Source: Gemmatimonadota bacterium (GTDB taxonomy: Bacteria > Gemmatimonadota > Gemmatimonadetes > Longimicrobiales > Gaopeijiaceae). From it: DNA of 64,000 nt. The translations under genes and the position numbers were made by a program. The notes beneath the pieces were generated by a model, which ran no database searches, had not been told where the DNA came from, and worked only from the letters and a program-made list of their open reading frames with translations. Positions 1-64,000 of the stretch are shown here, piece after piece; position 1 is the first letter of the stretch, and every line of letters starts with the position of its first letter. The DNA lies in NCBI GenBank assembly GCA_003248075.1, contig QJYK01000128.1, forward strand, positions 1 to 64,000. The letters run 5' to 3'.

Positions 1-53
1 GGCTCCGGGGCCCGAAGTTCTCGACAGGCAGCACCCCCGAACCTGGGACGACC

Positions 54-443
54 ATGTCGGACTCGAAGAAGCGACTCATCGTGGTGGGGGACCGGGTCCT
101 GATCGCTCCGGAGGAAGGGGAGGAGCGGACCAGGGTCGGCCTCTACCTGCCGGCTACGGCCGTGGACAATCAGGCGGTCCAGGGCGGAACGGTCGTGGCG
201 ACCGGTCCCGGCACCGCGGTCTCGGCTCCCACGGAGCTGGACGAGGAGCCGTGGAAGATCGGCGCGACCGAGCCGCGCTACATGCCGTTGCAGGCCCGCA
301 TCGGCGACTACGCGATCTTCTTCCGACGGGCGGCGGTGGAGATCACGTTCGAGGGCACGCGCTACCTGGTCGTGCCACAGGCGGCCATTCTCACCCTCGT
401 GCGGGAAGAGGACGAACAGGACCCGGGCCTTCTCCCGTTCTAG
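54..443 (+). CDS. GroES/Cpn10-like co-chaperonin-fold protein
   Basis: The 129-residue product resembles the chaperonin-10 family: an N-terminal GDRVLIAPEE strand, a GLYLPATA segment, GGTVVATGPG, then a GDYAIFF strand and a C-terminal VVPQAAILTLV strand. Cpn10 proteins cap GroEL and are usually about 95 residues. This one carries roughly 30 extra residues (about 60-90) between the glycine-rich strand and the GDYAIFF strand, and no groEL lies beside it. It may therefore be a divergent paralogue rather than the housekeeping GroES. ATG is the first start in the frame, but no strong Shine-Dalgarno is visible. The downstream rRNA methyltransferase frame begins right after its stop. Confidence 0.75.
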   Translation: MSDSKKRLIVVGDRVLIAPEEGEERTRVGLYLPATAVDNQAVQGGTVVATGPGTAVSAPTELDEEPWKIGATEPRYMPLQARIGDYAIFFRRAAVEITFEGTRYLVVPQAAILTLVREEDEQDPGLLPF

Positions 444-558
444 ACGGCGAGTAAGGCGCTCGCCCGGGCGCGTCCGGTCCGTCGATCTGGGCCGCTACCG
501 CGCCGTCGTCGACGACTGGTCCGCCTTCGTCCGGGCCGCCGAGCGCGAAGAGCCGACC

Positions 559-1947
559 GTGTTCCGCGTGCGCGAGGGGCGCATCGCCGCGTCCGACCTG
601 GCGGCGCGTCTGGAAGCGCAGGGCTTTCGCCTCCGAACGCTGGAAGGAATGCCTGGCTTCCTCCAGGTCGAGCATGGCCCGCGCCCGGTCTCGCTCACGC
701 TGGAGCACTGGCTGGGGCTGCTCTACGTGCAGCAGGCTTCCACCGGCATCGCCGCTCCGCAGCTCCAGGCGCAGGGCGGAGAGCGGGTACTCGACCTGTG
801 CGCCGCACCCGGCGGCAAGACCACGCACATCGCGGAGCTCATGCGGGAAACCGGCGCGTTGGTGGCCGCCGAGGTGAGCGAGGGGCGGATCCGGGGACTG
901 CTCGGGAACATCTATCGCCTCGGTCTCACGAATGTCCTGGTGGTGGCGGCGGACGGGCGCGACTTCCCCGACGGCGCGACCTTCGACCGCGCGCTCGTCG
1001 ACGCACCCTGCTCCGGGGAAGGGACGCTTCGGCGTCGCGGCGGTCGGCCACCCGACCAGTCGGCTTCCTTCCTTCGCCACGTCACGCGCGTCCAGGAGAC
1101 CCTGCTCCGCCGGGCGATCCGGATCGTGCGACCGGGGGGAACGATCCTTTACGTGACATGCACGTTCGCGCCGGAGGAGAACGAGGCGGTCGTGTCCCGT
1201 GTGCTCGCCGACGCTCCGGTGGAGCTGGAGCCTCTCGAGCTCCCGGTCCCGCACGCCCGCGGCCTGACCGCATTCGGCGACCAGCGCTTCGATGCGCGCC
1301 TCGAGGGCGCGGCTCGCGTCTACCCGCACCACCTTGACTCCGGCGGGCTGTTCCTCGCGCGGCTGCGCCGGCTGGACGACGGCACCCCTGCGCGCCCGTC
1401 CGCCTGGCGGCCGGTGCCGCAGGTTTTCCCTGGCGACGCCATGACCGACGCGCAGGCCGGCTCGTTGATCCAGACCGGCGTGGTCCCGACCCTGGACCAT
1501 TTCGGCGTCGACCCGTCGCGTCTCACGGACCTGGGCTGGATGACCCGCGGCGGGCGCCTCTGGCTCCACGGAGCCACGTCCTGGCCGGTGGAGTCGTGGA
1601 GCCCCGGCGACTGGCGGGTCGTGTCGTTGGGCTTCCGCGCCCTGGAGTTCGACCCATCCGGGCGGCCGCGGCCCACCAACGACCTGCTCCAGTGGCTGGA
1701 CGGCGCGTGTACCGGGTCCACGGTGGACCCGGACGACCGCCAGCTCACCGAGCTCCTGGCGGGCGCGCCCGTCGCGTGGCCCATGGAGCTCAGCGGCCTT
1801 CAGGCCATGCGCTGGCGCGGACGTGTTGTGGGTCGCGGCGTGCCGACGACGGCGGGGCTGCGCAGCGAGATCTCGAAGGCCCGCGCTCGCGACCTCGCCG
1901 CGGTGGTCAGCGGGGGCTCGGCGGAGGTCCGGCCCGCAGACGACTGA
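559..1947 (+). CDS. RsmF/NOL1-NOP2-Sun family rRNA (cytosine-5) methyltransferase
   Basis: SAM-dependent RNA m5C methyltransferase, 462 residues from the GTG listed. The SAM-binding motif is DLCAAPGGKTTHIAELM (about 80-96). Two cysteine motifs follow: VDAPCSGEGTLRR, and VTCTFAPEENEAVV with the catalytic TC pair. A C-terminal extension of about 150 residues (RGGRLWLHGA...NDLLQWL) fits the PUA-like region of RsmF/YebU-type 16S rRNA enzymes. The frame stays open upstream of the GTG without an ATG/GTG/TTG, and the translated stretch (YRAVVDDWSAFVRAAERE) looks like the missing N-terminus. The true start may be a rare codon such as CTG, or the sequence may hold a small error. The 3' end overlaps the convergent Nudix gene by about 40 bp. 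Confidence 0.88.
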   Translation: MFRVREGRIAASDLAARLEAQGFRLRTLEGMPGFLQVEHGPRPVSLTLEHWLGLLYVQQASTGIAAPQLQAQGGERVLDLCAAPGGKTTHIAELMRETGALVAAEVSEGRIRGLLGNIYRLGLTNVLVVAADGRDFPDGATFDRALVDAPCSGEGTLRRRGGRPPDQSASFLRHVTRVQETLLRRAIRIVRPGGTILYVTCTFAPEENEAVVSRVLADAPVELEPLELPVPHARGLTAFGDQRFDARLEGAARVYPHHLDSGGLFLARLRRLDDGTPARPSAWRPVPQVFPGDAMTDAQAGSLIQTGVVPTLDHFGVDPSRLTDLGWMTRGGRLWLHGATSWPVESWSPGDWRVVSLGFRALEFDPSGRPRPTNDLLQWLDGACTGSTVDPDDRQLTELLAGAPVAWPMELSGLQAMRWRGRVVGRGVPTTAGLRSEISKARARDLAAVVSGGSAEVRPADD

Positions 1948-2290
1948 CGAAGCGCGCGTCGGCCGGGGCCAAGCGCAGGGTAGCGAGCTCTTCCGGCGTG
2001 AACCATCCGACGCTGGAGTGTTCGACGGGAGCGGGCTCGCCGACCGCATCCACCTCGACGAAGCGTACGATGAAGGGGGATTCGGGGTCATGGACCTCGA
2101 GGAGCAGCGCGCCCAAGGCGCGCGCTTCCATGCGGAGCTCCTCGCGTAGCTCCCTCCGGACGGCGGCCAGCCAGTCTTCCCCGGGGTCGAGCTTGCCGCC
2201 CGGGAACTCCCAGAGGCCGCCGTGCCGCTTCTCGGGTGGTCGGCGACCGACGAGATAGCGTCCGTCCCGGGCGATCACGGCGGCCACCAC
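1907..2290 (-). CDS. Nudix (MutT-like) NTP pyrophosphohydrolase
   Basis: Hydrolyses nucleoside diphosphates linked to another moiety. The similarity is to the MutT/8-oxo-dGTP sanitising branch. The Nudix box is complete: GKLDPGEDWLAAVRRELREE matches GX5EX7REUXEE. The GLWEFPGG lead-in is also typical of MutT. The ORF track begins at 2617, but those residues overlap the ADOP permease in another frame. The family N-terminus (VVAAVIARDGRYLVGRRP) points to GTG at 2290, giving about 127 residues, a normal MutT length. The permease stop lies only about 20 bp upstream, so the two are probably co-transcribed. The exact substrate cannot be read from the sequence. Confidence 0.85.
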   Translation of the reverse strand: MVAAVIARDGRYLVGRRPPEKRHGGLWEFPGGKLDPGEDWLAAVRRELREELRMEARALGALLLEVHDPESPFIVRFVEVDAVGEPAPVEHSSVGWFTPEELATLRLAPADARFVSRLRAGPPPSPR

Positions 2291-2309
2291 CGGGATGTCC
2301 GCCGACCCG

Positions 2310-5030
2310 CTACTCCGCACGCAGCGCCACCACCGGATCGACCCGGGAGGCCCGTCTCGCCGGGAGCCAGGTTGCGGAGACCGCGACCACCAGGAGGAGC
2401 GCCGGGGCGACGACGAACGAGATGGGGTCGACGGGGGATACCTGGAAGAGCACCGAGCGCATGAGCCGGGTGAGCGCGGCGGCGCCGCCGAGGCCGAGGA
2501 CGACGCCCGACGCGGCCACCCATGCGCCCTGCTGGAAGACGAGCCCGCGGATGTCCTCGCGCTTGGCGCCGAGGGCCACACGCACGCCGATCTCCCGGGT
2601 CCGTTGGCTGACGACATAGCTGATCACGCCGAACAGGCCGACCGCGCCCAGGAAGAGCGCTACGCCCGCCGCGATCGCGAGAAGCACCATCGTGAACGAG
2701 GTGCCTGCGATGGCGGCGGCCGTCACCTCCTGCATGGAGCGCACCGAAGTGATCGGAACGGTCGGGTCGAGCTCGGTCACGATCTCGCGAATGGCCTCCA
2801 CCGGCACCGCGACTCCCGGGGCGCTCCGCACCAGAACGTACATCCAGCTCAGGTTCGGGTACCCCCAGTCCGCGACCCGCATGGGTAGGTACGCCCAGGG
2901 GCCCGGCGCTTCACGGATGCTGCGCTCGCGCGCGTCGGCGACCACGCCCACGATGCGCGCGTAGGTTCCTTCCTCGTCCCAGCGGATCCCCTTGCCCAGC
3001 GCTTCGCCGCCCAGGAATCGATCCCGGAACGACGCGTTCACGAGCATCACGGGGGCCGCTCCGTCCTGCCAGTCGTCGCGGTCGAGGGTACGTCCCTCGA
3101 GCAGCTCCTGTCCCATCGACGCCAGATAGTCGGCGGCGATCACCTTGTACATGGATACGGGCGGCAGCTCTTCGTCGGAACGCTCGATCCCCTCGACATA
3201 GAACGATCCGCCGTTGGCGGAGCCCCTCCCGAGCGGGACGAGCGAGGTCAGACCCACGTCCAGGATACCCGGAAGCGTGGCCACCCTGTCCGCTACCTCC
3301 TGATGGAAACGCGCGGCCTCGGCGTTGTCGGCCCCCTCGACGAGGGACATCCCCACCGTGAGGACATCGCGTCCGTCGAAACCGGGGTCGATGGTACGGA
3401 GAGCCTGGAAGGAGCGGAGCATCAGTCCCGAGCCCACCAGGAGGACGAGCGCGAGTGCGAGCTGGCCTGCGACCAGCACGTTGCGTGTGCGGTGCCGGGC
3501 GCGCCCGTCGGTGGTTCCGCGGCCGCCGTCGCGCAATGCCCGTGCGAGCCGCCCCCCGCCGTAGCGCACCAGCGGGAAGGCCCCGAGCGTCAGAGCCGTG
3601 ACGACCGACAGTGCCGAGGCGAACCCGAAGGTCGTCGCGTCCATGCCCAATTCGTGCACCCGAGGCAGCGCGGCGGGTCCGTTCGCAGCCAGCAGCTCGA
3701 TGCCCGCCCACGCGAACGCCACTCCGAGGGCGCCCCCCGCCACTCCGAGCAGGACTGCCTCCGCGAGGAAGCCGGCGGCGATGCGCCACACGCCGGCACC
3801 CATCGCGGCGCGCACCGCGAGCTCCTTCTGACGCGATTCCGCGCGTACCAGGAAGAGGTTCGCCACGTTCGCGCACGCGATCAGCAGGACGACGCCCACG
3901 GTGCCCAGAACGATCCAGAGGGCATCGGCCACGTCCTTCCCCACGATGCGATCCTGGAACCGCTGTACCGTCACCGTCCAACCGGCCTGTCGCAGGAACT
4001 CCGCTGTGAGATCGGGGAAGTACTCGGGAATCCGCGCTTGAAGCTCCGTGGCGCGGCTCTGGGCGTCAGCGACCGAGAGGCCGTCCGCGATGCGGGCGAT
4101 CGCGGGCAGGCCGAAGGTGCCGAACGGGCCGTGTGGGTCGATGCGCATCGGCTCGAGGGCCACCGCGCCGACGCTCGGAAAGGCGAAGCCGCGCGGCATG
4201 ACCCCCACGATCTCCGTGACCACGCCGTCCAGCTCGATCGTACGCCCGACCACGTCGGGATCGGAGCCGAAGCGCGACCGCCAGGCTGCGTCCATGAGGA
4301 GCACCACCGGCGCGGCACCTTCGGCGACGTCGCCCTGGTTGAACGGCCGGCCCATCACCGGCTGCACCCGGAGGACGTCGAAGATCTCGGGAGTGACCGC
4401 GCCGAGCTCCACACGCTCGGGGCGGGGGCCGCCCACCAGGTTGCGGTCCGGGGTGCCGAACGCCGCGAGCGCTGCGAAGAAGTCTGCATCCTCGCGGTAG
4501 AAGTTCTGCATCCCCTGGGAGCTCTCCAGCTCGGGAAGGTCGAGCCCGGGCGCGTGGTGGCGGAGCGCCACGATCCGGTCGGAGTCCGGATAGGGCAGGG
4601 GCCGAAGGAGCACCGTATTCACCACGGCGAAGATCGCGACGTTCGCACCGATCCCCAGCGCCAGCGTCAGCACCGCCGCACCGGAGAATCCCGGCCGGCG
4701 CGCCAGCGCGCGGGCGGCCTGCCTCAGCTCGATCAACCAGCTCATGATCCCGTCCCCCCATCCGAGCCCGTCGGAGCGGGCGCCTCGTCCACGGCCGCCA
4801 CGGGCGGCCCACCATTCCGCTGGAATGCGGGCGACCAGGTCAAGGGCCGCCCGTATCCCTTCGGTCCACGCCGCGCGCGACCCCCTCGTCGCTCTGGTCG
4901 CCGCCAACGTCCGCTCAAGGTCCCGTTCCGCGTCCGACAGCCACTCGCATCGGAAACGACGCGGCATCAGGCCCGCCAGCGTCCGGTAGACGGCGAGCGG
5001 GAACCGAACCGAGAGGGGAAGACGCTTCAC
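2310..5030 (-). CDS. ADOP-type ABC transporter permease (FtsX/MacB duplicated)
   Basis: A 906-residue inner-membrane permease of the 'acidobacterial duplicated orphan permease' type. About 80 N-terminal cytoplasmic residues (PRRFRCEWLSDAERDLERTL) precede the first MacB periplasmic-core unit (ARALARRPGFSGAAVLTLAL, then a long extracytoplasmic domain). An FtsX block near 370-470 (IACANVANLFLVRAESRQKE) follows, then a second periplasmic domain and a final FtsX block (ISYVVSQRTREIGVRVALGA). There is no ATPase gene next to it, as usual for ADOPs. Its ATG overlaps the PadR stop by 4 bp (ATGA), so the two genes are translationally coupled. Substrate unknown; MacB relatives move peptides, lipoproteins or drugs, or act as mechanotransducers. 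Confidence 0.92.
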   Translation of the reverse strand: MKRLPLSVRFPLAVYRTLAGLMPRRFRCEWLSDAERDLERTLAATRATRGSRAAWTEGIRAALDLVARIPAEWWAARGGRGRGARSDGLGWGDGIMSWLIELRQAARALARRPGFSGAAVLTLALGIGANVAIFAVVNTVLLRPLPYPDSDRIVALRHHAPGLDLPELESSQGMQNFYREDADFFAALAAFGTPDRNLVGGPRPERVELGAVTPEIFDVLRVQPVMGRPFNQGDVAEGAAPVVLLMDAAWRSRFGSDPDVVGRTIELDGVVTEIVGVMPRGFAFPSVGAVALEPMRIDPHGPFGTFGLPAIARIADGLSVADAQSRATELQARIPEYFPDLTAEFLRQAGWTVTVQRFQDRIVGKDVADALWIVLGTVGVVLLIACANVANLFLVRAESRQKELAVRAAMGAGVWRIAAGFLAEAVLLGVAGGALGVAFAWAGIELLAANGPAALPRVHELGMDATTFGFASALSVVTALTLGAFPLVRYGGGRLARALRDGGRGTTDGRARHRTRNVLVAGQLALALVLLVGSGLMLRSFQALRTIDPGFDGRDVLTVGMSLVEGADNAEAARFHQEVADRVATLPGILDVGLTSLVPLGRGSANGGSFYVEGIERSDEELPPVSMYKVIAADYLASMGQELLEGRTLDRDDWQDGAAPVMLVNASFRDRFLGGEALGKGIRWDEEGTYARIVGVVADARERSIREAPGPWAYLPMRVADWGYPNLSWMYVLVRSAPGVAVPVEAIREIVTELDPTVPITSVRSMQEVTAAAIAGTSFTMVLLAIAAGVALFLGAVGLFGVISYVVSQRTREIGVRVALGAKREDIRGLVFQQGAWVAASGVVLGLGGAAALTRLMRSVLFQVSPVDPISFVVAPALLLVVAVSATWLPARRASRVDPVVALRAE

Positions 5031-5383
5031 ACGCTTCCCAGGGCCCTTGTTGCCCTCGCCGCGTCCACGAGGGCCTGCAGCCGGTCGGTTTCCCCGCGGA
5101 GCGCATCCCGTCCCCTGGGTGTCAGCCGATAGTACCGGCGGCGCTGATCGTCGTCAGGATCGTCCTCCCCCTCCAACGCCTCCACCAGGCCCGCGTCGGA
5201 CAGGTCCCGCATCGACCCGTAGAGGGTGGCCGGCCACAGCCGGACGGCCCCGTCGGTCCGCTTCTCCACCGCCTCGCGGATCGAGAATCCGTGTCGGGCT
5301 CCATCCGCGAGCGCCAGGAGGATGTGGAACCAAACCGGCTTGAGCGGGATCGGCGAGGAGCGGCGAGACGGTCGAGGGGACAT
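5027..5383 (-). CDS. PadR-family transcriptional regulator
   Basis: A 118-residue winged-helix protein. The segment VWFHILLALADGARHGFSIR is the PadR signature helix pair, LWPATLYGSMRDLSDAGLVE is the recognition helix, and RRYYRLTPRGRDAL is the wing. PadR proteins are dimeric repressors, and this branch is habitually encoded just before ADOP permeases, as here (4-bp ATGA overlap with the permease). It very probably represses its own operon, and a candidate operator lies just upstream at 5417-5450. The inducer is unknown. Confidence 0.9.
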   Translation of the reverse strand: MSPRPSRRSSPIPLKPVWFHILLALADGARHGFSIREAVEKRTDGAVRLWPATLYGSMRDLSDAGLVEALEGEDDPDDDQRRRYYRLTPRGRDALRGETDRLQALVDAARATRALGSV

Positions 5384-5416
5384 GGCGGCGGGGGTCGAAC
5401 GAATCGGGAGCGTAAA

Positions 5417-5450
5417 TCAGTATAACCCGATACCGATATTATTCAATACT
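5417..5450. promoter_or_regulatory. Candidate PadR operator: spaced inverted repeat
   Basis: The hexamers CAGTAT (5417-5422) and ATACTG (5445-5450) form a perfect inverted repeat separated by 22 bp. It lies in an A/T-rich patch that stands out from the GC-rich surroundings, 34 bp upstream of the padR start. The distal arm overlaps the last codons of the MFS gene. The position suggests autoregulation; the assignment is an inference. Confidence 0.45.
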
Positions 5451-6683
5451 GTTCACACCCGGACGGCCGCCGGGGACGTAGAGCGCCAGCCCCGCACACG
5501 CCAGTGCCGCCATGGTCGCGCCGAAGAGGAAGGGGGCCGACGGTCCCAGGCCTGCCCAGGGGCCAATCCCCTGCCAGAGGAGGCCAGCGATCAGCGAAGC
5601 GGGCAGCGCCGCGAGGCCGATCGCCGCATGGTAGGTGCCGAAAGCCGTACCCCGCAGCTCGGGGGCCACGAGGTCGGCGACCAGCGCCTTCGCGGCTCCG
5701 GCAGCCATCCCGTGGTACATGCCGTAGACGACGAAGAGCGCGATCACCTGGACCCGGCTCTCGGCCATCGCGAAACCCAGGTAGACGAGGGCGTATACCA
5801 CCCAGGCCGCGGCGAGGACGCGCTTGCGCGGGAAGCGGTCGGCGAGCCGACCCGCGGGGGCCGCCACCGCCGTATAGACCAGATTGAAGCCGACCAACAT
5901 CCAGAGAAGCCCGAGCACCCCCAGGCCGCGCTCTTGTGCGCGCAGGATGAGAAAGGCGTCCGAGGAGTTGCCCAGCTGGAACGCCGTCGAGACCGCGAGG
6001 AACATGCCGAAATCGCGTCCCAGCCCCTTCAGCGTCAGACTCGGTCGTCGCGACGGTGGGCCCGCTCCGACGGGGACGTCCTCGGCGCCGAGCGCGAGCA
6101 CGACGACCGCCAGAACCGCCGGCGCAACGGACCATGCGACGAGGGTTCTGAAGGTGGCCGCCTCCAACCGAAGCCCTCCGCCCTGGTCGTAGGCCACGAT
6201 CGCCAAGGCCGCGAGGAGCCCGAAGACGGCGCCCCCGGTGTCGGCGGCCCGGTGCAGGCCGAATGCGAGGCCCCTGCGCCCGGGCGCCACCGAATCGGCC
6301 AGGAGCGCGTCGCGCGGAGCCGTGCGCACGCCCTTGCCCACGCGGTCGGACCAGCGCACCAGTGCAACGACGGGCCAGGTCGTCGCGAGCAGATAGAACG
6401 GCTTCGAGGCCGCGGACAGCGCGTAGCCCGCGACGGCCAGGCGCTTACGCGCGCGCAAACGGTCGGACAGCCATCCGGAGCCGAGCTTGAGCACGCTGGC
6501 GGTAGCCTCCGCGACGCCTTCGACGACGCCCACCGCCCAGGTACGCACGCCCAGGACGTTGGCGAGGAAGAGCGGCAGGACGTTCTGGAGCATCTCGCTC
6601 GAGACGTCCGTGAGGAAGCTCGTCGCGCTCGCCACCCAGACGTTGCGGTGGAGCCCGGAGGCGCGTGTGGGGGCGTCGGCCAT
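5439..6683 (-). CDS. MFS transporter (12 TM predicted)
   Basis: A 414-residue major facilitator protein. The loop between helices 2 and 3 reads GSGWLSDRLRARKRLAVAGY, the family A-motif. A second copy, PAGRLADRFPRKRVLAAAW, sits near residue 270 at the start of the second six-helix half. RWSDRVGKGVRTAPRDALLADSV after helix 4 is conserved in a subgroup of uncharacterised MFS drug/metabolite exporters. The upstream 58-codon ORF ends one base before this ATG and in turn overlaps the M28 peptidase stop, so the three form one minus-strand operon. Substrate not predictable. Confidence 0.88.
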   Translation of the reverse strand: MADAPTRASGLHRNVWVASATSFLTDVSSEMLQNVLPLFLANVLGVRTWAVGVVEGVAEATASVLKLGSGWLSDRLRARKRLAVAGYALSAASKPFYLLATTWPVVALVRWSDRVGKGVRTAPRDALLADSVAPGRRGLAFGLHRAADTGGAVFGLLAALAIVAYDQGGGLRLEAATFRTLVAWSVAPAVLAVVVLALGAEDVPVGAGPPSRRPSLTLKGLGRDFGMFLAVSTAFQLGNSSDAFLILRAQERGLGVLGLLWMLVGFNLVYTAVAAPAGRLADRFPRKRVLAAAWVVYALVYLGFAMAESRVQVIALFVVYGMYHGMAAGAAKALVADLVAPELRGTAFGTYHAAIGLAALPASLIAGLLWQGIGPWAGLGPSAPFLFGATMAALACAGLALYVPGGRPGVNSIE

Positions 6684-6684
6684 G

Positions 6685-6861
6685 TCAGAGCCCGATCGTG
6701 GTCCCGATCGCGAGTGAGAGAGCGCCGACCGTGTCCGTGATCTCGTCCGACACCCGGTCGTATTCGCCGAGCGGCAGGGTCCAGCTCGCGAGCGCCGCGA
6801 TCACCACGCATGCGGAGTGGAGCACGAGCGGATAGGGGAGCCGCGGCGCATTCCGTGTCAT
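6685..6861 (-). CDS. 58-residue membrane ORF resembling a YfcC-type transporter N-terminus
   Basis: Too short for the ORF track. The ATG overlaps the M28 peptidase stop by 4 bp (ATGA), and its TGA is one base from the MFS ATG, so it sits snugly inside an operon. It starts MTRNAPRLPYPLVLHSACVV, and TLPLGEYDRVSDE follows one hydrophobic helix. That hydrophobic helix plus 'LP-GEYDR' pattern resembles the first helix and loop of YfcC/C4-dicarboxylate anaerobic carriers (about 450 residues). After residue 43 the resemblance ends with another short hydrophobic stretch. It is either a degraded transporter start or a real small membrane protein; the tight overlaps favour translation. Family assignment is from memory and uncertain. 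Confidence 0.5.
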   Translation of the reverse strand: MTRNAPRLPYPLVLHSACVVIAALASWTLPLGEYDRVSDEITDTVGALSLAIGTTIGL

Positions 6862-7832
6862 GGAGTCGGGTGTGTCTCGAGGGGAAGGGTCTCGTCGAGC
6901 GCGAGCAGTGTGGTCAGGATGGTGCGCAGCGCGTTCAGGTACTCACCCGGGTCGACGTTCTCGAAGTCGTCGGTCGGGCGGTGATAGTCCGGATGGTCCT
7001 CGACGCCGAAGTAGAGGAACGGGATCCCCTCCTGAAAGAAGGCGGCGTGGTCCGAGGAGCGGGTCCAGTCGTCTCCCTCCGGCGCGCCCGGTCGGTCGTG
7101 TCCGAGGGCCAGCTCCACCGGCGAGGTCGCGGCCACTCGCTCGAGCAGCGGTACGAGCGCAGGCGTGTGTGCGCCGCCGGCGGCCCACAGGAGTCCGCCG
7201 GTGCGCGCGACCATGTCGAGGTTGACGTCGATGGCGACCTGCTCGAGTGGCACCGGCGGATCGGCGACAAAGGCGTGGGCGCCCCTGAGCCCCGATTCCT
7301 CCGCGTCGAAGGCCACGAACAGGATCGAGTTCCGGGTCGTGGTCGCGCGCAGTGCCCGAGCGATGGCCAGGAGCGCTGTGGCCCCCGAGGCGTTGTCGTC
7401 CGCCCCGTTGAAGACGACGCCGTCGCGTACGCCCAGATGGTCGTAGTGTGCCGAGACCACGATGTAGCGCTCCGGGTGCTCGGAGCCGGTCCTTCCGCCG
7501 ATGAGGTTGACCCCTTCCCGCGCCTCCGCCTCCCCCGCGGGGAGCCAGCTGAAAGGCCAGTCGAACACCCCCCCGACGGGCTCGACGCCTGCGGACCGGA
7601 ACCCCTCGGCGAGATAGGCGCGGGCGAGGGCCGCACCCTGGGTCCCGGTCGCCCGGCCCGCCAGGGGGTCGGACGACAGGTACCGGAGGTCCTCCAATAG
7701 CTGGACGCTGTCGGCGGAAAGGGCCTCCAGGGGTGTGACCGGGGGCGCCTGGGCGCGAGACCCACAGGCGACGCAAAGGCACAACGCGGCGACGGCCGCG
7801 GCGGTCTTCGAAGCTGCGATCGGCATCGGCAC
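6858..7832 (-). CDS. M28-family zinc metallopeptidase, lipoprotein
   Basis: A 324-residue exported aminopeptidase-like enzyme. A signal peptide ends in the lipobox-like LCVAC (Cys about 23), implying a lipid anchor. The di-zinc ligands of clan MH are visible in order: VSAHYDHLG (His), NGADDNASG (Asp), FDAEESGLRG (catalytic and ligand Glu), NLDMVAR (Asp) and PDYHRPTDD (His). The length is typical for compact M28 enzymes. Such enzymes release N-terminal amino acids from peptides in the periplasm or at the cell surface. It is the first gene of an operon with the 58-residue ORF and an MFS transporter, which could import the products; that link is an inference. Confidence 0.92.
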   Translation of the reverse strand: MPMPIAASKTAAAVAALCLCVACGSRAQAPPVTPLEALSADSVQLLEDLRYLSSDPLAGRATGTQGAALARAYLAEGFRSAGVEPVGGVFDWPFSWLPAGEAEAREGVNLIGGRTGSEHPERYIVVSAHYDHLGVRDGVVFNGADDNASGATALLAIARALRATTTRNSILFVAFDAEESGLRGAHAFVADPPVPLEQVAIDVNLDMVARTGGLLWAAGGAHTPALVPLLERVAATSPVELALGHDRPGAPEGDDWTRSSDHAAFFQEGIPFLYFGVEDHPDYHRPTDDFENVDPGEYLNALRTILTTLLALDETLPLETHPTP

Positions 7833-7933
7833 GCAAGGTACGGTGCGAGGCGCGTCGCGGCACGGGCCGTTCCGCGGGCGCCGGTGGGGCCGCTACCTTC
7901 AGCCGGTCGACAACCTCGCCACGGAGTCGAGCC

Positions 7934-8896
7934 ATGGAGGAATCGAGGTCCTGGACCCGCCGGGGGTTCCTGCGCCAGACCACCTCGTGTGCCGCCCATC
8001 TCGGCCTGATGAGCGCGGTCGCACCGGCGTGGGTGCGGGGCCTGTGGGCGGCGCAGGAGCGATACCCCGTGGTCGCTCGCGAGCCCTGGGGCCGCCTCGA
8101 ACGGGTGGCTGAGGGTATCTGGGCGTTGGTGTCCACGCCGCTGGAGGGCGACCGGACCACGCTGTGCAACGGGGGTATCGTGGCGGGGCGCGCAGGCGTC
8201 CTGATCGTCGAGGCCTTCGGGTCGGACGCAGGCGCGCGCTGGATGGCGGAGCGGGCGCGGGAGCTCACGGGGAGGGCGCCGACGCACGTGGTCGTGACCC
8301 ACTACCACGGAGACCACACGGCCGGCCTGCGGGGCTCGGCCGAGGCCGCCGACGTCACGATTTTCGCCACTCCGGTGACAAGAGACCTGGTCAGGGAGCG
8401 CGGCCAGACCCCGCCGACCCAGCTCCTCGACTCGGCGCGTCCCCTGGACACGCGCCGGCCGACGGAGATCGATCTGGGCGGCCGCTCCGTGGTGATCGTG
8501 CCACGCCGGGGGCACACGGCTTCGGACGTGAGCCTCGAGATATCGGACCCTGCGGTGGTGTTCTGCGGCGACCTGGTCTGGAACGAGATGTTCCCGAACT
8601 ATGTGGACGCCTCGCCTTCGCGGCTGTCGCAGGACGTTCGGCTCCTGCGCGCACAGGGGGCCGACACGTACGTTCCGGGGCACGGGCCGCTCGCGGACGC
8701 GGTCGCGCTGGACCGGTACGTCGCATTGCTGGACGACGTGGAAGCCGCAGCCCGCCGGGCGCTCGAGGCGGGCCACAGCGCGGAGGAAGCCGGCGCCGCG
8801 TACGCCGTGCCGGCGGCGCTCGGTGCGTGGACCCTGTTCAATCCCGCGTATTTCTCGCGGGCGATCGACTCGTGGATGCGCGAGCTGGCCGGCTGA
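7934..8896 (+). CDS. Tat-exported metallo-beta-lactamase-fold hydrolase
   Basis: A 320-residue MBL-fold protein. The N-terminus carries a twin-arginine signal (TRRGFLRQ followed by a mild hydrophobic stretch to about residue 40). The metal motif HYHGDHTAG gives the HXHXDH ligands, FCGDLVWNE supplies the bridging Asp region, and YVPGHGPLAD the distal His. Members include glyoxalase II-like and quinoprotein-relay-like hydrolases; the substrate is not evident. It is followed at 37 bp by the phosphofructokinase gene on the same strand. Confidence 0.85.
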   Translation: MEESRSWTRRGFLRQTTSCAAHLGLMSAVAPAWVRGLWAAQERYPVVAREPWGRLERVAEGIWALVSTPLEGDRTTLCNGGIVAGRAGVLIVEAFGSDAGARWMAERARELTGRAPTHVVVTHYHGDHTAGLRGSAEAADVTIFATPVTRDLVRERGQTPPTQLLDSARPLDTRRPTEIDLGGRSVVIVPRRGHTASDVSLEISDPAVVFCGDLVWNEMFPNYVDASPSRLSQDVRLLRAQGADTYVPGHGPLADAVALDRYVALLDDVEAAARRALEAGHSAEEAGAAYAVPAALGAWTLFNPAYFSRAIDSWMRELAG

Positions 8897-8933
8897 GGCC
8901 GGCAGGAAGCCAAGACGGACCAACGGAGACAGC

Positions 8934-10133
8934 ATGTCGGGTAAGAAGGGCACGATCGCCATTCTCACCGGCGGCGGAGACGTCCCGGGCCTGAACCCCG
9001 CCATCCGGGCGGTGACGATTCGTGCGACCCGGGAGGGCTATCGGGTCCTGGGCATCCGCCGGGGCTGGCGTGGGCTGGTGGACCTGGTGCCCGAGCCGGG
9101 CGTGGACAACTCGGGGTGTTGCCTCGACCTCACGGAGGACGTCGTGAACCGGGTGGGACGGACAGGCGGGACCTTCCTGCACACCTCCCGAACCCGGGCC
9201 AGCCACCTGCCCAAGGCGTTCGTCCCCGAGCACCTCACGGGGAGCTACCAGGACGACATCAACGACATCACCCCCGAGATCCTGAAAAACCTCGACTTCC
9301 TCGGGGTGGAGTATCTGGTCCCGATCGGCGGGGACGACACCCTCTCGTATGCCCACCGACTCCACCAGGAGGGCGTCCGGGTGGTGGCCCTTCCGAAGAC
9401 GATGGACAACGACGTTCCGGGAACCGACTACTGCATCGGTTTCAGCACGTGCGTCACGCGGATCATCGAGCTGACGCACCGCCTGCGCACCTCGGCGGGA
9501 TCGCACGAGCGCATCCTCGTCATCGAGGTCTTCGGACGCTACGCGGGCTTCACGGCGCTGCTCCCGACCATGGGTGGAGCCGCCGACCGATGCGTCATCC
9601 CCGAGCACCCGTTCGATCCCGAGCTGCTCACGGAGCTTCTGGTCCACGACCGGAACCGCAATCCGAGCCGCTACTCCGTCGTGCTCGTCTCGGAAGGCGC
9701 GACCCTGCGCGACCACACCGACATGGTCTTCGAGAGCCACGAGGCGGATCAGTTCGGACACAAGAAGCTGGGCGGGATCGGGGATGCCGTGGCGGAGATC
9801 ATCAAGAACCGCTCGCCGCACTACAACCACGGCAAGGTCATCAACGTGGTGAACCAGCGGCTCGGCTACCTGGTGCGCTCCGGGGACCCGGACGCGCTCG
9901 ACTCGATCGTGCCGATGGCCTTCGGCAACCTGGCCATGGATCTCATCCTCCAGGGACGCAGCGGGCTTCTGGTCGCGGTACGCAACGGCGTGTACAGTCC
10001 GGTGCCCATCGAGTCCGTGATGGGAGCGAAGAAGGTGGTCGACGTGGCGCAGTACTACAACGCCGACCGGCTGCGCCCGAAATACGACGCCTTCGGTTCG
10101 AGGCCGCTCTTCATCATGACCAGCGGAGCGTGA
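8934..10133 (+). CDS. 6-phosphofructokinase, predicted pyrophosphate-dependent
   Basis: Phosphorylates fructose 6-phosphate in glycolysis, 399 residues. The phosphate-donor loop reads VPIGGDDTLSYA and the catalytic loop PKTMDNDVPG. In ATP-dependent PFKs these two sites are Gly (GGDGS and G-TIDND, E. coli positions 104 and 124). Asp and Lys at these places are the accepted marks of pyrophosphate-dependent enzymes, so a PPi-PFK working reversibly is predicted. The sugar-binding MGGAADR and EVFGRYAGF motifs are present. The ATG at 8934 (not the 8601 ORF start) follows a GGAG five bases upstream. It lies in a carbohydrate cluster with glgB and a glucan phosphorylase. Confidence 0.92.
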   Translation: MSGKKGTIAILTGGGDVPGLNPAIRAVTIRATREGYRVLGIRRGWRGLVDLVPEPGVDNSGCCLDLTEDVVNRVGRTGGTFLHTSRTRASHLPKAFVPEHLTGSYQDDINDITPEILKNLDFLGVEYLVPIGGDDTLSYAHRLHQEGVRVVALPKTMDNDVPGTDYCIGFSTCVTRIIELTHRLRTSAGSHERILVIEVFGRYAGFTALLPTMGGAADRCVIPEHPFDPELLTELLVHDRNRNPSRYSVVLVSEGATLRDHTDMVFESHEADQFGHKKLGGIGDAVAEIIKNRSPHYNHGKVINVVNQRLGYLVRSGDPDALDSIVPMAFGNLAMDLILQGRSGLLVAVRNGVYSPVPIESVMGAKKVVDVAQYYNADRLRPKYDAFGSRPLFIMTSGA

Positions 10134-10165
10134 CGATGCCCGGATCGGGTCCGTCGTAGTCGACC

Positions 10166-12382
10166 GTGGACGCCCTGCCGACCCAGGACCAGGTCCAGGC
10201 CCTCGTGGAGGGTCGGATGCGGACCCCATTCGAGGTCCTGGGGAACCATCCTCTGGGGCCGGAGGGCGAGTCCGGTCGGGTGGTCCGCGTCTTCCTGCCC
10301 TGGGCCGCCGAGGTCGTGCTCCTGCCGCACGACACGGACCCGGTGTCGATGGATCGCGCGCACGAGGAGGGGCTCTTCCAGGCGGTCTTCCCCCATAGGC
10401 ACCATTACTTCCCCTACCGGCTGCGGGCGACGGACCGGCGCGGGAGGACCGTCGATCTGGAGGATCCCTATCGCTTCGGGCCCATGGTGGACGAGGGCCG
10501 CGTGGAAGCCTTCCTGTCCGGAGGCGAACGCCGAGCGCATCAGGTGCTGGGCGCGCGCCTCGCGTCGGCCGACGGCGTGGAGGGTGTGCTCTTCGCGGTG
10601 TGGGCGCCGCACGCGGTTGCGGTCAACCTGATGGGCACGATGAATCGATGGGACGCGCGGGCGCACCCCATGAGGCCACGAGGGGCGACCGGCGTCTGGG
10701 AGCTCTTCTTCCCGCACGTCCAGGTGGGGGCGGCCTACAAGTACCATATCGTGACCACGTCCGGCCGCCGCATCGACAAGGCGGACCCCTTCGGGCGCGC
10801 GGTGGAGCTCAGGCCCGCCACCGCCTCGGTGGTCTGGGACCCTCATCGTTATGAATGGGGAGACGGCGAGTGGATGGCGGCGCGCGCTGGCTGGAACCCC
10901 GCCGACCGCCCCATGAGCGCCTACGAGGTCCACCTCGGCTCATGGAAGCGCACTCCAGCGCACGAGCGGGAGTACGGCGATCACGGTTGGCCAGGGTACC
11001 GGGCGCTCGCCCACGACCTTCTGCCCTACGTGAAGGAGCTCGGCTTCACGCACGTGGAGCTGCTCCCGGTGCTGGAGCATCCGTACGACCAGAGCTGGGG
11101 CTACCAACCGCTGGGCTTCTTCGCGCCCACCTCGCGTTATGGCCTGCCCGACGACTTCCGCTACTTCGTAGACGCCGCGCACCGACTCGGTCTGGGTGTG
11201 ATCCTCGACTGGGTTCCCGGGCACTTCCCCGAGGATGTGCACGGTCTGGGTCGCTTCGACGGAACGGCGCTCTTCGAGCACCCCGATCCCCGCCTGGGTC
11301 GCCACCCCGACTGGGGGACGTACGTCTTCGACTTCTCCAAGCCGGCCGTACGCTCCTTCCTGGTGTCGAGCGCGATGCACTGGCTCGAGGACTACCACGT
11401 GGACGGCCTGCGCGTGGACGCGGTCGCGTCCATGCTCTACCTCGACTACTCCAGGGAGCCGGGCCAGTGGCTTCCGAATCCCTTCGGAGGAAAGGAGAAC
11501 CTCGACGCGGTCGCCTTCCTGAAAGAGCTGAACGACGCAGTGCATGCCGCACACCCGGGTACGTTGGTCATCGCCGAGGAGTCCACTTCCTGGGCTGGGG
11601 TCTCCCACGACACCGACCGCGGCGGCCTGGGCTTCGATCAGAAGTGGAACATGGGTTGGATGAACGACACGCTCGACTTCATGTCGACCGACCCACTCTT
11701 CCGCGGCGGCAAGTACGAACGGCTGACCTTCTCCCTCATCTACGCGTTCAGCGAGCGCTTCGTGCTTCCCCTGTCGCACGACGAGGTGGTGCACGGGAAA
11801 CGCTCCCTCCTGTCCAAGATGCCGGGCGACATCGACGCGAAATTCGCCAACCTCCGGCTCATGCTGGCGTACTTGTGGGCACATCCGGGCAAGAAGCTCG
11901 TGTTCATGGGCGCCGAGCTGGCCCAGTGGACCGAGTGGGACGTGGACACGGGCCTGGACTGGCCGCTGCTCGATTATGGGACGCATCGGGGTGTGCGCAC
12001 GCTCGTGAGCGCGCTCAACTGGGCCTACAATACGGAGCCCGCCCTACACGGACGCGACTTCCATCCCGACGGGTTCGAGTGGCTCGACTGCCACGACCCC
12101 CAACGCGTGGTCCTGTCGTTCGTCCGCTGGTCGCCGGGGTGGGAGGATTGCGTGATCGTGGTCGCGAACTTCACTCCCATCGTGCACGAGGACTTCCATC
12201 TCGCCGTGCCATTCCCCGGCCGCTACCGGGTGATCCTCGATACCGACGCGCCGGACTTCGGCGGCGCCGGTGGTCCGTTGGGCCGTGAGCTCGAGTCGGT
12301 GGAGGGAGAGGTGCACGGGCGGCAGCAGCATCTGCGGCTGCGTCTTCCCGGTCTCGCGGTGCTCTATCTCAAGCGCGCCTGA
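10166..12382 (+). CDS. glgB: 1,4-alpha-glucan (glycogen) branching enzyme
   Basis: Creates alpha-1,6 branches in glycogen, 738 residues, GH13. Domains in order: an N1 module (about 15-115, PFEVLGNHP), a CBM48 module (about 120-220, FAVWAPHAVAVNLMGTMN), the catalytic barrel from WELGSWKR-like YEVHLGSWKR, and a C-terminal beta-sandwich. Catalytic residues are visible: the nucleophile in GLRVDAVASMLYLDYSR, the acid in VIAEESTSWAG, and the transition-state Asp in LPLSHDEVVHGK. The start is a GTG 32 bp after the phosphofructokinase stop, suggesting one operon. The glucan phosphorylase gene converges from the other side. Confidence 0.96.
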   Translation: MDALPTQDQVQALVEGRMRTPFEVLGNHPLGPEGESGRVVRVFLPWAAEVVLLPHDTDPVSMDRAHEEGLFQAVFPHRHHYFPYRLRATDRRGRTVDLEDPYRFGPMVDEGRVEAFLSGGERRAHQVLGARLASADGVEGVLFAVWAPHAVAVNLMGTMNRWDARAHPMRPRGATGVWELFFPHVQVGAAYKYHIVTTSGRRIDKADPFGRAVELRPATASVVWDPHRYEWGDGEWMAARAGWNPADRPMSAYEVHLGSWKRTPAHEREYGDHGWPGYRALAHDLLPYVKELGFTHVELLPVLEHPYDQSWGYQPLGFFAPTSRYGLPDDFRYFVDAAHRLGLGVILDWVPGHFPEDVHGLGRFDGTALFEHPDPRLGRHPDWGTYVFDFSKPAVRSFLVSSAMHWLEDYHVDGLRVDAVASMLYLDYSREPGQWLPNPFGGKENLDAVAFLKELNDAVHAAHPGTLVIAEESTSWAGVSHDTDRGGLGFDQKWNMGWMNDTLDFMSTDPLFRGGKYERLTFSLIYAFSERFVLPLSHDEVVHGKRSLLSKMPGDIDAKFANLRLMLAYLWAHPGKKLVFMGAELAQWTEWDVDTGLDWPLLDYGTHRGVRTLVSALNWAYNTEPALHGRDFHPDGFEWLDCHDPQRVVLSFVRWSPGWEDCVIVVANFTPIVHEDFHLAVPFPGRYRVILDTDAPDFGGAGGPLGRELESVEGEVHGRQQHLRLRLPGLAVLYLKRA

Positions 12383-12407
12383 GGTTCCGCCGCGCTTCCC
12401 ACGAGGC

Positions 12408-14573
12408 TCAGCCCTCGGGTGGGTCGTCCCCCTCGACCTTCCCTGAGAGCGCAGGCGCGTAGTACTGGTCCGCATACTCCCGCACCATGCGCGCCGTGGT
12501 GAACTTCGACCCGGCCACCTTGATGGCTTCCTTCATGATCCGCACCCACCCCCCGGGAAGCCCCCGCTCGTCCAGACGGTAGTAGAGGGGGACGACCTCG
12601 CGCTCCAGGATCTTGAAGAGGTTCTCGTGGTCCAGGGCGTCCGCCTCGTCCTCCGATTCGGCGTCGGCCACCGGGATGGCCCATCCGTTCTCGCCGCTGA
12701 ACCCCTCTGCCCACCACCCGTCGAGCGTGCTGAGCTGGGGGACCCCGTTGAGCGCCGCCTTCATGCCGCTCGTCCCCGACGCCTCCAAGGGCACCCTGGG
12801 CAGGTTCAGCCACACGTCGACGCCTTGGACGAGGCGGTGCGCGACATGTAGCTCGTAGTCCTCGAGGAATGCGATCCGTCCCTCGAAGCTCGTATCGCGC
12901 GTGAGCTGCCAGACGCGCTGCATCGTGCGCTTGGCCTCGTCGTCCGCGGGGTGGGCCTTGCCGGCAAAGATGATCTGCACCGGCCGCTTGATGTCGGTCA
13001 GCAGGCGCCGCAGCCGGCCCTCGTCACGGAAGAGCAGGTTGGCCCTCTTGTAGGTCGCGAAGCGCCGGGCGAACCCGATCGTGAGGGGCTCCGGGCTGAG
13101 CAGCGTGCCGGCGCCCGCCAGATGTGCCGCCTCCTTCCACAGCTCGATCCAGCGGCTCCGGGCCTGCTCCCGGCAGAAGTCCAGAAGCGTGCCCTTCATC
13201 CTCACGTGGGCGGCCCAAAGCGCCGCGTCGTCCACCTCGGCGACGCGGTCCCAGATCGCCGGGTCGTCTGCGTCGTCCTCCCAGACCGGACCCAGGACCT
13301 CGTCCAGGAGCTCCATCACCCGATGGGACATCCAGCTCGCGAGATGGACGCCGTTCGTGACGCCCCCGATGGGGATGCGCCCGGGCTCCCTTCCGGGCCA
13401 GAGTGACATCCACAGCTCCTGGGTCACCCTGCGATGGCGTCGGGAGACGCCGTTCACCCGGGCGGCGAGCCGGATCCCGGCCGCGGTCATATGGAAGCGT
13501 CCGTGGTCGAGCTCCGGATGCCGCCCCAGAGCCACGAACGCGGCCCGGTCGAGGGGACCCTCGGCCCAGTAGTCCGAGCACACCGCGTCGACGATCTCCG
13601 GCTCGAACATGTCGTGCCCCGCCGGGACCGGGGTGTGCGTGGTGAACACGGTGTTCGCGCGAACGGCGGTGGTGGCGTCGGCCATCGATACGCCCTCCGC
13701 CAGCTGCTCGCGGAGGCGCTCGACCATCATGAACGACGCGTGACCCTCGTTGGCATGCCAGGCCCCGGGCGTGATTCCCAACGCCCTGAGCACGCGCACC
13801 CCCCCCACGCCGAGGATCCACTCCTGCTTGAGCCGGTGCTCCCTCCCGCCGCCGTAGAGCTTGTACGTGAGCTCTCGGTCCTCCTCGTGGTTCTCCTCGA
13901 GGTTCGTGTCGAGCAGGTAGATGCGCACGCGACCCGCGTCCAGGCTCCAGGCGCCGAGGTGCACCGGCCGGTCACCGGTCATGACCGTCGTCAGCGAGAG
14001 CTGCCCATCCGGGGCGGGGAGCCGCACCAAGGGCATGTTCTCCGGGTCGAAGACCTCGTCGGAGTCCTCCTGCCAGCCCTCGAGGTTGAGCTTCTGATCG
14101 AAGTAACCCTTCGAGTACAGGAGTCCCACGCCGATGAGGGGCACTCCTTGGTCGGAGGCCGCCTTGCAGTGGTCACCCGCCAGGACGCCCAGACCGCCCG
14201 AGTAGATCGGAATCGAGTTGTGCAGACCGAACTCGGCGCAGAAGTACGCCACGGGGCGGTCACGGGACACGTCCGGATGCTCGGTCGCGAACCAGGTGTC
14301 CTCCCGTGCCAACATGGCCTCGAACTCGCCCATGACGCTATCGTACAACGCCAGGAAGTCCGGGTCGGTGGAGAGGTGGGCGATTCGGCCGGGGGTGACG
14401 CGTCGGAGCAGGGCCACGGGGTTGTGCCGCGTGGCCGACCAGAGCATCGGGTCGACGGCCTTCAGCATCCGCCGGGCACGGCGGTTCCACCGCCACCACA
14501 GGTTGAGCGCGATGCGCTCGAGCCCCTTGAGGCGCTCAGGCAGATAGGGGATCTTGTTCGACTCTTCCGTCAT
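12408..14573 (-). CDS. Alpha-glucan (glycogen) phosphorylase, DUF3417 type
   Basis: Releases glucose 1-phosphate from glycogen or maltodextrin using phosphate and PLP. The N-terminal LERIALNLWWRWNRRARRML is the DUF3417 lead domain of the bacterial/archaeal short phosphorylases. GHASFMMVERLRE and TTHTPVPAGHDMFEPE are the sugar/phosphate-site motifs. The PLP lysine lies in EASGTSGMKAALNG, followed by TLDGWWAEGF. Its 721 residues are somewhat short for the family (often 800-860). It converges on glgB with 25 bp between stops, so synthesis and breakdown genes sit tail to tail. Confidence 0.93.
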   Translation of the reverse strand: MTEESNKIPYLPERLKGLERIALNLWWRWNRRARRMLKAVDPMLWSATRHNPVALLRRVTPGRIAHLSTDPDFLALYDSVMGEFEAMLAREDTWFATEHPDVSRDRPVAYFCAEFGLHNSIPIYSGGLGVLAGDHCKAASDQGVPLIGVGLLYSKGYFDQKLNLEGWQEDSDEVFDPENMPLVRLPAPDGQLSLTTVMTGDRPVHLGAWSLDAGRVRIYLLDTNLEENHEEDRELTYKLYGGGREHRLKQEWILGVGGVRVLRALGITPGAWHANEGHASFMMVERLREQLAEGVSMADATTAVRANTVFTTHTPVPAGHDMFEPEIVDAVCSDYWAEGPLDRAAFVALGRHPELDHGRFHMTAAGIRLAARVNGVSRRHRRVTQELWMSLWPGREPGRIPIGGVTNGVHLASWMSHRVMELLDEVLGPVWEDDADDPAIWDRVAEVDDAALWAAHVRMKGTLLDFCREQARSRWIELWKEAAHLAGAGTLLSPEPLTIGFARRFATYKRANLLFRDEGRLRRLLTDIKRPVQIIFAGKAHPADDEAKRTMQRVWQLTRDTSFEGRIAFLEDYELHVAHRLVQGVDVWLNLPRVPLEASGTSGMKAALNGVPQLSTLDGWWAEGFSGENGWAIPVADAESEDEADALDHENLFKILEREVVPLYYRLDERGLPGGWVRIMKEAIKVAGSKFTTARMVREYADQYYAPALSGKVEGDDPPEG

Positions 14574-14725
14574 GGAATCGTGAATCCATCGTCACCGTAG
14601 AGGGGTACCGCTCGGGGCCTCGTGGCGTGAAAGTATCGCCACGGGCCTGAGGGAATTGAAGCCCGAGACACACCGACCCCGACGTGGCCCCGGCCACGAC
14701 CGGGGACACGAAGGAGGAGGCGCAG

Positions 14726-15070
14726 ATGAACATGGCGGGCGACCGTATGCAAGATCGGATCCAGACCTTCGTGGCCAGCCATCCGGGAGGCTGGGACCAC
14801 GAGGCATGGCTGGCGCTGCTGGCCGACCTGGCCGCGAGTGGGCACGACACCTCCGACGCCGAGGCCATCGGCAAGGCGTTGGAGCGGGAGCGCGTGCGAG
14901 CGGTTCTGGTCGCGGCCGGCGTGAAGGGGCTCGGCCCAAAGCGACTGGACGCGCTGGTTGAGCACTTCGGCACGCTCTGGGCGCTCCGCCATGCTTCGGC
15001 GGACCAGCTGGCCGAGGTCCCGGCGGTTCCTCGCGCGTTGGCGGAAGCCGTCGCAGCGGCGATCCGCTGA
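14726..15070 (+). CDS. Small helix-hairpin-helix protein
   Basis: The ORF track starts at 14684, but a textbook Shine-Dalgarno (AAGGAGG, 14711-14717) lies 8 bp before the ATG at 14726, giving 114 residues. The C-terminal half (VLVAAGVKGLGPKRLDALVE and the following SADQLAEVPAVPRALAEAVA) has the tandem helix-hairpin-helix pattern of ComEA/UvrC/RuvA-type non-sequence-specific DNA-binding modules. The N-terminal half is helical and unassigned. A role in DNA binding or repair is likely but not specified. Confidence 0.72.
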   Translation: MNMAGDRMQDRIQTFVASHPGGWDHEAWLALLADLAASGHDTSDAEAIGKALERERVRAVLVAAGVKGLGPKRLDALVEHFGTLWALRHASADQLAEVPAVPRALAEAVAAAIR

Positions 15071-15470
15071 CGCCACGGCCACAGCTTCTGCCCGCGCGGA
15101 CCACGAAGGACTCGGGGGCCGGCGGGATCCCCTGAACGGTCGTAGGGCTCCGCCGGGGCGGGCCGGGATCCGGAGCGGCCGGGCCCCGGTCGTCGGGCCC
15201 TCGTGACAACGGCGTGACGCTCCTCGGGGGGGGCGGCAGGAACAAAAGTCTCCAGGGAAGAAAAGCGTGCCGACAGGGCGCCCCGGCGGGCGGTACCGGT
15301 GGCCGTCCGCGGCCCGGAACACGGCCCGGAACGCGTCCCGGACCTCCGGGTCGACGCCGATCACCGTGTCGGCGGTCTCCCTATGCGCCATCGGCGCCGC
15401 GTGGCACCGATCCTGCCATGATGAACAGGGATTCACGCAGCTCACCACCGTGACACGGGGTCGATATCGA
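15071..15470. other. Gene-free interval
   Basis: Four hundred bases between the helix-hairpin-helix gene and the OmpA-like gene. No ORF with convincing protein features, no hairpin followed by a T-run and no clear promoter were seen. A minus-strand frame from about 15390 looks faintly protein-like for some 50 codons but then runs into antisense shadow; I do not call it. Confidence 0.5.
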
Positions 15471-16148
15471 ATGGGCAACATCTCGAATACGGGTTTCCGC
15501 GGCGCCGCCGCGGTCGTGCTGGGGCTCATGACACTCGGGGGATGCGCTTCCCTGAGCAAGACGGAGCAGGGCGCCATCGGCGGCGCCGCGGTCGGCGCGA
15601 CCGTCGGCAGCATTCTCGCGGACAACACCGCCAAGGGGGCGATCCTGGGGGCGGTCATCGGGGGCGCCGCCGGGGCCGCCATCGGCCACGTGATGGACAA
15701 TCAGGCCAAGGATCTTCAGGACAAGCTCCCCAACGCCAAGATCGAGCGGGTCGGGGAGGGGATCCAGGTGACGTTCGCCTCGGGGATCCTCTTCGACGTG
15801 GACTCCGACAAGCTGCGCTCCGAGGCGCAGACCAATCTCAAGGACCTCGCGGCGTCGCTGAAGGACTATCAGGGCACGAGCGTCCTCGTGGTCGGACACA
15901 CGGACGCGACCGGCAGCGACACCTACAACCAGGGCCTCTCCGAGCGGAGGGCAACGGCGGCCAGGACCTTCCTGCTCGGTGCCGGGCTCGCCACCGACCG
16001 GGTCACGTCCGCCGGGCGCGGGGAGACCGAGCCGGTGGGGACGAACGACACCGCCGAGGGCCGCCAGGCGAACCGGCGTGTCGAGGTGGCCATCTACGCG
16101 AACGAGGAGATGCGGGAGCGGATGCTCCGCCAGCACCGCGGCCAGTAG
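15471..16148 (+). CDS. OmpA-family outer-membrane lipoprotein with glycine-zipper segment
   Basis: A 225-residue protein. The signal peptide ends in the lipobox LGGC (Cys about 24). Residues about 31-75 are a glycine-rich zipper (GAIGGAAVGATVGSI, GAVIGGAAGAAIGH), probably membrane-inserted. The C-terminal OmpA/MotB domain binds peptidoglycan: FDVDSDKLRSEAQTNL, VVGHTDATGSDTYNQGLSER and NRRVEVAIYANEE. The architecture matches YiaD/Pal-like lipoproteins that tie the outer membrane to the wall. The ORF track begins at 15267; the lipoprotein signal fixes the ATG at 15471. A hairpin follows the stop. Confidence 0.9.
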   Translation: MGNISNTGFRGAAAVVLGLMTLGGCASLSKTEQGAIGGAAVGATVGSILADNTAKGAILGAVIGGAAGAAIGHVMDNQAKDLQDKLPNAKIERVGEGIQVTFASGILFDVDSDKLRSEAQTNLKDLAASLKDYQGTSVLVVGHTDATGSDTYNQGLSERRATAARTFLLGAGLATDRVTSAGRGETEPVGTNDTAEGRQANRRVEVAIYANEEMRERMLRQHRGQ

Positions 16149-16167
16149 TCGAGGGCCGGTAGGCGAG

Positions 16168-16197
16168 GGCCCCCGCGCCTCGACGAGGCCGGGGGCC
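16168..16197 (+). terminator. Candidate terminator after the OmpA-like gene
   Basis: GGCCCCCG and CGGGGGCC arms with an inner CCTCG/CGAGG extension and one bulged base form a strong hairpin 20 bp after the stop. Only CTT follows, so the T-run is poor. Confidence 0.5.
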
Positions 16198-16208
16198 TTG
16201 CATCGCAG

Positions 16209-16234
16209 TGACGGACAAAATATGTTGTCCGTCA
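16209..16234. promoter_or_regulatory. Perfect 10-bp inverted repeat over the ArsR-like gene start
   Basis: TGACGGACAA and TTGTCCGTCA are exact reverse complements separated by six bases (AATATG). The 26-bp site covers the first possible ATG (in the spacer) and reaches the A of a second ATG. Its position on the start of a winged-helix regulator gene strongly suggests an autorepressor operator. Confidence 0.7.
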
Positions 16235-16860
16235 TGACACCCGAATCCCGCACGGGCCCCGGGCCCGACGTCGAGCTGATCCGGGATGCCGAGACGGCCG
16301 CGGTGCTCCTCAAGGACCCGCGAAGGCGCATCCTGGAGATGGCGCGGTCTCCACTGAGCGCCGTGGAGATGGCCGATCGACTGGGGGAGCCCCGGCAGCG
16401 CGTCGGTTATCACGTGAGGCGCCTGGTCGAGGCGGGCCTCCTGGAGAACGTGGACGAGGCCCGACGCGGGGCCATGGTCGACAAGCGCTACCGCTCGAGC
16501 GCCCGGGCGTACGCGCTCGCGTCGTCGGACCTGCTCGGGCCGCTGGCTGCGCGACTCGACTCCGAGGGCGACCGCCAGAGCCTGGCACACCTCCTGGGGG
16601 CCGTGCACCAGGTCCAGAGCGACCTCGCGCGGGTGCTGGCGGCGAGCGGATCGCCGACCGAGCGCCTGCCCACCCTCACCCTGTCGTCCCGCATCCGATT
16701 CCGGGATGCGGCCGACCGGGGCGCGTTCGCCGACGCGCTGGTTCGTGCCCTTACCCAGGTGGTAGCGGCGCACACCACGCCCGACCGCCGTGCGGACGGG
16801 GCCCCCGGCGAGGGGGATCCGTACCGCCTGACCCTCACCCTTCACCCGACCCCGCCATGA
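16222..16860 (+). CDS. ArsR-like winged-helix transcriptional regulator
   Basis: About 212 residues. The N-terminal 100 residues form an ArsR/HTH_20-type domain: AVLLKDPRRRILEMARSPLS, then MADRLGEPRQRVGYHVRRL as the helix-turn-helix, and the wing near YRSSARAYAL. The rest is helical and unassigned, with no obvious metal-binding cysteines. Starts at 16222 or 16234 are both possible; neither has a strong Shine-Dalgarno. A perfect palindrome sits on the start region. The stop overlaps the ATG of the SRPBCC gene by 4 bp (ATGA), the classic ArsR-SRPBCC pairing, so the two are expressed and probably regulated together. Confidence 0.82.
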   Translation: MLSVMTPESRTGPGPDVELIRDAETAAVLLKDPRRRILEMARSPLSAVEMADRLGEPRQRVGYHVRRLVEAGLLENVDEARRGAMVDKRYRSSARAYALASSDLLGPLAARLDSEGDRQSLAHLLGAVHQVQSDLARVLAASGSPTERLPTLTLSSRIRFRDAADRGAFADALVRALTQVVAAHTTPDRRADGAPGEGDPYRLTLTLHPTPP

Positions 16861-17663
16861 CCGAGGAACGCTGGACCGACGAGAGAGAGATCCGGATCGA
16901 GGCGGCACCCGAAGCCGTGTGGGCCGCCTGGGCCGAGCCCGAACACGTGCGCCGATGGTTCTCCGACGACGCCCACGGGAGCGTGGAGCCGGGCGGCGAG
17001 CTGGTGCACGTGTTCCATGGCCACGGTGAGCACCGGTACCGCGTGCTCGAGGTCGACGCCCCGCGGCGCCTCCTCCTCGAAGGCGAGATGGACGGACTGG
17101 CGTTCCGGCAGCTTGTGGAGATCCACCACGAGGGGGGGAGCACCGTGCTGCGGCTCGTCCACTCGGGCTTCGGCACCGTCGACCCGGACTCCGAGATCGT
17201 GCAGGGGATCGATTCCGGATGGACCATGGCGCTTGCCCTGCTGAAGCACTACGTGGAGCGTTACCTCGGACGCCGGAAGGAGGCCCTCTACGTCTTCCGT
17301 CCGGCCCGATTCGACTACGAGGCCCTGCTGCGGGAGCGGTATCAGAGCGCGGCGGGTCTAGGCGCCTGGCTCACGGACGGCAACGGTGGCATCCCGGCGT
17401 CCGGGCGGGTCCGACTCGCGCTCCGGTCGGGGAGGACCCTCTCGGGGGACGTCCTCGTGCGCACGGGGCACGAGATCTCCGTGTCGTGGGAGGAGATCGA
17501 GGGGGTGCTCGAGCTGAAGGCCTTCGGGTCCGGACCGGACGGGAGGGTTCTCGGCGTGCGCGTGACCACCTGGGGAAGCGACGTTAGCCTCGCAGCGGCC
17601 CTGCAGCAGGAAATGGAGGCGGCTGTGGGCCGGCTCCTCGACGCCGCCCCGGTGGCCTCCTGA
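16857..17663 (+). CDS. SRPBCC (AHSA1-like) domain protein with a second degenerate domain
   Basis: A 268-residue protein. Residues 1-140 have the AHSA1/START-like layout (EIRIEAAPEAVWAAWAEPEH, RWFSDDAHGSVEPGGEL, RVLEVDAPRRLLLEGE, GWTMALALLKHYVERYL), a hydrophobic ligand-binding cavity. Residues about 150-265 look like a second, weaker copy (SGRVRLALRSGRTLSGDVLV, WGSDVSLAAALQQEMEAAV). Single-domain AHSA1 proteins are about 140-160 residues, so this is a tandem form. It is translationally coupled to the ArsR-like regulator. The ligand is unknown; binding of a small hydrophobic molecule sensed by the pair is an inference. Confidence 0.82.
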   Translation: MTEERWTDEREIRIEAAPEAVWAAWAEPEHVRRWFSDDAHGSVEPGGELVHVFHGHGEHRYRVLEVDAPRRLLLEGEMDGLAFRQLVEIHHEGGSTVLRLVHSGFGTVDPDSEIVQGIDSGWTMALALLKHYVERYLGRRKEALYVFRPARFDYEALLRERYQSAAGLGAWLTDGNGGIPASGRVRLALRSGRTLSGDVLVRTGHEISVSWEEIEGVLELKAFGSGPDGRVLGVRVTTWGSDVSLAAALQQEMEAAVGRLLDAAPVAS

Positions 17664-17669
17664 TCGCCT

Positions 17670-17699
17670 GAGGGGGAGCGGCCGTTCCCGCTCCCCCTC
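17670..17699. terminator. Bidirectional terminator hairpin between convergent genes
   Basis: A 12-bp perfect stem, GAGGGGGAGCGG pairing with CCGCTCCCCCTC, with a six-base loop. It lies in the 52-bp gap between the SRPBCC gene (plus) and the metalloprotease gene (minus). T-runs are weak on both sides. Confidence 0.65.
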
Positions 17700-17715
17700 C
17701 TCTGCGGGTTCCCGG

Positions 17716-20223
17716 CTATTTCGCCTCGAGGACCTCGTCGATGCGAACCAGCACGTCTTCGAGGTGCGCCCGTGTGGCCCGGTGGCGGATCCTGCGTGAA
17801 GCACGCTCGACCTCGCCACGCAGCTCGACGAGCTGCGCACGCAGGAGGGGCCGGATGTCGGAGCGGCTCACGTCGGGAGCGGGCCCCTGGAACTGGTTGG
17901 AGGAAGGCTCCTCGGTCATGAGGAAAGCGACCCGCTCGAGCCAGGCCCGCTGCAGGGCCCTGCGATACCCGTCGAGCGCCGATAGGGAGGAGAGGTCACC
18001 CCATACCGCCGAGCGCACGTCGTCGAGGAACTCGGCGAGCGGATAGGCATCGTCCGGCTGGAGGACCTCGATCTCCGCGAGGCCCGCCATGCGACGTGGG
18101 TCCAGCAGTCGGCCGAGCACGCCTGCTTGGCGTGCGGACAGCGCCTGGAAGCCTCCGCCGTTCGGTCCGATCCGCGACAGGATTCCGACTTCGTTGAGCC
18201 ATGTCGGGGCCTCGAACACCTCCCGGGCGAGCCAGGACATCGCCGCCTTCTGGCGCTCCCTGGGGACGCCGTCGTAGACCGCGCCCGACTGGTCGGAGGT
18301 CTTCAGGTCCACGTACACGCCGCCCACGACGGTGAGCACATGGCCTACGTAGCGCTGCCATTGCCCGAGCGCTTCGCCATAGAGCTCTTCGAGGTCCGAG
18401 TAGTCTTCGCCGGGCTTCGTCGTCCACGCGACGAGGCTCGGCACGATCCGCTTGAGATTCGCCATGCCATACTCGGTGGCGCGCACCGGGTCGTCGCCCA
18501 TGTCCTCGGTCTGGGCGCGCGGATCGGAAACCCCGAGCCCCCCCTGCGGGAGGTAGCGGTACATGGGGTCGCCGGCGCGCTCCAGCACCCAGCGGTCCAG
18601 CGTGGCCACCTCGTCTTCGGGGGTACGCGCCTGCGGGATCACGCGGTACCCCCAGTTGATCGCGTAGTGGTCGTATGGCCCGATGTGGCGCAGGAAGTCG
18701 AGCGGCTGCAGGCCGTCACCGGGTTGCGCGATGTAGTTCTGGCGCGCGTAGTCCATCACCGAGGGGGACACGCCCATGCGACGCGAGAAGTCGGCCGAGC
18801 GCAGCGAGTCGACCGGATACGACGAGCTGCCGATCATGTTGTGCGGCAGCCCGATCGCGTGCCCGATCTCGTGCGTGATGACCTGCTCCATCGACTCCTC
18901 CATCAGCGCCTGGTCGATGGGGAGCGTACGCGCGGCCGGGTTCGCCGCGCCGGTCTGCACCATCATCCAGTTGCGGTACGAGCGCATGTGGTTGTGGTAC
19001 CAGACGATGTCGCTCTCGATGATCTCCCCCGTGCGTGGGTCCGACGTGCTGGGGCCGACGGCGTTGCGCGTCAGACTCGCGACCCAGCGGACGACGGAGT
19101 AGCGCACGTCCTCCGGATCCCATTCCGGATCCTCCTCGGGTGAAGGCGGGTCCATCGCGATGATCGCGTTGCGGAACCCCGCGGTCTCGAACGCTTGCTG
19201 CCAGTTCTCGACCCCACGCTTCACCGCGTCGCGCCAGCGCTCGGGTGTCGCCGGGTCCACGTAGTACACGATCGGCTTCACCGGCTCCACGAGCTCGCCG
19301 CGCGCGTACGCGGCGGGGTCCTTCGGCTCGAGCCGCCACCGCCGGATGAACGTCTCCGTCGCGGCCTTCTGCTCGTCCAGGCCGTAGTTTACGCGGTTCA
19401 GCGAGAAGAACCCCACGCGGGCGTCGGCGTACCGTGGCCGCATCGGCTCCTTCGGGAGGAGCACCAGCGACTGGTTCATCTCCATGGAGATCGTGGACGT
19501 CTCCTCGTCGGACGGGGGTTGGCCTGCGTCGTACGTGAGCGTGTGGCGCACGTTCACGTTGAGCGGGAAGCTCCGCGTCCAATTGATGAAGCTACGAGCC
19601 GGATCGAGGCGGCGGACCTGATACTGGCGCCGCTGCGCGGGGCTGAGACCCGAAAGCGCCGGCGTGTCCCCCTTGTAGAAGTCGGTCACGTCCACGACAG
19701 CCGCCGAGCTGTCCGTGGAGAAGGCCTGGATCTCGAAGGACGCGAGGATGGGGGCGAAATTGTTGTTGACCACCGATGCGTGGATCGGCAACGAATCCGA
19801 TGCAACAGACTGAGTACCGAGCTTGCGCACGAGGATTCGATCGTGCTCGCGCTCGAAGCGCACGAGCTGCTCGTTGATGCTGGTGCCGGCGGACAGGAAG
19901 CCGCCCATGTTCGCCGGCACGCCCGCGATGCGGGTGATGAGGAGCATGTCGCGTCCGAGGAGGGAATCCGGGATCTCGAACAGCACCTTGTCCGCCACAG
20001 TGTGCACCGCGAAGAGTCCCTCGTCGGTCCGGGCTTCGGGCGTGACCACCTCCCGGTAGGGCTTCGGGCCCGACTGCTGTCGCGCCGCTCCGTTCGCGCC
20101 CCCTGCCGGGCGTGGTCCTCCGGGCGGTGTCGGTGCTGCCGGCGTGCCTCCCCGGGCACAGCTGGAGGCGACAAGCGCCGCGAGCACGAAGCCCGCGCCC
20201 TTCCAAACGCGTGAGTTGCCCAT
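17716..20223 (-). CDS. Zinc-dependent metalloprotease lipoprotein, DUF5117/DUF4953 type
   Basis: An 835-residue exported protein. The signal peptide ends in a lipobox-like VASSC (Cys about 23), followed by a Pro/Gly/Ala-rich linker. Residues about 55-200 form the DUF5117-like N-terminal domain. The metzincin-like zinc site HEIGHAIGLPHNM lies near 440 and gives three His and the catalytic Glu. A downstream GVSPSVMDYARQNY region may supply the Met-turn. The C-terminal 250 residues match the DUF4953-type tail. The family is common in Bacteroidota and Gemmatimonadota and poorly characterised; cell-surface protein degradation is probable. Confidence 0.88.
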   Translation of the reverse strand: MGNSRVWKGAGFVLAALVASSCARGGTPAAPTPPGGPRPAGGANGAARQQSGPKPYREVVTPEARTDEGLFAVHTVADKVLFEIPDSLLGRDMLLITRIAGVPANMGGFLSAGTSINEQLVRFEREHDRILVRKLGTQSVASDSLPIHASVVNNNFAPILASFEIQAFSTDSSAAVVDVTDFYKGDTPALSGLSPAQRRQYQVRRLDPARSFINWTRSFPLNVNVRHTLTYDAGQPPSDEETSTISMEMNQSLVLLPKEPMRPRYADARVGFFSLNRVNYGLDEQKAATETFIRRWRLEPKDPAAYARGELVEPVKPIVYYVDPATPERWRDAVKRGVENWQQAFETAGFRNAIIAMDPPSPEEDPEWDPEDVRYSVVRWVASLTRNAVGPSTSDPRTGEIIESDIVWYHNHMRSYRNWMMVQTGAANPAARTLPIDQALMEESMEQVITHEIGHAIGLPHNMIGSSSYPVDSLRSADFSRRMGVSPSVMDYARQNYIAQPGDGLQPLDFLRHIGPYDHYAINWGYRVIPQARTPEDEVATLDRWVLERAGDPMYRYLPQGGLGVSDPRAQTEDMGDDPVRATEYGMANLKRIVPSLVAWTTKPGEDYSDLEELYGEALGQWQRYVGHVLTVVGGVYVDLKTSDQSGAVYDGVPRERQKAAMSWLAREVFEAPTWLNEVGILSRIGPNGGGFQALSARQAGVLGRLLDPRRMAGLAEIEVLQPDDAYPLAEFLDDVRSAVWGDLSSLSALDGYRRALQRAWLERVAFLMTEEPSSNQFQGPAPDVSRSDIRPLLRAQLVELRGEVERASRRIRHRATRAHLEDVLVRIDEVLEAK

Positions 20224-20249
20224 CCCATCCCTCTCCGATTCGTCCGTGA

Positions 20250-20299
20250 CACGATTGAGGTCGCGGCGCCTCCTCGGCGCCGGAACACGGACAATCGTG
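20250..20299. promoter_or_regulatory. Stem-loop with competing arms upstream of the metalloprotease
   Basis: CACGATTG (20250-20257) and CAATCGTG (20292-20299) enclose a GGCGCC/GGCGCC inner hairpin. A second arm pair, TCCGTG and CACGGA, would cross the first, so the two cannot form together. The site falls in the 5' leader of the minus-strand metalloprotease gene. Function unproven. Confidence 0.35.
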
Positions 20300-20343
20300 G
20301 GGGCCTCGGCGTTGGAGGCAAGCGGTGCGCGGCGCAGGGCCGG

Positions 20344-20790
20344 TCAGTCGGCCGGGGTCCGGGCGCGCTCGGTGGGGAGCGAGAAGAGGTGGAGCGTGAC
20401 CGCGACGGCGACCATGCCGAGGAGCACGACCGCCCAGACGCGTCCGCCCAGCGCGACCGAGGACGCGCCGATGAAGATCCACAGGACGGACACCGACGCG
20501 TTGCGGACGCGGGGCGAGATGACTCCCCGTTCGCGGTAGTCGCGCAGGTACCGGCCGAACAGGCGGTTTTCGTGCAGCCACCGCTCGGCGCGCCGGGAGC
20601 TACGAGCGAAGCACCAGCCTGCGAGGAGCAGGAAGCACGTAGTGGGCCAGAGAGGAACGAAGATGCCGATCACGCCCATCACGACGCTCACCGCGCCGGT
20701 GCCGAAATAAACGGCGCGTCGCACGGGGCTCGGCAGGACGCGGACGGCGCGCTCGGCGCGCTCGTGGTCGATCGGGCAGCTCTCGTTCAC
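20344..20790 (-). CDS. DUF454 (YbaN-like) small inner-membrane protein
   Basis: A 148-residue membrane protein from GTG 20790 (the track start at 20862 adds non-conserved residues). The segment LGVIGIFVPLWPTTCFLLLAG-like VIGIFVPLWPTTCFLLLAGW followed by CFARSSRRAERWLHENRLFG is the DUF454 signature. Two more hydrophobic helices (VSVLWIFIGASSVAL, WAVVLLGMVAVAVTLHLF) follow. Function of the family is unknown. It is divergently oriented from the methionine operon. Confidence 0.85.
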   Translation of the reverse strand: MNESCPIDHERAERAVRVLPSPVRRAVYFGTGAVSVVMGVIGIFVPLWPTTCFLLLAGWCFARSSRRAERWLHENRLFGRYLRDYRERGVISPRVRNASVSVLWIFIGASSVALGGRVWAVVLLGMVAVAVTLHLFSLPTERARTPAD

Positions 20791-20906
20791 GGTCGGCCTC
20801 GGACAGGATCGAGCACGAATGGTGATGCCGCGGGCGCAAGGACTCAAGGGGTGGCGGCCCACCGCGCAGCGCCGTCCAGTCGAAGACCCCCGGTCTCGAA
20901 ACGCGG

Positions 20907-20935
20907 TTGACGCTCCCCGGGGGCCCGTCTAGACT
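20907..20935 (+). promoter_or_regulatory. Sigma-70-like promoter of the methionine operon
   Basis: TTGACG (-35) and TAGACT (-10) are separated by exactly 17 bp. The SAM-I riboswitch begins about 15 bp downstream, where a transcript start would be expected. Confidence 0.7.
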
Positions 20936-20949
20936 TGGCGCTCACAGAT

Positions 20950-21061
20950 CTCATCGAGACCGGCTGAGGGACAGGCCCTTCGACGCCGGGGCAACCTGGA
21001 GCGCGTGGCAGCGCTTCAAGGTGCCAACTCCTGCGGCGGGCCCGTTCCGCCGGAAGATGAG
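20950..21061 (+). ncRNA. SAM-I riboswitch (S-box) aptamer
   Basis: The S-box core is readable: P1 strand CTCATC, GAGACCGGCTGAGGGACAGG with the conserved GAGGGA kink-turn region, CGACGCCGGGGCAACC with GCAACC, GGTGCCAACTCC with the GTGCCAA element, and the closing P1 strand GATGAG. It lies between a sigma-70-like promoter and a metX-metB-aspartokinase operon, the expected regulon for S-adenosylmethionine sensing. High SAM should shut the operon down. Confidence 0.9.
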
Positions 21062-21102
21062 TCGCCCGCCGCGCACCGCGCGGTCGCCGAGCGCCAGGGC
21101 GC

Positions 21103-21150
21103 CGATTCTCCAGGGGTTTCCGATGGGCGCAAACCCGTCCAGGAGAATCG
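21103..21150 (+). promoter_or_regulatory. SD-sequestering hairpin (riboswitch expression platform)
   Basis: CGATTCTCC (21103-21111) pairs perfectly with GGAGAATCG (21142-21150), and inside it GGGTTT pairs with AAACCC. The 3' arm contains the AGGAG Shine-Dalgarno of metX, one base before its ATG region. There is no T-run, so this platform should act on translation rather than on termination. Confidence 0.7.
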
Positions 21151-21151
21151 T

Positions 21152-22195
21152 ATGAGCAACCCGTCCTGCACCGGAGCGCACGCCGAGGCGTACTGCTCCA
21201 CCGGCACGTCGCCGGGGTCCGATCCCGTCCGACCCTCCCGCGGTACCGTGCGGACCCGGCTCCGCCTCGAGCACCTGGGTCTCGCCGACGTCGGCGTTCG
21301 CTGGGAACTCTTCGGCCCCGCTCGGGCCTCCGCCGTGGTGGTGCTCGGTGGGATCTCCGCAACGGCCCACCTCGCGGAATCCACCCATGACCCCCGCCCC
21401 GGGTGGTGGCCCGGGGTGGTCGGCGGCGGAGCCGGCCTCGACCCGTCCGTCCGGCGACTGATCGGCATCGAGTGGCTCGGAGGCCCGGGTGACACCCTCA
21501 CGCCCGAGGGGCCACTGTCCCCGCGAGATCAGGCCATGGCCGTGCTCACCGTGCTCGACGCGCTGGGCGTGGACCGAGCCGATGTGGTCGGCGCATCGTA
21601 TGGAGGGATGGTCGCGCTGGCTCTCGCCGTGGACCACCCCGACCGCGTCCGGCGCCTCGCGGTGCTGTGCGCGGCGCACCGGCCTCATCCGTGGGCTACC
21701 GCGGTGAGGACGATCCAGCGCGGCATCCTCCGCCTCGCCGCCGAGTCGGGAAGGGCCCGGCAGGGGGTCGCACTCGCGCGTGGGCTCGCGATCGCGACGT
21801 ACCGGACCGCCGAGGAGTTCGACGGGCGCTTCGACCATCGTCTCAACGGCGTCCTCGCCCACGGTCCCGCGTTCCCGGTGGACGGGTACCTCGAGGCGAT
21901 GGGGAGACGGTTCGCGGCCCGCTTCGACGCGTCGTCGTTCGACCGACTGTCCGCCTCGATCGACCTCCACGACGTCGATCCTGCCTCGCTCCGCGTCCCG
22001 ACTGATCTCCTGTCCGTCGATTCCGACCTTCTGTCCCCGCCCTGGCTGGTCCGGGAGCTCGCAGCCCGTGCTCCGCAGGTGCGCCGGCACATCACGATCC
22101 GCTCGCCCTACGGTCACGACGCGTTTCTGAAGGAGGCGCACGCCGTCTCCGCGTTCCTGGGTGCCTGGCTCGCCGCCGCGGAGGTGCTCCGATGA
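21152..22195 (+). CDS. metX: MetX-like homoserine O-acyltransferase (alpha/beta hydrolase)
   Basis: Activates homoserine by acylation (acetyl or succinyl; not resolvable here) in methionine synthesis. 347 residues from ATG 21152, which follows AGGAG by 6 bp; the ORF track start at 21005 is inside the riboswitch. The fold signature is GGISATAHL (oxyanion region), GASYGGMVALALA (nucleophilic Ser elbow), VDSDLLSPPW (catalytic Asp) and SPYGHDAFLKE (catalytic His). The Asp and His motifs are those of MetX. GASYGGM rather than GGSMGGM at the nucleophile resembles the proteobacterial succinyl-type MetX enzymes. Its stop overlaps the metB ATG by 4 bp. Confidence 0.85.
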   Translation: MSNPSCTGAHAEAYCSTGTSPGSDPVRPSRGTVRTRLRLEHLGLADVGVRWELFGPARASAVVVLGGISATAHLAESTHDPRPGWWPGVVGGGAGLDPSVRRLIGIEWLGGPGDTLTPEGPLSPRDQAMAVLTVLDALGVDRADVVGASYGGMVALALAVDHPDRVRRLAVLCAAHRPHPWATAVRTIQRGILRLAAESGRARQGVALARGLAIATYRTAEEFDGRFDHRLNGVLAHGPAFPVDGYLEAMGRRFAARFDASSFDRLSASIDLHDVDPASLRVPTDLLSVDSDLLSPPWLVRELAARAPQVRRHITIRSPYGHDAFLKEAHAVSAFLGAWLAAAEVLR

Positions 22196-23370
22196 GCCGC
22201 CCGGTCGCGTGGGGCACGCGCGCGGTGCGCGCCGGCATCGACAGTGACCGCCAGCATCGCGCCGTGGTCCCTCCGATCCACCTGTCTGCCAACTTCAGCT
22301 TCGGCGCGCCGGGCGAGCCGGGCCGCTACGACTACACGCGGTCCGGAAACCCGACCCGGGACCAGCTCGCCGAAGCGCTGTCCGACCTGGAGGGGGGCGC
22401 GGGCGGCGTCGTGACGTCGTCGGGTATGGCGGCGGTGACGACGGTGCTCTTCCAGTGCGGTCCAGGCGACCTCGTGGTCGCCCCGCACGACTGCTACGGC
22501 GGGACGCACCGGCTATTGCGGGCACTCGAGAAGCGCACCGGCGTGCGGGTCCTCTTCGTCGATCAGGGCTCGGAGGCGGGACTGGTGGCGGCGCGTGCGG
22601 CGCGACCCCGCCTGGTCTGGGTGGAGACCCCGAGCAACCCCCTCCTGCGCGTCGTGGACATTCGCGCGTGGGTGGGGGTCGCCCGCGAGGCGGGCGCTCT
22701 GTGCGCGGTGGACAATACCTTCTTGTCGCCGGCATTCCAGAGGCCGCTGGAGCTCGGCGCGGACGTCGTGGTCCACTCCACCACCAAATTCGTGAACGGG
22801 CACAGCGACGTGGTGGGCGGGGCGGTGATCGCGCAGGACGCCGTGCTCGTGGAGCAGCTCGCGTGGTGGGCGAACTGCCTCGGAGTGACCGGAGCTCCGT
22901 TCGACGCCTGGCTGACGCTCAGGGGACTGCGCACGTTGCGTGCGCGTAGTCGTGCCCATGAGGAGAATGCGCTGCACCTCGTGGATGCGGCCCTCGGCCA
23001 CCCAGCGCTGGCCGCTCTTCATCACCCGAGCCTGCCCGGCCACCCTGGGCACGAGGTCGCGGCACGCCAGCAGGACGGCTGGGGGAGCCTGATCACGCTC
23101 GACCTGGAGGGCGGGCGCCGAGCGGTGGATGCATTCCTCACCGGGCTGCGCCACTTCACCCTCGCCGAGTCCCTGGGCGGCGTGGAGAGCCTCGTGGCGC
23201 ATCCCGCCTCGATGACGCATGCGTCGATGGACGAGCCGGCGCGGCTCGCCGCGGGCGTGCACGAGGGACTGCTCCGTCTCTCTGTGGGGATCGAGGACCC
23301 AAAGGACCTGGAGCAGGACCTGGTGGCGGCCCTGTGCCGGGCGGAGGAGGTCGTGTGTCAGCCGGTGTGA
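22192..23370 (+). CDS. metB: Cystathionine gamma-synthase/O-acylhomoserine sulfhydrylase family enzyme
   Basis: A PLP enzyme of trans-sulfuration (Cys/Met metabolism family), 392 residues. Conserved pieces: YDYTRSGNPTRDQLAEAL, SSGMAAVTTVLF, VETPSNPLLRVVDI, and HSTTKFVNGHSDVVGG with the Schiff-base lysine. The C-terminus has ESLGGVESLVAHPASMTHA and RLSVGIEDPKDLEQDL. It should replace the acyl group made by MetX with cysteine (giving cystathionine) or with sulfide. Which nucleophile is used cannot be decided from sequence alone. ATGA overlap with metX and overlap with the kinase gene show a single operon under the SAM riboswitch. Confidence 0.92.
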   Translation: MSRPVAWGTRAVRAGIDSDRQHRAVVPPIHLSANFSFGAPGEPGRYDYTRSGNPTRDQLAEALSDLEGGAGGVVTSSGMAAVTTVLFQCGPGDLVVAPHDCYGGTHRLLRALEKRTGVRVLFVDQGSEAGLVAARAARPRLVWVETPSNPLLRVVDIRAWVGVAREAGALCAVDNTFLSPAFQRPLELGADVVVHSTTKFVNGHSDVVGGAVIAQDAVLVEQLAWWANCLGVTGAPFDAWLTLRGLRTLRARSRAHEENALHLVDAALGHPALAALHHPSLPGHPGHEVAARQQDGWGSLITLDLEGGRRAVDAFLTGLRHFTLAESLGGVESLVAHPASMTHASMDEPARLAAGVHEGLLRLSVGIEDPKDLEQDLVAALCRAEEVVCQPV

Positions 23371-24119
23371 GCCCGGTCGGGCCGGGGCCCCTGGTGATCC
23401 TGAAGTTCGGCTCCTCGGTCCTCCGCGGTGTCGAGGGATTCAGGGGCGCGGCACGCGAGGTCGCCTCCGAGGTCGCGGCCGGGAGGCAGGTGATCGCGGT
23501 GGTCTCCGCGGCGCCCGGCGTGACGGACGCGCTCCTGCGGACGTTGCAGGCCCTGGATGCGTCCGCCCTCGCCCACGACGTCGCACGCGTCCTCGCGACG
23601 GCCGAGGCGACGTCGGTCGCTCTGCTGGACGTCGCGCTCAAGGTCGAGGGCGTAGCGGCCACCGGGGTCGACCTGCCGGTCCGGTGGCTGACCACTTCGG
23701 GGCCACCGCTGGACGCGGCTCCCCTCGAGGCCGACCGGGTGTGGCTCCGATCCGCGCTGGACCGCTCGGGGGTCTTGGTTCTCCCGGGCTTTGTCGGCTG
23801 TGAGGCGGACGGACGGCCGACCGTGCTCGGCCGCGGCGGCTCCGATCTGAGCGCGATCTTCCTGGCGTGGGCTCTCGACGCGAGCGAGTGTCGCCTGGTG
23901 AAGGACGTGGACGGCGTCTATTCCGCGGACCCGAACGGGCCTGGCGTGGCCCCTTTCCCGTACCGGTTCGCATCGTGGGACCGGGTGCTCGAAGTGGCGC
24001 GCGTGCTCGTCCAGCCGAAGGCGGTTTGTTTCGCCCGAGACCGCGGGCTGCGCTTCCGCGTGGCGGGGCTCGGTGGCCTCGGGACCTGGGTGGGCACCCA
24101 CGATGAGGTGCCGGTGTGA
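23355..24119 (+). CDS. Aspartokinase catalytic domain lacking ACT domains
   Basis: Phosphorylates aspartate, the entry step to homoserine. The N-terminal ILKFGSSVLR is the aspartokinase KFGG(T/S)SV motif. VLGRGGSDLSAIFLAWAL and LVKDVDGVYSADP are the nucleotide/substrate motifs of the amino-acid kinase fold. At about 254 residues it ends right after the kinase domain; ordinary aspartokinases (about 400-450) add two ACT domains for Lys/Thr feedback. GTG starts at 23355 or 23367 are both possible (GGAGGAGG lies upstream), and both overlap metB. Loss of allosteric control is matched by riboswitch control. A terminator follows. Confidence 0.85.
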   Translation: MSAGVSPVGPGPLVILKFGSSVLRGVEGFRGAAREVASEVAAGRQVIAVVSAAPGVTDALLRTLQALDASALAHDVARVLATAEATSVALLDVALKVEGVAATGVDLPVRWLTTSGPPLDAAPLEADRVWLRSALDRSGVLVLPGFVGCEADGRPTVLGRGGSDLSAIFLAWALDASECRLVKDVDGVYSADPNGPGVAPFPYRFASWDRVLEVARVLVQPKAVCFARDRGLRFRVAGLGGLGTWVGTHDEVPV

Positions 24120-24145
24120 GCAGACCCGGGCCGATGGTGGAGCGC

Positions 24146-24176
24146 GGGCCGGGCGCTCGTCCTGGGCGCCCGGCCC
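24146..24176 (+). terminator. Terminator of the methionine operon
   Basis: GGGCCGGGCGC and GCGCCCGGCCC form a perfect 11-bp stem with a nine-base loop, followed by CCCTT, 26 bp after the aspartokinase stop. It may also serve the convergent Bor-like gene. Confidence 0.7.
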
Positions 24177-24185
24177 CCTTGACGT

Positions 24186-24632
24186 TCAGCGGTCGGCCAG
24201 ACGGGCTCGAGCGGAATCGACTGCGTCGAGCCGCTCGGGAAGCTCTCGCTCCACCCAGTCCCGGAAGCGATCGTCTCGGACGATCAGGACTACGTCGTCA
24301 GCGGTCAGCTCGATGGCGGCGCGACGGCCACCCCTGCATCGTATCTGCAGGGTGGTCGGCGTGTAGATCCCGCCCGTGAGCCCGGCAACCAGCCCGTTCA
24401 GGAAGGTCTGCTTCGCTACGATGGTCGCGTCGCCCGACGGACACGCGCGCGCGATGTCTATCCGCGTATGCCCGATCAGGCCACCGATCCAGAAGTTCTC
24501 CCAGTGGTCCTCGACGACCGGCCCCCGAGGCGCACCGGCACCCACCGTGACGGTGTGCTCGTAGCAGCCGCCGAGCGTCGCGGCGAGCAGGAACACCGCC
24601 ACCCCTCTTCCACCCGTCTGCATCGCCCTCAT
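24186..24632 (-). CDS. Bor/Iss-like small lipoprotein
   Basis: A 148-residue protein from ATG 24632, which has GGAGG 5 bp upstream (the track start at 24683 is less likely). The lipobox is LGGC. The region HWENFWIGGLIGHTRIDIAR, then KQTFLNGLVAGLTGGIYTPT ending in IRC, matches the lambda Bor / Iss family pattern (FVSG..., QTFVNGL, GIYTP, C). Bor proteins are outer-membrane lipoproteins linked in phage lysogens to serum resistance. Here it has a longer C-terminal helix and sits with another lipoprotein, not with phage genes. The precise role is unknown. Confidence 0.72.
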   Translation of the reverse strand: MRAMQTGGRGVAVFLLAATLGGCYEHTVTVGAGAPRGPVVEDHWENFWIGGLIGHTRIDIARACPSGDATIVAKQTFLNGLVAGLTGGIYTPTTLQIRCRGGRRAAIELTADDVVLIVRDDRFRDWVERELPERLDAVDSARARLADR

Positions 24633-24657
24633 GTCATCCTCCCCCTGTCGGTTGTGA

Positions 24658-25350
24658 TCAATACCTGGTGACCGTGGAGCCACCGGAGACGTCCGCCCTG
24701 ATCTCCGGCCAGCCGATGTAACGCACGCGAGACGCGCCGCTCACCGAGCCCCGCAAGACGTCGGACACCCGGACGTCCACCAGCGAGGCCCCGGAGACCT
24801 CGGCCCGGACCTCGTAGCTGTCGAGGTCGAACGCGTCGTAACGACTGGCGCCGGAGACGAAGACATCCTGCTCGTCGGCATCGCCCCAGGGAGTGACGCG
24901 GGAAGCTCCGCTGACCGTCACCCACAAGGTCGGGACGTGGCCGACCTCCAGGTCCACGGAGCTGGCCCTGGACGCGTCCAGCTCGAGCACCTCGTAACTC
25001 CTCACGCGGTAGAAGATCTCGCGGCGCGGCGCCAGGCTCACGCCGTCCGCGACGCCGAGATGGAGGACCCCGCCGCGGACCTCCATCTCCAAGTAGTCGA
25101 GGAGATTGTCTTCGGCGGTGAGCTCGACATGCTCGTCCCCGGTTCGCTCCACGAGGACCGAGACCGGTCCCCGAACGGCGATGGCGTCATAGGGCGGAAG
25201 GTGCCGCGCCACCGACGCCAGGTGCCCCGACCCTCTCACATGTGCCACGTCGATGTCGATATCGACGGGGAGCACGCATCCCCCCATCGCCAGCGTCACC
25301 GCCACGGCGGCGGCCATGCTCGGACGTCGTCCCATCTTTCCCCTCCTCAT
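24658..25350 (-). CDS. DUF2807 (head GIN domain) lipoprotein
   Basis: A 230-residue exported protein with lipobox MGGC after a short signal peptide. Residues about 50-225 form the DUF2807 beta-helix: FYRVRSYEVLELDASRASS-type strands, with the motif VSGAS recurring four times (WVTVSGASRV, VFVSGASRY, AEVSGASL, GSVSGASRV) and once as VSGGS. These proteins, called putative auto-transporter adhesins, have no firmly known function; several cluster with anti-sigma or envelope-stress genes. The Bor-like gene follows 25 bp downstream on the same strand. Confidence 0.88.
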   Translation of the reverse strand: MRRGKMGRRPSMAAAVAVTLAMGGCVLPVDIDIDVAHVRGSGHLASVARHLPPYDAIAVRGPVSVLVERTGDEHVELTAEDNLLDYLEMEVRGGVLHLGVADGVSLAPRREIFYRVRSYEVLELDASRASSVDLEVGHVPTLWVTVSGASRVTPWGDADEQDVFVSGASRYDAFDLDSYEVRAEVSGASLVDVRVSDVLRGSVSGASRVRYIGWPEIRADVSGGSTVTRY

Positions 25351-25883
25351 CGCCCCGGCTTCATCCCGGTTTCCGCTTCCAGCCCGGTCGCCAACCGGAT
25401 AGGCACCCTCTGTGCCGCCTCGATGTGACGTTCTAAGTCATTGTGGTGAATGTACTTGAGAGATACGGTGGGCAGAGCCCTCGTCTTCCGACGTCCCAGT
25501 CCAAAGACACCGGCCGATGTGCGAAAGACACGTTCAGGCGGTCGTCCTGCTCGGGGGACTTGCGCCGCGCGCCCAGCCGCCGCATCCATGGAGTGACCGA
25601 CGCCTCGTGCGCCGCGAGCCATCCCAGCAGACGGGAAGACGGACGATCCCATGGCCCTCGGTCGAGGGCGCGCGTTGGATGACGCGGCACGGGCCGATCG
25701 GGGCGGATCGCGCGCCGGAGCCGACCGGCGCCCCCGGCGTGAGCCGGAAGATCCGAGCCGCGCAATTCGGCGCCGACCCGGGAGGATTTGATGCCACCCG
25801 GCCAGTGAAAAGCCCGGAGTCGCCTCACGGCGCTCCGGGCTTTCGACATCGCGGTGGGTCGGTGGCGGGCCGCCCCCGGGACT
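25351..25883. other. Gene-free interval with one terminator
   Basis: About 530 bases between DUF2807 and the end of the Tad operon. Several ORFs cross it on both strands, but none shows domain features or a ribosome site I can support. A relatively A/T-rich patch near 25430-25475 may hold the promoter for the minus-strand DUF2807 gene. The only clear element is the hairpin at 25809-25843. Confidence 0.5.
25809..25843 (-). terminator. Rho-independent terminator of the Tad operon
   Basis: AAAGCCCGGAG (25809-25819) pairs perfectly with CTCCGGGCTTT (25833-25843). The stem is extended by CGCC/GGCG with one bulge. It is flanked by an A-run on the left and T's on the right, so it works in both directions. 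It lies 41 bp past the stop of the last Tad-operon gene. Confidence 0.85.
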
Positions 25884-26573
25884 TCAGCGCCCCTGACTCC
25901 CGTCATCCTGGCGGGCGGACTCGCCTCGATCGTCCACGTCGATCGTGTTGATCTCGGGCTGGCCCGACGCGTCGACCCCCACGGCCGTCCGCGTCTGCCC
26001 GCTGGCGTCACTGAAGAGCATGCGTGCTGCGCCATCCGGGGTCAGCGTGAACACCCCGCGCGCCACGGACCCCCGATCCGCCAGGACCAGCGTCGTGGTT
26101 CCGTCCGAGAGGAGTCCCAGGATGGCACGGGTCTCGCCCTCGTTGTCCAGCAGCGTCAACCCGGGAGATCCATCCGACAGCACCGACAGCTTCAAGCGGA
26201 CGCGACCGTTGATATCCGTGAGCGCGAAGGCAGCACCGCCGTCCTCGCCGACTCCGAGGCTGGCGCGCTCCACGCCATCGGTGTCCTTGAGCACGAAGGA
26301 GGCGGCCTGGAGGCTCGGAGCCACGGTTCCGACACGGTAGGCTCCCGCGGTGCGGGTAGAAACGAGCAGGACCGTGATCAGGGCGACCGCGCCGAAGATC
26401 ACACCGAGCCATCGGGCCGCCCCATGTCGCGAGCTCGCGCTCTCGATGGCATCCATGCGCCGCTCGAGCGCCGCGCGCGCTTCGCGCATGCGGTACTCCA
26501 TGTCGGTGACGGTGTCGTTCAGGTCCGTGGAGCTCGAAGTGGATTCGGGCTTTGCCGATGCGCGCGTCTTCAT
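25884..26573 (-). CDS. Membrane-anchored protein with five 23-residue repeats, last gene of Tad operon
   Basis: Not recognised as a named family. The 229 residues divide into a Ser/Thr-rich start, a charged probable coiled coil (about 24-46, EYRMREARAALERRMDAIES), one transmembrane helix (about 54-72), and then five consecutive units of exactly 23 residues (93-207). Unit pattern: hydrophobic-x-L-x-D-x-x-G-x-x-R-x-x-L-x-x-x-x-D-G, for example LTLLDNEGETRAILGLLSDG. The regular period suggests a beta-solenoid or stacked beta-hairpins outside the membrane. A short acidic tail ends the protein. It begins 15 bp after tadC and ahead of the operon terminator, so it is probably part of, or attached to, the pilus machinery. 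Confidence 0.7.
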   Translation of the reverse strand: MKTRASAKPESTSSSTDLNDTVTDMEYRMREARAALERRMDAIESASSRHGAARWLGVIFGAVALITVLLVSTRTAGAYRVGTVAPSLQAASFVLKDTDGVERASLGVGEDGGAAFALTDINGRVRLKLSVLSDGSPGLTLLDNEGETRAILGLLSDGTTTLVLADRGSVARGVFTLTPDGAARMLFSDASGQTRTAVGVDASGQPEINTIDVDDRGESARQDDGSQGR

Positions 26574-26588
26574 GGGATCAACGACTCG

Positions 26589-27518
26589 CTAGAGGCTCAA
26601 CAACTGTTCGACGACCTGGATCACCGCAGGGGTGAGGATCACGACGAACAGCGCGGGGAAGATGAAGAGGACCAGCGGGAAGACGAGCTTGATCGTCGTC
26701 TTCGCGGCGGCCTCCTCGGCGGCCTGTCTGCGCTTGGTTCGGAGCGCGTCGACGTGCACGCGCAGGGATTGGGCGATCGACGTCCCGAATCGGTCCGACT
26801 GCGCAAGCATGTTCACGAGGGAACGCATGTCCTCGAGCTCGCTGCGCTCACCGAGCTTGGTGAGCGCCTCCGCGCGGGCTGTCCCCGCCCGGATCTCGAG
26901 GTTGACCATCGACAGCTCGGTGCTCATCACGGGGCTCATGTGCCGCACCTCGTCTGCGACCCGGACCAGCGCCTGGTTCAGCCCCATGCCCGCCTCGACA
27001 CACGCCACCAGCAGGTCGAGCGTATCGGGCAGCGCAAGCTGCACCTCTCGCCACCTCTTCTTCTTGCGTGCCGAGATGTGCCACTGGGGCGCGATCCAAC
27101 CGAGTGCGGCGAGCCAGGACGCGAAGAACAGGAGCGCCGCGATGCGGCCGCCCAGGGCGCCACCGACCAGGAAAACGCCGCCGCCCAGGACAGCGGCGAG
27201 CGCCACTCGGGCCGCCAGGTAGTAGCGCACCGCGTCCGGGTCCCAGTACCCCGCCTGCACCAGCCGCTTGCGCACGCCCTCGAGGTCCGCCTGTCCCTCC
27301 TCGATCCGCTCGCCGATTTCCCTGAGAGCCTTCTGGAGGCGGGTCCGCTGATCGCGGCGACGGCGCCGTTGGCCTGCCTCGAACGGTCGCGAGCCGATCT
27401 CGCGCAGGGTCGCAACCTCCTTGCTGACGACGCGGGAAGGTGCCGTCCACAGCTGGAGGAATCCCGTCAGTACCAAGGTCACCGAAAGACCCGCGAGCAA
27501 CGCCACGAGATAGGGCAC
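26589..27518 (-). CDS. tadC: Tad pilus inner-membrane platform protein TadC
   Basis: A 309-residue type II secretion F-domain protein. Hydrophobic helices lie at about 3-22, 100-145 and 275-305. The cytoplasmic F domain lies between them: LPDTLDLLVACVEAGMGLNQ, then MSTELSMVNLEIRAGTARAEAL and SDRFGTSIAQSLRVHVDALR. TadC partners TadB to form the platform that couples the TadA ATPase to Flp pilin assembly. Two base pairs separate it from tadB. A Gly/Ala-rich second helix is typical. Confidence 0.92.
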   Translation of the reverse strand: MPYLVALLAGLSVTLVLTGFLQLWTAPSRVVSKEVATLREIGSRPFEAGQRRRRRDQRTRLQKALREIGERIEEGQADLEGVRKRLVQAGYWDPDAVRYYLAARVALAAVLGGGVFLVGGALGGRIAALLFFASWLAALGWIAPQWHISARKKKRWREVQLALPDTLDLLVACVEAGMGLNQALVRVADEVRHMSPVMSTELSMVNLEIRAGTARAEALTKLGERSELEDMRSLVNMLAQSDRFGTSIAQSLRVHVDALRTKRRQAAEEAAAKTTIKLVFPLVLFIFPALFVVILTPAVIQVVEQLLSL

Positions 27519-27520
27519 GA

Positions 27521-28492
27521 TCAGTACTCCACGTTCACGATCTTACGGATCCACAGGAACCCGATGAACTGGAGAAAAGCGGCGAAGCCCAGGAGCGCCT
27601 TGCCGATGGGGTGCTCGAAGAGGACGCTCATGTAGTCGCTGTTGAGAAGGTAGATGAAGGACCCCACCACGATGGGGAGAGCCGCCAGGATGTACCCGCT
27701 CATGCGGCCCTGAACGGTATAGACGCGCACCTGCCGTCGGATGGTGAAGCGGGCTCGCATCGTCGCCCCGACCTTCTCGAGGATCTCTGCCAGGTTGCCT
27801 CCCACCTCGCGCTGGACCAGGATCGCCGTGATGAGGATGCGAATGTCGGGCAGGTTGATTCGGTCCCCGAGACCGAGAAGCGCGTCCTCGAAGGGGAGAC
27901 CGAACCGTTGCTCCTCGAACACGGCCCGGAACTCGGAGGCGATGGGCTCGGGAGACTCCTCTGCCAGCATCTTGAGTCCCGCCGACAGGGGATGCCCAGC
28001 CCGAACCGCCCGGTTCAGATGGTCGATGGCGCCCGGCAGCTGTGCCTCCAGGGCGCGGATCCGCTTCTTCGCCTTGCGTTGCACCCAGAAGCGGGGTAGC
28101 CAGGCGCCGAAGAAGAGGCCGACCACGGCGAACACGGGCGAGTGGGTGAACAGCCAGCAGGGCACGCCCAACGAGAGAGCCCAGAGGGTGGTGTAGAGGA
28201 CGAAGCGCTCGATCGTCCACGTGAGCGCCGCCTGGGCCATCAGGTCCTCGACGTCCCCGAAATGCGGCAGTCGGTTGAAGATCCGCTGCAGGGGCCGTTC
28301 CACGTCGTTGGGCCGCAACACCTGCGGGACGTTGGTCTCGACACGCAGCGTCTCGAGATCGCGGAGGGCCTCCGCCACGGAGCGCCGGCTCCGCCAATCA
28401 CGGACGACGCCGACGCCCGCCGAAACCGAGACCGCCGCCAGCGACGCGGCCATCGCCGCGAACAAGACGAACAGAGTGGGGTCGAGTGACAT
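27521..28492 (-). CDS. tadB: Tad pilus inner-membrane platform protein TadB
   Basis: A 323-residue T2SF-domain protein. N-terminal and central hydrophobic helices (about 5-25, 95-130) precede the F domain: LPGAIDHLNRAVRAGHPLSAG, then FGLPFEDALLGLGDRINLPD and REVGGNLAEILEKVGATMRAR. Two C-terminal helices end the protein. It forms the assembly platform with TadC. It lies between tadA (7 bp gap) and tadC (2 bp gap) in the operon. Confidence 0.92.
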   Translation of the reverse strand: MSLDPTLFVLFAAMAASLAAVSVSAGVGVVRDWRSRRSVAEALRDLETLRVETNVPQVLRPNDVERPLQRIFNRLPHFGDVEDLMAQAALTWTIERFVLYTTLWALSLGVPCWLFTHSPVFAVVGLFFGAWLPRFWVQRKAKKRIRALEAQLPGAIDHLNRAVRAGHPLSAGLKMLAEESPEPIASEFRAVFEEQRFGLPFEDALLGLGDRINLPDIRILITAILVQREVGGNLAEILEKVGATMRARFTIRRQVRVYTVQGRMSGYILAALPIVVGSFIYLLNSDYMSVLFEHPIGKALLGFAAFLQFIGFLWIRKIVNVEY

Positions 28493-28499
28493 GGCCGTC

Positions 28500-29897
28500 T
28501 CAGGCCGTCGCGGCGTGCAGATCGCTGAACATGCTGGCCGGCAGCTGGAAGCCGTTGGCCTTCAGCTTGTCCGCCACACGAGGACGGATACCCGAGGGGC
28601 GGATGCGACCCAGGATGTTCCCGTTCTCGTCCACGCCCTCCTGCTCGAACTTGAAGATGTCCTGCATTGTGATGACGTCGCCCTCCATCCCCACCACCTC
28701 GGACAGGTGCGTCAGCCGACGGCGGCCGTCGGAGAAGCGCGAGAGCTGCAACACGATGTGGATCGCGCTCGCGATCTGCTGCCTCACCGCCCGGTCGGGA
28801 AGATTGAGGTTCGCCATCGCGACCATCGTCTCGAGGCGGTTGAGACTGTCTCGAGGGGTGTTGGCGTGCAGCGTGGTCAGGGAGCCGTCGTGGCCGGTAT
28901 TCATGGCCTGTAGCATGTCGATCGCTTCGGCGCCACGGACCTCACCCACCACGATGCGGTCGGGCCGCATGCGCAATGCGTTGATCACGAGCTGTCTCTG
29001 GCCGACGGCACCCTGGCCCTCCACGTTCGCCGTGCGCGTCTCCAGCCGGACGACCCGGGGCTGACGCAGCTGGAGCTCCGCCGAGTCCTCGATCGTGATG
29101 ATGCGCTCGGTGGGCGGAATGAAGCCCGACAGGACATTCAGGAGCGTGGTCTTTCCGGCTCCGGTTCCTCCGGCGATGAGCACGTTCAGCCGAGATCTCA
29201 CGACCCCCTCGAGGAGCTCGACCATCGGCTTGGTCATCGTGCCCATGTCCACCAGGTCGCCCGCCGTGAGCACGTCGTCCTTGAACTTCCGGATCGACAG
29301 GTGCGGCCCGTCGATGGACAGGGGTGGAATGACGGCGTTGACACGGGATCCGTCGGGAAGGCGCGCGTCGACCATCGGAGAGGAGTCGTCGATGCGTCGC
29401 CCCACACCCGACACGATCCGGTCGATGACCTGCAGGAGGTGCCTGTCGTCTTGGAAACGGACGTCGGTGTCGTACAGCTTCCCCTCACGCTCCACGATCA
29501 CGCGGCTGTAGGTATCGACCAGGATGTCGGAGATCGAAGGGTCCTCCATGAGCGGCTGGAGCGGCCCGAGTCCGAAGATCTCGTCGAGGACCTGCGAGAT
29601 GAGCAGGTCACGCTCGCCGACATTGAGCGGGATCGACTCCTGCTCCAGCAGGTCGCGCACCACGTTCGCGATGACCCTGTTTACCTCGGTCCGATCCAGC
29701 CGGTCGAGGTTCGAGAGGTTCAGACGCTCGAGAAGAAGGCGGTGGATCCGGGCCTTCACATCCTGGAGCGGGTTTTCCGGGCTGCGGCGGGTCCGGGAGG
29801 GCGGCTTGGGCGACGTGCGCTTCGCGGCCGCGTCGCCCTCGTCGCCGGAGGCTTCGCCGGACTCTGGAGTGTGGATCTTGACGCGCCACTCAGGCAT
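28500..29897 (-). CDS. tadA: Tad pilus assembly/secretion ATPase TadA (CpaF)
   Basis: A 465-residue type II/IV secretion hexameric ATPase that powers Flp pilus extension. Walker A is [24 protein letters not shown] is the Asp/Glu box, [20 protein letters not shown] the Walker B region, and [18 protein letters not shown] the His box. The N-terminal 50 residues are charged and variable. The ATG at 29897 overlaps the tadZ stop by 8 bp; the longer track ORF (to 29975) would intrude on tadZ. Confidence 0.95.
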
Positions 29898-31191
29898 GGT
29901 TGAGCGCCTCCCGAGTCGCCGCCCGGGCGCCGTTCGTGGAGCGGGTGCCGAAGAGGCGTCCGAACACCAGCCCACGCCGAGGACGAACCTGTTGCTCTCG
30001 CCCGGCGATCCTCGCGGCGAGGTTCTTGATCTCCTGCGCGTAACGCGCGTTGCTCTGGAGCACGAGCGGACGGCCTGTGCTCAGGGACTCGATGACGGTG
30101 TGGAAGTCGTTGGTGAGCGTGCCGAAGACCGGCAGGCCCACCGTGTTCTCGAGGTCGTCGAGCGAGACCAGCGCATTCTTCGCGTACCGATTCACGATCA
30201 ACCGGATCCGCTCACCTTTCTCGCCGGTGATGTCCTTGAAGATCGGCATGCAGCGCTTGAAGTTGCGCAGGGAGCACAGATCCAGGTTGGTGACCAGGAA
30301 GAGCTCGTCGGCGGGGCGCATGGCCGCGAGGGCGGGCGGCGCCAGCGACTTCGACGTGTCGATCACCACGTAGTCGTACTGCCTGCGCAGGAAGGACACC
30401 ACCGACGTGATCTCGTCCGCGGAAACGCTCTGACCGATCTCCGGCTCGAAGGGCGCGGACAGAACGTGGACGCCGGACTCGTGACGTTCGATGTAGGAGG
30501 TGAGCAGATCCTCGTCCATCCGGTGGAAGTTCTTGAGCAGGTCCACCAGGTGGAAGCGCGGCTTCAGCCCCATGAACGAGGCGATCTCTCCGAGCTCGAG
30601 GTCCAGATCGACCAGAAGCGTCTTCTTATTGGTGAGCCGGTGCAGCTCGATGCCCACGTTCATCGCGACCGTGGAGCAGCCGGTCCCACCCTTGGGGCTG
30701 AAGAAGGTCAGGACCCGACCGACGTGACGCCGTACGGTGCCCTCGACGCCGACGCCCAGCTTGCGCAGCACCCGCTCGAGGGACTCGGAGATCTCCTCTT
30801 GGCCCCCCGAGTCGGGCACGACCTCCGAGATCCCCGCCCTCATGGCCTCGAGGAGCTGGGGCTGTGAGAGCTCCGGGCCGGACACGACGATGCCGAGACC
30901 CGGATGGGCTCTGGACAGGGTGCCGGCCAGGCGAATGCCGTCCTCGGGCGTGTCACCGAGGGCCATGAACAGGATCTGCGGATCGTACTCCTTGAGCGGG
31001 GTCACAGGCTCTCGGAGCAGGGCGTCGGGTGTGGCGTCGGTCTCGAGCCCCACCTCGACGCGTCCCTCGGTCGCATCGACCGCTTCGTGGACGGCGGCGC
31101 GGAAGGTCTCATCGGCGGCGATCAGCGCCGCACGCACGATCTCCTGCTTGGCATTGCTCTTCATCCTGTCAGCCTCTCTGGGGGAGCTCAT
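29890..31191 (-). CDS. tadZ: Tad pilus localisation protein TadZ/CpaE (ParA/MinD-like)
   Basis: A 433-residue protein. It has an N-terminal receiver-like domain (about 15-130; [36 protein letters not shown]) followed by a MinD/ParA ATPase domain. The P-loop is [20 protein letters not shown], a deviant Walker A with the signature lysine; [16 protein letters not shown] and [17 protein letters not shown] follow. TadZ marks the polar or focal site of pilus assembly. It overlaps the TadG-like gene by 4 bp and tadA by 8 bp. An alternative in-frame start (MKSNAK) lies 9 codons in. Confidence 0.92.
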
Positions 31192-32816
31192 CGAATGAGC
31201 CTGAGCCTCTTGACCAGGGACCCCGTGCGAGTCCCGTTGTTGGACGCGGCCCCGGTGGCCGCGACGTAGTACATGAAGCGTCCCATGACCGGGTCCTGCG
31301 GTGATTCCTGCGCCTCGATGAAGAATCGGGCGAAGTTGTTGAACTGGATGTATTGGCGACCGCCCTTCCGGACCTCGGTGGGGTCGAAGAGGGCCACCGT
31401 GATGATGCGGGGGCTGTCGTCGCCGAAGTCGCTCACCACGCGATTGTCGCCCTCGTCCCAGTAGGCGTCGGGATCCTGGTCGATCAAGGCGGAGACACCC
31501 TGGTACGTGGGTCCGACCATGTTGCCGGGCTCGATGAGGTACTCGGTCTCCAGGTCGATAACCGAGGCGTTGCAGCTGCAGATGTTGCGACGATAGGCGG
31601 CTCCACCCCGGCCCTTGCCGCCCTCCTTGCCGCCAAGAGCATCGTCGTTGTTGCCGTTTCCGTTACCCTTGCCGTTACCCTTGCCGTTGCCACCGGCATT
31701 GCCGTTCCCGTTGCCACCGGCATTGCCGTTCCCGTTCCCGGGATCTGTGGTGCCGGCGTCGCCGCCCCCGGTTCCCCCCTTGCCGTTGCCGTTGCCACCG
31801 GCATTGCCGTTCCCGTTGCCACCGGTGTTGCCGTTCCCGTTGCCGTTGCCCGGGTCGGTGTTGCCGTTGCCGTTCCCGTTGCCGTTGCCGGGATCGGTGT
31901 TGCCGTTGCCGTTCCCGTTGCCGTTGCCGTTGCCTGGGTCGGTGTTGCCGTTCCCGTTCCCGTTCCCGTTGCCCTTGCCGTTCCCTTTCCCTTTCCCTTT
32001 GCCCTTGCCGTCGTCGGGAAGCAAGTCGTTGCCGGCGCGGTCCTCTCCGCAGTCGGGCTGGCCGGAGTCGACGGGCAGCACCCACGGATAGAAGAAGGAA
32101 GGCACGAAGGCATCGTGGGGGTCCGTCGCCTTGATCATGATCCGGCGACCGTAGTCACGCCCGTACCGATTGCCGTCGACGTCCGAGAACGCGTTTCGCC
32201 AACCGCTTCCGTAGCCGGTCTCGGTGCTGCTGCCATCGGCGCCGGTGTAGCCCTCGTACCGGTCACGACCGGGGTCGAAGTCCCACGACTCCCCGTCGTC
32301 CCAGATCCGGTTGTTATTGGTGTCGTCGTTGGTTTCGTCCCACATGTCCGGGACCGCGAACGGCTTCAGACATTGCGCCGTGCCCGCATCCACGGCCTGC
32401 GCCGTCGCCTGGGCGCCGATCGGGACGTCCTCGCGGCCCAGGATCCGCGCGAACCAGGTGGGAACGCCTTCGCGCCGCACCTGGACCGTGACCGCCGCGC
32501 TGTCGACGTTCACGTGGATCGTCACCTCGGACCCGGTGATGCTCTCCTTTCGGATCCTGTTCTGGATGGCGTACTCCATCGCCCGCTCGCGGGCGGGCTT
32601 GGTCGCCTCCTCGGCCGGGTAGTCAAGGAAAGCGCTCGCCCCCGCCAAAGCCGACGAGTCCGCTGCCCGCTGGGCCTCGCTGCGAGCGTTGAAGAGCATG
32701 CCTACGTCGATCCCGAGGGCCAGGAGCGACACCAGCGCCGTCAGGCTGACGGCCACCAGTGCGACGGCGGATCCCCGCCTGCCGGACCCGGAGCTTCTCG
32801 GTTGCCGTCGCATCAT
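31188..32816 (-). CDS. TadG-like Flp pilus-assembly protein with Gly-Asn repeat
   Basis: A 542-residue protein from ATG 32816 (the track start overlaps further upstream). The N-terminus GSAVALVAVSLTALVSLLAL and DVGMLFNARSEAQRAADSSA is the TadG/TadE-like pseudopilin helix domain. Residues about 100-260 form an extracytoplasmic domain with acidic patches (WDETNDDTNNNRIWDDGESW). Residues about 268-390 are a Gly-Asn/Gly-Lys low-complexity tract with spaced TDPGNG units. A final about 140 residues contain CSCNASVIDLE and end near the stop. TadG proteins sit in the envelope and help Flp export; the Gly-Asn insert is unusual. Confidence 0.85.
   Translation of the reverse strand: MMRRQPRSSGSGRRGSAVALVAVSLTALVSLLALGIDVGMLFNARSEAQRAADSSALAGASAFLDYPAEEATKPARERAMEYAIQNRIRKESITGSEVTIHVNVDSAAVTVQVRREGVPTWFARILGREDVPIGAQATAQAVDAGTAQCLKPFAVPDMWDETNDDTNNNRIWDDGESWDFDPGRDRYEGYTGADGSSTETGYGSGWRNAFSDVDGNRYGRDYGRRIMIKATDPHDAFVPSFFYPWVLPVDSGQPDCGEDRAGNDLLPDDGKGKGKGKGNGKGNGNGNGNGNTDPGNGNGNGNGNGNTDPGNGNGNGNGNTDPGNGNGNGNTGGNGNGNAGGNGNGKGGTGGGDAGTTDPGNGNGNAGGNGNGNAGGNGKGNGKGNGNGNNDDALGGKEGGKGRGGAAYRRNICSCNASVIDLETEYLIEPGNMVGPTYQGVSALIDQDPDAYWDEGDNRVVSDFGDDSPRIITVALFDPTEVRKGGRQYIQFNNFARFFIEAQESPQDPVMGRFMYYVAATGAASNNGTRTGSLVKRLRLIR
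31651..32010. repeat. Short tandem repeats inside the TadG-like gene
   Basis: About 360 bp of imperfect tandem hexamers and longer units (plus-strand words such as GTTGCCGTTCCC recur), encoding alternating Gly-Asn. The length could change by slippage or recombination without breaking the frame when whole 6-bp units are gained or lost. Confidence 0.85.
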
Positions 32817-32862
32817 CGTTCCTCGGTTGGGGTGGACGTTGGGGGCTCGAGCTCCGGCTCGC

Positions 32863-34197
32863 TCAGCGACCGGAGCCGGCGCGGGTCGTGTCTGCGTCGA
32901 ACGGGCGACCGCGTAGCTTTCCGTCCCAGTCCCACGTCCCCGGCTCACCGGTCGGCACCGGAGGCGGAAGCTCGGAGGGCTCGATGATGCGAGGGGTCAC
33001 GAGGACGAGCAGCTCCGTGCGCTCCTGGCGCATCTCCCTGGAGCGGAAGAGTGCTCCGAGGATGGGGATGTCACCCAGGAGGGGCAGCTTGTCCACGTTC
33101 TCCTGCATCGTGTTGTCGATGAGGCCGGCGATGGCCAGGTGCTGGCCTTCGCGGAGCTCGATCTGGGTCTCGGCCTTTCGCGTCAGGATCGTCGGGATCT
33201 GGAAGCCGGCCATGCTGAGGCCCCCGGCGAAGTCGAGCGAGGAGACCTCGGGGGCGATCGACAGCCGGATGTTGCCGATGTTCGTGACACTCGGGGTGAA
33301 GCGGAGCCGCACCCCGAATTCACGCCACTCGACCGTCACCGCGTTGCTGCTGGAGCCACCCTGGATCGACGGGAAGGGGAACTCCCCACCCGCCAGGAAG
33401 GAGGCTTCTTGCCCGTCCAACGCCAGAAGGTTCGGCTCGGCCAGGCTGCGGAACGACCCGTTCGTCTTGAGGGCCTGGATGATCATGCTGAGCTGCGAAT
33501 CGCTCGAGATGAGCGACAGGTCCATGAGGCCCTTGCTGTCGGTGCCGACCTCCCAGCGCCCGTCCGCGTCCAGCTTGTGCGGGTTCACGCTCCGAAGGAC
33601 GTTGTTGCCCAGAGAGGAGAGCGCGTCCCGGCTGACCTCGGCGAAGCGGACCTCGAGCAGGATCTGACGGGCGGCCGGAGACTGCAGGTTGTCCAGGACC
33701 TGGGCCCCCGTGGTGAGCGCGAGCTCATTGGCGCGCCTCGCGATGCGTGCGTCGGTGACGCGACCCGAGAGGATCACCGTGTTTCCCTGGGCCTGGACGT
33801 CGATGTTCTCCTCGGGGAACAAGACGTCGATGTAGCGCTGTAGCGAAGCCACGTCCGCCGTGACCTCAACGGAGAAGAGCCTGCGCGCGCCCGCCGAGTC
33901 CCAAAGGAACAGGCTCGTGGTTCCGAGCCCGAGCCCGTTGATGAGCACCTCAGTGGGAGACATGATGACCGCCTCGGCGATCCCCGCGTCGGTGACCGAG
34001 ATGCGGGTGAGCTCGCCCGGGTATTGGATGAGCGCCGAGGTGCCTTGAGCGAGAGTGATCACGCTCTCCGGATCGGAGAGAATGTGCTGTCCGTGGAGGC
34101 TTTTCGGGGCAAGGAGGCTGGCGACGGCAAACCCCACCGCCGCGACCAGCAACCGGATTCCGGTCCCGAAGGACGTCACGCGAGCGCTGGCGACCAT
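32863..34197 (-). CDS. rcpA: Tad pilus outer-membrane secretin RcpA/CpaC
   Basis: A 444-residue secretin with a signal peptide (about 1-36). The N-terminal POTRA-like/BON-type domains contain LIQYPGELTRISVTDAGIAE and a BON segment (TVILSGRVTDARIARRANEL). The secretin core shows LLEVRFAEVSRDALSSLG, ALKTNGSFRSLAEPNLLALDG, GGEFPFP, and the family box VDKLPLLGDIPILGALFRSR with LVLVTPRIIEP. It forms the outer-membrane channel for the Flp pilus. It lies between cpaB (2 bp gap) and the TadG-like gene. Confidence 0.94.
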   Translation of the reverse strand: MVASARVTSFGTGIRLLVAAVGFAVASLLAPKSLHGQHILSDPESVITLAQGTSALIQYPGELTRISVTDAGIAEAVIMSPTEVLINGLGLGTTSLFLWDSAGARRLFSVEVTADVASLQRYIDVLFPEENIDVQAQGNTVILSGRVTDARIARRANELALTTGAQVLDNLQSPAARQILLEVRFAEVSRDALSSLGNNVLRSVNPHKLDADGRWEVGTDSKGLMDLSLISSDSQLSMIIQALKTNGSFRSLAEPNLLALDGQEASFLAGGEFPFPSIQGGSSSNAVTVEWREFGVRLRFTPSVTNIGNIRLSIAPEVSSLDFAGGLSMAGFQIPTILTRKAETQIELREGQHLAIAGLIDNTMQENVDKLPLLGDIPILGALFRSREMRQERTELLVLVTPRIIEPSELPPPVPTGEPGTWDWDGKLRGRPFDADTTRAGSGR

Positions 34198-34199
34198 GA

Positions 34200-35042
34200 T
34201 CAGTTGCCCTTGTTGTTGAACTTGATGAGCGTGCGCGTGCCGCCCTTGTAGCTCTCGATGACGGTCGGCTCCGGCACCACCGCGGCGGGGGCACCGGACG
34301 AGGTCGTCGAAGCGCGCTTGACCGGCCCGCCGCCGACGAGCGTCTCGATGCGCATCCCGTTCGTGGTGACCGAGTCGACGTCGAGCGTGTTTCGCAGGGC
34401 GAGCTGGATCCTGCCTTCGGTGGAGGCCAGCGTGAGCGCCTCGGCTTCGATCGGCTCCACCAGGAGGGTGACCACCGTGACCAACTCCGGCTCGCCGGTT
34501 GGGTCTTCCTGGTAGGACTGGTCCGCCGTCAGCACGAGGATGTTCTGGAGGATGATCCTCGTCGTGGTCTCGGAGCGGTTCGTATTCGGCATGACCGTGG
34601 CGAGGACGTCGACGCGGGTGCGGGGAAGCACGAAACCGGCGACTCCGACGACCTCGTCGACCTCGACGCTGACCGCGCGCTTGCCTTCGGGGATCACGAT
34701 AGGGAGCCCACCCCCGGCCTCCTTGTCGGCGAGCCGGGAGGCCAGCATCGGCTCGTTACGACGGGCTCCGAAGAGCACGCCGCGGCCGATGACCTCTCCC
34801 GGTTGCGTGTAGAAGCCCTCCGGAATGTTCCTGGAGGGCCATTCGATGACCTCGAGGTCTTCGCGGGTGAGGATGTGTCCCGGTGGCAGGTCGCGGCTCG
34901 CGACCACCACTTGGGCGCCGCTGGGCTCCGCGGCCATGAGACTGGAGGGCTCCTCGCTCACGTAGACGAGCGCCAGGTATCCGGCCAGGATGCCGGAGCC
35001 CAGGGCTCCTGTGAGCGTGATCCAGACGCGTGTGTTCTTCAT
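34200..35042 (-). CDS. cpaB: Flp pilus assembly protein CpaB/RcpC (SAF domain)
   Basis: A 280-residue periplasmic protein with one N-terminal transmembrane anchor (ITLTGALGSGILAGYLALVY). The SAF/antifreeze-like domain follows (VVVASRDLPPGHILTREDLE, EVIGRGVLFGARRNEPML). The RcpC middle segment reads GKRAVSVEVDEVVGVAGFVL and RVDVLATVMP. It works with the RcpA secretin and may contact peptidoglycan. It is located directly before rcpA in the operon, as in other Tad loci. Confidence 0.92.
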   Translation of the reverse strand: MKNTRVWITLTGALGSGILAGYLALVYVSEEPSSLMAAEPSGAQVVVASRDLPPGHILTREDLEVIEWPSRNIPEGFYTQPGEVIGRGVLFGARRNEPMLASRLADKEAGGGLPIVIPEGKRAVSVEVDEVVGVAGFVLPRTRVDVLATVMPNTNRSETTTRIILQNILVLTADQSYQEDPTGEPELVTVVTLLVEPIEAEALTLASTEGRIQLALRNTLDVDSVTTNGMRIETLVGGGPVKRASTTSSGAPAAVVPEPTVIESYKGGTRTLIKFNNKGN

Positions 35043-35062
35043 GGGGGTCCCCGTGAGCCGGT

Positions 35063-35503
35063 CTACTCGTTGCGCATGATGAACCCGGTGTGGAGCGTCA
35101 CCGAACGCCTGCCGGCGGCCATCTCCATCAACGGTCCGAGGATGTCGAAGTCGTAGCGATAGCTGAGCTCGATCCGGGCGGGGTTACCGGTTCCGGTCCG
35201 CCAGCCCTCGAACGAGATGCTCGCCCGAGTCGGATCCAGGGAGGCCAAGCGCAGGAGCTCGTTGATGCGCGACTGCATGGCCTCCTGGGTGAACGTCGGG
35301 TCGTCGACCACCGCGGCGCGCAGCGCTTCGCGCGCCGTGTTCGTGATCACCTGATGTGCATTCCACGCGCGCGACAGCTCGACGACGCCCACGATCAGGA
35401 TCAGCAGCAGCGGCACGACCAGGGCGAACTCGACCAGAGCCTGGCCCGAGCGGTCCCGGTGCGAGCGGAGCGCCGCCGAGATCGGGGCGTGGTCGCGCGT
35501 CAT
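35063..35503 (-). CDS. tadE: TadE-like minor pseudopilin
   Basis: 146 residues from ATG 35503, which shares one base with the tadV stop (TGATG). The motif SGQALVEFALVVPLLLILIV has the Flp-type G|x4-E-F processing site followed by the hydrophobic helix, the hallmark of TadE pseudopilins processed by TadV. The remainder is a small soluble domain without cysteines. It is needed for Flp pilus biogenesis in characterised systems. Confidence 0.9.
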   Translation of the reverse strand: MTRDHAPISAALRSHRDRSGQALVEFALVVPLLLILIVGVVELSRAWNAHQVITNTAREALRAAVVDDPTFTQEAMQSRINELLRLASLDPTRASISFEGWRTGTGNPARIELSYRYDFDILGPLMEMAAGRRSVTLHTGFIMRNE

Positions 35504-36012
35504 CACGCCGCGGCGCCCATCACGACGCAAGCGAGCGTCGTGCCGGCGGCGATCGCCGGTGCGAAGGGCACCGTGACCGCGGCGCCAGGAGCGAGCCGCC
35601 TGCGCTCTCCCCCGCGCCCCAGCGTGACACACCAGAGAAGCAGATTCTTCGTGTGCAGCAGAGCGGGAATGATGACTCCGCTCCGCCACGAGACGATGCC
35701 CGACATGATCCCCCCCGTGATCGCCGTGGCGAGTAGTGCGATCGGGAGCCCCTCGATTCCGAGGAACGCGCCGACCGCGATGAGCAGCTTTCCATCACCG
35801 GCGCCGAGAGCGCCGATCGCGAACAGTGGGATGGCCACGGCCATTCCCAGCCCTGCTCCCTGAAGCCCCTGCGTCGCCAGCGCCGGGTCCGTGACCAGGC
35901 GCAGCACGAGAGCGGCGATCAGCCCGCCGACCGCGAGGGCATTGGGGATGCGTCGCTCCCGGAGGTCGTAGACCACCGCGAGCGAAAGCACGAGAGCGAG
36001 GACGGTATCCAT
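35503..36012 (-). CDS. tadV: Prepilin peptidase TadV/CpaA
   Basis: A 169-residue integral-membrane aspartic protease of the A24 family, processing Flp prepilin and TadE/TadG-like proteins. The two catalytic Asp motifs are VYDLRERRIPN (about residue 13-23) and GAGDGKLLIAVGAFLG. Several hydrophobic helices follow. ATG 36012 gives the compact CpaA form; the longer track ORF adds residues from the non-coding gap. A terminator hairpin separates it from flp. Confidence 0.92.
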   Translation of the reverse strand: MDTVLALVLSLAVVYDLRERRIPNALAVGGLIAALVLRLVTDPALATQGLQGAGLGMAVAIPLFAIGALGAGDGKLLIAVGAFLGIEGLPIALLATAITGGIMSGIVSWRSGVIIPALLHTKNLLLWCVTLGRGGERRRLAPGAAVTVPFAPAIAAGTTLACVVMGAAA

Positions 36013-36072
36013 GGTGCCGAGGGGGTTTGGTTTGGGAACCTTTGCGGCGACGACCAGGACCCCGGAGGTGGG

Positions 36073-36100
36073 AAAACCGGGGGCGCCGAAGCGCCCCCGG
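36073..36100 (-). terminator. UUCG-tetraloop terminator between flp and tadV
   Basis: On the minus strand a CCGGGGGCGC stem closes a TTCG loop with GCGCCCCCGG, followed by TTTTCCC. A 10-bp stem with UUCG loop and a U-run is a very stable intrinsic terminator. It lies in the 115-bp gap after the major pilin gene, so read-through would set how much of the downstream Tad operon is made. Confidence 0.85.
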
Positions 36101-36127
36101 CGGTTCCCGACCACACCGGTGTCTGGA

Positions 36128-36325
36128 TCAGCTACCGGGTGTGTAGCCCCCCTCAGGGGCGCCGTCCAGCACCTCGACGATCCGGTCGAACACGCGACCG
36201 ATGGCGTCACGGAACAGCACCAGCACCGCGATCAGGCCGATCGAGATGAGAGCCAGGACGAGGGCGTACTCCGTCAGGCCCTGTCCGGACTCGTCGTTCC
36301 AGAAGCGCTTCATGAGGTCCTTCAT
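36128..36325 (-). CDS. flp: Flp-type pilin (major pilus subunit)
   Basis: 65 residues from ATG 36325, with GGAGG 8 bp upstream. The short leader MKDLMKRFWNDESG is cut after Gly14. The mature protein starts QGLTEYALVLALISIGLIAV, with Glu at +5 and the Tyr next to it, the Flp consensus. The rest is a short Gly/Pro-containing tail. The ORF track's longer version (to 36610) is upstream non-coding sequence. It is the first gene of the Tad operon and is followed by the UUCG terminator. Confidence 0.93.
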   Translation of the reverse strand: MKDLMKRFWNDESGQGLTEYALVLALISIGLIAVLVLFRDAIGRVFDRIVEVLDGAPEGGYTPGS

Positions 36326-36506
36326 GGTGTTTTCCTCCGGCCTTGCGGCCTCCCGAGGGTGAGACTCGCCCCGCCGGCAGCTCCGGCATGGGAAGGAACC
36401 ATTTGGGGCGGGCTGGCGTTGCGAGGTGCGCTGCCTGCCGCCGTGGCTGGTGGGTGGAGCAACGGACGTACCCGGTGGAATCGGGGACGGGCGGATGGAC
36501 TCAAGA

Positions 36507-36521
36507 CATTGCAGAGCAATG
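36507..36521. promoter_or_regulatory. Short perfect inverted repeat upstream of flp
   Basis: CATTGC and GCAATG around AGA, about 180 bp upstream of the flp ATG on the minus strand. Candidate regulator site for the Tad operon; no promoter hexamers could be assigned with confidence. Confidence 0.3.
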
Positions 36522-36743
36522 ATTTCCATGGTGTAGACGGCCGGCCTCCGGACCGGTCCGAAGGGGTTCCGAAACATTTGTTCACGGCAGAAGCTGCCCG
36601 CGCGGGTCACTCTTTACCCGATCCACCGGAGGGTGGGGAGCGGCCGACGGGACTCGAGGCGACGGGCCCTCGGAGCGGCGATCGGTGGCGTCGACGGTCG
36701 TCGGGCGACGGCTGGACCTGTCTTCCGGGTCGTGCGGCGTCCT

Positions 36744-37049
36744 AGGAGCCTGTCCGAGTAATACGGTGGGCCGCGCACATTGGGCTTGCGCTGCTCAGCG
36801 TAGGAGCGACGACGAGTCGTAGCTGTAGCCACGGCGAGGAGGAGCGACGACCGATCAGCGGCGTAACCCCCATGTGCCCCAACACCCAGGTGGACATCTA
36901 CATACGTGGTCGGGGGGTTGGGGTGGCACGGCCCCTCCTCCGGCGTTGGCGCTCCTCCGAGTAGCTACGGCTACGCGTCGTCGCGCCGCCTTGGTTGAGG
37001 GGCCGTGGCATCCCCAACGCGGCCCGCCTTACTACTCGGACAGGCTCCT
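36744..37049. mobile_element. Palindromic MITE-like element with 32-bp terminal inverted repeats
   Basis: The ends AGGAGCCTGTCCGAGTAATA (left) and the complement of TACTACTCGGACAGGCTCCT (right) match at 29 of 32 positions over AGGAGCCT...GGGCCGCG. Further inward, GGAGCGACGACG-type words and a GTGCCCCAACACCC/GGGTTGGGGTGGCAC pair keep the two halves partly complementary. The element is 306 bp, encodes nothing convincing, and has no clear target-site duplication. It fits a non-autonomous inverted-repeat element (MITE) mobilised by a transposase elsewhere. No second copy is in this window. Confidence 0.65.
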
Positions 37050-37154
37050 TGCGACCCTCGCCGCCCGGGACGCCTCCCCGTAGGTTCCCGGCTTCGCCCG
37101 GGACGGGCCCCGCGTCCGCCCATCGCGATTCCACGGTAAGGAAGGAGCCCCTGG

Positions 37155-37430
37155 GTGGAGCCGATTCGAACGCAGGAGCTCACGGACGAGGAGCTGGACG
37201 CCTACATCCTGGCCCGCCTGCGGTCCGTGGGCGTCGACCTGGGAGTGCTCCCCGAGAGTGACCCGGCGGCTCCCGCCGACCGGACGCGGATTCTCTCGGG
37301 GGCCCGGCGTTTCCTGCGCAGTACCCCGCCGACGATCCTCGCCTTCGAGCCCGACGTCCAGGGCGTGACCCCCGCGATGTACCCGGCCGCCACCGCTGTC
37401 GATCTACCAGAGGGCGGTCGAGATGAGTGA
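37155..37430 (+). CDS. Small protein of unknown function, partner of the amidase gene
   Basis: 91 residues from GTG 37155; AAGGAAGGAG lies about 8 bp upstream, supporting translation. Its stop lies inside the amidase ORF (8-bp overlap), indicating coupling. The sequence is acidic at the N-terminus (ELTDEELDAYILARLRSVGV) and ends in a region RRFLRSTPPTILAFEPDVQG. No family is recognised. Small partners (AtzG-like, about 60-90 residues) precede some amidases and assemble with them, but similarity to AtzG is not evident. A companion or chaperone role is an inference. Confidence 0.6.
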   Translation: MEPIRTQELTDEELDAYILARLRSVGVDLGVLPESDPAAPADRTRILSGARRFLRSTPPTILAFEPDVQGVTPAMYPAATAVDLPEGGRDE

Positions 37431-39162
37431 GAGGAGGCGCGGGAGGGTCGGGGCCGCGCCGGACGCTCCGCCGCAGGATCGCGTGGTCGACCGGCGCGCC
37501 TTCCTGGAGCGCATGGGTCTGCTCGGCGCCGCGGCCGCGGCCGGCGTGACGATCGACGTCCCCCCCGTGAAAGCCGCTCCGCTCCCGGCGCCTCGGGGAC
37601 CTCGGCTCCCGGAGCCGCTCGGGATCCAGGCCACGGAGCCGTGGGAGATGACGCTGGCGGAGCTCGCCTCCCTGATCCGGGATGGCCGCCTCAGGCCCTC
37701 CGAGCTGCTCGCTTACTATCTCCGACGCGTGGACGCCCATGACGGCGTCCTCCGTGCTTTCAATACGATCCCGCGCGATCAGGCGCTCTCGGAGGCGCGC
37801 GCGTTGGACGCGGCTTCTTGGCGCGGCCCGCTGCACGGGATCCCCCTGGCGATCAAGGACAACTACTACACGGCCGGAGTGCTCACGACGGCGAACTCAC
37901 ACATCTTCGCCGACTTCGTTCCCGACTACGACGCGACCGCGTGGGCCCGCCTGCGTGCCGGCGGTGCGGTCCTGCTCGGGAAGACTCAGATGGGGCCTCT
38001 CGCAACGAGCCGCGCCACCACCCCCGACGGCGAACCGACAACGGTCAACGCCTGGTCGCCGGACGACGCGACCGTGGATCCAGGTGGGTCGTCCAGCGGC
38101 TCGGCGACCGCCGTGGCGGCGCGCCTCGCCGCATCGAGCACGGGCACGCAAACCGGTGGCTCCATCACGAACCCGTCCGGCCGTCAGGGTCTGACCGGGA
38201 TCAAGCCCACCATGGGACGAGTGTCGTTGCACGGCATCATCCCGCTCACGTACACAAGGGATCACCCGGGTCCCCTGGCTCGGGACGCCCGCGACGCCGC
38301 CATCATGCTGCAGGCGATGGCGGGGCCCGACCCTGCCGATCCCCGCACGCTCGGTCTTCCCCCGGTCCCCGACTTCGTCGAGGCTGCGACGCCGGTCCCG
38401 AACGGGAACGGGGTTCGGCTGCGCTGGCCGACGACCGTGGGCGTGACCCCCGGGTTCCTGTCAGTGCCCGAAGAAGGTGAGGGCGGTCCGGCATTCCGGC
38501 GAGCGGAGGAGGATCCGGCCGAGCGCGAGCGGCGCGCGCGTATCGCGCGCGCCCGTCAGGAGGCCGAGGTGGAGCTCCGGCGCGAGATGCTCACCACCTT
38601 CGAGCATCTCGGGGCACGTGTCGTCGAGATCGACATGCCCCCCGAATGGGAGCTTCTCACCAGCGGTGACTTCAACAACGTTCGTCTCCCCGAGCGTGCC
38701 GAGCCCTTCCTGCGCTACCTGCGCCAGGACGTCCGGCTCTTCGGCGTCTCCCTGTCTCCCTGGATCAACGGGCTGCTGCTCTCCGGTCCCGAGTACCTGA
38801 GGGGTCAGCGAGCCAAGATGCTCTTGCTCGAGCGGGTCCTCACCGGCGTGTTCGGACAGTGTGACGTGGTGGTGCAGACTTCGCCGATCCCGTTCGACAT
38901 GATCGGCCTACCCCTGATCGCCTTCCCCATCGGCTTCGAGCAATCACGGGGGAGCGACCTTCCGGTCGCCGGCATGTTCGGCGGCCTTCCCTTCGGCGAG
39001 GAGCGACTGCTGTCGCTGGTCGCGGCGTACCAGGCGGCAACCGGGTGGCACCGCCGCCGCCCGGCGGACCCGCTGCCAGCCGCCGGCGGAGGCGACGCCC
39101 AGGTCCGCGGGAGGTCCGCCCCTAGGATGGACGTCCTCGACGTCCTGGCCGAGTGCGAGTGA
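37423..39162 (+). CDS. Tat-exported amidase-signature-family hydrolase
   Basis: A 579-residue Ser-cisSer-Lys amidase with a twin-arginine signal (DRRAFLERMGLLGAAAAAG, about 24-42). The catalytic Lys is in PLAIKDNYYTAG. The Gly/Ser-rich signature PGGSSSGSATAVAARLA and the cis-Ser/nucleophile segment GTQTGGSITNPSG are complete. A charged insertion near 345-385 (PAERERRARIARARQEAEVE) is unusual in length. The substrate is likely an amide or small peptide; not identified. It is in an operon with the small upstream protein and a creatininase-family enzyme, and is probably periplasmic. Confidence 0.88.
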   Translation: MSERRRGRVGAAPDAPPQDRVVDRRAFLERMGLLGAAAAAGVTIDVPPVKAAPLPAPRGPRLPEPLGIQATEPWEMTLAELASLIRDGRLRPSELLAYYLRRVDAHDGVLRAFNTIPRDQALSEARALDAASWRGPLHGIPLAIKDNYYTAGVLTTANSHIFADFVPDYDATAWARLRAGGAVLLGKTQMGPLATSRATTPDGEPTTVNAWSPDDATVDPGGSSSGSATAVAARLAASSTGTQTGGSITNPSGRQGLTGIKPTMGRVSLHGIIPLTYTRDHPGPLARDARDAAIMLQAMAGPDPADPRTLGLPPVPDFVEAATPVPNGNGVRLRWPTTVGVTPGFLSVPEEGEGGPAFRRAEEDPAERERRARIARARQEAEVELRREMLTTFEHLGARVVEIDMPPEWELLTSGDFNNVRLPERAEPFLRYLRQDVRLFGVSLSPWINGLLLSGPEYLRGQRAKMLLLERVLTGVFGQCDVVVQTSPIPFDMIGLPLIAFPIGFEQSRGSDLPVAGMFGGLPFGEERLLSLVAAYQAATGWHRRRPADPLPAAGGGDAQVRGRSAPRMDVLDVLAECE

Positions 39163-39926
39163 GCGCCGAGCCGAGGCGCCTGCTGGAGGAGATGACCTGG
39201 CCCGAGGTGGCCGAAGCCCTGGCTGCGGGCCGAAGGACGGTCGTGGTCGCGCTCGGAGCGACCGAGCAGCACGGACCGCACCTTCCGCTCCTGGTGGATG
39301 CGGCTCGAGGCGACCGTCTGGCCCTCGAGGTGGCGCGCCGGCTGGGCGACGCTCTCGTGGCGCCCACCGTGCGGGTCGGGTGCTCGGAGCACCACATGGC
39401 GTTCCCGGGTACGCTGTCCCTGGCGCGCGAGACCCTCGAAGCCATCTGCTCCGATTACTGCCGCAGCCTTTCCCGTCACGGATTCGAGCGCATCTGCTTC
39501 GTGCCCTCCCACGGCGGAAACTTCGCTCCCCTGCGCGACATGCTGCCGGAGCTCCAGCGTGTGGCCGGGGCCCGCTGCAGGGTCCAGGGCTACACCGACC
39601 TGGTGGGTTTCCTGGGCGTGTGGCAGCGGGCCGTCGCGGAAGCGGCAGGCCTCGGCGGGAGGGTCGGGGGACACGCGGACATCGCGGAGAGCTCGGAGAT
39701 GCTTTTGATCCGCCCGGACCTCGTGAGGGGGGAGCGGGCCGAGGCGGGGTATCCGGGTCCGTTCGATCCCGAGCTGTTCGACAGGATCTTCCGTGAGGGC
39801 TTCCGGTCGGTGACGCCGAACGGCGTGCTGGGTGACGCCCGGGGCATGAGCCGGGACATCGGGGAGCGCTGCCTGGCCCTCGCCGCGGACGCGGTCGTGG
39901 AGGCGCTCAGGGCCCCACCGGCATGA
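39153..39926 (+). CDS. Creatininase-family amidohydrolase
   Basis: A 257-residue metal-dependent hydrolase. [20 protein letters not shown] supplies the first Glu/His ligands, [14 protein letters not shown] the second, and [20 protein letters not shown] and [13 protein letters not shown] the remaining family motifs. Members include creatininase, the mycofactocin peptidase MftE and FAPy deformylase-like enzymes; this one is not specific enough to choose. GTG starts at 39153 and 39159 both overlap the amidase stop, so the genes are coupled. The stop overlaps the tail of the convergent transporter gene by 20 bp. No signal peptide, so it is cytoplasmic. Confidence 0.88.
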
Positions 39927-41637
39927 CCGGTGGGCCCAGCAACGGGTCCGAGACACCGAGCACGTTGACCGCGACGAGTCCCAGCAAGCCGATGACCGCG
40001 AGGTAGTACAGGGTCGGGAGGATCGTCCGGCGGAGTGTCGCGCCCTCGCGGCCCAGCAGCCCCACGGTTGCGGACGCCGCCACCACGTTGTGGATCGCGA
40101 TCATGTTCCCGGCCGCCGCCCCCACGGCCTGGAGGGACACGATCATCACGGTCGACATCCCCAACCGCACCGCGACACCGTATTGGAAGGCCGAGAACAT
40201 CAGATTGCTGACGGTGTTGGACCCGGCGATGAATGCCCCGAGGGCCCCGGTCGCCCCGGCGAACAGCGGCCAGACCCTCCCGACGTTCCCGGCGACCCAC
40301 TCGGCCATCGCGATCGGCATCGACAGGAGGGAGGCCCCGTTCACGTCCGAGTTGATGTACACGCGCACCATCGGAACCGTGAACACCAGCACGATCCCCG
40401 CGCCCAGGAGGACACGCGCGGAAGAGCGCACCGCATCCAGGACCCTGGGCGGCTCCATGCGGTGCATCCATGCGGTGATCGCGACGACCACGATCAGAAT
40501 GAATCCGGGTAGGTAGAGTGGTGTCGTCGTGGCGGAGATCCCGGTGCCGAGGATGTCGCTCCACGCGATCGCCGGCGCGCGGAGCCAGGCGCCCACCGGC
40601 AGCGTCGGGAGCCGGGTGAGGACCAACAAGGCCCCCACGAGGAGATACGGCGCCCAGGCGAGCGGCGTCGAGATGTCCCGTCCGCTGGGGACGTCGGCCA
40701 TCTCCTCCTCCAGTCCGCTGACCCACTCCGGGCTCCACGAGCTGCGCGCCGGAAACGACCAGGTCTCGCGCGGAACGAACAGTCCGCGTCGCGCGGCCGT
40801 GACCACGATCGCCAGGCCGACCGGGGCGCCGAGCAGGGAAGGGAACTCCGGACCCAGGAACGTCCCGAAGATGACATAGGGAACCACGAATGCGAGGCCG
40901 CCGAACAACGTGAAGGGCAGGACGCGCAGGCCCTCCACCCACGACCGATTCCCACCGTAGAAGCGCGTCATCATGACCACCATCCACGTGGGCATGAGCA
41001 CACCGGCCGTGGCATGCAGAAGAACGGCCTTGGCCGTCACGGCACGGAGGTAGGTCATCATGTCGATTCCGGCCGTGGCGAGGTCGGCGGAGAAGCCCGC
41101 GCCTCCGAGACCGCCCTGAACCCCGACCAGCACCGGAGTGCCGACCGCGCCGAACGTGACCGCGGTGCTCTGGACCATCATACCGAGCATCACCGCGCAC
41201 GCGGCCGGGAAGCCCAGGGCCACCATGAGAGGGGCCGCGATCGCGGCTGGTGTCCCGAAGCCGGCCGCCCCCTCGATGAACGAGCCGAACAGCCAGGCCA
41301 CGATCACGACCTGGACCCGACGATCGTCGCTGATGCCGTGGAAGCTGCGCCTCAAGGCCGCCACGCCACCGGACTGCTCCAGCGTGTGCAGGAGCAGCAG
41401 TGCGCCGAAGATGATGAAGAGGAGGTCGAAGGTGAGAAACAGGCCCTGGATCGACGCGGCGATCACTCGGGTCGTGGACATTCTCCACGCTGCGAGCGCC
41501 ACCAGCACCGCGGCCGCATAAGCGAGCGGCATGGCACGGCGCGCGGGCACGCGGAAGCCCACGAGCAGCACACCCCCGACGGCGATGGGGAGGAGCGCGA
41601 GCAGGGCCTGGAGCCCGAGGCTCATGGTGCGGGGCAT
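39907..41637 (-). CDS. L-lactate permease (LctP/LldP) family transporter
   Basis: A 576-residue transporter with about 12-14 hydrophobic segments. [24 protein letters not shown] is the LctP signature ([12 protein letters not shown]). [15 protein letters not shown] and [20 protein letters not shown] are the other conserved pore segments. Relatives import L-lactate, D-lactate or glycolate with protons. The middle cytoplasmic segment (about 265-330) is long and hydrophilic. No lactate dehydrogenase gene is near, so the substrate is uncertain. It converges on the creatininase gene. Confidence 0.9.
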
Positions 41638-41674
41638 CCCGCGCCGGTCCGGGGGCGCAGTTGCTCCTCGGCGG

Positions 41675-42352
41675 TCAGAACGGTACCTGTACCGCGCTGC
41701 ACAGGAACTTCATGAGCGGCGTTCCCCTACCGTAGAGGCCGGCGAGCTCGCCCGGTAGGCCCGGGTCGGTGACGAACGTCTGGGGCACGCGGCGGACCGC
41801 GATGAAGTCCTTCCACTTGAGATCCTCCGCCATCGGGTGGTCCGCGGGGAACCCCTTGGGGACCCGAGACAGCCGGTCACCCTCGAGCTCGAAGGTCTTT
41901 CTCATGCGGGAGTCGTCGATGGCCCGTCGCCATTCGGTCCCCTCCTCGGCGATCCTGTCGCGCACGCGCCGGAGCGCCGCCGGCTCGGGATGCCACATGC
42001 CGAGCGCCACGAAGCAGCTGCCCGGCTCGAGGTGGAAGTAGTAGCCCGGGGCGTGGACGTCCTTGCTGCGGTCGTGCCGGAACTGCACTCCGACGTGCGT
42101 CTTGTAGGGACTCTTGTCCTTGGAGAAGCGGGTATCGCGGTGGATCCGGAAGAGGGATCTCGGCCCGGCATGGAAATGGGGACTGATGTCCGCGAGGGGA
42201 CCGGCGAACGCCTCTATGAAGCGCAGCGCGGGAACCTTCAGATCCTCCTCGTAGCGCGCCTTGTTCTCGGCGAACCACTCTCGTGTGTTGTTGGCTGCGA
42301 GCTCCTTGAGGAACCGGAACGCTCGCTCCGTGAAGAAGGCCCCCTTCGCCAT
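41675..42352 (-). CDS. DUF2461 domain protein
   Basis: A 225-residue protein. [40 protein letters not shown] and [20 protein letters not shown] are the DUF2461 (TIGR02453-like) motifs. The fold is unassigned in my knowledge and the function unknown; family members are widespread stand-alone cytoplasmic proteins. Length is typical. It is separated by about 140 bp from the divergent ADOP permease gene. Confidence 0.9.
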
Positions 42353-42494
42353 CGGTCACCCCCCGATCGTCGTCCGTGCGCACGGTCCGGCCCAATTGGG
42401 GGGTGCAGACCCGCGTCCACAATAGCCGACGGCTGAATCTCCGGATCGGGGGCTCTCGTCGTGTTCGTCAGACACCTCCAACGATGTCACGACG

Positions 42495-44933
42495 ATGGAC
42501 ACATTGCTCACCGACGTGCGTTTCGGCGCGCGGATGCTCCTGAAGACTCCCGGCCTCTCCCTCGTGGCTGTCCTCACGATCGCTCTGGGCGTGGGCTTGA
42601 CCACCCATGCCTACAGCGCCGTGGACGGCACCGTCCTGCGCGGGCTTCCGGTGCCGGAACAGGACCGCCTGATGTACGTGAGTGAAAGCATCGAGCGATT
42701 GGGCGTCAGCGGGAACTCCGTTCCGCTCGCCGACCTTTCCGATCTCCGCGAGGCCCGCACTCCCTTCGACGGGCTGGCGGCCTTCCTCCAGCGCACCGCC
42801 AACCTCGCCGGCGACGAAGCGCCGCCGGAGCGGGTCGTGGTTGCTCAGGTGTCCGCCAACGCGCTCTCCCTCGTCGGGGTGCCGCCGCTCCTGGGACGCA
42901 TCTTCGAGGACGGAGAGGACCGGCCGGAGGCCCCCGCGCGCATCGTGCTCTCCTACCGGCTCTGGCAGAACCGCTTCGCGGGAGATCCGGCCATCGTGGG
43001 GAAGACGATCCGGGTCGACTCCGAGGCGACCGAGGTCGTCGGCGTGATGCCCGACGGGTTCCATTTCCCGTTCGCCGAGTCGGCGTGGATGCCCCTGCGT
43101 CTGGACCGCGACCCACCTGTACGCCGGTCGAACTTCGTCGATGTCTTCGCCCGCCTCGCACCGGGTGTCGGTGTCGACGCGGCCACCGCGGCGCTCGACG
43201 CCGTCGCGTTGGACCTCGAGCGCATACACCCCGAGGACAACGAGAGCGTCCGCTTCGAGGTTCGACCGTTCGCGGAGCGGTACATGCCGCCACAGATCAC
43301 GGCGGTGATGATCCTCATGCTGGCGGCGACGTTCGGCGTCCTCCTCATCGCATGTGCGAACGTGGCCAACCTCCTTCTCGCTCGTGCGTCGATCCGGGGC
43401 CGGGAGGTTGCGATCCGGACCGCTCTCGGCGCGAGCCGGCTCCGGGTGATTCGACAGCTGCTCGCCGAGTCGTCGGTGATCGCGGTTCTCGGCGGCGTGC
43501 TGGGCATCGGCCTCGCTGCCGTCGGCCTCCGCTTCTTCAACGCCGCCATCCTCGATATCGAGAAGCCGTACTGGATCGACCCGCGTCTCGACCTGCCCGC
43601 CCTCCTGTTCGCGCTCGGGGTCACGCTGGTGGCCAGTCTTGCCGCGGGCACGCTCCCGGCGCTGCGGGCTTCGGGAGGCGGCGTGGATTCGGCGCTTCGT
43701 GACGAGGCGCGGGGTTCGTCTTCACGGACCGTAGCCAGGCTCAGCGCGTCGCTGGTCGTGGGGGAGCTCGCGGTTTCGTGTGGCCTCCTGATCGCAGCGG
43801 GCTTCATGATCCAGAGCATCGTCAATCTGAATTCCGTGGACCTGGGCTTCGACCCGGAACCGGTGGTGACGGGCTGGGTGGCCCTTTCGGACAAGGACTA
43901 CCCGACGGCTCAGGATCGACGTGCCTTCTTCGAGGCCCTCGAGGATCGCCTCGAAGCGGAGCCGGGGGCGACCTCGGCGGCTCTCACTACCTCTTTGCCG
44001 GCGCTCGGCGGCTCGCAGTGGCGGGTTACCGTCGAGGGCCGCGCGTATCCAGCGGACCGCGACGTGCCGGTGACGTTCGGCTCCGTGGTCACGCGTGGGT
44101 TCTTCGAGACCATGGGAGTCGCCCTGACTCGCGGGCGTGACTTCACCCCGGCGGAGGTCTGGGACGCGACCGAGCCGGTGGCGATCGTCAACGAGAGCTT
44201 TGCCCGTCGCATCGTGGGTGATGCGGACCCGATCGGCGCGCGCGTTCGGATCGGGCTCGTGACGTCATCGCTCCCCTGGATGCGGATCGTGGGAGTCGTG
44301 CCCGACCTCCACGTCGGCGGTGGGGTGGGCGGCATCGGTGACGATCGGCTCCCACCGCAGTACCTCTACGTCACGCCGGCAGTGCTCGACCGATCCTACT
44401 TCGCCGCGGCCGTGCGCACGTCCGGTCCTCCAGCCGCTCTGGCCCCCAGGCTGCGTGGCATCGTGGGCGAGCTCGACCCGGACCTGCCGGTATCCGACGT
44501 CGCCACGATGCCTGAGGCGATCTCGGCTTCGACCTGGTCCTACGGACTGTTCGGGTCGCTGTTCACGATCTTCGGTGTGGCGGCACTGTTCATGGCGACC
44601 GTCGGCCTGTACGGAGTCATGGCTTTCTCGGTGGCGCAGCGACGTCAGGAGATGGGCGTCCGCATGGCATTGGGAGCCGCCCCCGGCCAGATCATGCGCA
44701 TGGTTCTCCGCAGGGGAACCGGCCAGCTCGCCATGGGCGCAGGGATCGGGATCGGCCTGGGGGTCCTACTGGGCAAGCCGTTGACCTTCGTGACCTACGG
44801 GGTCCGCCTCACCGACCCGCTCCTGTACATCATCATCGTCTGCACGCTGTGCGCCGCAGGCGTATTGGCGTGCCTGGTTCCCGCCCGGTCCGCGACCCGG
44901 GCCGATCCGGTGTCGGCGATGCGTCCCCAATAG
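42495..44933 (+). CDS. ADOP-type ABC transporter permease (second copy in window)
   Basis: An 812-residue permease with the duplicated MacB/FtsX layout. It starts directly with MDTLLTDVRFGARMLLKTPG, so it lacks the 80-residue N-terminal extension of the 2310-5030 paralogue. The first periplasmic domain is followed by an FtsX block (LIACANVANLLLARASIRGR) at about 280-400. The second is followed by the terminal block (MAFSVAQRRQEMGVRMALGA). No PadR gene or ATPase gene adjoins it. Substrate unknown. Confidence 0.92.
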   Translation: MDTLLTDVRFGARMLLKTPGLSLVAVLTIALGVGLTTHAYSAVDGTVLRGLPVPEQDRLMYVSESIERLGVSGNSVPLADLSDLREARTPFDGLAAFLQRTANLAGDEAPPERVVVAQVSANALSLVGVPPLLGRIFEDGEDRPEAPARIVLSYRLWQNRFAGDPAIVGKTIRVDSEATEVVGVMPDGFHFPFAESAWMPLRLDRDPPVRRSNFVDVFARLAPGVGVDAATAALDAVALDLERIHPEDNESVRFEVRPFAERYMPPQITAVMILMLAATFGVLLIACANVANLLLARASIRGREVAIRTALGASRLRVIRQLLAESSVIAVLGGVLGIGLAAVGLRFFNAAILDIEKPYWIDPRLDLPALLFALGVTLVASLAAGTLPALRASGGGVDSALRDEARGSSSRTVARLSASLVVGELAVSCGLLIAAGFMIQSIVNLNSVDLGFDPEPVVTGWVALSDKDYPTAQDRRAFFEALEDRLEAEPGATSAALTTSLPALGGSQWRVTVEGRAYPADRDVPVTFGSVVTRGFFETMGVALTRGRDFTPAEVWDATEPVAIVNESFARRIVGDADPIGARVRIGLVTSSLPWMRIVGVVPDLHVGGGVGGIGDDRLPPQYLYVTPAVLDRSYFAAAVRTSGPPAALAPRLRGIVGELDPDLPVSDVATMPEAISASTWSYGLFGSLFTIFGVAALFMATVGLYGVMAFSVAQRRQEMGVRMALGAAPGQIMRMVLRRGTGQLAMGAGIGIGLGVLLGKPLTFVTYGVRLTDPLLYIIIVCTLCAAGVLACLVPARSATRADPVSAMRPQ

Positions 44934-44952
44934 CTGGGGGAAGCAGCGACCG

Positions 44953-45606
44953 TCAGGGGTAGAGGCGCTCCGTGCGCCATCCGTCGCCTTCACGTCGGAA
45001 GACGAGGCGGTCGTGGAGGCGGTCCGCACGGCCCTGCCAGAACTCGATGCGCTCGGGTCGGAGCCGGTAACCGCCCCAGAAGGGGGGCAGCGGCACCTCG
45101 TCTCCCGGAAAGCGCGCCTCCGCATCACGCACCCGGTCCTCGAGCTCGCCACGGGACCGGAGGGGACGACTCTGATCCGATGCCCACGCCCCGATCCTGC
45201 TGCCTCGGGGCCGCGTCGCGAAGTAGGCCGAGCTCTCGTCCTCGCTCAGGCGGGTCACCGACCCCTCCACGCGAACCTGGCGCTCCAGGACTCCCCAGTG
45301 GATGCACAGCGCCGCACGCGGGTTGGCGTCCAGGTCGGCGGCCTTGCGGCTTCCGTAGTTCGTGTAGAACGCGAAGCCCCGCTCGTCGAACCGCTTCAGG
45401 AGCACCATGCGCACGGACGGCGCACCGTTGGCGTCGGCGGTCGCGAGCGCCATCGCGTCCGGCATGAAGATCCCCGACTCCTGCGCCGCCTCGTACCACT
45501 CTCCGAACAGCTCGATGGGATCGCGGTCTTCGGTTGCTTCGGTGAGCCCTACGAAGACGCCCTTCCCGAGGGTGACGGCGGTCCGGATCGACGACTTCAG
45601 GGACAT
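44953..45606 (-). CDS. pdxH: Pyridoxine/pyridoxamine 5'-phosphate oxidase
   Basis: Final step of PLP synthesis: FMN-dependent oxidation of PNP/PMP. 217 residues from ATG 45606 (the track ORF is far too long). Signature segments: APSVRMVLLKRFDERGFAFY, YGSRKAADLDANPRAALC, RQVRVEGSVTRLSEDES, and the C-terminal FMN-oxidase box WGGYRLRPERIEFWQGRADRLHDR. Length and motifs are standard. The product would supply PLP to the window's PLP enzymes, though no operon links them. Confidence 0.96.
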   Translation of the reverse strand: MSLKSSIRTAVTLGKGVFVGLTEATEDRDPIELFGEWYEAAQESGIFMPDAMALATADANGAPSVRMVLLKRFDERGFAFYTNYGSRKAADLDANPRAALCIHWGVLERQVRVEGSVTRLSEDESSAYFATRPRGSRIGAWASDQSRPLRSRGELEDRVRDAEARFPGDEVPLPPFWGGYRLRPERIEFWQGRADRLHDRLVFRREGDGWRTERLYP

Positions 45607-45726
45607 AGCGGCTCCATGGGGTGTGCTCGTCCAGGTCCGAAAGATGCGCGGCCCGTCTCCGGCGGCAACGGCCTCGGCGAGGCCCGGGGGGCTTGAATCG
45701 AGCCGTGCGACCCGCGATGTTGATCC

Positions 45727-45755
45727 ATAACCCCTCCCCCCTGGGGGGGGATAAC
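45727..45755. promoter_or_regulatory. Candidate CsoR operator (C-tract/G-tract pseudo-palindrome)
   Basis: CCCCTCCCCCC immediately followed by TGGGGGGGG, flanked by ATAA on both sides, 14 bp before the csoR ATG. CsoR repressors recognise pseudo-palindromic G/C tracts flanked by A/T bases. The position at the start of the operon fits autoregulated copper derepression. Confidence 0.6.
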
Positions 45756-45768
45756 ACCGGGAGGATCG

Positions 45769-46047
45769 ATGGTCGATGAGCGCACGGCCGACATCGTGCG
45801 TCGCCTCAAGAGCGTGGAGGGCCACGTGCGCGGCGTCACCCGCATGGTGGATGAGGGAGCGTACTGCGTCGAGGTCGTCAACCAGATCGTCGCGGTGCAG
45901 CGCGCCCTGAAGAAGATCAGCGCGCTCGTCCTGGATCGGCACCTGCATACCTGCGTCACACACGCCATCCAGGGCGACGACGCTGTGGCGAAGGACCGGG
46001 TGCTCCAGGAGCTGATGGGTGTCTTCGAGGCCACCGGGAAGGCTTGA
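45769..46047 (+). CDS. csoR: CsoR-type copper-sensing repressor
   Basis: 92 residues, all-helical DUF156/CsoR fold. The Cu(I) ligands are at Cys33 (AYCVEVVNQ), His58 and Cys62 (RHLHTC). The spacing equals the C-H-C triad of CsoR (Mycobacterium C36-H61-C65), separating it from nickel (RcnR) or formaldehyde (FrmR) sensors. RRLKSVEGHVRGVTRMV is the DNA-contact helix region. GGGAGG lies 4 bp before the ATG. It represses the csoR-copZ-copA operon when copper is low. Confidence 0.92.
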   Translation: MVDERTADIVRRLKSVEGHVRGVTRMVDEGAYCVEVVNQIVAVQRALKKISALVLDRHLHTCVTHAIQGDDAVAKDRVLQELMGVFEATGKA

Positions 46048-46062
46048 ACCGAGGAGAGTGTC

Positions 46063-46272
46063 ATGGAAACCAGGACGGTGACGGTGCCCAGCATCTCGTG
46101 CGGTCACTGTGTGATGACCATCGAGCGGGAGGTGGGCGAGATCCCCGGGGTGAGCGCGGTGCGGGGCCGCCAGGATACCCGGCAGGTGACGATCACGTGG
46201 GATCCCGACGCGACGGACTGGGTGGTGATCGAGTCGGTCATGAGCGACATCCACTACCCGCCCGCAGCGTAG
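46063..46272 (+). CDS. copZ: Copper chaperone CopZ-like (HMA domain)
   Basis: A 69-residue single heavy-metal-associated domain. The metal loop is [15 protein letters not shown] (CxxC). ferredoxin-like strands TRTVTVPS and RQVTITWDP and a C-terminal helix follow. It delivers Cu(I) to the N-terminal HMA domains of CopA. It lies 15 bp after csoR and 31 bp before copA. Confidence 0.92.
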
Positions 46273-46303
46273 GCGACCCTTCACCCGAAGCGATTCCGAG
46301 CAG

Positions 46304-48847
46304 ATGGACGGCGAGCGAGACGTCGCGATCCCCGCGAAGCGGCCCGAGGGCTCGGAAGGCGAGCGCGAGGTCACGATCCCCATCCAGGGGATGACCTGCG
46401 CCAACTGCGCCGCGACGATCGAGCGCGTGCTGCGCCGGACCGAGGGCGTCTCCCAGGCTTCCGTCAACTACGCGACCGAGCGCGCCACCGTGCGCTTCGA
46501 CGGAGGTCGTGTGGACGAACCCACGCTGGCGGCGCGCGTCCGGGAAGCGGGCTACGGCGTGGCGAGTCAGCGTTTCGACGTTCCGGTGACGGGCATGACC
46601 TGCGCCAACTGCGCCGTGACCGTCGAGCGCGCGATCCGCCGCAAGGTGCCCGGTGTGCTCTCCGTCGAGGCGAGCTACGCCGGAGAAACGGCCGTCGTGG
46701 AGGCGCTGCCGGGTGTGGTCGTCTGGGAGGATCTCGTGCGCGCCATCGAGGGGGCCGGGTACGGTGTGCTAGAGGTCGCCCCCACGGAGCGCCTCGAGGA
46801 CGTCGAGGCGGAGGCGCGCACCCGGGAGATCCGGGACCAGACCCGGAAATTCGCCCTGGGCGTGGCCTTCGCGGGTCCACTGTTCGCGCTGTCCATGGCG
46901 CGCGACCTCGCGCTTCTGGGAGCCTGGGCCCACGCGCCCTGGGTAAACTGGCTGATGCTCACCCTGGCCACGCCGGTCCAGCTGTGGGTGGGCTGGGACT
47001 ACTACCGCGGCGGGTGGAACGCGCTCCGCAACGGCTCCGCGAATATGGACGTGCTCGTCGCGATGGGGTCGTCGGTGGCGTACGTCTACTCCGTTGTGGT
47101 GACGGTCGCGCTCACGCTTGGCGGAGGGGGGTTGGGCGAGCACGTGTACTTCGAGACGGCGGCGCTGATCATCGTGCTGATCAAGCTGGGCAAGCTCCTC
47201 GAGGTCCGTGCAAAGGGGGAGACGGGGGAGGCGATCCGCACGCTCATGGGGCTGCGTCCACGAACCGCCCGCGTGGTGCGTGAGGGCGTCGAGGTCGACG
47301 TGCCGCTGGAGCACGTCGTGCCCGGAGACCTGGTGATCGTGCGTCCGGGCGAGAGCATCCCCGTGGACGGCCAGGTCATCGACGGATACTCGGCGGTGGA
47401 CGAGAGCCTGCTCACCGGTGAGAGCATGCCGGTCGAGAAGGGACCGGGCGACTCCCTGGTGGGGGCCACCGTCAACCGCGAGGGCTCGCTCCGCTTCCGA
47501 GCCACGAAGGTCGGCGCCGAAACCGCCCTGGCGCAGATCATCCGCATGGTCCAGCAGGCACAGGGGAGCCGTGCCCCCATCCAGCGACTGGCGGACCGGA
47601 TCGCCGCATGGTTCGTCCCGGCGGTCATCGGGATCGCGCTGGCGACGTTCCTGATCTGGTGGCTCCTCGTGGGTGCAGGCTTCACGGCCGCGCTGATCCG
47701 CCTGGTCGCGGTCCTGGTGATCGCTTGCCCGTGTGCCCTCGGTCTCGCGACGCCGACGGCGGTCATGGTCGGCACCGGCCGCGGCGCGGGTCTGGGGATC
47801 CTGTTCCGGAGCTCGGCGGCCCTCGAGACCGCGCACCGGCTCGACGCAATCGTTCTGGACAAGACCGGGACCATCACGCGGGGCGAGCCGACTGTGCTCG
47901 AGGTCGAGGTTGCCGACCCCGCGGGATCGGCGGAGGAGTTGATCCGTCTCGCCGCCTCGGCGGAGCGTCGCAGCGAGCATCCCGTGGGTGCGGCGGTGCT
48001 GCGGGAGGCGGCGCGGCGAGGTATCGCTACGAGCGACCCCGAGTCCTTCAGGGCGGAGCCGGGGCGGGGGGTGGCGGCGCGGGTGGCCGGCAGGGAGATC
48101 CTGGTGGGGACCCGGACGTTGATGGAGGATCGAGGCGTCGAGACGACTGGCCTCGAGAACACGTCGTCACGGTACGAGCGCGCGGCGACCACGACGCTGT
48201 GGGTCGCGGTCGATGGACGGGTCATGGGGCTCCTGGGGGTCGCCGACGCGGTAAAGGAGGGATCGCCGGAGGCGGTGTCGGAGCTGCGATCCCTGGGTCT
48301 GGACGTCGTGATGCTCACCGGGGACAACGAGGCCACCGCGAGGGCCATCGGTGCGGAGGTGGGGATCGAGGACGTGCGGGCCGACGTGCTTCCCGACCGC
48401 AAGGCGGACGTGGTCACGGCCCTGCGTGCCTCCGGCGCAAGGGTCGCCATGGTCGGAGATGGCATCAACGACGCACCCGCCCTTGCCAGCGCCGACGTCG
48501 GCATCGCCATCGGGACCGGCGCCGACGTCGCCATGGAGGCGGCCGACGTCACCTTGATGCGCGGCGACCTGCGCTCGGTCCCGCAGGCGCTGGCCCTGTC
48601 CTCGGCCACGATGAGGACGATCAAACAGAACCTGTTCTGGGCCTTCTTCTACAACGTCGTCCTCATTCCCGTGGCCGCGGGTGCGCTGTATCCTGTGACA
48701 GGGCTTCCGATGATGCTGCGCTCGCTGCATCCGGTGCTCGCCGCGATGGCGATGGCGTTCAGCTCGGTGAGCGTGGTCGGGAACAGCCTGCGTCTCCGGT
48801 CGGCCCGGATCCCTGGCCTGGAAACCCGGGGCCCGGACGGCCCGTAG
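46304..48847 (+). CDS. copA: Copper-exporting P1B-type ATPase CopA
   Basis: An 847-residue Cu(I) efflux pump. Two HMA domains ([12 protein letters not shown] near 28 and [12 protein letters not shown] near 99). An A-domain with [12 protein letters not shown]. The CPC metal-transport motif [15 protein letters not shown] in the sixth transmembrane helix. The phosphorylation site [12 protein letters not shown]. The SEHPVGAA nucleotide motif and [20 protein letters not shown] hinge. The terminal helices carry the YN and [12 protein letters not shown] copper-site residues typical of P1B-1 pumps. Ends the csoR-copZ-copA operon. Confidence 0.96.
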
Positions 48848-48896
48848 AGGGGAGAGCTCCCGGAGACACCGGGATCCACGAAACCAAGGGGTTCGC

Positions 48897-48959
48897 GTGA
48901 TCACGATCTTGAAGCGCCTGGTTCGACTCGTCCTGAGCTGGATCCTCGGTAAGATCTGA
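48897..48959 (+). CDS. Possible 20-residue membrane-active peptide ORF after copA
   Basis: A GTG-started frame of 20 codons, MITILKRLVRLVLSWILGKI, with a stop just after. The sequence is hydrophobic with three Arg/Lys spaced as on one helix face. No strong Shine-Dalgarno (a G-rich AAGGGG lies 6 bp before). It may be chance, but the position right after copA and the regular amphipathic pattern deserve mention. Low confidence. Confidence 0.25.
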   Translation: MITILKRLVRLVLSWILGKI

Positions 48960-49000
48960 GGTCCCTCGAAAGAGCCGAGAGCGAACCGCCCGGCCTCGCT

Positions 49001-49039
49001 GGGCGTCCCGCGGCGTGACGCCCGAGGAGCCCACTTTTT
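49001..49039 (+). terminator. Weak candidate terminator
   Basis: A 7-bp stem (GGGCGTC/GACGCCC) with the T-run TTTTT some 11 bases later. The gap between stem and T-run makes it doubtful. Confidence 0.3.
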
Positions 49040-49244
49040 CATTCGACGCTTCCGTGACCGTCGCTCGGCGTTCCCTCGGTCGCCCGCGGTCGGAGTGAGC
49101 GTCCGACCGCGCCTCCAATTGAATACGGCCCCGCACCGGATTTCCGCGGCGGGGGTGGCCCCGCAGCCAGGCGGAGGCGATTGTAACCCCCCTCCGCTCC
49201 GCCCGGGGCGGGCGACGCCGAGCCACCGCCGCACCGAGGTCACG

Positions 49245-50951
49245 ATGTTCCCCCGTCTCCGTTACGCCATTCGCGTCATCCTCCTCGCCGGAATCGCCAC
49301 GCAGGTCGCGTGCGCGGGCGAGCCGCCTCAACCGGCGGACCTGGTGCTCCTCGGCGGCAACGTCGTCACGGCCGACGATGCGGTACCCGACGGTCAGGCG
49401 TTGGCGGCTCGCGACGGGCGCATCGTCGCCGTGGGCCCGGACGCCGAGATCCGCCGGTATGTGGGGGACGGGACGCGCGTGGTGGAGCTCGAGGGTCGGA
49501 CCGCCATCCCGGGCTTCATCGAGGGACACGGGCACTACACGGGTGTCGGGAGATCCACGCTCCAGCTCGACCTCATGGACGTGGCGAACTGGGACGAGGT
49601 GGTGCAGATGGTGGCGGCCGCAGTGGCCGAGGCCCAGCCGGGCGAGCTCATCACGGGGAGGGGCTGGCACCAGGAGAAGTGGGACCGACGGCCCGAGCCG
49701 AACGTCGACGGGCTTCCCTTCCACCAGAGCCTGTCGGCCGTATCTCCGGACAACCCGGTCATCCTGACCCACGCCAGCGGTCATGCGACCTACGCGAACG
49801 CCAAGGCCATGGAGCTGTCCCGGATCAGCCCCGCGACGCAGGACCCCGCCGGCGGAGAGATCGTGCGCGACGCGTCGGGCAATCCCATCGGAGCGTTCCG
49901 TGAGACCGCATCCGGGCTTCTGGGGCCGGCCCAGCGGGCGGCGACGCCCGTGGATCCCCGTCGCGTCGTGTTGCTCGCCCAGGAGGAGGCCTTCTCCAAG
50001 GGGATCACCTCGTTCCAGGACGCGGGCTCGGGATTCGCCACGGTCGATCTGCTCAAGGAGATGGTCGACGACGGCAGCCTCAAGATCCGGATGTGGGTCA
50101 TGCTGCGCGTATCCAACGAGGAGCTGGCCGAGAAGATGGACGCGTACCGCATGATCGGGTACGGAGGAGATCGGCTGACGGTCCGGGCGATCAAGCGGTC
50201 GATCGACGGGGCCCTCGGATCCCACGGTGCCTGGCTGCTGGAGCCGTACGACGACCTTCCTTCGAGCACGGGGCTGAACACGACGCCGGTCGACGAGATC
50301 GTCGAGACCGCCCGCCTCGCCGAGGAGCACGGCTTCCAGCTGTGCGTCCATGCCATCGGCGACCGCGCGAACCGCGAGACACTGGACATCTTCGAGCACG
50401 CGTTCCCCGACGCGGCCAGCCTACGGGCCGCGCGCTGGCGGGTCGAGCATGCCCAGCACCTGAACGCGGCCGACATCCCGCGCTTCGGGCAACTCGGGGT
50501 GATCGCCTCGATGCAGGGTGTACACGCGACGTCGGACGGCCCGTGGGTCGAGCCGAAGCTGGGCGCGGGCCGGGCCGAGGAGGGCGCCTATGTCTGGCAG
50601 AAGCTCATGACGAGCGGTGCCCTGATCATGAACGGGACGGACGCTCCGGTGGAGGACGTCGACCCGCTCGCGAGCTGGTACGCCTCGGTGTCGCGCATGA
50701 TGTCGAACGGAGAACGCTTCTATCCTGCGCAGCGCATGAGCCGGATGGAGGCATTGCGCGCCTATACCACCAACGCCGCCTATGGCGCTTTCGAAGAGGA
50801 GCTGAAGGGCACGCTGACCCCCGGGAAGCTCGCCGATGTCACGGTCCTGTCGCAGGACATCATGACCATCCCGGAGGAGCGCATTCCGGACACGCGCGTC
50901 GAGATGACGATCGTCGGCGGGGAGATCGTGTACGAGGCCGGAGGTAACTGA
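49245..50951 (+). CDS. YtcJ-like amidohydrolase, exported
   Basis: A 568-residue amidohydrolase-superfamily enzyme. The ATG at 49245 follows GAGG by 5 bp. A short signal peptide (about 1-22) ends VACAGE, possibly a lipobox. The metal motif GFIEGHGHYTG is the HxH ligand pair; LCVHAIGDRANRETLDIFEH and RVEHAQHL supply later His. NGTDAPVEDVDPLASW carries the catalytic Asp region. LTPGKLADVTVLSQD is the closing beta-sandwich typical of YtcJ proteins. Substrate unknown (N-acyl amides or similar). Followed by a DinB-like gene 1 bp later. Confidence 0.9.
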   Translation: MFPRLRYAIRVILLAGIATQVACAGEPPQPADLVLLGGNVVTADDAVPDGQALAARDGRIVAVGPDAEIRRYVGDGTRVVELEGRTAIPGFIEGHGHYTGVGRSTLQLDLMDVANWDEVVQMVAAAVAEAQPGELITGRGWHQEKWDRRPEPNVDGLPFHQSLSAVSPDNPVILTHASGHATYANAKAMELSRISPATQDPAGGEIVRDASGNPIGAFRETASGLLGPAQRAATPVDPRRVVLLAQEEAFSKGITSFQDAGSGFATVDLLKEMVDDGSLKIRMWVMLRVSNEELAEKMDAYRMIGYGGDRLTVRAIKRSIDGALGSHGAWLLEPYDDLPSSTGLNTTPVDEIVETARLAEEHGFQLCVHAIGDRANRETLDIFEHAFPDAASLRAARWRVEHAQHLNAADIPRFGQLGVIASMQGVHATSDGPWVEPKLGAGRAEEGAYVWQKLMTSGALIMNGTDAPVEDVDPLASWYASVSRMMSNGERFYPAQRMSRMEALRAYTTNAAYGAFEEELKGTLTPGKLADVTVLSQDIMTIPEERIPDTRVEMTIVGGEIVYEAGGN

Positions 50952-50952
50952 G

Positions 50953-51474
50953 GTGTCGACACCGACGACGATCCTCGAAGAGGCTCTCGAGGCCTGGACC
51001 TATGCCCGCGAGGGCTTGATCGCGGAGCTGGAGGGAATCCCGGACGCTCGATGGGACGAGCGGCCGCATCCACACTCTCGCAGCGTGGCGGAATTGGCGA
51101 GGCATGTGCTGGAATCGGGTCTCATGATGGTGGGCGAGCTGACCGACCCGGACGGCGACTTCCGGCGCGCCAGCCCCGAGGAGATCGTGCGGTCCCACGC
51201 CGGCGCACTGCCCGAGTCCGCGTCTCCGGGGGAGTGGAAGGCGCGGCTGCGCGAACAGCTGGACGAAGGCGTGCGCGCTTTCCGCGACGTCGGCGAGGTG
51301 GCGATGCTCCAGGCGATCCGCCGCTTCGACGGGCTCCCTGGAACCCGTCTGGCCTGGATGCACCACGGGATCGCCCACGAGGAGTACCACCGTGGCCAGG
51401 TCGCGCTCCTGGCCCGCATCATGGGTCTCATCCCGGCGCTCACCCGCTTGATCCACGGCGACGCCGCCGTCTGA
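50953..51474 (+). CDS. DinB-like (YfiT/EgtB-type) metal-binding four-helix protein
   Basis: A 173-residue DinB-superfamily protein. The three His ligands fit RSVAELARHVLESG, then MHHGIAHEEYHRGQVALLAR. Such proteins are thiol-dependent transferases or DNA-damage-induced proteins of unknown role; the mycothiol/bacillithiol branch uses this fold. GTG start 1 bp after the amidohydrolase stop, so it is the second gene of that operon. Confidence 0.82.
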   Translation: MSTPTTILEEALEAWTYAREGLIAELEGIPDARWDERPHPHSRSVAELARHVLESGLMMVGELTDPDGDFRRASPEEIVRSHAGALPESASPGEWKARLREQLDEGVRAFRDVGEVAMLQAIRRFDGLPGTRLAWMHHGIAHEEYHRGQVALLARIMGLIPALTRLIHGDAAV

Positions 51475-51490
51475 AACGACGAGAGGAACC

Positions 51491-52060
51491 ATGGACGCGG
51501 ACGAGGGAGCCGGCGCCGAAGGCGTGCCACCGTTCGGGGGGATGTCGCCGATCTCGGACATCCAGGCGGTCGTCGACAGCGCCAAGGCCAGGGGAGGGCT
51601 CGAGGCCCTCGAGAAGTACATCCGACGACGACTGCCGGAGGCGGAGGAAGCCGAGGTCAGGGAGGCGGCGGAGGTGGCGTTGGAGATCATGGAGTCGGTG
51701 CCGGTGCTTCTCGCGCGGGCGCGGCAGGCGGCGGCGGAGCGACGCATGACGTCTGTGGTTGGGCCCCTCCTGGATCACGCCGAACGGTACTTCCTGCAGC
51801 CCATGGATCTGATCCCCGAGATGACGCAGGGACTCGCAGGGCTGTTGGACGACTGCTACCTGTTCATCCGGATCATCCAGCACCTCGAGAAGGGCCCGGA
51901 GCCGTTCCTGGATTGGGATCTGGTGCACCCCGCCCAGTTTCTGCGCAAGCTGATGGGCGAGGACATCGCGCGCCGCCTGGACCTCATTGCCATGGAAGCG
52001 ATGCAGCAGGTATCCGAGCAGCTCAAGGAGCTCTGGTCCCGCATGTCCCACGACGCCTGA
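51491..52060 (+). CDS. DUF1232-like hypothetical protein
   Basis: 189 residues. The core segment YFLQPMDLIPEMTQGLAGLLDDCYLFIRI resembles the DUF1232/YkvA motif (DLIPD...GLLDD). The N-terminal third is acidic and helical (GLEALEKYIRRRLPEAEEAE). The C-terminal third is an amphipathic helix pair. Function unknown; YkvA-like proteins are small and often membrane-associated, here only weakly hydrophobic. It ends the plus-strand operon before a convergent gene. Confidence 0.6.
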   Translation: MDADEGAGAEGVPPFGGMSPISDIQAVVDSAKARGGLEALEKYIRRRLPEAEEAEVREAAEVALEIMESVPVLLARARQAAAERRMTSVVGPLLDHAERYFLQPMDLIPEMTQGLAGLLDDCYLFIRIIQHLEKGPEPFLDWDLVHPAQFLRKLMGEDIARRLDLIAMEAMQQVSEQLKELWSRMSHDA

Positions 52061-52072
52061 TCCGCCGAGGGT

Positions 52073-52088
52073 GCCGGCCCCGGCCGGC
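52073..52088. terminator. Candidate terminator between convergent genes
   Basis: GCCGGCC and GGCCGGC form a compact palindrome in the 35-bp gap between the DUF1232-like gene and the M14 peptidase. No T-run follows; weak call. Confidence 0.3.
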
Positions 52089-52095
52089 TCGTCGG

Positions 52096-54798
52096 TCAGC
52101 CCGTCCCCGGCTGCCGTGTCGGATCCTCCTCGCGGTCGGGCGCACTCCAGAACCCCGCCGTGCCTCGCGCCCCCTCGGCCACCCGGCCATGGTACAGCAA
52201 CGCGTTGAAGAGCACCCGGAAGGTGCCCCAGGGCTGACCCCGCCACTGCGGCCGAAAGCCCAGAAGCACGACATGCCCCGCGCCGACCCGCACGTCCACC
52301 GCGGCCGCGAGCCCCTGGATGTGCTCCTCTCCGAGAAGGTACCCGCTCAGCAGTGGCGAGCCCTCCGCCGCGTACGCGCCGATCACGGTGCCCTCGAAGC
52401 CCTCGGACGGCAGAAACACCGGACTGTCGTCGAAGAAGATCGCCGCTCGATCCGGCATCCCGGACATCACCGGGTGAGCGACATCCGCGCGGATCTCCAG
52501 GATCGACCCGCTCGAGAAGAACGTGTCGCGCCTGAGGTCGCCCACGGCGTTCCGCACCGGGAGATGAAGCTCGGCGATACACAGGTCGCTCGCCTGGTTC
52601 ATGCACACGAGCGTGCCCCCCGCGCGCACGAACGCCTCCAGTGACCGCACCCCGATCTCGCCGAGGCCTCCCTCGTAGCGGGACGGGACCGAGCCCGGTG
52701 CGAAGCCGTCGAGAAGGGAGCCCGGCCGCTCGGACGGAAGCACGATGACGTCGTATCGGGATCGGAGCTCCCCGGCGCGGGCGTCCGCCGTGGAGAAGTT
52801 GGAGAAGGCGAAGCCGTATCGCTCCAGGAGCCAGCGCGTCCACCCCTCGTCCATGCTGGCGGTCCAGGGGCGGTACAGCCCGATGCGCGGACGCTCGAGC
52901 GCCGTCCCTCCGGTGGGTCCGCGCGCCGCCTGAAGCGCGAGACGGTCCGCGATCCCCCGGACGGTCGCGTCCGGAAGGCCGGTGACCACGTATCGTCCTC
53001 CGGACACGGGAGACCAGGCCACCCGGGCGCCGCGCTCCCAGGCCTCGTTGATCCCGCGGAAGCTGTTGTTCTGGCCCGGATCGAGCAGAAGCGCCTCCCC
53101 CGATCCCGTTACCCGACCCTCGGGTGGCCCGATGGCCCTTGCCAGCGCCATGTCGTCGAAGCCCACACCGGGCACGGCGTCGAAGGGTGCGGCATCCGCC
53201 ACGTCAGTGTCCCACGCGAGCGGCTCGGCCTCCAGGTCACGCATGGCCGTGCCTTCGGGGAGCGGCTCGGTCACCTCGACCACATGGACGCCCATCTGAT
53301 AGCCGAGGGTCCACCCGGCCGCATCGTACGGCTGCTCGGGCGGACCCTCCGGAAACTCGCGCAGGTCGGGGTAGGCCTGTGCCTCGAGGACCTGTCGCGC
53401 CAGCTCGGCGAACGGCTGATCCATCGGGACGACCCATGTGCCCGTCGGGTAGCCGACCCCCTGATGTACCAGCGGCCGGGTGAGCTGTCGAACGCGGATC
53501 CCGTTGTAGGCAATCCGTCGCAACAGCTCCACCGCCGCCACCGGGTCCCGCTGCGTTTGGGGAACGAGGTACGCATAGGGCGGGCCGGCTCGATAGCGCG
53601 CCACCACGTCCCTGCCGGACTGGTAGCGGTTGTACAGGAGGTCCTGCCTGTACTTTGCGGCCCAGTCCAGGACCGCGAGGGAAGCCACGTGCATGTACTC
53701 CACCGCGTCCCCCAGCCGCCACCAGCCGCCGGTCCAGGGGCTGGGATACAGCGATTCGGCGCGCAGGTCGCGACGAGCGGGCGGGAAATCGGAGAGGGTA
53801 TAGAAGTGGGGTGTGGCGTACCGGTACAGCGCGGTCTCGGTCCAGAAGGCGGCCTGGTTCTGGAGCATGGGCAGGTAGTCGACGTAGCCCGGGTACCACG
53901 CGTCGAAGCCGGTACCCATGTGGGTCGCTCCGGGCAACCCGCGGGACTCGAGCATCTGGGCGATCGTCATCCCGATGGTGTTGACCGTACGGGACATGAG
54001 GGCTGGGACGCGAGACGCGATGGGCTCCGCGAAGGGAGGGAGCCAGATCCGCGTCGGAAAGGGCGAGCTCTGGTGGTGCACGTAGATGATCTGGGGCGCG
54101 TAGGTCTGCCATGTGCGCGCCAGGACCCGCGACTCGAGCATGTTGAGCATGTAGGCATCGCGGTTGTTGTCGTGCCCCACGTACTTCTGGTACAGCCTCG
54201 GTAGGGGGGCCACCTCGTACGGTGTGCCAAGGTTCTCGCGATACCAGTCGGCCACGATCGTCTGGCCGTCGGGATTGAGCGATGGCCACAGGACCAGAAT
54301 CACCTCGTTCCGGATCGCCTCGATGCGCGGATCTTCGCTCGCGACCATTTCGTAGGCCAGCCCGATCGTGTGCTGCGCGCCCGCCACCTCGGTCGCGTGC
54401 AGGCCGCCACTGATGTCGACGATGGCGCGGCCCTCACGCGCCAGGGCCCGCACCTCCTCGTCGGTCAGTCCCTCCGGATCCGCGAGGCGCCTCGCGATCT
54501 CCCGATGACGCTCGAAGGCGTCCAGGTTCGCGGGTGACGAGACGAGGGCGATCCACCAGTCCCTGCCGAACGAGGTCCGACCGACCTGGACGAGCCGCAG
54601 ACGGTCGCTCGCCTGGTCGAGACGACGGAAGTATTCCATGGACTGCTCGTACGTGGCGAGCTCGAAGTCGGCGCCGGGCTCGAAGCCGAGCACCGAAGCA
54701 GGCGTCGGAATCGCCTGGGCGCCGGAGGGAGCCGCGTGGACGACGCTGAGCACGACGGCGGTGAGCGTCGCCGTCGCCGGGATTCTGTTCGAGTTCAC
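52096..54798 (-). CDS. M14-family zinc carboxypeptidase, exported, with C-terminal extra domain
   Basis: 900 residues, signal peptide (about 1-27). The carboxypeptidase A-like domain (about 40-480) has the zinc pair in SGGLHATEVAGAQHTIG (HxxE) and the distal His in PQIIYVHHQSS. WPSLNPDGQTIVADWYREN is the family substrate/Arg region. The last 400 residues include a class-I glutamine-amidotransferase-like stretch: YDVIVLPSERPG, LEAFVRAGGTLVCMNQ and GHVVLLGFRPQWRGQ. The enzyme trims peptides outside the cytoplasm. It is followed upstream on the same strand by the aminotransferase gene. Confidence 0.88.
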   Translation of the reverse strand: MNSNRIPATATLTAVVLSVVHAAPSGAQAIPTPASVLGFEPGADFELATYEQSMEYFRRLDQASDRLRLVQVGRTSFGRDWWIALVSSPANLDAFERHREIARRLADPEGLTDEEVRALAREGRAIVDISGGLHATEVAGAQHTIGLAYEMVASEDPRIEAIRNEVILVLWPSLNPDGQTIVADWYRENLGTPYEVAPLPRLYQKYVGHDNNRDAYMLNMLESRVLARTWQTYAPQIIYVHHQSSPFPTRIWLPPFAEPIASRVPALMSRTVNTIGMTIAQMLESRGLPGATHMGTGFDAWYPGYVDYLPMLQNQAAFWTETALYRYATPHFYTLSDFPPARRDLRAESLYPSPWTGGWWRLGDAVEYMHVASLAVLDWAAKYRQDLLYNRYQSGRDVVARYRAGPPYAYLVPQTQRDPVAAVELLRRIAYNGIRVRQLTRPLVHQGVGYPTGTWVVPMDQPFAELARQVLEAQAYPDLREFPEGPPEQPYDAAGWTLGYQMGVHVVEVTEPLPEGTAMRDLEAEPLAWDTDVADAAPFDAVPGVGFDDMALARAIGPPEGRVTGSGEALLLDPGQNNSFRGINEAWERGARVAWSPVSGGRYVVTGLPDATVRGIADRLALQAARGPTGGTALERPRIGLYRPWTASMDEGWTRWLLERYGFAFSNFSTADARAGELRSRYDVIVLPSERPGSLLDGFAPGSVPSRYEGGLGEIGVRSLEAFVRAGGTLVCMNQASDLCIAELHLPVRNAVGDLRRDTFFSSGSILEIRADVAHPVMSGMPDRAAIFFDDSPVFLPSEGFEGTVIGAYAAEGSPLLSGYLLGEEHIQGLAAAVDVRVGAGHVVLLGFRPQWRGQPWGTFRVLFNALLYHGRVAEGARGTAGFWSAPDREEDPTRQPGTG

Positions 54799-54874
54799 GG
54801 AAAATGCGGACGCGGGGTCAAAGGGCGGAGCGAATATGGCCGCCCGGCGGAGCCCAGCGCTACTCGAAAGACCC

Positions 54875-56017
54875 TCAGATCATGCCCATCGTCCTCATGC
54901 TGCGCAGCGCCTCCGCCCAGCGATCCATCTCCTCCGGGAGTCCGAAGGAGACGCGGTTCCAGGCCAGCATGGGCGGGAAGGGTCGCCCGACGCGGATCCC
55001 GGATTGGCGCATCCGCTCGATGTAGTTACCCAGATCCCCGTGGATCCGGTGCATCATGAAGTTCGTCTGAGTGGGCAGGTACTCGAGTCCGAGGCCATCC
55101 AGGGTCTGCTGCGCGATCTCCTTGGCCTCCGTGTTCACCGAGACGCTGCGCGCGACCAGCGCGTCGTCCTGAAGAGACGCGACGCCGGCCGCGCAGGCGA
55201 GCACGTTGGTGTTGTTCGCGCTGATGAAGTCCGAGAGGCGGCGCGCCGTGGCCGGATGCGCGATACCGTATCCGAGGCGCATTCCGGCCATGCCGAAGAT
55301 CTTCGAGAAGGTGCGCACCACGATCACGTTCGGCTTCGACTCGATCCACTTGAGCGCCGACCAGTACGAGGGATCGTCGACGTACTCGTAGTACGCCTCG
55401 TCCATCAGGAAGCAGGTGGTTTCGGGCGCATCCGCGATCCACGCGTCGATGTCGGCCGACGGAGTGACCGTCCCGGTCGGGTTGTTGGGGTTGCAGAAGT
55501 ACACCACGGCAGGCCGGCCCGCGGACTCTGCGACTTCCCGCATGCGGCCGATGTCGTGCGCCATGCCCGAGGTCAGGGGCACGCTGACGAGATCGTAGGC
55601 GAACGGACGTTGGTAGCGCGGCACGTCTTCGAAGGTGGGTTCCGCGATGACCATCGTGGCCCGCGGGCCGCTGAACGCCTGGACGGCCATCTGGAGGACC
55701 TCGGTGGACCCTGCGCCCATGACGAGGTTGTCGACGTCCACTCCGACGTGCCCCGCGAGTGCCTCGACCAGGGGTCGCCGCCAGTCTCCGGGATAGCGGT
55801 TGGCGTCCACGAGGTGCTCCACGACCGCCTGGCGCGCCCCGTGTGCGAGGCCGAGCGGGTTCTCGTTCGAGCTGAGGCGCACCGTGCCATCGGCCAGCGT
55901 CTTGCCGATGCGCCACACCCCCGACCGCTCGAGCAGGGACGCGACGGCGCCGCTGCTTCCGGTGAGTCCTGCCAGGCCCGCGACCATTCCCGAGCTCACG
56001 AATCCGCGGCGGTCCAT
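54875..56017 (-). CDS. Class-I/II PLP aminotransferase (HisC-like) with Tat-type signal
   Basis: 380 residues from ATG 56017, with AGGAGG 4 bp upstream (the ORF track adds unrelated upstream residues). The N-terminus MDRRGFVSSGMVAGLAGLTG is a twin-arginine-type leader, rare for an aminotransferase. The PLP fold shows LSSNENPLGLAHGAR, MGAGSTEVLQMAVQAFSG, YFCNPNNPTGTVTPS, MDEAYYEYVDD, and the Schiff-base lysine in RTFSKIFGMAGMRLGYGIAH. Histidinol-phosphate or aromatic aminotransferase branch. Export and substrate are unproven. Confidence 0.85.
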   Translation of the reverse strand: MDRRGFVSSGMVAGLAGLTGSSGAVASLLERSGVWRIGKTLADGTVRLSSNENPLGLAHGARQAVVEHLVDANRYPGDWRRPLVEALAGHVGVDVDNLVMGAGSTEVLQMAVQAFSGPRATMVIAEPTFEDVPRYQRPFAYDLVSVPLTSGMAHDIGRMREVAESAGRPAVVYFCNPNNPTGTVTPSADIDAWIADAPETTCFLMDEAYYEYVDDPSYWSALKWIESKPNVIVVRTFSKIFGMAGMRLGYGIAHPATARRLSDFISANNTNVLACAAGVASLQDDALVARSVSVNTEAKEIAQQTLDGLGLEYLPTQTNFMMHRIHGDLGNYIERMRQSGIRVGRPFPPMLAWNRVSFGLPEEMDRWAEALRSMRTMGMI

Positions 56018-56205
56018 CGGTCCTCCTGGGGCTGTGGGGCACGACGCGCGGGGAGCGTCCGCGCACCGCGACACAATCTGAGGGTCCGGGGGGCGGGATC
56101 GAAAGGGTTTCGATGGGTTAGCAGGTCGCGACCCGTTAGGACGGGTTCGCCCGCGGTCGCTGCCTGCCACCGCGTCGAGAGCCTAGACGCCTGAGACGAA
56201 CCGCT

Positions 56206-57630
56206 ATGCGCACGAATCTGACTGTCCTCATATTGATGGTTCTGCTCGCGACGCCGGTGGCTGCCCGCCAGTCCGCTCGGCCACCGGAGGCTCCCGTCCG
56301 ATACGACGGGGACCACGCCAGCGCGGACTTCCATCGAGGGCGCAGGTCGGCGCTGGTGGCGTCGCTCCCGACGGGAGCGGTCGCGGTCGTGCTCGGCGGC
56401 GTCGAGGGCGGCGGATCCGTCGACGACCTGCGGAGCTTCCATCAAGACCCGTACCTCTACTACCTGACGGGCTCGGAGGAGCCGGGGTCGGCGCTGCTCC
56501 TGGCCCCGGAGGGAGTCACGGTCGATGGCCGGACCGTGCGCGAGATCCTCTTCGTCCCTCCGCGGAACCCGGAGATGGAGATCTGGCTGGGGCGAAGATT
56601 CGGGGCCGCCCGAGCCCAGCGTGAGCTGGGCGTCGAAATGGCGCTCCCCAATTCGCGCTTCGAGGAAGTCGTCGGGGCGCTCGTGACCGGAGCTGGTCAG
56701 CAGGTGCTGCACCTCGCGTTCCCGGCTGCCGTTCCACCCCGGACGACGCTGGCTCAGCAGATCGGCGTGCTCAGGTCCCTCGCCGCGGTTCGCGGGGCGG
56801 ACCTCGACGACACCGTGTTGGCGGCCAGCCTCGACGGCATGCGAATGGTCAAGGAGCCGGAGGAGATCAGGGTCCTGCGCCGGGCGGTCGACGTGACCGT
56901 CGAGGCGCACCGCGAGGTCCTCGGTGCGGTGTCGGCGGGATGGAAGGAGTACGAGATCGAGGCTCTGATCGAGTACACCTTCCACCGACTCGGGGCCGAG
57001 GAGCCGGCGTTCCCATCCATCGTGGGCAGCGGTGAGAACACGTCGATGCTCCACTATGAGACGAACAGACGCACCACCCAGGCCGGTGACCTCGTCGTCA
57101 TCGACATCGGAGCCAAGTACCGCGGCTACTCCGCGGACGTGACGCGCACGATCCCGATCGACGGCCGCTTCACGGCGGACCAGAGGGCCGTCTACGACAT
57201 CGTTCTGGAGGCGCAGCGCGCGGGGATCGAGGCGGCGAGCCCGGGCGCCTCGTTCGGCGCACCCGGTCAGGCGGCGTCTCGCGTCCTCGCACGCGGACTG
57301 GCGCGTCTGGGGCTCATCCGTAGCCCGACGGACGGGTCGGGCCTGCAGCGGTTCTTCCCCCACGGCACGAGCCACTACCTCGGCATCGAGGTCCACGACG
57401 TCGGTTCCTACGACGTGCTGTCTCCCGGGCAGGTGATCACCGTCGAACCCGGCATCTACATCGCGCCAGCTCCGGACATCGATCCACGATGGTGGAACAT
57501 CGGCGTGCGCATCGAGGACGACGTGCTCGTGACGGAGGCGGGTCCCGTCGTACTTTCTGCGGGCGCTCCGCGTGACCCCGAGGACATCGAGGAGGCCATG
57601 GGCGCGCGCGCCCGCGCCGGCGGCCCCTGA
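56206..57630 (+). CDS. Xaa-Pro aminopeptidase-like M24 metallopeptidase, exported
   Basis: A 474-residue secreted M24B enzyme, releasing N-terminal residues before proline. The signal peptide is about 1-21 (MRTNLTVLILMVLLATPVAA). The N-terminal domain (about 30-190) is AMP_N-like (DPYLYYLTGSEEPGSALLL). The pita-bread fold has ligands in LVVIDIGAKYRGYSADVTRT (two Asp), FFPHGTSHYLGIEVHDVG (His), VITVEPGIY (Glu) and NIGVRIEDDVLV (Glu). All five metal ligands are present. Divergent from the aminotransferase gene. Confidence 0.93.
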   Translation: MRTNLTVLILMVLLATPVAARQSARPPEAPVRYDGDHASADFHRGRRSALVASLPTGAVAVVLGGVEGGGSVDDLRSFHQDPYLYYLTGSEEPGSALLLAPEGVTVDGRTVREILFVPPRNPEMEIWLGRRFGAARAQRELGVEMALPNSRFEEVVGALVTGAGQQVLHLAFPAAVPPRTTLAQQIGVLRSLAAVRGADLDDTVLAASLDGMRMVKEPEEIRVLRRAVDVTVEAHREVLGAVSAGWKEYEIEALIEYTFHRLGAEEPAFPSIVGSGENTSMLHYETNRRTTQAGDLVVIDIGAKYRGYSADVTRTIPIDGRFTADQRAVYDIVLEAQRAGIEAASPGASFGAPGQAASRVLARGLARLGLIRSPTDGSGLQRFFPHGTSHYLGIEVHDVGSYDVLSPGQVITVEPGIYIAPAPDIDPRWWNIGVRIEDDVLVTEAGPVVLSAGAPRDPEDIEEAMGARARAGGP

Positions 57631-57670
57631 GCCGCCCCGGGGTGGCCTGCCTGTGCAGAGCCTCCCTGGC

Positions 57671-58969
<1,299 letters not shown>

Positions 58970-59221
58970 GCTACCTCCGAGCGTTCAGGCCGGCGCGGCC
59001 CCCCGGTCGACGCACACCACGGGCGCCCACCTCACGGGCGCGCGGGCGCGCGCGAACGTGGTTCGTCGGATCTCCGGTCTGTTTGGGGGCCCCGACGGCA
59101 AGGACCACCGCCGGGGTGGGCAGGAGTGGATGGGTTCATCCGCTCCGGAACGAGCCGATGATCGCAGCGGGACCGGGTGGTGGCAAGGCCGACCCGGCCG
59201 GGCGGACGGCTCGGCGTGTCG

Positions 59222-60508
59222 CTACGCTGCCCTTTGTGCCGCGGGGCCGTCGAAGAGGGACTCGCCCTCCGTGCGGGCGACGAAGGCGGAGCAGCTCAGG
59301 TCCCCGGTCACGTTCACCGACGTGCGCAGCATGTCGAGGATGCGGTCCACGCCGAGGATCAGCGCGATGCCGGCCTGAACCTGGCCCTGCAGGCCGACGG
59401 AGTTGAGGACGATGATCAAGGTGATGATTCCCGCGCTGGGGACCCCTGCCGCGCCGATGGAGGCCAGCGTCGCGGTCATGACGACGATCAGCTGGTCCGC
59501 CCAGTCGAGGGGAATGCCGTAGATCTGTGCGATGAACATGACGGCCACCGCCTGATACAAGGCGGTTCCGTCCATGTTGATGGTCGCTCCCAGGGGCAGC
59601 ACGAAGCTCGCCACCTCGTTGGAGACACCGAGCTCCTGCTCTGCGGTCTCGATGGTCAGCGGTAGCGTGGCGTTCGAGGACGACGTCGAAAACGCGAGCA
59701 GCGGCACCGCGACGATGCGCTTGTAGAACTCGATGGGATTGATCCGCGCCAGGACGCGCAGCATGAGCGCGTACGTTCCCAGGCCGTGGAGGAGCAGCCC
59801 TGTCACGACCACGAGGGTGTAGACGAGCAGGCTGCGCATGAGGTCCAGCCCGAAGTTGGCGACAACGGCGGCGATGAGCACGAAGACGGCGTAAGGAGCC
59901 AGCTCCATGATCCAGTTGATGAGGACCATGGACGCCTGATTCACGCCCTGAAAGAAGCCGACCACCTGGTTCCTGTACGGTTCGTCCACGACGGTGATCG
60001 CCGCGCCGAACATGATCGTGAAGAAGATCAGCGGTAGCAGGTCCATATTCGCTGCCGCCTGCACCGGGTTCCTGGGGATCACCCCCATGAGGGTCTCGAC
60101 CCACGAGGGGGCCTCGGCCGCCATATCCATGCGGGCCGCCGCGTCGCCTCCGTACCGCTCCGAGAGCTCCACGCGGGTGGTCTCGTCCACGCGCGATCCG
60201 GGTCGGACGACGTTGGACACCACCAGCCCGATCGTGACGGCGATGGCCGTGGTCATCATGTAGTAGAGGAGGGTCTTCCCGCCGATCCGCCCCAACTTGC
60301 GCAGGTCACCGAGGGAGGCGGTGCCGACGAGCAGGCTCGCCACGACCAGGGGGATCACGACCATGGTGATCAGGTTGATGAAGGCGGTCCCCAGAGGCTC
60401 GAGGGCCCCCAGGAAGCTTTGGAGAGGCTCGATTCCTCCGACGTTCGCGATCACACCGACGACGGCGCCCGCGATGAGTCCGATCAGGATCTTGGTGTAC
60501 AACTGCAT
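59222..60508 (-). CDS. Dicarboxylate/amino-acid:cation symporter (SLC1 family), canonical NMD
   Basis: 428 residues from ATG 60508 with a G-rich ribosome site (GGGGGGAAG); the track start at 60538 is less likely. The SLC1 motifs are complete: AFSTSSSNATLP (HP1), LGATINMDGTALYQ (TM7 with Asp), IGAAGVPSAGIITLIIV (HP2) and DRILDMLRTSVNVTGD (TM8, with Arg and final Asp). Likely imports glutamate/aspartate or dicarboxylates with Na+ or H+. Same strand as, and upstream of, the NMN paralogue. Confidence 0.92.
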   Translation of the reverse strand: MQLYTKILIGLIAGAVVGVIANVGGIEPLQSFLGALEPLGTAFINLITMVVIPLVVASLLVGTASLGDLRKLGRIGGKTLLYYMMTTAIAVTIGLVVSNVVRPGSRVDETTRVELSERYGGDAAARMDMAAEAPSWVETLMGVIPRNPVQAAANMDLLPLIFFTIMFGAAITVVDEPYRNQVVGFFQGVNQASMVLINWIMELAPYAVFVLIAAVVANFGLDLMRSLLVYTLVVVTGLLLHGLGTYALMLRVLARINPIEFYKRIVAVPLLAFSTSSSNATLPLTIETAEQELGVSNEVASFVLPLGATINMDGTALYQAVAVMFIAQIYGIPLDWADQLIVVMTATLASIGAAGVPSAGIITLIIVLNSVGLQGQVQAGIALILGVDRILDMLRTSVNVTGDLSCSAFVARTEGESLFDGPAAQRAA

Positions 60509-60649
60509 ATCTTCCCCCCTGCCGACCGCGACAACCAATTGAGCCGCCTGCGCGGCCGAGGAGCCAGTGGTCGAGCCCGCACAACCGCCATCAAGCGACT
60601 ATAAGGCGTCGGCGCTCCAGGGCAAACCGATCGCGCTCGGGCATCGCGG

Positions 60650-62731
60650 TCAACGCGAACGTACCTCCGCGCGTTCGATCACGTCGCCCTCGAGCACCTG
60701 GTCCACCACCTCCATACCCGAGACGACGATGCCGAGTAGCGTGTAGTCGTGGTCGAGGCGGACGTTGTCGATGAGGTTCACGTAGATCTGACCGTCCCCC
60801 GTGTCCCGGCCGCGGGTGGACACCCCGACCGTACCGCGCGTCTGGACGCGAAGGCCCACCTCGTCGCGGGTGAAGGCCCCGTGTCCGCCGTATTCGTTCG
60901 CCCTCGGCGAGCCGCCCTGAACCACGAAATTGGGCACCACGCGGTGGAGCGTCAGACCGTCCAGCACGCCGTCGCGCGCCATCGAGTAGAGTCGGAAGGC
61001 GTTGGTCGTCGCCTCCATGGGAAGAAGCGCGATCTCGATCTCCCCCCCACGGGCCATGCGCAGGACGACGGAGCTTCGGGTCATCGCCTCGAGATCGGCC
61101 ACCGTGGGGAGTGGAAGACGGCGCGCCGGCCGTGGGGCCCCCAGAAAGCGTTTGCCGGTCCAGGCCTCCATGACGGACGCTGCGCGGTGCGCCACGGCGG
61201 CGTCGTAGTCGCGGAGGTACGGCTCCATCTCGCGGATCCGTGTCGAGTCCGAGACCCCTTGGATGAGCTCCAGCAACGCGAGCCGTGGGTCGCGAAGCGT
61301 CTCCCACCGGGGCTCGGTGAGGCGAGCCAGTGCCGTGAAGGCGGCGTCGGCCGCGGCGGCTCGCAGCTCCGTCGGCCCGAGCAGGGGCGAAACGGTCACC
61401 ACCACCTGTGCATCGTCGGTGCCTCCAAGGAGCTGGATCAGCGCGCGGTCCGCGTCGCGTCCCCCGATCGCATGGAGCGCGAGGGCGGCCTGTGTGGCCA
61501 CGTTGGAGTCCCCGTCGCCGAGGAGATATCGGAGGGCGGCGCTGTCGCCGAGGGCGCCCGCGGCCCGGGCCGCCCACGCGCGGGCGAACGGGTTGGGGTG
61601 CGCGAGCGCGGCAGGCAGCAAGGGGCGGGTCCGCTCGGGCGACGTGGATGCGAGGGCGACCAGGGCATGGGCGGCCAGGTGCCAGTTGCGGGTGGAGACG
61701 GCGGTAGGCCCCGTCGCGATGCGCTCGAGCAGCGCCGCATCTTCTTCCCCACCGGAGCAGGCGCGACCGAGCCCGTCCACGGCGAAGGCGGCGGCCCGCG
61801 CGTCCGCGTCACCCGCCGCCTGGCGGAGCGCGGCGCAGTCGGCCGAATCGGCGGGCAGGTTCGCGAGCACCCGTATGCCTTCGATCCTCACCTGCGTCGA
61901 CGCGTCGGCCAACGCCCTGGGCAGGAGCCGGGCTCGTTCGCTGCCCTCGATCCCCGAAAGGGCCGCGGTGGCCGCGGCACGGACCGCGTCGGATGGGTCG
62001 TCGAGCGCACGACGGACGCGTTCCGCGTCCAACTGACCCAGCCGAGCCGCCACCCCGAGAGCCAGGGACCGGACGAGGGCCGCTCGGTCGGCCTCGTCGA
62101 CGGACGTGTAGCCGGTGAGCTCGAGGACACGCGCTCGAAGCGCGGCCCCGGCCCGCCCGCCGTTGCGGCGTGTCCACGACTCGATTCCGAGCATCGCCCC
62201 CAGGATCAGTCGTGGTGGGGCCTGTGCCTGCCTCTCGCGGCTCAGGCGCCCCAGGGCGCCCTCGACCTCCATTGCCCGGGAGCCGTCGACCGCCAGGCGG
62301 CCGAGCGCGCGGGCCAGGGCGGACGCGACGTCCGGATCGCGCTCCGATTCAGCAGACCGCAGGAGCCGGGTCAGCGCGCCCGACCCGTCGACCCGATGAA
62401 CGGCCTGGGCGGAGGCGTTGGCCGCCTCCGCGCGCACCTCGGGGGTTCGATCGTCCAGGTGGGGGAGGATCGAATCGAGGAGCTCGGGTCGCTCGAGTCG
62501 GCCCAGCGCCCGCACCCCGGACCGCCTGAGGAACGGGTCCGGCGACCTCGTGGCGGCCATGAGCGCCTCCAGGGAGGGGCCCCCCGCGGGTCGGGCGTCC
62601 TCGGCCTCGACGACCTGGAGATACGCGCGGGCCCCGAGGTCCGGCCGCCCGGCGTCGGGCACGCAGCCTGAGACGATCAGCAGGGCGGCGATGCCTGACC
62701 GGCGCGGGATCCAGCGAAGGGGAAGGGTCAT
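60650..62731 (-). CDS. HEAT-repeat lipoprotein fused to a cyclophilin-type prolyl isomerase
   Basis: 693 residues. The signal peptide ends VSGC (lipobox). Residues about 55-510 are a run of HEAT/PBS-lyase-type helical repeats (FLRRSGVRALGRLERPELLD and ERVRRALDDPSDAVRAAATA are examples). Residues about 540-690 form a cyclophilin: LTLHRVVPNFVVQGGSPRAN holds the Arg and Phe/Gln active-site set. RLDHDYTLLGIVVSGMEVVD has Tyr where the canonical His lies. A periplasmic or surface folding helper with a protein-binding scaffold is likely. Confidence 0.85.
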   Translation of the reverse strand: MTLPLRWIPRRSGIAALLIVSGCVPDAGRPDLGARAYLQVVEAEDARPAGGPSLEALMAATRSPDPFLRRSGVRALGRLERPELLDSILPHLDDRTPEVRAEAANASAQAVHRVDGSGALTRLLRSAESERDPDVASALARALGRLAVDGSRAMEVEGALGRLSRERQAQAPPRLILGAMLGIESWTRRNGGRAGAALRARVLELTGYTSVDEADRAALVRSLALGVAARLGQLDAERVRRALDDPSDAVRAAATAALSGIEGSERARLLPRALADASTQVRIEGIRVLANLPADSADCAALRQAAGDADARAAAFAVDGLGRACSGGEEDAALLERIATGPTAVSTRNWHLAAHALVALASTSPERTRPLLPAALAHPNPFARAWAARAAGALGDSAALRYLLGDGDSNVATQAALALHAIGGRDADRALIQLLGGTDDAQVVVTVSPLLGPTELRAAAADAAFTALARLTEPRWETLRDPRLALLELIQGVSDSTRIREMEPYLRDYDAAVAHRAASVMEAWTGKRFLGAPRPARRLPLPTVADLEAMTRSSVVLRMARGGEIEIALLPMEATTNAFRLYSMARDGVLDGLTLHRVVPNFVVQGGSPRANEYGGHGAFTRDEVGLRVQTRGTVGVSTRGRDTGDGQIYVNLIDNVRLDHDYTLLGIVVSGMEVVDQVLEGDVIERAEVRSR

Positions 62732-62804
62732 GTCGAGTCGTCCGCAGGAGTGGGGCCTGCGAAGGTAGGGCCCGCCGCCCGGTGGGTGAAGGGACCTCCG
62801 CTCG

Positions 62805-64000
62805 TCAGTGCCCGGGCGCGAAGCGCTCCAGGATCCAATCCCGCACCGTGTCCATCACCTGCGGGTTCATGGTCTCGGAAATCCTGGCGTACTCGTCGGG
62901 CCCCCCGGTGTCGGCCGTCTGGAACAGGTGGTTCAGCCCGGGGAGCACGCGTGTGGTGACGTCCGGGTTGCCACCCCGCTCGAGCGCGGCTCGCACCTCG
63001 GGAAGGTTTGCGTTCGGAGGCACCTGCAGATCCTTGGCGCCGTTGAGCGCGAGCACGGGGACGCGGACCCGCTCGAGAGCGGGCCGAGGATCGTACACGA
63101 GGAAGAACCGGAACCAGGGCGAGTTGAGCTGGGCCAGCTCCGCGTCGATGCTCCCTGGCGGCATCGCCCCTTCGGGCAGCGTCGAGGCCGCGCGCTCGAG
63201 TGCCTCGCGCAGCCGGCGCGACGCGACGGCGGTGTCGGGCTCGGACCGCAGAATCGCGAACAGCTCCTTCTGGATCTCGCGGTTCCGGCGAATCACCTCC
63301 TCGGGCGTCCCCGCGGCGCGGTTGATCATGGCGGCCTGGAGATCCAGGATCTCCTCACCGGGGATCCCGGGCCCCGCCAGCAACACGAGGAAGTCCACCC
63401 GGTCCGAGCGCGTTGCCGCCATCGGACCGATCAGCCCCCCCTCGGAGTGCCCCAGGATGCCCACGGCGGTGACGTCGTCGCGCTTCGCGAGCCACTCCAC
63501 GGCGGCAACCGCGTCCGAGGCGAAGTCGCGGGACGTCGCGGTCGCGAAGCTCCCTCTCGACGACCCGACCCCCCGATCGTCGTATCGGAGCACGGCGATG
63601 CCGGCGCGTGTCAGATGGTCCGCCAACACCAGGAAGGGCTTGTGGCCCATGATCGTCTCGTCTCGATCTTGCGGGCCGGAGCCACTCACGAGCACGACGG
63701 CCGGGAAGGGCCCGTCGCCGACGGGAAGCGTCAAGGTTCCGGCGAGTACGACGGCCGGCGAGGGAGTGTCGATCGACACGTCCTCCGCTCGATAGGGGAA
63801 CGGAGGTTTCGGGAGCTGCGGGCGTGACGGCTCCGTCGGGCTTTCGACGCGACGGAGCATGAGGGGCAGGGACACCGGGCCCTGGGTGAAGGTGCCCGAG
63901 ACGGTCCCGTCGGGCCCCAACACGCCCTCGTAGCTCGCCCCCAGGGCCTGCACAGCGAACGTGAGACGCTCCTCGTCGCCCTCGACCGTGGTCAGCGGGA
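62805..64000 (-). CDS. Alpha/beta-hydrolase (S33/DLH-like), 5' end beyond window
   Basis: Only the C-terminal about 398 residues are in the window; the frame is open to the edge (the track's start at 63953 is a GTG inside the coding region). An N-terminal DUF3887-like beta domain (YEGVLGPDGTVSGTFTQGPV) precedes the hydrolase. Motifs: VVLVSGSGPQDRDET, LRYDDRGVGSSRG, ILGHSEGGLIGPMAA (nucleophilic Ser elbow), LALNGAKDLQVPP (Asp region) and LPGLNHLFQ (catalytic His). Peptidase or esterase; a signal peptide may lie outside the window. Confidence 0.88.
   Translation of the reverse strand, partial: PLTTVEGDEERLTFAVQALGASYEGVLGPDGTVSGTFTQGPVSLPLMLRRVESPTEPSRPQLPKPPFPYRAEDVSIDTPSPAVVLAGTLTLPVGDGPFPAVVLVSGSGPQDRDETIMGHKPFLVLADHLTRAGIAVLRYDDRGVGSSRGSFATATSRDFASDAVAAVEWLAKRDDVTAVGILGHSEGGLIGPMAATRSDRVDFLVLLAGPGIPGEEILDLQAAMINRAAGTPEEVIRRNREIQKELFAILRSEPDTAVASRRLREALERAASTLPEGAMPPGSIDAELAQLNSPWFRFFLVYDPRPALERVRVPVLALNGAKDLQVPPNANLPEVRAALERGGNPDVTTRVLPGLNHLFQTADTGGPDEYARISETMNPQVMDTVRDWILERFAPGH

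What the first reader, a model, noticed from the sequence alone, without database searches (positions are those of the whole stretch)
25884..26573. Five exact 23-residue repeats in an unknown protein ending the Tad operon
Residues 93-207 split without gaps into five units of the form hydrophobic-x-L-x-D-x-x-G-x-x-R-x-x-L-x4-DG. They sit behind a coiled coil and one transmembrane helix, in the tad operon before its terminator. No Tad component of this kind is known to me.
Basis: partly seen in the sequence, partly recalled or inferred. Interest (0 to 1): 0.62.

Follow-up and report, generated by a model that had tools for sequence, protein, structure and literature searches.

The report
Undescribed accessory protein of Tad pili
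In one bacterial phylum, many gene clusters for the Tad pilus (a sticky surface hair) carry an undescribed membrane protein whose outer part is predicted to be a flat ladder of five 23-residue hairpins; it is inherited with the pilus genes, so it is probably an accessory part of the pilus machine.

Summary
The minus-strand ORF 25884-26573 (229 aa) follows tadC by 15 bp, ends in a strong terminator hairpin, and has five gap-free 23-residue units at residues 93-207 (0 of 2000 shuffles as periodic). "Exact" holds for length, not sequence. No Pfam, NCBIfam or PHROGs family matches.

Close homologues form a tight set: 28 loci in 24 genomes of the same phylum. In all of them the gene directly upstream is tadC, DUF192 or a winged-helix-type AAA ATPase of the tad operon, on the same strand. 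Tad genes share the contig in 26 of 28; the other two contigs end inside that ATPase gene. Much weaker relatives lie outside tad loci, so the repeat module is older and more widespread than this clade. Many tad loci lack the protein, so it is accessory.

AlphaFold2 (repeats mostly pLDDT 85-97) predicts a single-layer antiparallel sheet of hairpins, closest to OspA's central sheet and MORN repeats. Topology: cytoplasmic coiled coil, one membrane helix, periplasmic sheet with one apolar face.

Best reading: an inner-membrane scaffold that docks a periplasmic partner onto the TadBC platform. The tad link is shown; partner and effect are inferred. New accessory variant of a known machine, built from a known kind of fold.

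The parts
25884..26573 (-). Repeat-protein ORF (229 aa): cytoplasmic coiled coil, one membrane helix, five 23-aa beta-hairpin units, polar tail
   Evidence: ORF; purifying selection; homologues
25953..26297 (-). Five 23-residue units (residues 93-207), predicted single-layer antiparallel beta-sheet
   Evidence: Periodicity; AlphaFold2 repeats mostly pLDDT 85-97; Foldseek to OspA central sheet and MORN1
26355..26411 (-). Membrane helix, residues 55-73 (signal anchor, N-terminus inside by positive charge in the family)
   Evidence: Hydropathy and K/R counts on both sides in 25 family members
26430..26522 (-). N-terminal helix, residues 18-48, coiled-coil-like, cytoplasmic
   Evidence: AlphaFold2; LE..N.RL heptads in orthologues
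25808..25844 (-). Terminator hairpin 39 bp after the stop codon, followed by UUUU
   Evidence: Fold z = -5.1
26589..27518 (-). TadC, immediately upstream (15 bp gap)
   Evidence: Pfam T2SSF; neighbours
27521..28492 (-). TadB
   Evidence: Pfam T2SSF
28500..29897 (-). TadA/CpaF ATPase
   Evidence: Pfam T2SSE; TIGR03819 E 1.6e-100 (below its own cut-off)
29890..31164 (-). TadZ/CpaE
   Evidence: Pfam AAA_31; MinD/CpaE models
31188..32756 (-). TadG
   Evidence: Pfam Tad PF13400
32863..34197 (-). RcpA/CpaC secretin
   Evidence: Position in the operon and match to the same gene in other tad loci; not scanned against Pfam
34200..35042 (-). RcpC/CpaB alignment-complex protein
   Evidence: Used to build the RcpC profile; identified from operon position and homologous loci, not scanned against Pfam
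35063..35503 (-). TadE-like
   Evidence: Operon position and homologues; not scanned against Pfam
35503..36012 (-). TadV prepilin peptidase
   Evidence: Operon position and homologues; not scanned against Pfam
36128..36325 (-). Flp pilin
   Evidence: Operon position and homologues; not scanned against Pfam

Best explanation
The protein is an accessory inner-membrane scaffold of the Tad pilus machine. SHOWN: it is co-inherited with tad operons, next to or just behind tadC. PREDICTED with good support: the N-terminus with its coiled coil is in the cytoplasm, one helix crosses the inner membrane, and the five repeats form a rigid single-layer sheet of beta-hairpins in the periplasm. INFERRED: the coiled coil self-associates and docks on the TadABC platform or, where present, on the neighbouring AAA ATPase. 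The apolar face of the periplasmic sheet, or its edge strands, hold a partner at the base of the pilus (a TadE/TadG minor pilin, RcpC or a second copy of itself), so that assembly is positioned or primed. Related bacteria have tad loci without it, so it would tune assembly rather than power it.
For: Linkage: 28 of 28 close homologues sit directly behind AAA (23), tadC (4) or DUF192 (1), on the same strand, often overlapping by 4 bp. Genomes with two tad loci (G000, G001, G041, G368) have a copy in each. In the triples tested for G000, G041 and G368 the copies group by locus and not by genome, as TadC does. Co-occurrence: 18 of 20 genomes with a strong match also have RcpC, against 59 of the other 375; Fisher p = 4e-12, not corrected for relatedness. 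It persists where no AAA gene is found in the whole genome assembly (G081, G266), so it follows tad, not the ATPase. Inside some operons it lies between TadC and TadE (L023) or between the AAA gene and TadE (L027). Fold: model; Foldseek E 7e-8 to OspA variants. Conserved unit-specific sequence: same-index units 0.42-0.47 identical, different units 0.24-0.38, as expected of fixed interfaces rather than a neutral spacer. Unit positions 1, 3, 14 and 16 are large apolar residues in 90-100% of units, giving one apolar face. Open hairpin sheets of this kind elsewhere bind partners: MORN dimers (PMC7725318), CPAP-TCP holding STIL (PMC3776556).
Against: No experiment. Many tad loci, some in the same order, lack it. 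Gene linkage alone cannot separate pilus function from the function of the DUF192/AAA module. RcpC already supplies the alignment complex (PMC12307814), so no empty slot is obvious. AlphaFold2 was run on the monomer only; oligomer and partner were not modelled.
Confidence: 0.6

Rival explanations
1. It is the membrane-bound partner of the DUF192/AAA module. The AAA ATPase acts on its cytoplasmic coiled coil and the sheet senses or handles something in the periplasm; the pilus link is indirect, through a shared regulon.
For: In 23 of 28 loci the AAA gene is directly upstream, often with 4 bp overlap, which suggests translational coupling.
Against: The protein stays next to tad genes in genomes with no detectable AAA gene (G081, G266), and in four loci it directly follows tadC. 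Several tad loci have AAA, with or without DUF192, but no repeat protein (L088, L089, L094, L096, L098).
Confidence: 0.2
2. It is a generic envelope protein that happens to ride at the end of tad operons and works independently of the pilus.
For: Weak relatives with a similar coiled coil, membrane helix and hairpin-repeat plan lie next to unrelated genes (L031, L078-L083); a remote repeat relative lies beside heavy-metal genes on a plasmid of Ca. Manganitrophus.
Against: The close set has no member found outside a tad context, and copies follow their own locus in genomes with two tad loci.
Confidence: 0.12
3. It is a surface or pilus-borne adhesin whose repeats reach outside the cell.
For: The sheet resembles OspA, a surface lipoprotein. 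Tad pili of Myxococcus carry adaptable tips (title of PMC12075869).
Against: No lipobox (no cysteine in any of the 25 members examined), no prepilin-peptidase motif before the helix, and a long charged cytoplasmic N-terminus.
Confidence: 0.06

Closest known systems
Central single-layer beta-sheet of Borrelia OspA (wild type and engineered variants)
   Same: Predicted fold: repeated hairpins in one antiparallel layer; best Foldseek match, E 7e-8.
   Different: No sequence match. OspA is a lipoprotein with globular ends (own knowledge); this protein has a membrane helix and an N-terminal coiled coil. Conserved apolar residues here point to one buried face.
MORN repeats
   Same: Hairpin repeats in an elongated twisted sheet; Foldseek E about 1e-3 to MORN1. 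MORN1 forms dimers through the sheet (PMC7725318).
   Different: No MORN Pfam hit; the YEGEW motif is absent, replaced by L-x-D-x-x-G-x-x-R-x-x-L.
CPAP/SAS-4 TCP domain
   Same: Open sheet of hairpins behind coiled coils, binding a partner along its edge (PMC3776556); weak Foldseek hit 4by2.
   Different: Eukaryotic centriole protein; no sequence relation shown.
RcpC/CpaB, TadE/TadF/TadG and TadD of known Tad systems (PMC12307814)
   Same: Membrane or envelope components of the same machine.
   Different: No similarity found; RcpC, TadE and TadG are already present as separate genes here. No Tad protein of this architecture was found in the papers searched.

Membership tests
Tad system accessory component | Encoded in tad operons across genomes | tested here: met
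   28 of 28 close homologues in a tad operon context; 26 with tad genes on the same contig
Tad system accessory component | Needed for, or affecting, piliation | not testable with these tools
   Needs genetics
Tad core component | Present in all tad loci | tested here: not met
   Tad loci without it: L086, L089, L094, L096, L101 and others
Minor pilin (TadE/TadF/TadG) | Prepilin-peptidase motif (G, then E at +5, then the helix) or TadE/Tad Pfam | tested here: not met
   No Pfam hit; a simple motif pattern is absent in all 25 members examined
MORN repeat family | MORN profile match | tested here: not met
   Zero Pfam families at E up to 1
MORN repeat family | Hairpin repeats in one elongated sheet | tested here: met
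   Predicted model and Foldseek
OspA family lipoprotein | Lipobox cysteine and OspA profile | tested here: not met
   No cysteine in 25 members; no Pfam hit
YD/Rhs repeats | RHS repeat profile | tested here: not met
   No Pfam hit; only remote Foldseek similarity

The most novel reading that the evidence does not exclude
A previously undescribed inner-membrane subunit of a Tad pilus variant: a membrane-anchored single-layer hairpin sheet in the periplasm that captures a pilin or minor pilin, or gates the platform, together with a DUF192/AAA-ATPase module also undescribed for Tad in the papers searched. This would make the Tad machine of this phylum a distinct sub-type.
Probability: 0.4. Interest if true: 0.6.

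Novelty: new variant of a known kind. Interest (0 to 1): 0.46.

Why it matters
How Tad pili are started, positioned and tuned is still poorly known; the alignment complex was identified only in 2025 (PMC12307814). A protein that follows the tad genes through one phylum but is absent from other Tad loci is a concrete, deletable candidate for a tuning part. It would also be an open, single-layer hairpin sheet used as a periplasmic scaffold, a role not described in the papers read here.

Tried and rejected
Pfam, NCBIfam, PHROGs and PDB sequence searches gave no family; the weak hits (GTA head protein E 0.12, DevR E 0.02, Dad2 and prefoldin) are read as chance or coiled-coil similarity. Centring a genome search on other phyla was not possible, so occurrence outside this phylum is open except for remote plasmid relatives. 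Minor pilin, lipoprotein, MORN, OspA and YD membership were considered and rejected. A neutral-spacer reading was considered less likely because units are conserved by position; yet one locus (L024) has cleanly lost a whole unit, so the length is not absolutely fixed. The tree with non-tad relatives does not settle whether the tad group is one clade (18% of bootstrap trees with one change, long branches).

Full report
OBSERVATION. The ORF lies on the minus strand at 25884-26573 and encodes 229 residues. Residues 93-207 fall into five units of exactly 23 residues without gaps. Self-comparison peaks at offsets 23 and 46 and no shuffle of 2000 reaches the observed score. The units are not identical in sequence, and units 4 and 5 depart from the motif at one position each. 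The gene begins 15 bp after tadC, the last of a full tad operon (Flp, TadV, TadE, RcpC, RcpA, TadG, TadZ, TadA, TadB, TadC), and ends before a hairpin at 25808-25844 whose folding energy lies 5.1 standard deviations below shuffles. Against its nearest relative (61% identical over 208 codons) dN/dS is about 0.26, with dS near saturation, so it is a maintained protein.

RELATIVES. No Pfam, NCBIfam or PHROGs family and no PDB sequence matches. In 98 relatives, 14 genomes had matches; a profile from 14 members found matches in 41 of 395 genomes of the phylum. The scores of the profile search fall into two groups: E 5e-49 or better, and E 8e-28 or worse. The threshold between them was set after seeing this gap. 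The strong group, with the strong loci, comprises 28 loci in 24 genomes.

CONTEXT. In all 28 the gene directly upstream, on the same strand, is an AAA ATPase with a winged-helix-like N-terminus (23 loci; the winged helix is my reading of the sequence, not a profile match), tadC (4) or DUF192 (1). Tad genes share the contig in 26; in L020 and L070 the short contig ends inside the AAA gene. The gaps are small, often an overlap of 4 bp. Four genomes carry two tad loci and a copy in each. In the triples tested for three of them (G000, G041, G368) copies group by locus and not by genome, as TadC does; over 24 loci the distances of this protein and of TadC correlate with r = 0.75 (part of this is shared descent). 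The weaker relatives with similar architecture sit among unrelated genes. So a widespread repeat module has a tad-linked group in this phylum; whether that group is a single clade is not settled.

ACCESSORY, NOT CORE. An RcpC profile matches 77 of 395 genomes. Of the 20 genomes in that search with a strong match to the repeat protein, 18 are among them, and the other two (G197, G360) are contig-end cases with tadC/tadA or AAA beside the gene. The Fisher p of 4e-12 treats related genomes as independent and is therefore too small. Reading tad loci without the protein confirmed its absence behind tadC or AAA in several. It persists where no AAA gene is found in the assembly (G081, G266), while several loci with AAA lack it. 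It therefore follows the tad genes and not simply the ATPase.

STRUCTURE. With the alignment, AlphaFold2 gives pLDDT mostly 85-97 over the repeats: eleven strands, after a helix 18-48 and a membrane helix. The best solved matches are OspA variants (E 7e-8), then MORN proteins at about 1e-3, which is why the sheet is read as a single antiparallel layer; viral-library matches include many MORN proteins. Across the family basic residues before the membrane helix outnumber those after it (roughly 4 against 1), giving N-inside topology and a periplasmic sheet. Positions 1, 3, 14 and 16 of the unit are large apolar residues in 90-100% of units, forming one apolar face that should be buried by curling, by self-association or by a partner. 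Units of the same index are more alike between proteins than units of different index (0.42-0.47 against 0.24-0.38), which suggests fixed interfaces. One locus (L024) has lost exactly one unit.

MECHANISM. The best-supported reading is an inner-membrane scaffold of the Tad machine: the cytoplasmic coiled coil docks on the TadABC platform (or on AAA) and the periplasmic sheet holds a partner at the base of the pilus. The tad link is shown, topology and fold are predicted, partner and effect are inferred. Similar open sheets elsewhere serve as binding scaffolds (PMC7725318; PMC3776556). RcpC already fills the alignment role (PMC12307814). The main rival, a partner of the AAA module, is weakened but not excluded.

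NOVELTY. No described Tad component of this kind was found in the papers searched; the library holds open-licence papers only. The machine is known and the fold is of a known sort; the combination, as a lineage-restricted accessory of the Tad system, is new as far as these tools show. The phylum could not be named from the anonymous genomes.

Noticed in passing
L018:10094-11897, L022:8599-9876, L025:10476-12463 and many other loci: A module of DUF192 plus an AAA ATPase with a winged-helix-like N-terminus (AAA below Pfam cut-offs) sits behind tadC in most tad loci of this phylum that were read, also in loci without the repeat protein. Its role in Tad is not described in the papers searched.
   Followed up: partly
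L024:6587-8919 (G041, single-contig genome): A tad locus with no tadA between tadZ and tadB and no tadV found by tblastn; the genome's second tad locus (L025) has tadA. The two systems may share one ATPase and one prepilin peptidase.
   Followed up: partly
L018:8896-9465, L025:9158-9745, L028:8947-9468, L064:8612-9172: A further undescribed membrane protein directly behind the repeat protein in one sub-group of tad loci; no Pfam hit for the L018 copy.
   Followed up: partly
window 31188-32756: TadG with a long Gly/Asn-rich low-complexity stretch (GNGNGNGKG...) in its middle.
   Followed up: no
L102:3527-6463 (G218): A 978-aa ORF in a divergent tad locus matches TadA over its N-terminal part only; possibly a fusion of TadA with other tad genes.
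   Followed up: no
window 24186-25350: DUF2807 putative adhesin next to a Bor-like lipoprotein, just downstream of the tad terminator.
   Followed up: no
L094:7899-9485 and L096:11806-13470: In two tad loci without the repeat protein, another unknown large protein (528-554 aa) with a charged helical stretch and membrane segments lies behind the AAA gene; possibly a substitute.
   Followed up: no
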